Of a stretch of 29,386 nucleotides of DNA, positions 1-29,386 are shown piece after piece. Positions within the stretch are counted from its first letter, which is position 1. Each line of letters opens with the position of its first letter. The notes under the pieces were generated by a model. It saw only the letters and a list, made by a program, of their open reading frames with translations, searched no databases and was not told where the DNA came from. The position numbers were made by a program, and so were the translations under genes. The stretch comes from a virus. The stretch lies in the IMG/VR virus record IMGVR_UViG_3300011430_000034, positions 1 through 29,386 of that record; one strand, 5' to 3'.

Positions 1-745
1 CCTTATACGTCGCTGGAGCGTAGTCACCGAGGTACGCGAGGCCCCCACCTCCAGTGCCACTACTCTGGATGATTATGGCTAGACGCTCGTTGTGGCTGAA
101 CTCGCAGAGGCCACCCGGCCCGCTCTGGCTCACGAATTCCACGACGATAGAGAACCAGTCCGTTGATGGAATCACCTCGATCAGCTTCCATCTCTGGTGA
201 GAACTAGCCAGAGCGGCGGACTGGATGATGATCTCCGAGGTCGGCTCCGTGATTTCAAAGAACAGGTGCGCGTCGAAGCCCCGATCCGTCAACCAGTCAA
301 TCGCGATCCGTGTCGCCTCAACCTGGACCTCCGCGTTCCAACGGACGAACCCCGCACCAGGGTCCTGCATCTGCTGGCTGTTGGCGTCTGCCTGGTAGTA
401 GAACACGCTGGCAGATGGCCCAGGCTCTCCGGGTACTCCGGGCACGCCCTGAGGCCCCGGCGGCCCCTCTACACCCTCCGCAAACGTGCCATCCGCCCGG
501 AGGAAAGTGGTATCACCTCCGGGAAAGCCCGCCAGCTTCGTGATGTCAACGGGGTCATCACCCGTTACGTAGTGCGTGGTAGCGTGCGGACCACCGCTGC
601 CCCCCGATCCGCTTAGATTGTTCACCGTTCCAGAGATCAGCTCGAAGTGCTTCTGGATGAGGACAATCATCTCCTCGAAGTACCGCCGCGAATAGTCCGT
701 CAGCGGTGGCTCGAGTGGGAAGTCGTATGGGAGCTTTACCGCCAC
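1..745 (-). CDS. Collagen-like tail fibre or appendage protein (partial, runs off the left edge)
   Basis: The minus-strand frame is open from a GTG at 745 to the window edge, giving at least 248 codons, so the C-terminus is missing. The GTG lies 2 bases after the TAG of the upstream gene. A short N-terminal part with acidic and aromatic residues is followed by a Gly/Ser stretch (SGSGGSGG). Near residues 88-105 there is a short collagen-type Gly-X-Y run including GPPGPQGVPGVPGEPGP. The rest looks beta-rich (FEITEPTSEIIIQ), and a GTGGGG linker lies near the edge. Collagen-like triplets are common in trimeric phage fibres and appendages, which suits its place at the end of the virion module. The exact role (tail fibre, head fibre or receptor binding) cannot be told. 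An ATG about 21 codons further in is an alternative start. Confidence 0.6.
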   Translation of the reverse strand, partial: MAVKLPYDFPLEPPLTDYSRRYFEEMIVLIQKHFELISGTVNNLSGSGGSGGPHATTHYVTGDDPVDITKLAGFPGGDTTFLRADGTFAEGVEGPPGPQGVPGVPGEPGPSASVFYYQADANSQQMQDPGAGFVRWNAEVQVEATRIAIDWLTDRGFDAHLFFEITEPTSEIIIQSAALASSHQRWKLIEVIPSTDWFSIVVEFVSQSGPGGLCEFSHNERLAIIIQSSGTGGGGLAYLGDYAPATYK

Positions 746-747
746 GT

Positions 748-2313
748 CTATCGAGCCTGGTAGTCCCGGATCTCGATCTCCGGGTGGAAGCTGTTGATGA
801 TGAGCGACTCAGTCGCAGACCAGTGCGCAATACGGAACTGCACCCTGCCCCCGCTAACCTGGTCATCTACCGTGAAGGTGCGATCCCCTGCCGGCTGCGC
901 AGGAACCACTTTGGGAAAGGGTCCCTGCCACAATCCGCCATCCGCACGGTAGAAGAAGTCTACATTCATCTCGGAGCCGCTGCTCTTATACGAGACCGTC
1001 ACGCTCCGCAACGTCATCTGCCTGCCCTGGAGCTCGTTGCTCACGTCCCCTGCACTCAACTCCTTGCTGCTCCAGTAGCAGGGGATCGCGATCCCATCAT
1101 CGCTCAGGTGCCCGTGGTTCCACACGTACACGCGTCCATCCGTATGGCCGGTCAACAACGCTGGATACGCACTGCTCAACGACACAGCGTCCCACTCCAG
1201 CTGGAAGGTGTCCCATGGAATGGGAAACGCGTCCCAGATAGCGGTGTTCCCAACCCGGTGCAAGGTGCTACACTTGGGCCCGCTGACCGTCCAAGGGTAC
1301 CAGGCTCCTCGTCCCCAGTTATACGCCCATACTCTGTCCGGAGTCTTGTGATGCCCACTGACGATGAAGAAGAGGGCCTCCTGGGTCTCGTTCATCACCT
1401 CTCCGAACATCATATGTTCGAACTCGCTGTTGATCTGCCGGTACAGCTCATCGATCACTGCGGCCGCGACACCCGTGGCACCCGTTCCATTAAACTCGTA
1501 CACGTCGTCCGTACCGAGGTACACATGTAGATTCCGTCTACCCGTCACAGTGTGTGGGGCTAGCAGCCCACTCTCCGTGATGATTGGTTGCCATTCGATC
1601 GGCGCGGCCGCGTTACCTGTCCTCACACCGATCCACACGACCTTCTCTGTATACGCTGCGATCCGGGTGCCAATCTTCCTCAGGTTATACAGGTGATAGG
1701 GACCCTCGGCCAGATCAGTAAACCCGCTTCCCACTCCCGTCCAATCCGTGTGGTCCCCAGCTACACACCTTCGGATCCGGAACGGCTTCCGGATCCCTGG
1801 TGTCCCCTCTAGGGTGTCTCCAAGTAGCAACCTGTCCGCCCCCCTTGTCATGTATCGGGCTGCTGGGCAGTCGGGGCTCAGGATGGCGTAGGTAGTAGTA
1901 AACGGTGTGCGGATCACAGGGTCGATGCCCTGACTGGCAACGATGCTGTTCTGGCTCACTTCCCACGAGAACAGGTTCTCCCCTCCTCCCGTGAACGGCG
2001 GCCCTGAGCACAGCACCCAGTCGTACAGGTCCCGGTCATACTTGTACATCGCGGTCTCGGACCACGCGTACAGGTGCACCTTGTTGGCCTCATCCCTCGT
2101 ACTCGCGAGGCCCATCACACTCGTGTCGAAGGGGGCGTTCGCTGGTCGGAACTGCCGATACCCTGGCCTCTTGCGGAGGCACCCACCCACAACGCACATG
2201 TTCATCATGTCGGGCGAGGCACCCAGCGGAAGCTCCTTCGCAGGGAGCTGGGTGATCATCCCCGCAGTGGGGTAGATGTCGAGGGTCTGTCGAGTAGCGA
2301 CTCCAGTCCGCAT
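748..2313 (-). CDS. Virion stabilisation / tail protein with repeated beta-strands (P22 gp10-like)
   Basis: A protein of about 521 aa. I chose the ATG at 2313 because it overlaps the preceding TAA as TAATG; an in-frame ATG at 2331 would add 6 residues. The N-terminus (ELPLGASPDMMNM followed by LRKRPGYRQF) matches the recurrent opening of phage proteins of the P22 gp10 'packaged DNA stabilisation' and T7 gp12 type, where a strand register leads into 'RKRPGY'. The remainder is a series of Trp/Tyr/Gly-rich strands, for example LYAWSETAMYKYDR, VYEFNGTG and RVWAYNWGRGAWYPW, consistent with a beta-propeller. It lies downstream of a connector-like gene and a fibre gene, as in podovirus-like tail modules. 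The fold call is family-level inference; no catalytic motif is visible. Confidence 0.55.
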   Translation of the reverse strand: MRTGVATRQTLDIYPTAGMITQLPAKELPLGASPDMMNMCVVGGCLRKRPGYRQFRPANAPFDTSVMGLASTRDEANKVHLYAWSETAMYKYDRDLYDWVLCSGPPFTGGGENLFSWEVSQNSIVASQGIDPVIRTPFTTTYAILSPDCPAARYMTRGADRLLLGDTLEGTPGIRKPFRIRRCVAGDHTDWTGVGSGFTDLAEGPYHLYNLRKIGTRIAAYTEKVVWIGVRTGNAAAPIEWQPIITESGLLAPHTVTGRRNLHVYLGTDDVYEFNGTGATGVAAAVIDELYRQINSEFEHMMFGEVMNETQEALFFIVSGHHKTPDRVWAYNWGRGAWYPWTVSGPKCSTLHRVGNTAIWDAFPIPWDTFQLEWDAVSLSSAYPALLTGHTDGRVYVWNHGHLSDDGIAIPCYWSSKELSAGDVSNELQGRQMTLRSVTVSYKSSGSEMNVDFFYRADGGLWQGPFPKVVPAQPAGDRTFTVDDQVSGGRVQFRIAHWSATESLIINSFHPEIEIRDYQAR

Positions 2314-3419
2314 TAGCCGACGCGCTTCCACATGTACACGGCGATGTACGGTGGGAGGTTGGGGTGCGGCTCGTTGTCACCACTCAAGCCAACCTTCACG
2401 TTCGCGTTGCCAATCTCGGTACTCTTCATCGACGTGCCCGAGGAGACCCATCCAGAGGGAGGTGCGACAACCTGCGTATTATCGCTGTCTGACGGCATAC
2501 TGCTCGGGTGGATGTGCCCGTCGTCCCAACCCGGGTGGCCGTGTCGCGCTAGCTGCGCTTCAGTCAGCACGACCGTCTTGGCTCCTCCCACTTGCTCCGG
2601 TGATGCAAACTCCCCTTCTCCCTCGCTCACACCTACGAGCATCCGTCCCTGTCCGAACCGGGCCCACGCTCCGTAGCCGAGCAACGTGGTCGGGCTGGTT
2701 GCCACCACACTGAGGAACACGGCACCGATGGGGAAGGCCTCTCCTCCCCCTCCTCCACCTCCCACTCCCGACGTACCCCCGTTGAACGTCGCGAGACCGT
2801 TGAACACAACGGGAGTATTGAACACAACAGGCTGAGGCCCGTTAAAGGTCGCCTGCCCTGTATCGAAGGTCGTGTTCCCGTGGAAGAACGAGTTTGAGTA
2901 CGCAGACAGGCCCCCCAAGAAGGTGGCCGAGGTGTCAAACGTCGTGGCGCCGACGAAGTGTGTAGTCGAGACGAAGGTAACGGGGTTGTTGAACGTATCC
3001 GATCCACCACCCCCTCCACCTGCCCCCACCACGAGACCGGTCTTCGACACGGTCAGGATGGGGGCCCCGTTGATCGTCATGTGGATGAGGTGGCTGTCCT
3101 CTGCAGACGCCACATCCGTGATGTCCATCCGCAGCCCGTCGAAGTGGACACCCGGCCCATTCCAGGTCTGACTTAGCGCGATCAGCCCGCCCCCGCTGGA
3201 CATAGTGTTTCCGCCACCCGTGAGCGCCGTGACATTTGGCCCAGGCGTGAGGGAGACGTGACGGTGCTTCCCATCGTTCACGAGGTCCACGTTCCAGAAG
3301 TGCTCCACGTCCGCCCGTTCCCGGACGTCCAGCTTGAACTTCCGGATCTCGTCATCCCCCGCGCTAATGAGGTCCGTGCCCTTGGGACTGGTCTCGTTCC
3401 ACTGATTGGTTGCTGCCAT
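2313..3419 (-). CDS. Tail fibre with collar-type C-terminal domain
   Basis: A 368-aa protein. The N-terminus (MAATNQWNETSPKG, then DEIRKFKLDVRER) looks like the anchoring segment found in many phage fibres. Residues about 140-225 hold imperfect repeats (TTFDTSATF, TTFDTGQATFNGP, VVFNTPVVFNGLATFNG), suggesting a trimeric beta-helical shaft, flanked by two polyglycine linkers. The last ~140 residues resemble the phage tail-collar / short-tail-fibre head domain: FPIGAVFLS, GVSEGEGEF, GGAKTVVLTEAQLARHGH, and the C-terminal NLPPYIAVYMWKR. The His-rich segment (HGHPGWDDGHIHP) could bind metal inside the trimer, as His-X-His does in T4 gp12. It is likely a receptor-binding or host-contact protein. 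Its TAA overlaps the next ATG. Confidence 0.72.
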   Translation of the reverse strand: MAATNQWNETSPKGTDLISAGDDEIRKFKLDVRERADVEHFWNVDLVNDGKHRHVSLTPGPNVTALTGGGNTMSSGGGLIALSQTWNGPGVHFDGLRMDITDVASAEDSHLIHMTINGAPILTVSKTGLVVGAGGGGGGSDTFNNPVTFVSTTHFVGATTFDTSATFLGGLSAYSNSFFHGNTTFDTGQATFNGPQPVVFNTPVVFNGLATFNGGTSGVGGGGGGGEAFPIGAVFLSVVATSPTTLLGYGAWARFGQGRMLVGVSEGEGEFASPEQVGGAKTVVLTEAQLARHGHPGWDDGHIHPSSMPSDSDNTQVVAPPSGWVSSGTSMKSTEIGNANVKVGLSGDNEPHPNLPPYIAVYMWKRVG

Positions 3420-3423
3420 CGCG

Positions 3424-4038
3424 TTACCTGAACTTCACCTGCACACCGGTCAGTCGGTCGTTCTTCTTCTGCTCCCGCAGTGGGAACCGCATCCCGCTCA
3501 CGTGCATCCCGATCTCCTGGCCTACGGCGCCGGCTTCCTCCAAATCGCGGAGCGCCGTGAGCCCGATCTTCGTGGCCCACATCACCACCAAGATGTCGTA
3601 ATTCTCCTCATAGGGCAACACGGCCGCTCCGGCCCAGCGGACAGGCCGCTCCACGTAGTACAGCCGGATCACCTTGTCCTCTTCAGCCACACTGTTGAAG
3701 AAGAAGGCGTTGCCCCACGTGTAGAATCGAGTGGGCGTGGTGGTCTGCTTGTCCGTGGCCTCGATCAGGTCCCTGTCACCCATCGTCACGGGCCTTCCAT
3801 CCGTCACGTTGTACAACCACTCGGGCCACCACATACTCGTGGGCTCCACGAAGGTGTCCGATCCGGCAAGCAACGGGATCTCCACCGTCCGCTGGAGCAC
3901 CCGATGATCGTAGTGCATCCCGCACTTGTACATCGCGTCGTTCAGCCACTGTTCCCGCAACGGGTCGACCGCGTCAGACCGGTTGCCCAGACGTAGGAGG
4001 AGCTCCGCCGAGGCGTCCGCAAACGTTCGCCGTGCCAT
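3424..4038 (-). CDS. Head-tail connector/adaptor-like virion protein
   Basis: A 204-aa protein whose ATG overlaps the preceding TAA (TAATG at 4038). The N-terminus (RRTFADASAELLLRLGNRSD) and the following LREQWLNDAMYKC look like helical adaptor proteins. The middle is beta-rich and aromatic (EPTSMWWPEWLYNVTDGRPV, TRFYTWGNAFFF). Near the C-terminus is YYVERPVRWAG, then a helix with LTALRDLEEAGAV. The order helical N-terminus, beta-rich core, terminal helix, together with its position between the capsid genes and the gp10-like protein, suits a connector (P22 gp4 or T7 gp11 type). No decisive motif is visible, so this rests on context and general resemblance. Confidence 0.45.
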   Translation of the reverse strand: MARRTFADASAELLLRLGNRSDAVDPLREQWLNDAMYKCGMHYDHRVLQRTVEIPLLAGSDTFVEPTSMWWPEWLYNVTDGRPVTMGDRDLIEATDKQTTTPTRFYTWGNAFFFNSVAEEDKVIRLYYVERPVRWAGAAVLPYEENYDILVVMWATKIGLTALRDLEEAGAVGQEIGMHVSGMRFPLREQKKNDRLTGVQVKFR

Positions 4039-4274
4039 TACAGATCCTCCACCACTTCAGGAAGGGGATCGATGGGCTGCTCGAGAGGAAGGGTCAACCT
4101 CGTCCGCGGCGGGCCAGCACCAGGCTCATCGACACAGCCCATCGTCTCCGGGCCTCGGCACACAACGAGGCCGTTCTGTACAAGCACCTTCCTCCGAGGA
4201 TAATCCAGGCCACAGCGGCCGCAGGTATACCACTCCTCACCGAAGACCCGATTCGTCTGCCTTGTATCAAGCAC
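4038..4274 (-). CDS. Small zinc-ribbon-like protein in the virion module
   Basis: A 78-aa protein starting with GTG at 4274, directly abutting the TAA of the upstream membrane protein (4277-4275) and ending in a TAATG overlap with the connector-like gene. Four cysteines form a ribbon-like pair: CGRC near residues 18-21 and C-x6-C (CRGPETMGC) about 20 residues later. The C-terminal third is Pro/Leu-rich and probably flexible. Small CxxC proteins of this type are frequent between capsid and connector genes, but no specific function is known to me. It is probably translationally coupled to both neighbours. Confidence 0.6.
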   Translation of the reverse strand: MLDTRQTNRVFGEEWYTCGRCGLDYPRRKVLVQNGLVVCRGPETMGCVDEPGAGPPRTRLTLPLEQPIDPLPEVVEDL

Positions 4275-4463
4275 TTACGTGAGCCTCAGATTGAGTACAC
4301 CGGTCTGGTTAAGAAACCAGATGAGGCAGATCAGGATCACGACGACCATGATCACTGTGGCGATCGGGTTAGGGACGCCGAACGCCGTGGTCAGGCTCCG
4401 GGTGGCCCAGATCAGGACGCAGATTACGAGGACGACGGCGAGGATCGTTAGAACCGGCATCAC
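4275..4463 (-). CDS. Small protein with two predicted membrane segments
   Basis: A 62-aa protein starting at ATG 4463 with a strong site (GGAGGTGTGTG) just upstream. Two hydrophobic segments are visible: VLTILAVVLVICVLIWAT near residues 4-21 and IATVIMVVVILICLIWFL near residues 34-51, joined by a short polar loop containing FGVPNP. Two-helix proteins of this size can be holins, but here it sits among capsid genes with no endolysin nearby, so a holin call is not justified. The short leader between this gene and the upstream stop holds one copy of the dispersed repeat. Confidence 0.6.
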   Translation of the reverse strand: MMPVLTILAVVLVICVLIWATRSLTTAFGVPNPIATVIMVVVILICLIWFLNQTGVLNLRLT

Positions 4464-4488
4464 ACACCTCCGTGACGGCTGGTCACGT

Positions 4489-4501
4489 TACCCCCCACCA
4501 A
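4489..4501. repeat. Dispersed repeat copy, TACCCCCCACCAA orientation, at a gene junction
   Basis: An exact 13-nt copy, 1 nt past the last base of the upstream TAA and upstream of the membrane-protein ribosome site. It carries the extended ACGTTACC edge. A 24-nt stretch around it (4480-4503) is identical to the reverse complement of 25025-25048, over 20 kb away. Confidence 0.9.
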
Positions 4502-4502
4502 G

Positions 4503-4781
4503 TTAACGGAGAAGGACGAGGACTTGGCCCCCTGCGGGCATCGAAGTGACGACCATCCCGCGGCAGGCGTAGTGGTTCCCCTGGAGGAAGTCCACCTCGT
4601 CCACCGTGTTCTTCGTCCGGTAGTGGAAGATCACGTCTCCCGCCCCGTCCGTGATGGTCAACGCGTCTCCTGCCACTCCAGCGTTGGTCTGCAGCACGAC
4701 GCTCCGACAATGCACGACAGGGTCATACCGGTCCCCAGTTGCGTTGAAGATGAGTGACCGAGACTTTATCAAGGTTGCCAT
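4503..4781 (-). CDS. Small beta-rich virion-module protein of unknown function
   Basis: A 92-aa protein starting at ATG 4781 with AAAGGATGATAG upstream. It looks beta-rich: SRSLIFNATGD, CRSVVLQTNAGV, DALTITDGAGDVIFHYRT, GMVVTSMPAGGQVLVLL. The alternating polar/hydrophobic pattern and small size resemble minor head-associated or decoration proteins, but no family is recognised. It lies between the capsid-region genes and the connector genes on the same strand. The strong reading is a real gene; the function is open. Confidence 0.6.
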   Translation of the reverse strand: MATLIKSRSLIFNATGDRYDPVVHCRSVVLQTNAGVAGDALTITDGAGDVIFHYRTKNTVDEVDFLQGNHYACRGMVVTSMPAGGQVLVLLR

Positions 4782-4923
4782 CTATCATCCTTTCCAGCGC
4801 TGCCAGCGCGGATTCAGAGGTTGCTCAAGTAAACTCACTGCGCCAGCGCTTTGCGTGGAGTCGAAACTCCGCAGCTGCCTGCGAGTTCCCACTTCGTGCA
4901 AGCCCCGCGAGATACAGGAGTAG

Positions 4924-4965
4924 CTTCCACAAGACAGCTTTACGCTGCTCCCTGTCTTGTGGAAG
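4924..4965. other. 14-bp perfect inverted repeat between two virion genes
   Basis: The arms 4924-4937 (CTTCCACAAGACAG) and 4952-4965 are perfect reverse complements with a 14-nt loop. The element lies 14 nt past the stop of the 138-aa gene on the minus strand. There is no T-run after it on either strand, so it is not a classical intrinsic terminator. It could be an mRNA 3'-end stabiliser, a processing site, or a protein-binding palindrome separating expression of the abundant capsid-region genes from those downstream. The rest of 4782-4978 holds smaller GC-rich palindromes and no gene that I can support. Confidence 0.7.
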
Positions 4966-4978
4966 CACCCTACTTACC

Positions 4979-5395
4979 TCAGTGAACGAAGCTGCCCAGG
5001 CTGTAGATCGTCACACCCGTCGGCGTGACCACTGCGCTGAATTGCCGCGTGTTGTTCTGCACCAAGGACATCGTGCCACTGAGCGTTAAACCGGCTGCCG
5101 TTCCGAAGTTGATGGTCTCCGCAGCATCCGCCGTGTTTCGAATGCTGAAGTTGAACGACATACCGGGGGTAGGCGTGACCCCGAGTGCGGCCGTCAACGC
5201 TGCAGTGATGTCAGCGGCCGGCGGGAACAGATCGTTCCTTGACGCACCATTGGGGTCTCTGAGGATCAGTCCACCCAGGAGCTGCTGCGCGGTATACGTG
5301 ACCACTCCCGCCGTCGCTATCACGGAGGGAGAAGTGAAGGTCATGACACCCGGCGCTTCGGTCGTGACAATCGAGCCGAAGGTTGTTGAACCCAT
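4979..5395 (-). CDS. Capsid-associated beta-rich protein (possible decoration protein)
   Basis: A 138-aa protein starting at ATG 5395, 3 nt after the capsid gene stop. Its ribosome site GGAGG is formed by the last codons of the capsid gene, so expression is probably coupled. The sequence is rich in Thr, Ala, Val and Gly with strand-like repeats (TTFGSIVTTEAPGVMTF, AGVVTYTAQQLLGG, GMSFNFSIRNTADAAETI, TRQFSAVVTPTGVTIYSLG). This composition is typical of small virion surface or decoration proteins. Direct adjacency to the major capsid gene supports a head role. No specific family is recognised. Confidence 0.5.
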   Translation of the reverse strand: MGSTTFGSIVTTEAPGVMTFTSPSVIATAGVVTYTAQQLLGGLILRDPNGASRNDLFPPAADITAALTAALGVTPTPGMSFNFSIRNTADAAETINFGTAAGLTLSGTMSLVQNNTRQFSAVVTPTGVTIYSLGSFVH

Positions 5396-5398
5396 TGC

Positions 5399-6319
5399 TT
5401 AACCTCCGCTCGATCCGTACACTCCGCGCCACTCGCTGAAGCCCCGGCTGTACCTCGAGAAGGTCTTGAACATGGCGTCCCCGGTCAGGAAATCGTCGGC
5501 GTTGCCGTACTCCGGCCGCGTCCTCCACCAGAACTTCATGTCGTGACCGCCCCGAGCCTTGCGCTGCCGCTTCGGTGCCACAAGGAACCACTGGTCCGGG
5601 TCCGTGAAGTAGCGGACCAGCTGGTAGTTCCTGTCTCCCGACTTGACCACGTTGACCTCGTTGTTCGCCGTGTAGGGCTTGAACTCGGACTCCATGATCT
5701 CTCTGGCCACCCACTCGAATGAGGGGTCCAGGAGTACGGTCGTGGGTTCCACGTTCACAGGCCTGCCCCGATCATCCACGAGGGTCTTGAAGTGGTCCAG
5801 GGCCGCCTGGTATGCAGTGAAGCTGAAATCCACGTCCACGAGTGGCCGGTTGGCGATGGTCCCTCCCCCGTCGAGGCGGGGATGTGCCGTGTGGCACAGG
5901 GCCAGTCCGTCTTGGCCAGCGAACGCCGGGTTGAAGGCGTTGTTCAACACGGACCACGCATCGATCTCGATCTTGTACGCGGCGCTCCTCGCAAGCTCCG
6001 CGCTCATGTCGTTCATGATGTCGTAGAGGTCGTCGTCGAACATCTCCCGCGTGATGCGGAAGCCGAGGCCGTAGCTGGAGTGCGTGTAGCGGACGATCGC
6101 ACCCTTCACGGGGTCGTCAAACGTGGTCGCGGTGCCTTCCGGCTTGCTGACCATCGATCCGAGCCCCGCCATCTTGAAGTCCTCTTCATACGCCCGTTTG
6201 CTGTCGCGGACGTTGAAGATGGGGACCCACGAGGGAGGAGTCGCTTCCATCTCGTTGAACATGACCTCGTAGAGGCCAGGGGCGAGGAGCTCGGAGAATC
6301 CACCTGATGTGACTGCCAT
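5399..6319 (-). CDS. Major capsid protein (probable HK97 fold)
   Basis: A 306-aa protein starting at ATG 6319 with a strong site (GAAGGAGAATCTGA). Features common to Mu gpT-like and related major capsid families are present: an N-terminal FSELLAPGLYEVMFNEME, a conserved acidic segment (YEEDFKMAGLGSMVSKPEG), the SYGLGFRITREMFDDD motif of the spine-helix region near residues 82-97, a helix (YDIMNDMSAELARSAAYK), and a C-terminal WWRTRPEYGNADDF followed by FKTFSRYSRGFSEWRGVYG. The HK97 fold is inferred from family resemblance. It would form the icosahedral shell. Flanking small genes on both sides look like head accessories, and the portal and putative scaffold lie upstream, which is the classical order. 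The length is typical. Confidence 0.85.
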   Translation of the reverse strand: MAVTSGGFSELLAPGLYEVMFNEMEATPPSWVPIFNVRDSKRAYEEDFKMAGLGSMVSKPEGTATTFDDPVKGAIVRYTHSSYGLGFRITREMFDDDLYDIMNDMSAELARSAAYKIEIDAWSVLNNAFNPAFAGQDGLALCHTAHPRLDGGGTIANRPLVDVDFSFTAYQAALDHFKTLVDDRGRPVNVEPTTVLLDPSFEWVAREIMESEFKPYTANNEVNVVKSGDRNYQLVRYFTDPDQWFLVAPKRQRKARGGHDMKFWWRTRPEYGNADDFLTGDAMFKTFSRYSRGFSEWRGVYGSSGG

Positions 6320-6333
6320 TCAGATTCTCCTTC

Positions 6334-6855
6334 CTACAATCCAGTGTTACCCTGCCACTGGCTGATCTGCCAATGGAAGAGCACATGTGGCCTGATGTCG
6401 GTGAACAACATGTTGTCTCCGTCCCAGTACTGCCAGATGACCACGATGTCGTCCGTGACGTCGGCCGCGTCCACGTACCAGATTCCAAGCGGAGCGACTA
6501 CGGCTGCACTCTTGGCGATCCCGTGAGCCATGCCCCGCTTGGCCAGCGTACCCACGCCGGTCCCCTCGGCCGCGCTGGTGTCGAGGTACCCTCGGAAGAG
6601 GACCCCTGGAGCGCAGAGCTCCACGATCTGTTCCACGGCGCCCTCGCCGACTGTGTTCTTTCCATCCGCCGTCGCGACGCCCATGTAGACTGCGGGATCC
6701 GCCCCGCACTCCGTGAGCATACCGTCTGCTCCCACGAAGCAGACAGCACCCTTCTTGAAGGTCTCCGTTGCCCCCTCGGGCCATGCGTGCCGAGGGAGTG
6801 GAGTCCCGAAGATCGTCTTGACGGCACGCATCGGGATTTTCGGTTGCGTTGCCAT
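6334..6855 (-). CDS. Capsid-region accessory protein (decoration-like)
   Basis: A 173-aa protein starting at ATG 6855 with GTAGGAGGCTGA upstream. The sequence FKKGAVCFVGADGMLTECGADPAVYMGVATADGKN, followed by VELCAPGVLFRGYLDTSAAEGT, has the Gly-punctuated strand pattern of small capsid-decoration or capsid-fibre proteins encoded just before the major capsid gene in many phages. The C-terminus is aromatic (WQYWDGDNMLF, HVLFHWQISQWQ). It ends 14 nt before the capsid start. A head role is inferred from position and pattern; the exact family is uncertain. Confidence 0.5.
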   Translation of the reverse strand: MATQPKIPMRAVKTIFGTPLPRHAWPEGATETFKKGAVCFVGADGMLTECGADPAVYMGVATADGKNTVGEGAVEQIVELCAPGVLFRGYLDTSAAEGTGVGTLAKRGMAHGIAKSAAVVAPLGIWYVDAADVTDDIVVIWQYWDGDNMLFTDIRPHVLFHWQISQWQGNTGL

Positions 6856-6869
6856 TCAGCCTCCTACCT

Positions 6870-7304
6870 TCACTTCTTCGAGTCTTCGTCGAACGAGGAA
6901 TCGCTCGACGTCTCGTACACTACTTGCTTGGGTACACCCTTCAAGCCCGCAGCCCTCATGAGCCGTTGAGCATTCTCATTGTTCTGCGCGACCATGGTGT
7001 CGAAGGAGGCTTTCTGCCGCTCTCGTGCTTCGCGCTTCGGGGTTGCCACTCTCTCCTCGAAGGCCTCATTACGCATCCTCATGAGGACGACATCCCCACG
7101 AGTGACGGAACCACCGGACGCGGGGTTCCCTGTCTGTTGCCCCAGGACCGTCGCGGTTCCTGGAGGCAACGGTGAATCGGGCTCCGTAACGAATTCGAAG
7201 CCCTGCGACAATCGTTCACGAACTACGTGGTCCTTGGTGTTCACCCAGCGGTAGTGCCAGCCGGCCTCCGGCTTGGGCACTGCGAGACGATCATTCATCG
7301 GCAT
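6870..7304 (-). CDS. Phage head-region protein of unknown function
   Basis: A 144-aa protein. I chose the ATG at 7304, which overlaps the end of the upstream gene by 14 nt (alternative ATG at 7298); a longer upstream extension of the frame is out-of-frame portal-side sequence and unlikely. The N-terminus (VPKPEAGWHYRWVNTKDHVVRERLSQGFEFV) is a pattern seen in many small phage proteins near the capsid operon: a 'W-Y-R-W-V' strand followed by a 'G-(F/Y)-E-x-V' turn. Residues 75-130 look helical and charged (EAFEERVATPKREARERQK, NNENAQRLMRAAG). The C-terminus is acidic and Ser-rich. Its role is unknown; it could assist head assembly. Confidence 0.6.
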   Translation of the reverse strand: MPMNDRLAVPKPEAGWHYRWVNTKDHVVRERLSQGFEFVTEPDSPLPPGTATVLGQQTGNPASGGSVTRGDVVLMRMRNEAFEERVATPKREARERQKASFDTMVAQNNENAQRLMRAAGLKGVPKQVVYETSSDSSFDEDSKK

Positions 7305-8100
7305 AGTCAAATACACTCTTCCGGCCAGCGGGCCGGGTTGGGCCAACACCCGTGCTGTATCGGTCCACGTCGGCTTGCGTGAACCCACGGCGCTCCAGCT
7401 CCACCAGGTACTCGGCCTCGTTGAGTCCCATCTTCTTAGTGAAGCGGCGGATCTTGTCGTTGAGCTGAAGCTTCGATTGGACAACGGGTTTGGGCTCCGC
7501 CCGCGACCCAGGTGTCGGGGCCGCTGCGCCCCCTTTCGCCTTGGGAGGAGCCGCCTTAGCCTTCGGGACTTCAGGCGTAGGATCGAGTGACCTCGTTACG
7601 GGGGGAGTAACCGGCTCCTCTGCATCCGGTTCCTCAGCCTCAACAGGTGGCTCCTCCTTCGCGAAGACCCTCTTTGCCGTCTCGGGGTCTTGCTGCGTCT
7701 TTACCAGGATGTACACCCGTCGATGAAACCCCCGCTGGATCCGCTGTTCCAAGCTCATCCCTGACTTGGTCTCGGCGACCACCTGCCTATACGTCTTCTC
7801 GGGTGTGAGACCGGGGACGGGCCGGTCGTAGTCTGAGACCGTCGCAGCGAACTCATCCTCGTCCAACTTCTCCTGTTGGGAGGCGAGGAGCATCATCGTC
7901 CTGTCCACACGGCCCGCAGCGTCTTGCGTGAGCTTGCTACCCGGATCGGAAGGGGGCCTGGGCGCTGTACGTCCGGCAGAAGTGCCTTCCTCGCCCTCAG
8001 AGCGTGTTTCCACCGACTCCGCGAACTCTAGCACGTCCACGGCACGGTACCCCTGGAATCGCCCCTCCGTTATGATCCCGTTCTCGTCCACTTTAGGCAT
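7291..8100 (-). CDS. Putative scaffold / head assembly protein
   Basis: A 269-aa protein starting at ATG 8100 with GAGGAGAGACCG upstream. The composition is that of an extended, charged, low-complexity protein: an acidic N-terminal region, a Pro/Ala/Lys-rich linker (residues ~165-215), and a small C-terminal helical domain (KLQLNDKIRRFTKKMGLNEAEYLVELE). Scaffolding proteins typically lie between portal and capsid genes, are helical and disordered, and carry a C-terminal helix-turn-helix that contacts the shell, all of which fits. No protease motif is visible. The call is based mainly on position and composition. Confidence 0.5.
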   Translation of the reverse strand: MPKVDENGIITEGRFQGYRAVDVLEFAESVETRSEGEEGTSAGRTAPRPPSDPGSKLTQDAAGRVDRTMMLLASQQEKLDEDEFAATVSDYDRPVPGLTPEKTYRQVVAETKSGMSLEQRIQRGFHRRVYILVKTQQDPETAKRVFAKEEPPVEAEEPDAEEPVTPPVTRSLDPTPEVPKAKAAPPKAKGGAAAPTPGSRAEPKPVVQSKLQLNDKIRRFTKKMGLNEAEYLVELERRGFTQADVDRYSTGVGPTRPAGRKSVFDYADE

Positions 8101-8320
8101 CGGTCTCTCCTCGATCTGACGTGATAGACCTTCTCAGGTCCGCGTGAAGCTTACATAACAGGCGGCATGCCCCCTGCTCCTGACGGAGCTCCTCCGGCAA
8201 GTCCGCCAGCCGCATCCGGCGGTAGCATGCCTCCAGCTCCTCCTGGAGCCATTCCAGGACCCATTTGTGGGCCCGGGGTGGGAGCTCCTGGAACTCCGCC
8301 AAGCGCGGGGGGTGGGGCAC
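8093..8320 (-). CDS. Small helical protein overprinted on the 3' end of the portal gene
   Basis: A 75-aa frame starting with GTG at 8320, preceded at ideal distance by AAGGAG (complement at 8327-8332, 6-nt spacer). Its first ~57 codons overlap the portal C-terminus in another frame, then it continues past the portal stop and overlaps the scaffold start by 8 nt. The product looks like a real helical protein: HKWVLEWLQEELEACYRRM, then LADLPEELRQEQGACRLLCKLHADLRR. In the overlap the portal frame encodes only Gly/Pro/Ala-rich low-complexity sequence. The good ribosome site and the helical periodicity argue that it is translated. Function unknown. Confidence 0.6.
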   Translation of the reverse strand: MPHPPRLAEFQELPPRAHKWVLEWLQEELEACYRRMRLADLPEELRQEQGACRLLCKLHADLRRSITSDRGETDA

Positions 8321-10070
8321 CTGCTACTCCTTGAAGGATGGTCTGGATGTTGGGGACAATGGTCTCGACATTCTCTACGTCGAACCGCTCCACGAACCGA
8401 CGGATCAGGTCCTGGGAGGCCATCATGATCATGAACGAGGTCTGCTTGGCCTGCGGAGGAACTTGGGGGTTGAACATCATCATGGAGGCCTGGCTTAGAC
8501 GCATGTAGTACTCGTTCAGCACCGCCATGAGCATCTGCAGGTTCTGCAGCTCCAGCTCCCTGTTCACCTGCTCGCTGGTGACCTTTAGACGAAGTCCAAG
8601 AGAAGACCGCACGTCTCCTTGAGGGAACATAATCCGTTTCCCGGGAATGTACTCGTACCCCTCGGGGCGATATTGCTGCTCGAGCTGGATCGTAAGATAC
8701 AAGAGCTCCGCAAGAGCATCTCGCATATCATCGATTGATACCCACTGTCGGATGTTACCTTCGGAGATAAGAGCAGTTGTTCCAGTAGCAGTTGCTCGAG
8801 ATCCGACAATACTGGATTCCATGCCGAGGTTGTAGGAGGACATCCCACTGGCCTTCTCCGCCAAGAACGCCGCCTGGTCCTCGACCCGCTGAATCGCGGG
8901 ACCTGGTTCGCTCATGTGAAGAATGCGGACGTCCTTATCCGGATTGGGCGTTACGATGCGGGCCCCCGGATAGATCTCCTGTTGGGGTCCAAGTGTGGAC
9001 TCCTCGGAGACTACGACGATGCCTGCGTTGGCCGCAGTGGCCGCGTCGATCTTCTGGTTGTGCGCTGTACTGGCCTCGTCTTGGAAGGGGACGGTCTGCT
9101 CCGCTACGGACTGACCCTGCACCTCGTGGGCCTGGTTGAGGAAGGGCACCTTTACGATGTGGTGGGCCTTCCCGAAGAAGGGGTTGTAGATCATGCTGAG
9201 GAAGCAGTCCCCGTCCAAGCTATAGGTGAGGATCAGCTCCTCGAAGACCGGCTCGGCCTCGTCCGCTGCGTCCTCTCCCGGAGGGATCTCCCACAACCCG
9301 TGGATCTCGTACACCTCGTACAGGGTGCTCGTGGTCCCCGTCGTCTGGCTGTTCTCTGCACGTGCGCGCCAGGCCGGATCGCTCCGCTCCTTGTTCGTAC
9401 TGCGAATTCGCTCCACGTCGTCGAAGTCGCCCTTCGCCTCCTTACGCTTCAACTCGGCCCAGGTGTACCGGTGCTTAATGGCTTTCCACGGGAGCTGGCC
9501 CCACTCGTCAAAACCGTTCGGATACAGGACATCGCTCGGACTCGCTACATGCCAGAATACACCTTCGTACTCCACTACTGGCACTGTCACGATGTTCCCG
9601 GACGGGTCGTACATATGGCTGTCCCGCTCCCTCTTGATCCACCTGGGCAAGACAAAGCTGTCGCCACACAAGCCCATGTCGAAAGCCATGGTGCGGAGAC
9701 CAGACTTCAGTCCACCGTTCTCCACGAACCATGTTAGCCATTCCCGGATGTCCTTTTCCAGGGGCTCCCACTGGGCACTCTTAATGGTGACCTCCACGAG
9801 GTCCGGAGTGCCCATGATCGCTTTCTGGAGCCGCGCGACCACCGCGTCAATCGTGATCTTCACCAGGGGCACTACGATGTTGCTGGCCCCTGGCCACGGG
9901 AAGTCCTTCTTCTCCGTCTTCGGCCGGAACTTGTAGGCCCGCAGGAACCCGGCAAAGCGCTCCTCGCGCTTCATATGCGTCTCTACGGCAGACGTGAGCT
10001 CATCTCGGACGCGCACACGGAGCGTGTCCTCTTGAGCGGGTTCCAGCGTGACGGGAAGTGGTTCAATCAC
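8151..10070 (-). CDS. Portal protein
   Basis: A 639-aa protein, a usual length for portals of podovirus-like phages. It forms the dodecameric DNA gateway at one head vertex and docks the terminase. Visible features: an N-terminal helix (LRVRVRDELTSAVETHMKREERF), the FPWPGASNIVVPL segment near residues 58-70, a long helical wing region, a beta segment (VVEYEGVFWHVASPSDVLYPNG), and the SSYNLGMESSIVGSRATATGTTAL region that resembles the portal clip/stem helix. It lies directly downstream of the terminase genes and two small genes, the standard order. The last ~56 residues are Gly/Pro/Ala-rich and probably disordered; this part overlaps a second gene. Confidence 0.82.
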   Translation of the reverse strand: MIEPLPVTLEPAQEDTLRVRVRDELTSAVETHMKREERFAGFLRAYKFRPKTEKKDFPWPGASNIVVPLVKITIDAVVARLQKAIMGTPDLVEVTIKSAQWEPLEKDIREWLTWFVENGGLKSGLRTMAFDMGLCGDSFVLPRWIKRERDSHMYDPSGNIVTVPVVEYEGVFWHVASPSDVLYPNGFDEWGQLPWKAIKHRYTWAELKRKEAKGDFDDVERIRSTNKERSDPAWRARAENSQTTGTTSTLYEVYEIHGLWEIPPGEDAADEAEPVFEELILTYSLDGDCFLSMIYNPFFGKAHHIVKVPFLNQAHEVQGQSVAEQTVPFQDEASTAHNQKIDAATAANAGIVVVSEESTLGPQQEIYPGARIVTPNPDKDVRILHMSEPGPAIQRVEDQAAFLAEKASGMSSYNLGMESSIVGSRATATGTTALISEGNIRQWVSIDDMRDALAELLYLTIQLEQQYRPEGYEYIPGKRIMFPQGDVRSSLGLRLKVTSEQVNRELELQNLQMLMAVLNEYYMRLSQASMMMFNPQVPPQAKQTSFMIMMASQDLIRRFVERFDVENVETIVPNIQTILQGVAGAPPPALGGVPGAPTPGPQMGPGMAPGGAGGMLPPDAAGGLAGGAPSGAGGMPPVM

Positions 10071-10305
10071 TGTAAGTCCAGGCTTTCGAATGAGATTGTC
10101 TGCCTAGCGCCGGCCGGGCGTTGCGGACGGCGGCCGGGACCTTCTTTACTTGCTCCCTTTCTTCCCGGACGACGCTGCGCCTCGCCGTTGCTTTTTTGGG
10201 TTTCCCTTTGGTGCTGACTTCGACGGCTTCATCTTCTTCATCCTTCTTCTCCCCTTTCGCGCCGAGGACGGTGTCTCGGACGTCTGCCCACTTCTTCTTA
10301 GCCAT
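10063..10305 (-). CDS. Small charged protein between terminase and portal
   Basis: An 80-aa protein starting at ATG 10305 and overlapping the portal start by 8 nt. It is strongly charged: MAKKKWADVRDTVLGAKGEKKDEEDEA at the start, then Lys/Arg-rich (KGKPKKATARRS, VREEREQVKK), with little hydrophobic content, so it is probably extended or disordered. A dispersed-repeat copy lies 7 nt upstream of the start and, read on the coding strand as GGTGGGGGGT, occupies the position expected for a ribosome site. No family recognised; a nucleic-acid-contacting or packaging accessory role is conceivable but not shown. Confidence 0.55.
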   Translation of the reverse strand: MAKKKWADVRDTVLGAKGEKKDEEDEAVEVSTKGKPKKATARRSVVREEREQVKKVPAAVRNARPALGRQSHSKAWTYSD

Positions 10306-10312
10306 GAAACTA

Positions 10313-10325
10313 TACCCCCCACCAA
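10313..10325. repeat. Dispersed repeat copy next to a start codon
   Basis: Exact 13-nt copy (TACCCCCCACCAA on the plus strand). On the coding strand it sits between the TAG of the 37-aa gene and the ATG of the 80-aa gene, with the G-tract where a ribosome site would be. Confidence 0.9.
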
Positions 10326-10439
10326 CTAGCGGTCACGCCCGGAACCGTGTCCCTTGTGCTTGATGGCGTACAGTGCTCCCATAAAGAGGAGAGCGAACGC
10401 GAGGATGATACAAACGATCGCGATGTTGAGGATCGTCAC
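10326..10439 (-). CDS. 37-aa single-pass membrane protein
   Basis: A very short frame of 37 codons plus stop, from GTG at 10439 (1 nt after the terminase TAA) to TAG at 10328-10326. The product starts with a hydrophobic helix (VTILNIAIVCIILAFALLFMGAL) followed by a basic tail (YAIKHKGHGSGRDR), a positive-inside pattern. It fills exactly the gap between the terminase and the 80-aa gene and is probably translated by coupling from the terminase. Function unknown. Confidence 0.55.
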   Translation of the reverse strand: MTILNIAIVCIILAFALLFMGALYAIKHKGHGSGRDR

Positions 10440-10440
10440 C

Positions 10441-12147
10441 TTAGTACCCGGTCGTCGTGTTCCGAGTGGCCGCGCGGGCCCGTTCGTTCAACTGGTCACG
10501 TCGTGATGCCCCCGTATCACGCACGTCCCTTGAGTTGCCTAGGAGCTCGATGCACGCGGCAACGCTGTCCACGAGGTCATTTAGGGGCATCATTGGAAAC
10601 CCTTTCATCTCCTCGCGCAGGTCCGTGAGGCCGCGTCGCACACACAAGAAGCGAGATTCACAGAAGGGGATAAGGGTGCGGATCCGATTGTCCTTATCCC
10701 CGACCGGACTTTGCTCTTGCACCGCGAAGTGGTACCCCAGTTCCCGCATCGCGTGGTAGATGGGGAACTTGAGCAGGCGCATGAAGCCCACGTCCTCCAC
10801 CGCCGCCTTGTGACAGCGCCATCGTTGGTGCATGCCGATAAACTTGGTCACGCAGAGCTCGGGCTTCTTGTGCAGAGCGAACGTGTCCAGCACGAAGATG
10901 CGGCCCTTACGATCCTTTGCCACGACCGCGATGGCGTTACGAGAGTGCTTGCGGATGTCTTCTGACCTGTTCGCCGGATCCCAGAAGATGACGCGCTTGA
11001 GACCATCCATGTCCACTATTTCGCGCGTGCCATCTTCCCTGTCCAACACGATATGGCCTTCCTGGTCGAAGGTGAACCACAGCACGTCGTTCAGGTTGAA
11101 CTCGGCGTTCTTAGGGTCCTTGGGGTCATTCATGTAGAGCATGGAGAACATGAACGAGCCCTGCTTCGCCTCGATGCGGGCACAGGTATCGGGAGGGAAG
11201 TGTCGTGGGAAGTAGTAGTACGTCTTCTCCGGATCGGGGGCGAAGACCTCCGGATCCATGTTGTAAGTGGGGGGTCTCGCTTCCTCCTCCGCGTTCCGAA
11301 AGTCCTGCTCCAGCATCTGGCGGGTCCAGTACAGGGGCCTGACCATGATATCGGTGTCGCGGTGCTGATTGGCCATGATCTCCGAGTAGAGATCATCTAC
11401 CCCCCACCTAGTCCCGACCATCAACTCGTAGCCCTCCCGTTCCTCCACGAAGAGGGCCTCCGCTGTCTTGTAGAACGTCTTCACCTTCTCCCGGACGGCG
11501 GGCTGCTCGCTGCTCTGCTTATCCTCGCTGTCGTCCCCGATCTGGATCGTGTAGTGCCGGGACACGATGTGGGTGGTGATCCCAGCCGCCTCGATGCTGT
11601 CCTCCCCATACATGCCTTCCCTGGGAAAGAGGAGGTTGGTGTCGCTCCACTTGGTCCGAGTGATGTCGGGAATGATCGAGGGGAAGAGCCAACGTAGGTT
11701 CTCGTTACGCTCCACCTGCTGCTTGATGCTGCGGATCTGCTTGACAGCGTTATCCGCGGCGAAGCTGTAGAGCAGGATCCTGTGCTCGGGTCCAGGGAGC
11801 CCGCAGAAGTCGTCTTGGATTTGGACCCAGAGAGGGAAGCTCTTCGATGCGACCGTGCTCTTGTAGCAGTCCCGGGGTACCAGGAGTAGCTTCCGCCGCT
11901 TGGCCGAAGGCCACTTGGGAGGCACCTGCTGGATGAAGTTGCACATCTCCAAGTGAGGTTGGGGTTCGAACTTGTTCCATCCGAGCACCGCCGTAGTGAA
12001 GAAGTACAGGCTGTCCTGAGCCCTTCTTCGTGTGGTCTCGTAGATCTCGTCGACCCTCGACTCTGAGTGCATCGTCAAGGGTTCCGAGGGTGCCTGGTTC
12101 ACGCCGACCAGGCGATCGAGTTGAGCCTGTCTATCTAGGATGTCCAT
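10441..12147 (-). CDS. terL: Terminase large subunit (packaging ATPase/nuclease)
   Basis: A 568-aa protein from ATG 12147; an adjacent in-frame GTG at 12150 is also possible. It would translocate and cut DNA during packaging. N-terminal ATPase: LGWNKFEPQPHLEM (adenine-binding region), a Walker A-like segment LLVPRDCYKST near residues 88-98, Walker B/catalytic acidic residues in TIQIGDDSEDKQSS near residue 200, and the coupling motif VGTRWGVDDLYSEI. C-terminal RNase H-like nuclease: VIFWDPANRSEDIRK with its first Asp, a strand RKGRIFVLDTFALH, AAVEDVGFMRLL, and DLVDSVAACIELL with the last Asp. It follows the small subunit directly. The length is usual. Confidence 0.88.
   Translation of the reverse strand: MDILDRQAQLDRLVGVNQAPSEPLTMHSESRVDEIYETTRRRAQDSLYFFTTAVLGWNKFEPQPHLEMCNFIQQVPPKWPSAKRRKLLLVPRDCYKSTVASKSFPLWVQIQDDFCGLPGPEHRILLYSFAADNAVKQIRSIKQQVERNENLRWLFPSIIPDITRTKWSDTNLLFPREGMYGEDSIEAAGITTHIVSRHYTIQIGDDSEDKQSSEQPAVREKVKTFYKTAEALFVEEREGYELMVGTRWGVDDLYSEIMANQHRDTDIMVRPLYWTRQMLEQDFRNAEEEARPPTYNMDPEVFAPDPEKTYYYFPRHFPPDTCARIEAKQGSFMFSMLYMNDPKDPKNAEFNLNDVLWFTFDQEGHIVLDREDGTREIVDMDGLKRVIFWDPANRSEDIRKHSRNAIAVVAKDRKGRIFVLDTFALHKKPELCVTKFIGMHQRWRCHKAAVEDVGFMRLLKFPIYHAMRELGYHFAVQEQSPVGDKDNRIRTLIPFCESRFLCVRRGLTDLREEMKGFPMMPLNDLVDSVAACIELLGNSRDVRDTGASRRDQLNERARAATRNTTTGY
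11398..11410. repeat. Near-match to the dispersed repeat inside terL
   Basis: TACCCCCCACCTA differs from the consensus at one base. It encodes the conserved RWGVDD coupling motif, so protein constraint may explain it; it may not be a true family member. Confidence 0.4.
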
Positions 12148-12150
12148 CAC

Positions 12151-12759
12151 TTATCCCGTGGGCCCGAAGGGCCCCGTCTTTTCCATGTGGACATCCACCA
12201 CAACATCAGGGCTACGGGGATCAGGAGAAGGAGGAAGGCCATGGGAAGAGTTACCCCCCACCAAGATTGGCGCTTCACCTGCCTCGGTGGCACGCCGATT
12301 CAGCATTTCCAGGAGCTCCGGCGTGAGCATCATGACCTGGGCCCGCGTTTCCACTTTGCGGGTCGCGACGTATCCCGCACGATCGAGCGCGTCATGCGCT
12401 ATTTGGGTGAGAAGTTTCTCGTCAGTTGTGTTCTCGACGATGTCTTGGAGCCGGTCAAACATGTCGATCGCGAAATCCGAGAGCTCTTCCTTGAATTGAC
12501 GGCGCTCCCTCAGCGATCCACCGGCCGGGAGTTGAGAGGGCAGCGCGGATTGGGAGAAGAAAGTCTGGATGTACCAGGCCTGGAAGCGCTGAAACTCGGG
12601 CTTTTTGCGCCAGGTGCGGATCGTAGCGGGCGAAACTCCCACAGTTTGGGCGAGTTCTGGCACCGTAGCGCCGGGCACATCGCAGACCGTCGCCATGAGA
12701 AGGTGCCAACCTGGCGGAACGTACTCGCCGTACACTGGAACTGGAGCGTGTGTAGACAT
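12151..12759 (-). CDS. terS: Terminase small subunit
   Basis: A 202-aa protein; I chose ATG 12759, preceded by AAAGGGG, over an upstream in-frame extension. An N-terminal helix-turn-helix is clear at residues ~30-52 (ATVPELAQTVGVSPATIRTWR), the usual DNA-recognition module of small terminases. It is followed by a helical oligomerisation region (LRERRQFKEELSDFAIDMFDRLQDIVENTTDEKLLTQ, quoted in part) and a disordered Pro/Asp-rich C-terminus. Position directly before terL with 3-nt spacing supports the call. One dispersed-repeat copy lies inside its 3' part (encoding LVGGN) and another just upstream of its ribosome site. Confidence 0.78.
   Translation of the reverse strand: MSTHAPVPVYGEYVPPGWHLLMATVCDVPGATVPELAQTVGVSPATIRTWRKKPEFQRFQAWYIQTFFSQSALPSQLPAGGSLRERRQFKEELSDFAIDMFDRLQDIVENTTDEKLLTQIAHDALDRAGYVATRKVETRAQVMMLTPELLEMLNRRATEAGEAPILVGGNSSHGLPPSPDPRSPDVVVDVHMEKTGPFGPTG
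12252..12264. repeat. Dispersed repeat copy inside terS
   Basis: Exact 13-nt copy; on the coding strand TTGGTGGGGGGTA is read in the frame giving LVGGN in the disordered C-terminal tail. Confidence 0.88.
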
Positions 12760-12772
12760 AAAGAGCGCCCCT

Positions 12773-12785
12773 TTGGTGGGGGGTA
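12773..12785. repeat. Dispersed repeat copy upstream of terS
   Basis: Exact copy, TTGGTGGGGGGTA on the plus strand. On the coding (minus) strand the C-tract lies right before AAAGGGG, so C-tract/G-tract pairing could hide the terS ribosome site. This is an inference from the sequence only. Confidence 0.88.
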
Positions 12786-12811
12786 CGCCGATCCGAATTA
12801 GGGATAATGGG

Positions 12812-12817
12812 ATTATA
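12812..12817 (-). promoter_or_regulatory. Possible -10 element for the leftward virion operon
   Basis: TATAAT is read on the minus strand about 50 nt upstream of terS. The -35 at 17 nt is poor (TGTAAT against TTGACA), so activation by a phage factor or a false match are both possible. Confidence 0.35.
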
Positions 12818-12915
12818 CCTCGTCCGTAGGTCGGATTACACCCTGAGTGTGTGATTGAGGACACTGACTTAGAGAGCCATGTGTGAAATCCCCACCGAAA
12901 TGAGAGAGGGTGGAA

Positions 12916-12938
12916 ACCAGATGCTGGAAGCATCTGGT
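12916..12938. other. 10-bp perfect hairpin in the divergent region
   Basis: ACCAGATGCT (12916-12925), a 3-nt loop (GGA), then AGCATCTGGT (12929-12938). A G-rich tract follows on the plus strand and only TTT on the minus strand, so it is a weak terminator at best. It may be an operator palindrome or an RNA hairpin controlling divergent transcription. Confidence 0.6.
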
Positions 12939-13047
12939 CTGGGGGTGGGGCGTATGTCTGTGTCTGTATGTAGATGTATCGATGAGTGAAGTGTGGTGGT
13001 ACGATCGTGAGTACTGTATATGGTCATTGTGTTTAAGGAGAGTGTGT

Positions 13048-13212
13048 ATGCTTACGTTTCTGTTGATCATGTTACGTCAGGAAATCGTTGCTGCGACATC
13101 GTCCGGGTTCCAGTGGTTCCTTCTTTCACTGATCGTCGTCGAGCTCACGGTCGAACTGGGGTATTACGTAATGGTTGTGGACCGTTGGGGAGGCGGGGTT
13201 GATCGAGATTAG
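13048..13212 (+). CDS. 54-aa small membrane protein, first rightward gene
   Basis: I chose ATG 13048 because TTTAAGGAG lies 7 nt upstream. The product begins hydrophobic (MLTFLLIMLRQEIVAA), then has a predicted transmembrane helix (FQWFLLSLIVVELTVELGYYVMVV), and ends with a charged tail (DRWGGGVDRD). It is the first of a set of tiny rightward genes with strong ribosome sites. Tiny membrane proteins in this position in phages often act early on the host envelope or exclude competitors, but no function can be assigned. Confidence 0.6.
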   Translation: MLTFLLIMLRQEIVAATSSGFQWFLLSLIVVELTVELGYYVMVVDRWGGGVDRD

Positions 13213-13278
13213 GTGGTACTTGAAATTGAGGTAGTTGTGGTAGTTATGTTTTTGGTTTGTGTTAATTAGGAGGTAGTG

Positions 13279-13461
13279 ATGGAAAAGAAGAATTGGGTTG
13301 AAGAAGGGTTTGTGAAGAAGAGTGTTGAGATGTTGGTTAGGAGGAATGGGAAGTTTTTGCAGGTGGTGGTAGTTGGGAAGGATGGTAAGGAAGGTTATTT
13401 TTTGATGAGTGAGGTTGTTGAGTTTTGGGATGTTAGAGAGAAGAAAGGGTTTGAGTTGTAG
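13279..13461 (+). CDS. 60-aa basic protein encoded almost without cytosine
   Basis: ATG 13279 follows TTAGGAGGTAGTG, an excellent ribosome site (GTG 13276 is a less likely start). The product begins MEKKNWVEEGFVKKSVEML and ends VVEFWDVREKKGFEL, basic with a hydrophobic stretch (FLQVVVVG). The coding strand from 13220 to 13472 contains a single C in 253 nt, so the protein lacks Pro, Thr, Ala, His and Cys and has one Gln. Neighbouring genes have ordinary C content. The gene ends 6 nt before a strong intrinsic terminator. No family recognised. The composition could reflect selection for unstructured mRNA, strand-biased mutation, or recent transfer. Confidence 0.7.
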   Translation: MEKKNWVEEGFVKKSVEMLVRRNGKFLQVVVVGKDGKEGYFLMSEVVEFWDVREKKGFEL

Positions 13462-13466
13462 GAGGG

Positions 13467-13500
13467 AAAAAGCTAGCTGAAAAGCTAGCTTTTTTTTTTT
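13467..13500 (+). terminator. Intrinsic terminator
   Basis: A run of A, then AGCTAGCT, a short GAAA-containing loop, AGCTAGCT, then ten T. The A-tract extends the stem. It ends the first early transcription unit. Confidence 0.92.
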
Positions 13501-13585
13501 GTAAGGCTGTGGTAATTCGATCCGTGGCCTTTCGTCTGGCAACGCCCCTCAAGCCCTTAGCCCGTCGCCCCTGCACCCCACTCGC

Positions 13586-13614
13586 TTGACGTTGGGGTTA
13601 AATTGTGATAGTAT
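13586..13614 (+). promoter_or_regulatory. Sigma70-like promoter
   Basis: -35 TTGACG (13586-13591), 17-nt spacer, -10 TAGTAT (13609-13614) preceded by TGTGA, which it shares with the promoters at 16015 and 19306. The start point would be near 13621, giving a short leader with GAAGGAGGA before the next gene. Confidence 0.75.
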
Positions 13615-13640
13615 GTGGTTATTTGTGAAGGAGGATAGAT

Positions 13641-13862
13641 ATGGACGAAGGCAATATATCGATCGTGTTGCTTCGGAGTACAGTCGTACTCAAGAAGATC
13701 TGCGGACACGACACGATCGTCGTATGCGGCGTGTGTCCGACATGCGGGGCGAAGATCGACTTCCTGGTCACGGTGTACAGCGATCAGACACCTGAGGAGG
13801 CATTCGAACAGTTCTGGCGAACGGTAGAGCTCGACTGTCCGCGAGGAGAGGATCATGAATAA
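13641..13862 (+). CDS. 73-aa protein with a CxxC zinc-like motif
   Basis: ATG 13641 has GAAGGAGGATAGAT directly upstream and lies 27 nt after a sigma70-like -10 element. The centre holds clustered cysteines (KICGHDTIVVCGVCPTCGAKI) that could form a small zinc site; the C-terminus is acidic (DQTPEEAFEQFW, CPRGEDHE). It overlaps the next gene by 8 nt. A small CxxC early protein of this kind could bind a host protein or nucleic acid, but no family is recognised. Confidence 0.65.
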   Translation: MDEGNISIVLLRSTVVLKKICGHDTIVVCGVCPTCGAKIDFLVTVYSDQTPEEAFEQFWRTVELDCPRGEDHE

Positions 13863-14031
13863 GCGGATGGAGTACGAGCACTGGAAACAGATGGTCGACA
13901 AGATCATCATTCGTACGATCGGCATCGACTCGGAAGGGATACCGGACTACGACTACACTAAGGCGTACAACTACGGATGGACGCCTACTCGGACGGCAAC
14001 GGCAGCAATCGCAGCAGCGAGGAGATTCTAA
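13855..14031 (+). CDS. 58-aa basic helical protein
   Basis: ATG 13855 follows GAGGAGAGGATC. The frame runs to TAA 14029-14031: MNKRMEYEHWKQMVDKIIIRT, a Tyr-rich middle (DYDYTKAYNYGW), and an Ala/Arg-rich end (TATAAIAAARRF). It is tightly packed between neighbours. Not recognised; the net positive charge and helical ends leave a nucleic-acid or host-factor role possible. Confidence 0.6.
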   Translation: MNKRMEYEHWKQMVDKIIIRTIGIDSEGIPDYDYTKAYNYGWTPTRTATAAIAAARRF

Positions 14032-14032
14032 C

Positions 14033-14275
14033 ATGGCAAACAAGGTCAACAACCCGGATTGGCGTGAGGCGACAGTGATTCCCGACTCACTCGTCTCAAC
14101 GGATGAGATCATCGACAAGACGACGCAGATCCACTTCTTCAGCGACGGCGACATGACGCCGGAGAGGATCGAGGCGATCTTCTCTCAGGGCTTGACTGTG
14201 GATCCGCATCGGATCTCCGCAGTCTGCGTGACGGAGACGATCAAGACCACGTTCCGGATGTCGAGGAAGGCCTGA
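14033..14275 (+). CDS. 80-aa early protein of unknown function
   Basis: ATG 14033 lies 1 nt after the preceding stop; the GAGGAG inside the preceding gene's end serves as ribosome site. The sequence MANKVNNPDWREATVIPDSL, then IIDKTTQIHFFSDGDMTPERIEAIFSQGL, looks like a compact alpha/beta protein. It ends in a TGATG overlap with the next gene. No family recognised. Confidence 0.6.
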   Translation: MANKVNNPDWREATVIPDSLVSTDEIIDKTTQIHFFSDGDMTPERIEAIFSQGLTVDPHRISAVCVTETIKTTFRMSRKA

Positions 14276-14373
14276 TGGGCTGGGGCGAAGGTCCTTTCTC
14301 CAGCGTCACGGTCGTGATCGCGATCGTCTGGCTGATCTGCATCGTACTGAGCGGACGACAGGGGGTGAAATAG
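14275..14373 (+). CDS. 32-aa single-pass membrane protein
   Basis: A very short frame starting with ATG 14275 that overlaps the preceding TGA (TGATG), so it is probably translationally coupled. The product is MGWGEGPFSS followed by a hydrophobic helix (VTVVIAIVWLICIVL) and a short basic tail. It is the second tiny membrane protein of the early module. Confidence 0.5.
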   Translation: MGWGEGPFSSVTVVIAIVWLICIVLSGRQGVK

Positions 14374-14437
14374 TTGGTGTATGTGGTGTTTGTGTAATGG
14401 AAGAGAGAGGATAAACTTCTCTCACTAGGAGGTAGAG

Positions 14438-14677
14438 ATGGCTGACTACACTGTGAAGAACTCGGATCTGATCGAGGCAATCAAGGCTGTTGGCTCGGAG
14501 GAGCAGGCAGCGGTCGACCTGGTGCAGGGCACGAAGAATCGTGTCTATCGCAAGGGACGGAACATGCGCGTCTCGGCGTACCAGGAGGTCATGAAGTCGG
14601 ATCCTCGGTTCAAGGCGATCGAGGAAGCGGCGAAGGCTCTCGTTGCGAAGAAGCTGAAGAACGGCGGCAAGCTCTAG
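14438..14677 (+). CDS. 79-aa lysine-rich helical protein
   Basis: ATG 14438 has ACTAGGAGGTAGAG upstream, and the 64-nt gap before it is C-poor. The product is basic and helical: NSDLIEAIKAVGSEEQAAVDLVQ, then RVYRKGRNMRVSAYQEVM, ending AAKALVAKKLKNGGKL. High Lys content and a strong ribosome site suggest an abundant small DNA- or RNA-binding protein, but there is no clear family match. It has its own strong terminator 14 nt downstream, so it forms a small separate transcription unit or the end of the early operon. Confidence 0.65.
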   Translation: MADYTVKNSDLIEAIKAVGSEEQAAVDLVQGTKNRVYRKGRNMRVSAYQEVMKSDPRFKAIEEAAKALVAKKLKNGGKL

Positions 14678-14691
14678 CTTCTGAGCGTTTC

Positions 14692-14724
14692 AGCGGAGAG
14701 ACTCGTGTCTCTCCGCTTTTTTTT
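14692..14724 (+). terminator. Intrinsic terminator
   Basis: An 11-bp perfect stem (AGCGGAGAGAC / GTCTCTCCGCT) with a TCGT loop, followed by a run of 8 T. It ends the early small-gene block. Confidence 0.93.
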
Positions 14725-14934
14725 GGAAGGCTACGAAACTCACGTGGCCCGTACCCGACTCCCTTGGCCCTGGACCTAACCCCACCCACCGGCGCAGGCG
14801 TTCCTCGATCCGAGGTAACCTGTTTGGCATTCAAGATCGTGTGAGACTTCGCCGAGCACCCGACGGCGGAATCTTGCCCCCCTACCCAGGTCACCCGTCC
14901 ACCCTTCCATCTAACGTAATGTGTCATCTGTGTA

Positions 14935-15187
14935 GTGAATAATGAAACGTTGGCACTGCTCAGCGTAACTCGTTGAAAACAAAGGACTTCTAATGTATCC
15001 CTTTAATGCATCGATGCCTCTATATATATAATGGGTACAACTCACAATACATATATATATATATACCCCTTTGTGTCGTTGTGTCGTTCTATATATCTCA
15101 CGAGGCATGCAGGCACCCACTGGGCACAGCGTATCTCCTTTGTTCTCAACGACTTAGAGTGAGCCGTGCCTTCGTTTCATTATGCAC
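14935..15187. repeat. Large imperfect inverted repeat, candidate replication origin
   Basis: Arms 14935-14986 and 15136-15187 (52 nt each) match at 43 of 52 positions when one is reverse-complemented, including identical blocks ATAATGAAACG and TCGTTGA. Weaker matching continues outward for about a dozen bases. The 149-nt centre holds alternating TATATATA runs at about 15018-15029 and 15050-15064, and smaller palindromes (GCATCGATGC). A gene-free inverted repeat around an easily melted AT-rich core, between early and replication-side genes, is what phage replication origins often look like. A miniature inverted-repeat element is the alternative, but I see no target-site duplication. Confidence 0.6.
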
Positions 15188-15229
15188 TACACGACGGACT
15201 CGGTATGGGATACAACGGAACTTTTGCAG

Positions 15230-15259
15230 TTGATTTCCACATCTCTCCCGGGTTATAAT
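15230..15259 (+). promoter_or_regulatory. Sigma70-like promoter with GTTGATTTCCA -35 region
   Basis: -35 TTGATT (15230-15235), 18-nt spacer, -10 TATAAT (15254-15259). The 11-nt block GTTGATTTCCA recurs at 19389-19399, in the second promoter before the 115-aa gene. It would drive the gene at 15307. Confidence 0.75.
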
Positions 15260-15306
15260 ACCTACATAAGATCGCATTGGGGGTTACCCCCAGAAAGGTG
15301 CCCGCT

Positions 15307-15921
15307 ATGGCCGCGCCACCACGTGTTGCTATCACAGACGATAGGGTCAAGAAGCTCATCGGAGACCTCAAGGTCCTAGACCCACCGACCACTCGTCTCG
15401 GCTGGACGAACTCCCGGCTCGTTGTCCTACAGGACGGCTCTACTATGCCCGTGCTCCAGATTATCGCTGAGGCTCACGAACCCTGGGATCCATCCGAGTT
15501 CTACCCCGTTTGGGCAGACAAGGACTGGACGAACGAATCCTTCGACAACATCAAACTCATTCGCAAGGCGGTCCACCGCACCAAGCGTTCCAACAACAAG
15601 TCCGGCTTCCCCGCTGGCACACCCGAGTACTTCCAGTGGTACAGGGCCCAGCACAAGGATCGGAATAAGATCTACAACGCTAACGCCCGCGCCGCTCGTC
15701 GTGAACGGGAAGCCCAGGTCCTCGCGATGAAGATCGAGCTCGAGGAACTCCGAGCCCGGACCGCTAAGCAGGAAGAAGTCCTGACCGCGCCCTCACTCGA
15801 CTTCCTCGACGAGTACAAGGCCAAGCATCTTGGTGGGGGGTCCTCACCCCTCGTGCAAACCCCACCCATCCAGATAGGCACTCCGATGGAAGACGACGAA
15901 CCCTGGAACTTCAAACCCTGA
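15307..15921 (+). CDS. 204-aa protein with a coiled-coil, unknown function
   Basis: I chose ATG 15307 (AAAGGTG upstream); a GTG-type extension 10 codons earlier is possible. The N-terminal half is mixed (VAITDDRVKKLIGDLKVLD, HEPWDPSEFYPVWADKDW). The middle is basic (LIRKAVHRTKRSNNKSGF, EYFQWYRAQHKDRNKIY). Residues ~120-165 form a charged helix likely to be a coiled coil (ARREREAQVLAMKIELEEL). The C-terminus is Pro-rich and acidic and contains a dispersed-repeat copy. No catalytic motif is visible. The basic segment suggests nucleic-acid contact. Confidence 0.65.
   Translation: MAAPPRVAITDDRVKKLIGDLKVLDPPTTRLGWTNSRLVVLQDGSTMPVLQIIAEAHEPWDPSEFYPVWADKDWTNESFDNIKLIRKAVHRTKRSNNKSGFPAGTPEYFQWYRAQHKDRNKIYNANARAARREREAQVLAMKIELEELRARTAKQEEVLTAPSLDFLDEYKAKHLGGGSSPLVQTPPIQIGTPMEDDEPWNFKP
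15830..15841. repeat. Dispersed repeat core inside the 204-aa gene
   Basis: The 12-nt core TTGGTGGGGGGT followed by CC; encodes the Gly-rich linker HLGGGSS. Confidence 0.85.
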
Positions 15922-15933
15922 CACCTGCCCGCG

Positions 15934-15982
15934 TTGGTGGGGGGTCCCCTTCACTCAATCGTGTATCAGGACCCCCCACCAA
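15934..15982. repeat. Inverted pair of the dispersed repeat (G-tract first)
   Basis: TTGGTGGGGGGTCC at 15934-15947 and its perfect reverse complement at 15969-15982, with a 21-nt loop. It lies 13 nt after a stop codon and before the promoter at 16015. The 14-bp GC-rich stem could halt transcription or protect the mRNA end, but no T-run follows. Confidence 0.88.
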
Positions 15983-16014
15983 AGGTCGTATACCGATTAC
16001 CGACCCAAACAGGG

Positions 16015-16043
16015 TTGCTTTTTGATTCTACCTGTGATATAAT
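16015..16043 (+). promoter_or_regulatory. Strong sigma70-like promoter
   Basis: -35 TTGCTT (16015-16020), 17-nt spacer ending TGTGA, perfect -10 TATAAT (16038-16043). It shares GGGTTGCTTT and TGTGATATAATGTA with the promoter at 19306-19334. A short palindrome (GGTCG/CGACC, 15984-16005) just upstream could be an operator. Confidence 0.85.
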
Positions 16044-16115
16044 GTATACATAATGAGGATTGGATCCTACACCATCACAACCACAAGCCCAATCCCTTTT
16101 CCTGGAGTCCAGACA

Positions 16116-16295
16116 ATGGAAGACCTGATCACCGAGATCCTGAACAACGAGTTCACCCTCCTCCGCGGAGGCTACCACCTCGACAAACGGATGCCCTGGT
16201 ACACCCTCACAAAGGGTGTCTCGGCACAACGCATCGACGCCCACTCGTACGCTCACGCCCTTCACCAGGCCGTCGCCATCCTGAAGGCCAAGTAA
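16116..16295 (+). CDS. 59-aa protein of unknown function
   Basis: I chose ATG 16116, with GGAG 10 nt upstream in a GGAGTCCAGACA context that resembles the leader at 16946-16957. An in-frame ATG at 16053 would be almost leaderless, only ~10 nt past the -10 element. Product: MEDLITEILNNEFTLLRGGY, then DKRMPWYTLTKGVSAQ, ending ALHQAVAILKAK. Not recognised. Confidence 0.55.
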   Translation: MEDLITEILNNEFTLLRGGYHLDKRMPWYTLTKGVSAQRIDAHSYAHALHQAVAILKAK

Positions 16296-16296
16296 C

Positions 16297-16482
16297 GTGG
16301 ACGCACCTAACATCCAACAGGAGTTCCTCAACGTCCTCGTTCCCCAGGTCGAGGACTTCTTCGCCGAGCTCCTCACGAAGGACACATCCTGGCTCAAGGA
16401 GTCCATCCTCGAGGACGAATCCGGAGACGTGTACGGCGAGCTGATCGCCCTCTTCGTCAACTGGCTGGAACAGAATGGCTGA
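16297..16482 (+). CDS. 61-aa acidic helical protein
   Basis: GTG start at 16297, 1 nt after the preceding TAA, with AAGG in the end of the previous gene. The protein is acidic and helical (IQQEFLNVLVPQVEDFFAELL, YGELIALFVNWLEQNG). It overlaps the next gene by 8 nt. Acidic amphipathic proteins of this size in early phage operons can be host-protein inhibitors, but nothing specific is seen. Confidence 0.6.
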   Translation: MDAPNIQQEFLNVLVPQVEDFFAELLTKDTSWLKESILEDESGDVYGELIALFVNWLEQNG

Positions 16483-16768
16483 TCACCGGGATCCACTTCC
16501 ACACGCACAGCACCTGGAACTCTACCGAGCGGCCTACGAGCTGTGGCAGAAGTTCCCCACCCTCACGTCGGAGGAGCTCATCTCGGTGTGTGAGCTTCCA
16601 CCTCGCTGGGGCGCACCACGTCCCGGCAGGTGGTTCGGTGGTGGCACCCTCGACACCGTCTACGGCGTCTGCGACCGATGCTACACCATCTTCGCAGCCC
16701 GCGACCTCCGTATCATCCGTAAACCCTTCTCGGATGACGACATCCGAGTCTGCAGGGAATGTGAATGA
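16475..16768 (+). CDS. 97-aa protein with C-terminal zinc finger
   Basis: ATG 16475 overlaps the preceding gene's end. The N-terminal helix (HAQHLELYRAAYELWQKF) is followed by LTSEELISVCELPPRWG. The C-terminal part carries CDRCYTIFAAR and RVCRECE, two CxxC pairs ~25 residues apart, a treble-clef or ribbon-type zinc site. It ends in an ATGA overlap with another cysteine-rich small protein. Not assigned to a family. Confidence 0.65.
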   Translation: MADHRDPLPHAQHLELYRAAYELWQKFPTLTSEELISVCELPPRWGAPRPGRWFGGGTLDTVYGVCDRCYTIFAARDLRIIRKPFSDDDIRVCRECE

Positions 16769-16941
16769 GTGACAAATCCGTTCCGAAGCATCCACGGGCC
16801 AAAGGCCCAGCCTACTGCGAGAAGCCAGGTACGTCCTGCTTCTACGACAAGCGTGACATCTGTGTGAACTGCCTCCGCCCGAAGGGCTGGCGTGTTCACA
16901 AGCTCCATCGCAGCACTCTCGACCGCAACGCAGGCAGATAA
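16765..16941 (+). CDS. 58-aa cysteine-rich basic protein
   Basis: The frame starts with ATG 16765 in an ATGA overlap and ends TAA 16939-16941. Product: MSDKSVPKHPRAKGPAYCEK, then PGTSCFYDKRDICVNCLRPK, ending in Arg/His-rich GWRVHKLHRSTLDRNAGR. Four Cys (C-x6-C-x8-C-x2-C) probably bind zinc, and the basic tail suggests nucleic-acid binding. Not recognised. Confidence 0.6.
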   Translation: MSDKSVPKHPRAKGPAYCEKPGTSCFYDKRDICVNCLRPKGWRVHKLHRSTLDRNAGR

Positions 16942-16957
16942 CCTAGGAGACCAGACA

Positions 16958-17257
16958 ATGGCACACGGTTACACCATCACCCGCTACAACGCTATCGGCC
17001 TGATGTACACCATCGAGCCCCTGCGCCCAGGCGTCACTCGCATCCGCCAAAAGGACAAGTACATCGAGGTCGCGGTCGACTTCGAGGTGATCAACCAGGC
17101 CTGGTACTACTGGCAGCAGCAGCGCCGCTACATCCAGGACGCCTTCTCCATGCTCGACGCCAACGAGCGTGAGTTCATCCAAACGGGCCTCAGCCCGGAG
17201 GAGTTCGACGAAGCCTGCAGGCCCTTCGACGACGAAGACGTTGAAGAAGGCGAGTAA
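16958..17257 (+). CDS. 99-aa acidic-tailed phage protein
   Basis: ATG 16958 follows CCTAGGAGACCAGACA. Product: MAHGYTITRYNAIGLMYTIE, a central beta/helix part (DFEVINQAWYYWQQQRRYIQ), then MLDANEREFIQTGLSPEEFDEA and an acidic end (FDDEDVEEGE). The 'ANEREFIxTGLSPEEFD' pattern recurs in small phage early proteins of unknown function. An inverted pair of the dispersed repeat lies just downstream. Confidence 0.6.
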   Translation: MAHGYTITRYNAIGLMYTIEPLRPGVTRIRQKDKYIEVAVDFEVINQAWYYWQQQRRYIQDAFSMLDANEREFIQTGLSPEEFDEACRPFDDEDVEEGE

Positions 17258-17263
17258 CACCAT

Positions 17264-17292
17264 TACCCCCCACCAACACTTGGTGGGGGGTA
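17264..17292. repeat. Inverted pair of the dispersed repeat (C-tract first), 13-bp hairpin
   Basis: TACCCCCCACCAA (17264-17276), loop CAC, TTGGTGGGGGGTA (17280-17292): a perfect 13-bp stem with a 3-nt loop in the gap between two genes. A second small hairpin (AGGCCC GAA GGGCCT, 17300-17314) follows before the next ribosome site. Confidence 0.92.
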
Positions 17293-17336
17293 CATCAACA
17301 GGCCCGAAGGGCCTTGTCCAGCAAATGGAGACTACA

Positions 17337-17681
17337 ATGCACCTCAACCCCGTTCAAGTGGCAGAGAAATTGGGCATCACCCGTACACGCGTCCACACCA
17401 TGATCAAGGCCGGATTGCTCGTCGACGTCAAGCCCCGCGATCCCTCGAAGCAGAAGCACTTCCCCCTGATCGACTCCAAGCAGCTCACGGAGTACATCAA
17501 GGCCAACGGGAAGCCCAACTCCACACGCTTCTCCTTCAGCAACGGCGGTGCCCCCCGGGTACCCCCCACCAAGGCGCCCGTTCCTGTCCCGTCCGTGGGA
17601 CCTGGGATCCTCACCCGCATCGAGGAGCGCCTGGACCGGATCGAGTCCAAGGTGGAAGCTCTCCTCCGGATCTGGAGCTAA
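17337..17681 (+). CDS. Helix-turn-helix DNA-binding protein with C-terminal coiled coil
   Basis: A 114-aa protein from ATG 17337 with TGGAG 6 nt upstream (an in-frame ATG at 17325 is possible). Residues 3-50 form a clear helix-turn-helix of the excisionase/MerR type: LNPVQVAEKLGITRTRVHTMI, then a wing-like segment and LIDSKQLTEYIK. A Pro-rich linker contains a dispersed-repeat copy. The C-terminal helix (ILTRIEERLDRIESKVEALL) is an obvious dimerising coiled coil. It is probably a transcription regulator of the phage. The repeat hairpin lies 45 nt upstream and another copy inside the gene, so it is a natural candidate for the protein that binds the repeats; that is speculation. Confidence 0.75.
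   Translation: MHLNPVQVAEKLGITRTRVHTMIKAGLLVDVKPRDPSKQKHFPLIDSKQLTEYIKANGKPNSTRFSFSNGGAPRVPPTKAPVPVPSVGPGILTRIEERLDRIESKVEALLRIWS
17560..17572. repeat. Dispersed repeat copy inside the helix-turn-helix gene
   Basis: Exact TACCCCCCACCAA, read as VPPTK in the Pro-rich linker between the DNA-binding domain and the coiled coil. Confidence 0.9.
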
Positions 17682-17682
17682 C

Positions 17683-17961
17683 ATGTCCACCGGTAAGCGT
17701 CAACACCACGGCTATCGCAGGGTCAAGTGCCCCTCCTGCGGCAGCATCTTCCGCTCACCCACAATCCACAAGTGGCTCGCGTACCCGGAGAAGGCTCTCC
17801 GCGACACGGAGATCACCGTCCACGTTAACGGCGTCGCCATGACCCGGACGGAACAAGTGGAGACCACCATCTTCCCTGGTCTCCGCGTCGTCAAGTTCGA
17901 CCTCTGCAGAACCTGTAGCAAGTTGCCCAACGCGCCCCGCGCAGAACAAAGGAGTACGTAA
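17683..17961 (+). CDS. 92-aa zinc-finger-like protein
   Basis: ATG 17683 lies 1 nt after the preceding stop with GGAG in the preceding gene's end. The N-terminus is basic with CPSCG (RVKCPSCGSIFRS); a second pair, CRTC, sits about 60 residues later in DLCRTCSKLP. Between them is a beta-rich stretch (EITVHVNGVAMTRTEQVETTI). Probably one zinc site and a small beta fold. Not assigned. Confidence 0.62.
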   Translation: MSTGKRQHHGYRRVKCPSCGSIFRSPTIHKWLAYPEKALRDTEITVHVNGVAMTRTEQVETTIFPGLRVVKFDLCRTCSKLPNAPRAEQRST

Positions 17962-17962
17962 C

Positions 17963-18154
17963 ATGCACAACGAACCCGAGATCCTCAACGGCCAGTACCG
18001 GGAAGCCCTCCGTCGCATCCTCGAGATCGCGTACAAGGGTCACCCGGACGGCCGAGAAACGCGCCTCGAGCTCATCAGCCGCTACGCCGGCGAGGCGCTG
18101 GGCGCCGTGCCACCTTACCCGGAGCCGCCCCTCGCGGACGAGAAGCTCGGGTGA
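17963..18154 (+). CDS. 63-aa protein of unknown function
   Basis: ATG 17963 follows AAAGGAGTACGTAAC. Product starts MHNEPEILNGQYREALRRIL, a charged helix, and ends in a Pro-rich tail (VPPYPEPPLADEKLG). It ends in a GTGA overlap with the next gene. Not recognised. Confidence 0.58.
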   Translation: MHNEPEILNGQYREALRRILEIAYKGHPDGRETRLELISRYAGEALGAVPPYPEPPLADEKLG

Positions 18155-18354
18155 CTCTCCAGGACCTCAGCGTATTCATCCGGATGCTCGACCACGAGTG
18201 TGCCGGCTACACCGAGGACGCAGCCACATTCCTCTGCGTCCTCCACGAACTCACGCTTGCGCGTGACGCATGTCTACTGACGGGGGAACCAGTAGGCATT
18301 CTAATCATTCCCCCAGGGGGGCGCAGCCCCCAGGAGCAGAAAGATGTCTTTTGA
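18151..18354 (+). CDS. 67-aa protein of unknown function
   Basis: GTG start at 18151 overlapping the preceding TGA. Product: MTLQDLSVFIRMLDHECAGY, then FLCVLHELTLARDACLL, ending PPGGRSPQEQKDVF. The frame overlaps the next gene by 11 nt. A G/C-rich hairpin-prone stretch (18311-18332) near its end precedes the next ribosome site. Not recognised. Confidence 0.52.
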   Translation: MTLQDLSVFIRMLDHECAGYTEDAATFLCVLHELTLARDACLLTGEPVGILIIPPGGRSPQEQKDVF

Positions 18355-19021
18355 CATGAGCCGGTGTCCCCAGAACGAGGAGGAGTGCAAGGCCTGGTTC
18401 TACGACGGGATCGGTCGCTACATCGGCGGGCCCGCGAACGACTGGGAGGCCGTAATGGAGGCGTGTGGCCTCCCACCGGGCTACGGGCCGGGCGTCGTGC
18501 CCAACGCCTCGATGCCCTACTTCGCTCACACCCAGCAGTACAGCGGAGGGCCGAAGGGGCGCATCTTCCTTCCCACGGCCACGCCCGACGAGCTGGGCTA
18601 CTACACCGTCTGCATCCAGTACCTCGACGATGCGAAGCAGACGTACAGCAAGGCCCGCAACGCCAAGCAGGACTTCAAGTCCGTGAAGTCCGGCCTCGTG
18701 TGGTCCTGGTACAAGGTGGCCGGAACGGTGTACGCACCCGTCCAGGGTCCGGATGCTGGCACCACACCGGGAACGCCTCCTCCGAGTGGCGGCGGGCTGA
18801 CCGAGGCCCAGGTCCAGGCCATGATCGACGACTCAATCGAGCAGGCGCTGGCCGGACGTACGGGCGTGCAGATCGGCGACAAGATCGCACTCCGCACGAA
18901 CAGTGGCTTGATCGCGGGCATCATGGGAGGCGGGCCGACGATCGAGGGCCAACCGATCGAGTTGATCGGGAAGACCGAGATCCACGCTTGGGAATCGTTC
19001 ACCCTCGAGAAGGGGGAATAA
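18344..19021 (+). CDS. 225-aa protein, unknown function, possible virion or adsorption accessory
   Basis: ATG 18344 with CAGGAGCAGAAAG upstream. The N-terminal half is Trp/Tyr/Gly-rich (ECKAWFYDGIGRYIGG, YFAHTQQYSGG, YYTVCIQYLDDAKQTY). A Gly/Pro linker (TTPGTPPPSGGG) near residue 140 leads to a helix (LTEAQVQAMIDDSIEQALAG) and a beta-rich C-terminal part (IGDKIALRTNSGLIAGIMGGG). The modular layout (aromatic domain, linker, helix, strand-rich tail) looks like a structural or extracellular protein rather than an enzyme, odd among early genes. No family recognised. Confidence 0.55.
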   Translation: MSFDMSRCPQNEEECKAWFYDGIGRYIGGPANDWEAVMEACGLPPGYGPGVVPNASMPYFAHTQQYSGGPKGRIFLPTATPDELGYYTVCIQYLDDAKQTYSKARNAKQDFKSVKSGLVWSWYKVAGTVYAPVQGPDAGTTPGTPPPSGGGLTEAQVQAMIDDSIEQALAGRTGVQIGDKIALRTNSGLIAGIMGGGPTIEGQPIELIGKTEIHAWESFTLEKGE

Positions 19022-19022
19022 G

Positions 19023-19250
19023 GTGTCCGACTACCCTGAAGTCTCTCAAATGGGAGCCCTCAACCAGGTCCTGCAAACGGGCTACGCGAGCGAGAAGCGG
19101 ATGGTCCCTCGTACCCGCAGGGAGCGGATGCACGACTTGAAGCGAGAGCTGGAGAACAAGCTCAAGGAGGTCAACGCCGCCCTCGAAGCACTCGACGCCA
19201 ATCCGGAGGTCGAGAAGGTGATGAACGCCATCGAGAAGGTGGGCATCTAA
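19023..19250 (+). CDS. 75-aa coiled-coil protein
   Basis: GTG start at 19023, 1 nt after the preceding TAA. The N-terminus is short and polar; residues ~30-75 form a charged helix (TRRERMHDLKRELENKLKEV, EALDANPEVEKVMNAIEKVG). Small coiled-coil proteins of this type appear next to phage structural and early genes; no function known to me. Confidence 0.6.
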   Translation: MSDYPEVSQMGALNQVLQTGYASEKRMVPRTRRERMHDLKRELENKLKEVNAALEALDANPEVEKVMNAIEKVGI

Positions 19251-19305
19251 CGTTCTAACCAGCAGGCCGAAGGCCGAAGGGTGCGGAAAACGTGATCAAA
19301 CCGGG

Positions 19306-19334
19306 TTGCTTTCGAGTTCATTGTGTGATATAAT
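19306..19334 (+). promoter_or_regulatory. Strong sigma70-like promoter (first of tandem pair)
   Basis: -35 TTGCTT (19306-19311), 17-nt spacer, perfect -10 TATAAT (19329-19334) in the context TGTGATATAATGTA shared with the promoter at 16015-16043. Confidence 0.85.
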
Positions 19335-19389
19335 GTACATAATGATAGAAGCCACCCGGACAAGCTGGGTAGAGACAGGCAGTTCGACG

Positions 19390-19419
19390 TTGATTTCCAA
19401 CGACAGCCTGCCATATACT
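19390..19419 (+). promoter_or_regulatory. Sigma70-like promoter (second of tandem pair)
   Basis: -35 TTGATT (19390-19395), 18-nt spacer, -10 TATACT (19414-19419). The GTTGATTTCCA block is shared with the promoter at 15230-15259. Confidence 0.7.
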
Positions 19420-19436
19420 TTACCTAGTTCATGAGG

Positions 19437-19481
19437 ATTGGTGGGGGGTACATTCGGATGACATATGTACCCCCCACCAAT
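19437..19481. repeat. Inverted pair of the dispersed repeat in a leader (17-bp stem)
   Basis: Arms 19437-19453 and 19465-19481 are perfect reverse complements (17 bp) with an 11-nt loop, the longest stem of the family. It sits downstream of the tandem promoters and upstream of the 115-aa gene, so it would be in the mRNA leader, where it could terminate, protect or regulate the transcript. Confidence 0.92.
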
Positions 19482-19540
19482 GTACGGGCAACACTAACCC
19501 AGCAACACGGGCCAACGGCCCACGACAGGAGACAGCACAC

Positions 19541-19888
19541 ATGGGCATTCTAGACGAAGTCACGGCACAGGTCGAGTCCCTCACCCCGGAGCAGCTCAAG
19601 GCAGAGTTCGCCAAGATCCAGGAGCAGAGGGCCAAGCGGCAGGAGAAGCAGAAGGAGTACAACGCGTCGCCCGAGGCGAAGGAGAAGCGCCTCGCGTACT
19701 CCAAGCAGTACCGGGAGAAGAACCCCGAGAAGTTCAAGGAGACCCGGAAGGCCTACATGCAGAAGCCCGAGGTGAAGGCCCGCATGAAGGATTATCGCCT
19801 CAAGCGTCAGGCCGCGGAGAAGGCGATCCTCGCCAAGGCCAAGGCGATGGGGATCACGGGCGACGAGCCCACCGCAACACCCGCGTAA
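19541..19888 (+). CDS. 115-aa Lys/Glu-rich helical protein
   Basis: ATG 19541 follows GACAGGAGACAGCACAC. After MGILDEVTAQVESLTPEQLK comes a long highly charged helical region with Lys/Arg/Glu/Tyr periodicity (FAKIQEQRAKRQEKQKEY, SPEAKEKRLAYSKQYREK, NPEKFKETRKAYM). Proteins with repeated 'SPEAKxKRxxYxKxY' patterns are widespread in phages and may bind DNA; their function is not established to my knowledge. A strong terminator follows 3 nt after the stop, so it can be expressed as a single gene from the tandem promoters. Confidence 0.65.
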   Translation: MGILDEVTAQVESLTPEQLKAEFAKIQEQRAKRQEKQKEYNASPEAKEKRLAYSKQYREKNPEKFKETRKAYMQKPEVKARMKDYRLKRQAAEKAILAKAKAMGITGDEPTATPA

Positions 19889-19891
19889 GAC

Positions 19892-19921
19892 TGGAGGGGG
19901 GCACACACCCCCCTTCTTTTT
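19892..19921 (+). terminator. Intrinsic terminator
   Basis: A G-rich arm GGAGGGGGG, loop CACACA, arm CCCCCCTTC, then TTTTT. The stem is GC-rich with one G-T pair. Confidence 0.85.
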
Positions 19922-19962
19922 GGCTCCACTTCGGACTTCAACGTGCAACGAAAGGACCTCCC

Positions 19963-20631
19963 ATGAACGGAGTCGTACTTCTCTCGGGTGGAATGGATAG
20001 CTCCACCCTGCTCGCACACTGCATCGACGCCTTCCCGGACGGACGGCACTACGCCATCTCGTTCGACTACGGGCAGAGGCACCGCCGGGAGCTCAACGCT
20101 GCCGCCGACATCGCACGGTATTTCAATACCCCCCACCAAATCGCGGACCTCCGTTCCGTTGGCCGTGACTTCATGTTCGGCAGCTCGCAGACCAGCATGA
20201 TCCCAGTACCACAGGGCCACTACACGGACGACTCGATGCGCGTCACCATCGTGCCGAACCGGAACATGGTGATGCTCTCCATTGCCACGGCGTTCGCAAT
20301 TGCTAGCCATTCCGACTTCGTTGGCTACGCCGCGCACGCAGGGGACCACGCGATCTACCCCGACTGCCGGCCGGAATTCGTCACCGCGATGGGCGAAGCC
20401 ATTCGCCTGTGCGACGACCACAAGGTCAGCATCTACACCCCGTACATCGACCTGACGAAGGCACAGATCCTCGAGGAGGGCCTGTACCGTAACGTCCCTT
20501 ACCAGCTTACCTGGACCTGTTACGAGGGCCTCAGCTTCCCCTGTGGGAAGTGTGGCACCTGCGTAGAACGGGCCGAGGCATTCGAGCTCAACAAACAGGG
20601 TGACCCCCTTCTCCAAGGAGGACCAGCATGA
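19963..20631 (+). CDS. queC: 7-cyano-7-deazaguanine (preQ0) synthase QueC
   Basis: A 222-aa protein from ATG 19963 (GAAAGGACCTCCC upstream). It would convert 7-carboxy-7-deazaguanine to preQ0 with ATP and ammonia. The PP-loop LSGGMDSSTLL is at residues 7-17, and the family motifs FDYGQRHRREL, NRNMVMLSIA and YAAHAGDHAIYPDCRPEF are present. The zinc ligands are C186, C194, C197 and C200 (TCYEG, PCGKCGTC). Length is normal for QueC, with no amidotransferase fusion. A dispersed-repeat copy lies inside (NTPHQI). The stop overlaps the next gene by ATGA. With folE, queD and queE downstream it completes GTP to preQ0, which in phages usually feeds 7-deazaguanine DNA modification. Confidence 0.95.
   Translation: MNGVVLLSGGMDSSTLLAHCIDAFPDGRHYAISFDYGQRHRRELNAAADIARYFNTPHQIADLRSVGRDFMFGSSQTSMIPVPQGHYTDDSMRVTIVPNRNMVMLSIATAFAIASHSDFVGYAAHAGDHAIYPDCRPEFVTAMGEAIRLCDDHKVSIYTPYIDLTKAQILEEGLYRNVPYQLTWTCYEGLSFPCGKCGTCVERAEAFELNKQGDPLLQGGPA
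20127..20139. repeat. Dispersed repeat copy inside queC
   Basis: Exact TACCCCCCACCAA, read as T-P-H-Q in an internal loop region after the conserved YGQRHRREL motif. Confidence 0.9.
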
Positions 20632-21275
20632 ACGTGGAACAACGTGATCACATCTTCCCGCACATCAAGGATCTCGTCCCCCAGTACCTTCACGTGCGTA
20701 CACACATCGCAGGCTCCGCTGCGATCACGGACACCTTCCACGACGTGGACGTCTGGATCCTCTGCGAACGAGGGCAACGGAAGTCCGTAGTGGAGGTCGT
20801 CCTCGCGCACCTCCACACGTTCGAGGAGTGTGTCGTAGACCAATCGCCTACTGCGCTCTACGGGATCCCGAACCTGAACAAGGTGGCCACAGTCTTCCAC
20901 ATGATCGACCAACCGATCCAGATCATGGTGTGGGAAGACCTCCAGGCGGACGAGGACAATGAACCGGACCTCCTCAACCTCCTCTCGGAGTTCGACCTCT
21001 CCGTGCACATGTGGGCGTACTCACTCGTGGATATCTACAAGCGCCGGTTCCAACACCCAGCGGCCACGCTCCCTGGCAACCCGATCGAGGTGCTCCGCTT
21101 CACCACTCCACACAGCACGCTGCGTCGGTACATCACGCTCAGCGACAGGTATCGGACGAAGCTGAACTGGGAGTACATCGAGGAACTGGCCCGTCGGATC
21201 GTGGCCGTCGCCGAGCAGAAGGCCCTCAAGCAGATCGAGGACCTCGGAGTTCAACCTCCTTCGGAGCTGCTGTGA
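20628..21275 (+). CDS. Nucleotidyltransferase-fold protein coupled to queC
   Basis: A 215-aa protein starting in an ATGA overlap with queC. The signature of the polymerase-beta type nucleotidyltransferase fold is present: THIAGSAAI (G29, S30), then TFHDVDVWILC with the paired acidic residues D39 and D41, followed by a strand (ATVFHMIDQPIQIMVWEDL) that carries a further acidic residue. The C-terminal half is helical (SEFDLSVHMWAYSLVDIYK, then RYITLSDRYRTKLNWEYIEEL). Substrate unknown; phage members of this fold are poorly described. Co-translation with queC makes a role in nucleotide or base modification conceivable. The fold call is fair, the activity is inference. Confidence 0.6.
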   Translation: MNVEQRDHIFPHIKDLVPQYLHVRTHIAGSAAITDTFHDVDVWILCERGQRKSVVEVVLAHLHTFEECVVDQSPTALYGIPNLNKVATVFHMIDQPIQIMVWEDLQADEDNEPDLLNLLSEFDLSVHMWAYSLVDIYKRRFQHPAATLPGNPIEVLRFTTPHSTLRRYITLSDRYRTKLNWEYIEELARRIVAVAEQKALKQIEDLGVQPPSELL

Positions 21276-22120
21276 CTCTGACGTGGTGGGAGTGGGAAGA
21301 ACTCGAGGGCGCCATCCAGGAACGAAAGGAACTGTGGCGCGAGCATCCGGAACGGACGCACACCTACTTCCGGATGCTCGACGACACTCCTGTCTACGCC
21401 CTTCAAGCGATGCCTGGACCAGGTCGCTCCGAGTTCCGCCTGGTCCAAGTTCTTGGGATCCCACTTACGTGGCCCCAGAGCGAGGTGGATGCACACCTCG
21501 ACATGATGCGAGAACGTTTCACCTCCTTCCCGTTCAGGCAGGAGGTGGAACAGTTCCTCTTGAAGGAGGACGTCCTCAAGGACCCCTCCAAGTCGAACAT
21601 CGTGGCCATCGTCATCGCGAGGATGCAGCAATCTCCGATCAACGAGCCGATGCCCGCGAAGATCCCCTTTCCCCATGAGGAGAGAAGGTTCACCCTCCAC
21701 GAGGGAGGCAGCATCAAGTTCTGGCGACAGGGAGACATGCTCCGTTGTTACATGGAACTGCGCCGGGACGGCAACCTGGGACCCACGAGTGGCAGCTTCA
21801 TCCTGCTCGACGGCCACATGCGCATCCGTGGGACATCCATGAAGCGCGCATTGGAGTGGCTTACAGGGGACAAGGAGATCGAGGAGATGCTCCGTGACCC
21901 ACACGCACATGCAAGGAGACGCCTAGATGCCGAGTCTGCCGAAAGGCAAAGTAACCTACCGCTGGAGTCCCAAAGCGGGGATGCGAGCAGCGCAGCTAGC
22001 GGACCTGGGGACCCCAGTCAAGGTGACGATCGTCGACGCGATTTACCTGAAGACGGAGGGCTCCCGAGTGCTGCAACTGATCATCGAGCCCTCGGAGTCT
22101 TTCCTCCAGGAGAAGAATGA
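21272..22120 (+). CDS. Protein of unknown function with long 3' overlap
   Basis: GTG start at 21272 overlapping the preceding TGA (GTGA). The frame stays open to 22120 (282 aa). The first ~218 residues look real: WWEWEELEGAIQERKELWRE, YFRMLDDTPVYALQAMPGPG, QSEVDAHLDMMRERFTSFPF, FILLDGHMRIRGTSMKRALEW. The last ~63 residues (Ser/Gly/Asp/Arg-rich) overlap a better-looking gene in another frame, so this end is either a disordered tail or a lost stop codon. No family recognised. It sits between the nucleotidyltransferase-fold and nuclease genes. Confidence 0.55.
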   Translation: MTLTWWEWEELEGAIQERKELWREHPERTHTYFRMLDDTPVYALQAMPGPGRSEFRLVQVLGIPLTWPQSEVDAHLDMMRERFTSFPFRQEVEQFLLKEDVLKDPSKSNIVAIVIARMQQSPINEPMPAKIPFPHEERRFTLHEGGSIKFWRQGDMLRCYMELRRDGNLGPTSGSFILLDGHMRIRGTSMKRALEWLTGDKEIEEMLRDPHAHARRRLDAESAERQSNLPLESQSGDASSAASGPGDPSQGDDRRRDLPEDGGLPSAATDHRALGVFPPGEE

Positions 22121-22127
22121 TGACTGA
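21927..22127 (+). CDS. 66-aa basic beta-rich protein
   Basis: ATG 21927 has AAGGAGACGCCTAG upstream. Product: MPSLPKGKVTYRWSPKAGMR, then LADLGTPVKVTIVDAIYLKT and VLQLIIEPSESFLQEKNDD, the pattern of a small beta barrel. It overlaps the upstream frame by 194 nt and the nuclease start by 11 nt. The strand pattern and ribosome site support it. Not recognised. Confidence 0.62.
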   Translation: MPSLPKGKVTYRWSPKAGMRAAQLADLGTPVKVTIVDAIYLKTEGSRVLQLIIEPSESFLQEKNDD

Positions 22128-23043
22128 ACTCTACCTGGAGGTGGACGAAGAGGTGATCAACCTGAACCAATCTCGGGTTCAGACCTTCCTCCGCTGTCAC
22201 CGCAAGTACGGTTGGTTCTATCACGAGCACCTCCAACCTGACAGGCCGACATACGCACTCTCGTTCGGAACCGCGGTCCACGCGGCCCTAGCGGAAGTGG
22301 CCAGTGGCAAGCTGCAGCTCGACCAGGCACTTAAGCACGGGATCGAGGTGTTCCGGAAACAGATGCCGGAAGGCAAGTTCCCCGGGGACGAGGTGATCGT
22401 CAACGAACACATCGAGCTGATGGAGCGAATGCTCCCAGCGTACTACGCTCACTACGAGCACGACCACAACCCGTGGAAGCCGATCGGTCTCGAGGTTGCA
22501 GGGCGCATCGAGATCGGGACGGACACAAACGTGTTCCTCGTGTTCCGCACGGATGAACTAGCGCTCCAGGACAAGATGCTCTGGATCGTCGACCACAAGA
22601 CGGCCGCGCGTCTCGATCCCAGGGACATGCTCAAGTACGAGATGGACCTGCAGATGACCGCCTATACGTACGCGATCACGAAGAAGCTCTCCCAGGAAGC
22701 AGGACGTGCGGTCCGAGTGGCCGGCGTGATCGTGAACGTCCTCGTGAAGACCGCGGTGCCCCAGTTCCACCGGGAGCGCTTCGTGCGGACGGATGAGGAC
22801 CTGGAGGAGTTTGAGCGGGAGTTCGTCGAGATCGCCCGGGAGATTCGGTGGAGACACCGCCGAGTGAAGGAGGGCGAGGACTGGAAGCAGGTGTTCTACA
22901 AGAACACGAACGAGTGCTTCTCCTACGGAACCTGCTACTTCAGGGACCTGTGCCTGAAGGACAACCCGATACGGCGGATGGCCTACATCAGTCGCAAGAG
23001 GGACTATGTGGACGATCCAACGATCCTGGAGAAGAAGGCGTGA
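22117..23043 (+). CDS. Cas4/RecB-like PD-(D/E)XK exonuclease with Fe-S cysteines
   Basis: A 308-aa protein (ATG 22117; a second ATG follows directly). Near the N-terminus is LNQSRVQTFLRCHRKYGWFY with C27, the usual start of Cas4/AddB-like nucleases. The catalytic core shows FRTDELAL (Asp), LWIVDHKTA (the D-x-K strand) and the helix QMTAYTYAI. The C-terminal cysteines C267, C273 and C279 (ECFSYGTCYFRDLC) with C27 form the [4Fe-4S] pattern of this family. It would process DNA ends during recombination-dependent replication. It is co-directional with the RecA-fold ATPase and ssDNA-binding-like gene. Complete and intact. Confidence 0.85.
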   Translation: MMTELYLEVDEEVINLNQSRVQTFLRCHRKYGWFYHEHLQPDRPTYALSFGTAVHAALAEVASGKLQLDQALKHGIEVFRKQMPEGKFPGDEVIVNEHIELMERMLPAYYAHYEHDHNPWKPIGLEVAGRIEIGTDTNVFLVFRTDELALQDKMLWIVDHKTAARLDPRDMLKYEMDLQMTAYTYAITKKLSQEAGRAVRVAGVIVNVLVKTAVPQFHRERFVRTDEDLEEFEREFVEIAREIRWRHRRVKEGEDWKQVFYKNTNECFSYGTCYFRDLCLKDNPIRRMAYISRKRDYVDDPTILEKKA

Positions 23044-23384
23044 AGGACAGGATCATGACCTTGGTGGGGGGTAACGTTCTCACCATCCAACTTCTCCCGG
23101 GTAACGTGCTAATCACACGTGACCCAATCATCGACACAACGCCCAGTGGCCTGATCGTCCTCCCTCCACACTACGAGGAACTGTCCACACGGGCCTACGT
23201 CCACCTCCACGAGCCAGGCGGATACTGGGAGTGGTGGGGCGGTGAACCACCTCTCACGGGCGCCTGGGTGGTCATCGAGAAGTTAGCAGGGCGCCCATTT
23301 ACACTTCACGGCCTCGATCTGTGGATCCTTCCGGAGCACAGCATTCTGGCCGTAGAGGAGGCACAGTGTTCCGAGACGAGTTGA
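23040..23384 (+). CDS. GroES-like co-chaperonin (Cpn10)
   Basis: A 114-aa protein; GTG at 23040 overlaps the nuclease TGA (GTGA); an ATG at 23055 is the alternative. The GroES plan is visible: a first strand LLPGNVLITRDPI (residues 18-30), a mobile-loop-like segment DTTPSGLIVLPPHYEE (32-47) that carries the hydrophobic G-(L/I)-IVL contact for GroEL, a variable roof, then GAWVVIEKLAG (74-84) and the closing DLWILPEHSILAVEE (93-107), which parallels the 'vlimsesDILAiVE' end of GroES. T4 gp31 and other phage Cpn10 proteins replace host GroES for capsid folding; the same is likely here. The dispersed repeat lies in codons 8-12. Confidence 0.78.
   Translation: MKDRIMTLVGGNVLTIQLLPGNVLITRDPIIDTTPSGLIVLPPHYEELSTRAYVHLHEPGGYWEWWGGEPPLTGAWVVIEKLAGRPFTLHGLDLWILPEHSILAVEEAQCSETS
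23061..23073. repeat. Dispersed repeat copy at the 5' end of the co-chaperonin gene
   Basis: Exact TTGGTGGGGGGTA followed by ACGTT, read as L-V-G-G-N just after the start. Confidence 0.9.
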
Positions 23385-23533
23385 AAGAGGAAGTGGGCAA
23401 GCTGATCGACAGCGTGGTAGCGGAGAACACCACGCTGACCGATGACGACCTCATCGCGATCGAGAACGCCCTCGAGGATCTGGGCGAGCTCGTGGCCGAA
23501 GCGGACAAGGACGATGGGGACACCGGTAATTAA
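23366..23533 (+). CDS. 55-aa acidic helical protein
   Basis: GTG start at 23366 with GAGGAGG 5 nt upstream; it overlaps the co-chaperonin end by 19 nt. Product: VFRDELKEEVGKLIDSVVAE, then LTDDDLIAIENALEDLGELV, acidic end (DKDDGDTGN). Helical and strongly acidic. Not recognised. Confidence 0.6.
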   Translation: MFRDELKEEVGKLIDSVVAENTTLTDDDLIAIENALEDLGELVAEADKDDGDTGN

Positions 23534-23741
23534 GCCGGGAGAAGCCCTCACACTGTACGAGGACGGACACGAGGTAGCTCGTGTCCGTCTCCGATACAGC
23601 GACCTCGGGGTGATCCTCGAGGTGGCACAGCGTAAGCCCGGCACGCACGTCTGGATTCCGTGGACAGACATGGTCCACCTTACCACGGTCGGTGGGCGGA
23701 TCAGCTTCGCGGTCACGGGGAAGAGAGGGGATATAGCGTAA
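23514..23741 (+). CDS. 75-aa beta-rich protein
   Basis: ATG 23514, overlapping the preceding gene by 20 nt. Product: MGTPVIKPGEALTLYEDG, then VARVRLRYSDLGVILEV, THVWIPWTDMVHLTTV, ending GRISFAVTGKRGDIA. Alternating strands suggest a small beta barrel. Its stop shares the A of the ATPase start (TAATG at 23741). Possibly an accessory to the ATPase; not recognised. Confidence 0.6.
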   Translation: MGTPVIKPGEALTLYEDGHEVARVRLRYSDLGVILEVAQRKPGTHVWIPWTDMVHLTTVGGRISFAVTGKRGDIA

Positions 23742-24592
23742 TGCCATTCGAACTCCTGCGCACGAGCAGTCTCAAGGCGCCAAGGGCGACGATCCTCGTG
23801 TATGCACCTCCGCGCTGGGGGAAGACACATCTTGCACGGACGTGTCCCAAACCTCTGGTGATAAGTACGGAGGCAGGAAGCACCGGCGGCCTGATGACAC
23901 TGTCAGACCTCGACCTACCGGCCGTGAGGGTGAGGAGCTGGGACGAGATGGTCCAGTTGATTGCCACGCTCCGTAAGACACCTGGCCGCGTGGAGCTGGA
24001 CGGTGAGATCTTCGAGACGGTGTTCATCGACAGCCTCGGACCCGGATGTGGCGAGCTGTGGATGCAGGCCGGAATGAAGATCATGGGCTGGAAGGACGTC
24101 TGGGGGGTGGAGAAAGGGAAGGATCCCAGGCGGGTCTACAGCTACATCAGTGAGAAGGGACAACAGGCTATGAAGTTGTTCCTGTCGCTGGACGCACACC
24201 TCGTGATGACCTCACGAGTGACCATCCTCGAGGAGTCGGTGGGCTTCGACGACAAGGGGAACGAGATCAAGGTACAGTACGAGGTGCCCGACCTCCCAGG
24301 CCAGCAACTGCCGAAGAAGCTGACAGGGGAGACGGACGCCACGCTCTACGGAGAGTTCCGGGGCGCGACACGCGTCTTCCGGACGAAGAACCAGGGGAAG
24401 CGGGTAAGCGGCATAAGGGCTCCAGGAGGAACGCCGATCCCGGATCCGATCCTGGCGAACATCACAGACGTGATCGCCCTGATGATGGGCGACATGACGG
24501 CTGTGAAGCGACTTGAGGTCCCTAAACCGGGGACCTCTGGAAGGGCCACAACGGCCACAACGACCACGACACGTGGTCAAGGAGAAGCGTAA
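23741..24592 (+). CDS. RecA-fold ATPase, Sak4-like recombinase
   Basis: A 283-aa protein. Walker A is at residues ~20-31 (VYAPPRWGKTHLA), with Arg-Trp in place of the usual small residues, and Walker B near residues 89-97 (ETVFIDSLG). A conserved sensor-like strand LVMTSRVTILEE follows. The C-terminus is Thr/Gly-rich and probably flexible. It matches the phage Sak4-type or AAA_24-like single-strand annealing/RecA-core group, which often lies just upstream of a small ssDNA-binding protein, as here. It would promote homologous recombination or DNA annealing with the nearby nuclease. The TAATG junctions on both sides indicate a coupled operon. Confidence 0.72.
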   Translation: MPFELLRTSSLKAPRATILVYAPPRWGKTHLARTCPKPLVISTEAGSTGGLMTLSDLDLPAVRVRSWDEMVQLIATLRKTPGRVELDGEIFETVFIDSLGPGCGELWMQAGMKIMGWKDVWGVEKGKDPRRVYSYISEKGQQAMKLFLSLDAHLVMTSRVTILEESVGFDDKGNEIKVQYEVPDLPGQQLPKKLTGETDATLYGEFRGATRVFRTKNQGKRVSGIRAPGGTPIPDPILANITDVIALMMGDMTAVKRLEVPKPGTSGRATTATTTTTRGQGEA

Positions 24593-24990
24593 TGGCACAA
24601 CTGCCTGGCGGACCCGTCCGCACCGGAGACCTCGCGTCCAGCCTCATGCCGGACGCCGTTTACACCTTCCGCATCGACCGCGCCGAGATCAAGAAGGCGC
24701 AGGGAGAGGGGAAGGAACCCTACATCAACCTCATGCTCAAGTGCGTCGACGAGGGCGAGTGGCTCGGTCGCGCGGTGTGGGACATCCTCACGCTGGCCAA
24801 GGGCAAGACCTTCAAGCTCGACCAGCTCCTGAAGGACGCCCTCGGATGGGGCGAGGACGACACGCTGGACGACACCGACCAGCTCCTCCAGCTCGAGGTC
24901 TGCGCTGCCATCACGACGGAGAAGGGCCAAGCGGGCTACAGCGATCGTAACAAGGTCGTGAAGTACCTCCCCACGGACATCGCCCGCTAA
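24592..24990 (+). CDS. Probable ssDNA-binding protein (DUF669-like)
   Basis: A 132-aa protein overlapping the ATPase stop (TAATG). The sequence has the OB-like pattern of phage proteins found after Sak4-type ATPases: SLMPDAVYTFRIDRAEIKKA, GKEPYINLMLKCVDEGEW, GRAVWDILTLA, a helix (LDQLLKDALGWGED), QLLQLEVCAAITTEKG and the ending GYSDRNKVVKYLP. The last motif is characteristic of the DUF669/SSB-like group. An acidic tip, typical of SSB, is absent. Context and pattern support an ssDNA-binding role in recombination and replication. Confidence 0.62.
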   Translation: MAQLPGGPVRTGDLASSLMPDAVYTFRIDRAEIKKAQGEGKEPYINLMLKCVDEGEWLGRAVWDILTLAKGKTFKLDQLLKDALGWGEDDTLDDTDQLLQLEVCAAITTEKGQAGYSDRNKVVKYLPTDIAR

Positions 24991-25006
24991 CGGCGTAGAA
25001 CAACAA

Positions 25007-25039
25007 TACCCCCCACCAACTCAGACTTGGTGGGGGGTA
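25007..25039. repeat. Inverted pair of the dispersed repeat (C-tract first)
   Basis: TACCCCCCACCAA (25007-25019), 7-nt loop, TTGGTGGGGGGTA (25027-25039), a perfect 13-bp stem, in the 145-nt gap before the diphosphohydrolase-like gene. The right copy continues as ACGTGACCA; 25025-25048 is the reverse complement of 4480-4503. The remainder of the gap has no convincing promoter. Confidence 0.92.
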
Positions 25040-25135
25040 ACGTGACCAAGAGATCACACATGGACAAAGAGTATCGACGAGTCTGGTGCCGTATCATGAG
25101 ACACCAAACTCCCATTTCCCGTTGGAGTAGACAGA

Positions 25136-25822
25136 ATGACCGACATACTACAGGACGTAGACCGCTTCCTCCGGATCGCGCAGACGGACGAGCTCCGCAT
25201 CCTCCGCGACATGACGGAGAAGGAGCTGTCCCGTCGGAACGAGGCACCTGCTTTCTCGAATGCCCAGACTGTCTCCGGAGGAGCGCAGGCTGGAGCGTAC
25301 CGTGAGGAGGCCCGGGAGAACATGAAATCGGTGTCGATGCACACCTTCGCCACAGGGGCCAAGCGCAGCGAGCGGATGCCCAGATACGACCTCGTCGTCC
25401 ACGACCTCATCCGCCGGATCGCGGAGCGGGCTACAGGAGAGGAGACTCCAAACGGTCCAAGTGGCGGAGCACTCAAGTACGGTGAGGGCAACTGGGAGCG
25501 CGGGCTCCCGACCAGTGATGTGTTCAACCACATCATCCACCACCTCGGACGTCTCCAGGAAGAGTTCCGGGACGGTCTCTCCATTGCGTCCCGTTACGAT
25601 GGCCAGGAACCGTGGCCGTTACGGATGGACGCCATCCGTAACCGCATCAACGCTTTCCTCGCGGAGGACGATCACATTGGGGCTGTGGGATGGGGACTCA
25701 TGGTCCTGTGTCATCAGCTCAAGACAGGCTTCTACCACGACACGAAGTTTGAGCAGGATACGGAAGTGCCACCTGTCCCTGTGGAGACAACGTTACCCCC
25801 CACCAAATCGAGGAAGCGATGA
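25136..25822 (+). CDS. dATP/dGTP diphosphohydrolase-like (MazZ-type) protein
   Basis: A 228-aa protein from ATG 25136 (GGAGTAGACAGA upstream). The core carries the motifs of the phage dATP/dGTP diphosphohydrolase (MazG-like, DUF5664) group: TGAKRSERMPRYDLV, HDLIRRIAERA, KYGEGNWERGLPTSDVFNH, then IIHHLGRLQEEF and EDDHIGAVGWGLMVLCH with acidic residues for metal binding. Such enzymes hydrolyse purine dNTPs to the monophosphate; in S-2L-type phages MazZ supplies dGMP for base replacement. Here it is translationally coupled to queD-queE-folE, so it may shape the guanine nucleotide pool for 7-deazaguanine use. The C-terminus carries a dispersed-repeat copy (TTLPPTK). Substrate not proven. Confidence 0.65.
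   Translation: MTDILQDVDRFLRIAQTDELRILRDMTEKELSRRNEAPAFSNAQTVSGGAQAGAYREEARENMKSVSMHTFATGAKRSERMPRYDLVVHDLIRRIAERATGEETPNGPSGGALKYGEGNWERGLPTSDVFNHIIHHLGRLQEEFRDGLSIASRYDGQEPWPLRMDAIRNRINAFLAEDDHIGAVGWGLMVLCHQLKTGFYHDTKFEQDTEVPPVPVETTLPPTKSRKR
25794..25806. repeat. Dispersed repeat copy at the 3' end of the diphosphohydrolase-like gene
   Basis: Exact copy with the ACGTTACC edge, read as LPPTK, 12 nt before the queD start. The 21-nt context GACAACGTTACC... is shared with the copy at the folE start. Confidence 0.9.
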
Positions 25823-26247
25823 ACTGTACCGCCCGAGTGACCATAGCAATGGGACACAGGCTTCTGGGGCACGACGGTCTATGCGCAAACATCCATGGCC
25901 ACAATTACGTGTTCGAAGTGACCGTGATGGGTAACCCTGACGCAGTGGGCCTTGTGACAGACTTCTCGATCCTGAAGAAGGACATGCGGAAGCTCCTGGA
26001 CCAACTCGACCACACGATGCTCCTGATTAAGGGGGACCCGGCCCAGGCGTACTTCGAGTCGACGGACAACCGCTTCATGCTCCTCACCCGAAATCCGAGT
26101 GCGGAGCACATCGCCTCGCTCATGTTCAACCACATGCAGGACCTCGCGTACAGCGTGAAGGAGGTCAGGGTGTTAGAGTCGGATGGTGGATGGGCCACCA
26201 CCGACCGTGTTAACCGGGAAGTGCACCTGATAAAGGGGCGTGTATGA
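25819..26247 (+). CDS. queD: 6-carboxy-tetrahydropterin synthase QueD (PTPS family)
   Basis: A 142-aa protein; ATG 25819 overlaps the preceding TGA. It would convert dihydroneopterin triphosphate to 6-carboxy-5,6,7,8-tetrahydropterin. Zinc ligands H13, H26 and H28 (MGHRL, NIHGHNY), candidate catalytic C22, a catalytic Asp/His pair in QLDHTML near residue 61-65, and the substrate Glu in NPSAEH near residue 94 all match the family. The sequence is intact and short, as QueD proteins are. It is translationally coupled to queE (ATGA). Confidence 0.9.
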   Translation: MNCTARVTIAMGHRLLGHDGLCANIHGHNYVFEVTVMGNPDAVGLVTDFSILKKDMRKLLDQLDHTMLLIKGDPAQAYFESTDNRFMLLTRNPSAEHIASLMFNHMQDLAYSVKEVRVLESDGGWATTDRVNREVHLIKGRV

Positions 26248-26876
26248 ACTACCCACTCGCCGAGAAGTTCAAGTCCATCCAGGGAGAAGGCATCTTCACA
26301 GGCACCCCGATGGCATTCGTCCGCATGGTCGGCTGCTCCGTGGGCCAGGGTGTATGTACTGCCTGCGACACGGACTTTGACCGGATGTACCCACAGCTTG
26401 GTGGGGGGTTGCACACTCCCCTCCAAATCGCTGAATGGGCAGAGCCCTACCACATCCTCTGCATTACGGGTGGGGAACCACTGGACCGCAACCTCTGCCT
26501 GCTCGTGGACGTGGTCCACAAGTTCGGAATGAAGGTCCACGTGGAGACCAGTGGCACCGTGGAGTACGATCCCGCAAGACACGGCTCCATCGACTGGATC
26601 ACCGTGTCGCCCAAGCCGGGCTTCCTCCCCACAATGATCGAGCAGGCCTGTGAGCTCAAGGTGATCCTCGGGGGCCTGGGAGACACTACGGAAGGTTGGC
26701 CTACAGTGGAGCAAGCGAGACGCTGGGCCAAGGAGAAGGAGTTGGTCTACCTGCAGCCTCGGAACAAGAAGAACGTGATCGACGACATCGAGATGCAGAA
26801 CGCAGAGGATGTCGTGCTCCACTACCCGGAGCTGAGGCTCAGCACCCAGTTCCACAAGTTCATCAACGTGCGATGA
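26244..26876 (+). CDS. queE: 7-carboxy-7-deazaguanine synthase QueE (radical SAM)
   Basis: A 210-aa protein, ATG 26244 overlapping the queD stop. It makes the 7-deazapurine ring from 6-carboxy-tetrahydropterin. Near the N-terminus is FKSIQGEGIFTGTPMAFVR. The Fe-S cysteines C31, C38 and C41 (GCSVGQGVCTACDTDF) follow C-x6-C-x2-C, shorter than the C-x14-C-x2-C of the well-studied Burkholderia enzyme. The GGEP motif (ITGGEPL, near 74-80) is present, with VHVETSGT and WITVSPKPG. A dispersed-repeat core lies inside (QLGGGL). Overlap with folE as ATGA. Confident. Confidence 0.93.
   Translation: MNYPLAEKFKSIQGEGIFTGTPMAFVRMVGCSVGQGVCTACDTDFDRMYPQLGGGLHTPLQIAEWAEPYHILCITGGEPLDRNLCLLVDVVHKFGMKVHVETSGTVEYDPARHGSIDWITVSPKPGFLPTMIEQACELKVILGGLGDTTEGWPTVEQARRWAKEKELVYLQPRNKKNVIDDIEMQNAEDVVLHYPELRLSTQFHKFINVR
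26398..26409. repeat. Dispersed repeat core inside queE
   Basis: 12-nt core TTGGTGGGGGGT followed by T, encoding LGGGL in the variable region after the Fe-S loop. Confidence 0.85.
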
Positions 26877-27460
26877 CCAAGACAACGTTACCCCCCACCA
26901 AGCGGTTCGACGACCGCAAGATGCAACAAGGGGTCAAACTCCTCCTGGAGGGAATGGGAGTAGATCTGAGTGATCGTAATTACAAGGACACACCTGCCCG
27001 CGTCGCACGTATGTACAGGGAACTGTTTACTCCCCGTCACAACAGCTTCGCCACCTTCCCTGAACAACACGACTCCATGGTCATCCTCCGGGGTCACGTG
27101 GTGCACGGAGTCTGCCCACACCATCTCGTTCCAGTGGAGATGCGTGTGTACGTCGGTTACATTCCGCATAAAGAGGTCCTCGGTCTCAGCAAGCTGGCTC
27201 GAGTCGCTGAACAACCTCTCACAGGACCCATTATGCAGGAAACTTACACAGACGCGGTGGTCGATCTCCTGCAACACGCCACAGACGCGAAAGGCGCTGG
27301 AGTCGTTGTTGTGGGGCGCCATGGTTGCATGCGCCACAGGGGAGTTCGCTCCGACGCAGACGTTGTCTCCTCTGCCATGAGGGGTCTCTTCATGACCAAT
27401 CACCCCACCCGAGACGAGTTCCTCCGGATGATCGGCTACCCACGAGTGGAGGCAAGATGA
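26873..27460 (+). CDS. folE: GTP cyclohydrolase I (FolE)
   Basis: A 195-aa protein; I chose ATG 26873 in the ATGA overlap with queE. It opens the guanine ring of GTP to form dihydroneopterin triphosphate, the first step to preQ0. Motifs: YKDTPARVARMY, HGVCPHHLVPVEMRVYVGYI with zinc ligands C81 and H84, VLGLSKLARVAE, and VVVVGRHGCMRHRGVRS with the third ligand C152. The length is standard for the catalytic domain. Codons 5-9 contain a dispersed-repeat copy (TLPPTK), in a region that is normally variable. Intact. Confidence 0.94.
   Translation: MTKTTLPPTKRFDDRKMQQGVKLLLEGMGVDLSDRNYKDTPARVARMYRELFTPRHNSFATFPEQHDSMVILRGHVVHGVCPHHLVPVEMRVYVGYIPHKEVLGLSKLARVAEQPLTGPIMQETYTDAVVDLLQHATDAKGAGVVVVGRHGCMRHRGVRSDADVVSSAMRGLFMTNHPTRDEFLRMIGYPRVEAR
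26889..26901. repeat. Dispersed repeat copy at the 5' end of folE
   Basis: Exact copy with the ACGTTACC edge, read as LPPTK, just after the folE start. Confidence 0.9.
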
Positions 27461-27615
27461 CAGAACAAGAGATGGTCGGTCTCATTCAAGACCTGATCGA
27501 GCACCTCGAGTATTGCGGATGGGGAGACAGGTGGGAACGTGACGTATCAGAGGAGCTACGTATCCGGGCCACGGCGTTTCTAGAACGTTACCCCCCACCA
27601 AAGGAGGCGTCGTGA
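27457..27615 (+). CDS. 52-aa acidic protein
   Basis: ATG 27457 overlaps the folE TGA. Product: MTEQEMVGLIQDLIEHLEYC, then GWGDRWERDVSEELRIRATA, ending ERYPPPKEAS; helical and charged. The dispersed repeat encodes the RYPPPK end. Not recognised. Confidence 0.55.
   Translation: MTEQEMVGLIQDLIEHLEYCGWGDRWERDVSEELRIRATAFLERYPPPKEAS
27589..27601. repeat. Dispersed repeat copy overlapping a ribosome site
   Basis: Exact copy with the ACGTTACC edge; directly followed by AGGAGG and the GTG start of the next gene, so it could affect translation there. Confidence 0.9.
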
Positions 27616-27899
27616 AGCAAACACACAAGGGGAAACGATACCCCCCATCAACGCATGACGAGCGCTACCAGGTCCGGAACGAATACATCGAGCGGGCACT
27701 GCGTACCCTGGCCACCTTGATCGACGAGGAGGTCCCGGAAGGGTGGGGATGGGGCCTGTTCCTCGTCCCGTTCGGAGAGCACGAAGCTGCCCCGAAGGGA
27801 GAGGGAGCCGTGTTCTGGATCTCCAACTCTGAGCGTGACGGGATGATGGACTCCGTCCAGGGTTGGATAGACGATAACAAGAGACGGAGGAAGATGTGA
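27612..27899 (+). CDS. 95-aa protein of unknown function
   Basis: GTG 27612 in a GTGA overlap, with AAAGGAGG 4 nt upstream. Product: MKQTHKGKRYPPSTHDERYQ, helix (RNEYIERALRTLATLIDE), Trp/Gly-rich centre (PEGWGWGLFLVPFGEHE), then GEGAVFWISNSERDGMMDSV and a basic end. Compact alpha/beta pattern. Its 5' part has a one-mismatch repeat copy. Not recognised. Confidence 0.6.
   Translation: MKQTHKGKRYPPSTHDERYQVRNEYIERALRTLATLIDEEVPEGWGWGLFLVPFGEHEAAPKGEGAVFWISNSERDGMMDSVQGWIDDNKRRRKM
27639..27651. repeat. One-mismatch copy of the dispersed repeat
   Basis: TACCCCCCATCAA, encoding part of RYPPSTH near the start of the 95-aa protein, only 37 nt from the exact copy. Confidence 0.6.
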
Positions 27900-29386
27900 A
27901 GTGTCAAAACTCCGTCTGCAAGTCCGGCCCGGATGGCAAATCCGCAACCTCGGATTTGCACCCGAACACTGGGTTGTGCCCAGTGTGCCAGAAGCGCTTG
28001 ATCACGGGACCCAAGCCTGACGACTGTATGGCGTGCCCCCTCTACGAGATTGGTGAGGGGTACGCCTATGGTGTCGGACCCACGGATGCCGATATGATGT
28101 TCATCGGCGAAGCACTCGGCGAGGAGGAGGCCCGTAGGGGCCTCCCCTTCGTCGGTGGCTCTGGCCGGGTGCTCACTGCGCTGATGGGCCAAGCGGACAT
28201 CCGCCGTGACGAGGTCTACATAACCAATGCCGTGAAATGTCGGCCACCCAAGAACAGGAAGCCAGACGATGAAGAAATCCGATGGTGTGCCCGCTACCTC
28301 GTCAACGAGCTCAAACTCGTCAACCCCAAACTCCTCGTCCCTCTCGGAGCGACTGCGCTCTACGTCACTACAGGAAAGACAGAGATCGGTAGCTATCGCG
28401 GGATACCTATTGAGGGCGCTGGAGGAAGGAAGGTTCTCCCCACGTTTCACCCCGCGTTCGTCATGCGTACACAAACGTTCTGGCCGGTCGTCGTCTGGGA
28501 CCTCGTCAAAGCGAAGCGGGAATCGCGGTTCCGGGAAGTCCGTCGCATCGACGTGGAGTATTCCATCCTCCCTGATGCTGAGGATCACGCAGATGCTGTT
28601 AGAAGAGAAGCCGAACTCACCGGCTTCGTCTCGATCGACGCCGAGACAACGAGCCTCGACGTCCATGAAGCTCACATCAAATGCTACGGCGTCGGGTCGG
28701 CCGCAGGTCGTGCTAGGGTTTTCCGCTGGACCCCTCAAGCTCAGCGCCTACTCTACGGGCTCCTCTCAGATCCTACGATTGTTAAGGTCGGACAAAACTC
28801 CGAATCCTACGACTGGCCCCTCTTCGAAGACAAACGGCCAGGTTGGCGAGTAGCGGGGAACACCTGTGACACGATGCTCATGTTCCACCTTACAAACTCC
28901 GACCTTCCGAAGTCGCTGGACAACATCAAGACCTTCTACACGGACATGGAGCACTGGAAAGATGACTCTATGTACAAGGGTGATGAGGTTGGACTGGCCA
29001 CTGGCTGCGCTAAGGACGTGGACGCGACCACACGTGCTTACCTGGGCCTTCGCGCTGAGATCCACAACATGGGGATGGATGACCTCCTATACAAGAACGT
29101 GATGCCCCTGCAACCCATCCTCCGTCGCATGGCCGACCGTGGAATTCGGAAGGACACGGACAAAGCGGAACTCTGGGCACATGGAATGACCGCGGCCGCA
29201 GGCCGCTACGAACAGATGCTCCGGGATGCAGTGGGTCAGCCTAACCTCAACGTGCAGAGCCCCAGGGAGTTGATGAAGCTCCTGTACGACACCATGGGCC
29301 TTCCCGTTCAACACGTGAAGGACCAGAAGGGCGGGATGCGTGCTACGGCGAACGCGGCGGCGGTGGAAGCGCTGGTCGAGAAGTTC
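27896..29386 (+). CDS. Uracil-DNA glycosylase fused to family A DNA polymerase (partial)
   Basis: The frame starts at GTG 27896 (GTGA overlap) and is open to the window edge: 497 codons, C-terminus missing. Residues 1-35 form a zinc-ribbon-like module (C3, C8, C28, C31). Residues ~40-215 are a family 4-type uracil-DNA glycosylase: MFIGEALGEEEARRGLPFVG near 68-87, TNAVKCRPPKNRKP, the motif FHPAFVMR, and Fe-S cysteines C44, C47, C115, C131. From ~230 comes the 3'-5' exonuclease of a family A polymerase: FVSIDAETTSLD with Asp/Glu near 247-249, VGQNSESYDW, and DVDATTRAYL with a further catalytic Asp. The polymerase palm would be beyond the edge. SPO1-type phages have a comparable fusion. Confidence 0.85.
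   Translation, partial: MKCQNSVCKSGPDGKSATSDLHPNTGLCPVCQKRLITGPKPDDCMACPLYEIGEGYAYGVGPTDADMMFIGEALGEEEARRGLPFVGGSGRVLTALMGQADIRRDEVYITNAVKCRPPKNRKPDDEEIRWCARYLVNELKLVNPKLLVPLGATALYVTTGKTEIGSYRGIPIEGAGGRKVLPTFHPAFVMRTQTFWPVVVWDLVKAKRESRFREVRRIDVEYSILPDAEDHADAVRREAELTGFVSIDAETTSLDVHEAHIKCYGVGSAAGRARVFRWTPQAQRLLYGLLSDPTIVKVGQNSESYDWPLFEDKRPGWRVAGNTCDTMLMFHLTNSDLPKSLDNIKTFYTDMEHWKDDSMYKGDEVGLATGCAKDVDATTRAYLGLRAEIHNMGMDDLLYKNVMPLQPILRRMADRGIRKDTDKAELWAHGMTAAAGRYEQMLRDAVGQPNLNVQSPRELMKLLYDTMGLPVQHVKDQKGGMRATANAAAVEALVEKF
28050..28062. repeat. One-mismatch copy of the dispersed repeat in the glycosylase-polymerase gene
   Basis: TTGGTGAGGGGTA, encoding part of EIGEGYAYG. It differs at one base in the G-tract; could be a decayed copy or chance. 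Confidence 0.4.

Follow-up and report, generated by a model that had tools for sequence, protein, structure and literature searches.

The first-entering DNA of some phages, T5 for example, avoids restriction sites, and thereby provides a precedent for a constraint on composition that is limited to the DNA expressed first. Sequences that form R-loops consist of an initiation zone with a G-cluster and a subsequent elongation zone, and in both these sequences and mitochondrial CSB II a G-cluster leads into a C-poor transcribed stretch. To our knowledge, no natural gene set dispenses with one of the four bases, and we found none, from phages or otherwise, in the open-licence papers that we searched. 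Among host enzymes, mycobacterial RNase E cleaves RNA directly 5′ of C, and its sites are more frequent in 5′ UTRs and intergenic RNA (PMC10641625). In addition, Campylobacter phages have highly modified DNA while lacking DpdA (PMC6884629).

The stretch of DNA that we analyzed (the window; 29,386 nt) is a virus record from an uncultured phage and resembles each of these systems in part. As in T5, the constraint falls on what appears to be the earliest expressed DNA, but here a single base is missing from one strand, and the tract is bounded by a promoter region and a terminator, which disfavors restriction-site avoidance at DNA entry as its cause. As in R-loop-forming sequences and CSB II, a G-cluster precedes the C-poor stretch, yet the hybrid energetics of this phage region are unfavorable. 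The likeness to mycobacterial RNase E would lie in an activity that gives every unpaired C a cost, most of all in 5′ UTRs and gaps; that enzyme is a host protein, however, rather than a phage feature. With the Campylobacter phages, the family shares genes for preQ0 synthesis without DpdA.

A leader and gene with a single cytosine

Between positions 13220 and 13472, the plus strand holds 99 G, 84 T, 69 A and a single C, where 77 C would be expected. The one C (13360) lies in a CAG glutamine codon and separates C-free runs of 140 and 112 nt. As claimed in the original prediction, which drew attention to this stretch, the depletion is extreme: no 253-nt window has less C (mean of windows, 77 C). 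With the protein held fixed, 26 C would be expected in the gene, and under the codon usage of the phage itself the probability that this protein is encoded with C avoided in all codons except that for Gln is ≈10^−19.5. The encoded protein (MEKKNW...FEL) indeed lacks Pro, Thr, Ala, His and Cys, the flanking genes have normal C, and the ribosome site and terminator that had been described are both present, the latter as a stem and T run that our consensus terminator scan did not list. The next longest C-free runs in the window, of 56 and 55 nt, lie in two neighboring leaders, the first of which had already been tied to what is a strong anomaly. Equally C-free genes do not abound elsewhere in the genome; in a near-identical 49.4-kb record, the only C-free runs of at least 40 nt are these same four, all within 1.4 kb.

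The single-C stretch is the visible tip of a larger feature (Table 1). The early genes lie just upstream of TerS and the other terminase genes, on the opposite strand; the leftward genes of the window include TerS, TerL and portal, and rightward a set of small early genes is followed by QueC and by recombination and replication genes. Its position and promoter-like elements suggest that the unit is immediate-early. The ORF between the first leader and the C-free gene is apparently an insertion, since it is missing from the relatives L005 and L006, where the alignment has a long gap. We found no close relative among annotated phages: the TerL matches, to Vibrio ICP2-like phages and others, stand at ~23%, and the early region matches none of the annotated phages at the DNA level. 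An Rfam search of six C-free loci gave no match. A Pfam search for a phage-encoded RNA polymerase also gave none, nor did its controls, and the DxDGD motif is missing from the 1550-aa protein.

Table 1. Elements of the early module in the window
Feature	Position	Strand	Basis
Conserved G-cluster GGGGGTGGGG in leader; anchor of C depletion across the phage family	12941–12950	+	Motif upstream of TerL in ~27 relatives
C-poor leader of first early gene; ~8–14% C in binned counts; two C-free runs (21 and 25 nt)	12941–13047	+	Sequence, binned C content
Small membrane-type ORF (MLTFLLIMLRQ...), normal C	13048–13212	+	ORF list, alignment
Single-C stretch: leader, 60-codon gene and 3′ end	13220–13472	+	Sequence
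Ribosome-binding site AGGAGG	13268–13273	+	Sequence
60-aa early protein, new small family; homologues 0% to 28% C	13279–13461	+	Homologue comparison
Terminator-like stem AAAAAGCTAGCT-GAAAAGCTAGC, then T run; first C-containing part of the unit	13467–13500	+	Sequence
Promoter-like TTGACG-17-TAGTAT, extended −10, for next unit	13586–13614	+	Consensus scan; L006 has identical −10 and leader
Second C-free leader, 55 nt; equal length in L006	13591–13645	+	Sequence, alignment
Third C-free leader, 56 nt; equal length in L006; then hairpin holding its few C	14360–14415	+	Sequence, alignment

Cytosine depletion across the phage family

Profile searches with TerL returned ~60 relatives of 49–61% identity. 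In most of them the motif [TC][CT]GGGGGTnnGGGG occurs ~590–1280 nt upstream of TerL (~27 relatives), and most carriers have a −10-like hexamer ~22 nt upstream of the motif. Even in relatives whose terminase is only ~52–58% identical, the same place opens with the GGGGGTnnGGGG leader motif, followed by C depletion. The depletion is limited to the leader in many relatives and takes in the whole first transcription unit in others. The longest C-free runs on the early strand measure 1140 nt in L086, 652 nt in L101, 570 nt in L112, at least 367 nt in L038, at least 337 nt in L097 (the runs of L038 and L097 are cut by the contig end) and 227 nt in L100. These six loci come from different metagenomes, and on the terminase side of all of them, as of all close loci, C-free runs are no longer than 33 nt. 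Six ORFs, one of them a homologue of the window protein, lie within the run of L086; in L101 and L112, C is absent until a terminator-like stem, which carries the first C. Leaders, gaps and genes are C-free alike, with C returning at the terminator stem. The mean C fraction in up to 28 phages is 0.21 upstream of the G-cluster; past it, the fraction climbs with distance through 0.07, 0.09, 0.12, 0.16 and 0.20 to 0.23–0.24 beyond 1 kb, and is 0.24 beyond 1.4 kb. We find, then, that C depletion of the putative non-template strand sets in at about the −10 region and G-cluster and extends through leader, genes and gaps; that the depletion is strongest near the presumptive start and fades with distance, being complete up to the apparent terminator in several lineages; and that it is independent of the encoded protein.

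The explanation by recent acquisition, raised at the outset, is contradicted by the fact that the C-free state is kept in L005 and L006, with ~84% DNA identity nearby, and in several phages with ~55% identical terminase. In L005 and L006, the gene is 87% identical, stretches of 133, 49 and 66 nt are C-free, and the two other leaders hold C-free runs of unchanged length, 55 and 56 nt. L043 and L050 share 97.4% identity over 7.2 kb, up to the motif, and diverge exactly there (L050:9312, L043:658); past this point L043 is C-free and L050 has normal C, with CCCCCC where L043 has GGGGGG. On the TerL tree, the C-free state undergoes at least eight changes. This number and the split between L043 and L050 at the motif indicate that the trait has been gained, lost or exchanged repeatedly and behaves, to judge from these genomes, as a module. 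It must also be dispensable in some setting, since the sister phages L050, L039 and L106 have normal C in the same module. A search of viral and genome contigs for the motif with C-free DNA returned only known family members (L038, L097 and L101) and unrelated low-complexity matches, and searches with alignment A3 and with the small proteins of L043 and L038 gave no further relatives.

The 60-aa protein is predicted to form a three-strand sheet; it has no convincing match in Pfam, PHROG or PDB, and fold searches gave no usable match (best Z, 3.0). Its gene contains 0% C in L101, L112 and L086, ~1% (0.006–0.014) in the window, L006 and L043, and 16–28% in L081, L079, L093, L106, L037 and L050. 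Homologues with normal C, which had been put forward as counter-evidence, do occur, but they do not make the trait ordinary; they show that it is a property of the transcript rather than of the protein. Protein-driven composition is ruled out by the homologues with 16–28% C, and translation or tRNA use by leaders and gaps that are C-free too. The other C-free ORFs are unrelated to the 60-aa family. With C contents of 0% to 28% among homologues, and with two phages that differ despite 97% identity next door, neither the protein nor recent acquisition explains the trait.

Mutation, RNA structure and template modification

The depletion is transcript-bounded, strand-specific and graded from the start, as would be expected if the non-template strand were enzymatically deaminated from C to T during early transcription, and ~70% of the missing C mass at fourfold sites reappears as T. 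A has been gained as well, however (0.175 to 0.289): the third positions of Gly and Val codons in the C-free ORFs are G 0.36, T 0.35 and A 0.29, versus 0.37, 0.45 and 0.18 predicted from C-to-T change alone. All 45 Arg codons among the 803 codons of these ORFs are AGA or AGG. Since the lost C was replaced by both T and A, and arginine was kept as AGR codons, plain deamination is unlikely. The C that persist in terminator stems and the uracil-DNA glycosylase domain on the phage polymerase also speak against it. We consider the one-strand C-to-T change of the original prediction very improbable when taken alone; mutation followed by re-equilibration could, strictly, still produce this pattern.

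RNA structure is greatly reduced, though no more than composition dictates. The minimum free energy of the ORF is −14.2, versus −48.3 ± 4.9 for synonymous recodings, and folding per 200 nt is ~−11 to −13 in the C-free units and −56 to −67 in terminase; relative to dinucleotide shuffles, the mean z is ~−0.05 to 0.5 in five C-free regions. These differences are consistent with selection for an unstructured early mRNA, in which the lack of C precludes G–C pairs and would let ribosomes load and move freely on the first messages, and the leaders are indeed the most depleted part. Each C added back contributes ~−1.5 kcal/mol of structure, steadily from the first C on, so that a structure-based cost per C is possible, and our argument that selection on structure should tolerate a few C failed for this reason. 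Against such selection stand the lack of structure avoidance beyond composition, a G fraction of 0.35–0.42 in the C-free units, which is no depletion, and the presence of zero C deep in ORFs, where it is unneeded because ribosomes unwind the RNA. We regard selection for unstructured mRNA as rather unlikely. The initial proposal of an mRNA that cannot pair through G–C survives as far as selection on mRNA is concerned; the pairing itself is only one version of it.

The sequence layout of an R-loop is also present, with a G-cluster followed by a G-dense, C-free stretch in the manner of initiation and elongation zones, and an R-loop or replication origin could be anchored there. With nearest-neighbor parameters, however, the hybrid-minus-duplex score of the single-C stretch is less favorable than that of 86% of plus-strand windows, which leaves the R-loop suggested earlier unsupported by energetics. 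The C-normal sisters, moreover, live without such a stretch, and we find this explanation scarcely credible.

A different possibility is that the template strand, rather than the RNA, is under constraint. The preQ0 synthesis genes occur in this family: QueC (6 of 8 records searched, these six being the near-complete ones of the first set) and QueD (14 of 16) were detected by HMM, and QueE and FolE were recognized from translated ORFs only. A MazZ-like dGTP/dATP diphosphohydrolase is encoded in 11 of 16 records, and DpdA/TGT (PF01702), as in the highly modified Campylobacter phages (PMC6884629), in none of 16, with all 14 controls positive. In the window, a dATP/dGTP diphosphohydrolase-like protein (PF18909, MazZ-like; 25136–25822) lies directly before QueD and QueE. 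This gene order suggests that dGTP is removed in favor of a 7-deazaguanine nucleotide, without DpdA. If the DNA contains 7-deazaguanine, host RNA polymerase may read the modified G poorly until early proteins act, and a first unit whose template has no G would avoid the difficulty. This account is conceivable but unsupported by correlation, since the C-normal relatives G005, G006, G009 and G013 also have QueC or QueD, and other 7-deazaguanine phages (Campylobacter phage CP220, 9g and CAjan) contain no stretch of 112 nt that is free of C or of G. We judge it improbable.

A possible cost for each cytosine in the first transcript

We infer that selection, with a cost per single C, acts on the RNA or on template G in the first minutes of infection. 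Our preferred reading, held tentatively and as more of a possibility than a probability, is that selection excludes cytosine from the first transcript and that the likeliest agent is a C-directed host endoribonuclease. Like mycobacterial RNase E, such an enzyme would cut single-stranded RNA next to C, mostly in leaders and gaps. A C-free early mRNA would escape cutting and survive long enough to establish infection, and later phage mRNAs would need no such shield once the early proteins act. Each C would then carry a cost, highest in untranslated leaders, and C in stems would be tolerated. The C that remain in early regions show no clear avoidance of the RRCNU context and are paired no more often than chance. 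A cytidine-directed RNase is our leading guess, of low certainty.

Depletion that is strongest in untranslated leaders and weaker in translated genes would also be produced by avoidance of Rho-dependent termination, given that C-free RNA cannot form a rut site. Yet Rho needs C-rich stretches, and 1140 nt of closely packed genes at zero C far exceeds what evasion would take, which makes this account quite doubtful. Zero C and a per-C cost would both be accounted for if C in RNA were poisoned or scarce early in infection, for instance by ddhCTP, the chain-terminating CTP analogue of prokaryotic viperins. Host transcripts would suffer too, however, 50-nt C-free leaders ahead of normal genes would be of little use, and we found no link to this phage; we hold poisoning or scarcity of C to be highly improbable.

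Whatever the agent, we see an even chance that the three-letter (A, G and U) immediate-early unit, several genes long, is a dedicated counter to a host process acting on every C of RNA or every template G. If so, the first message of infection follows a one-base exclusion rule that is exchanged between phages as a module. The unit shows how far a sequence can bend and still encode proteins, albeit ones nearly devoid of Ala, Pro, Thr, His and Gln. It also points to a so far undescribed pressure that acts on the first viral RNA, whether from a C-directed RNase, from a block at the modified template or from a new defence. In practice, coding without C could be of use where a stable, unstructured mRNA is wanted.

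Several further features of these genomes deserve mention. The gene at L020:13651–16128 (G001, a near-identical genome; it starts at window position 27896) encodes a DNA polymerase of family A that carries a uracil-DNA glycosylase domain at its N terminus, and in several related phages the match also overlaps dCMP deaminase genes. A 13-nt element, TACCCCCCACCAA / TTGGTGGGGGGTA, is repeated at junctions between genes, on either strand, and is often read as LPPTK at protein ends; the window holds at least 18 copies (for example at 4489–4501, 12252–12264, 17264–17276, 25794–25806 and 26889–26901). The sequence TTGGTGGGGGGT is present in 20–22 copies per near-complete genome, and among the loci compared exact copies are found only in the window's own clade. 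Between the early and middle genes, an AT-rich segment (14930–15192) contains an imperfect inverted repeat with arms of 101 nt (71% complementary) and is a candidate replication origin. Finally, direct repeats of CTAAAGTTGgaaCTAAAGTTG or CCTAAAGGTaggaCCTAAAGGT adjoin the early −10 region, upstream of the G-cluster in L101 and L097 and at ~9318–9345 in L050, and may form an operator.
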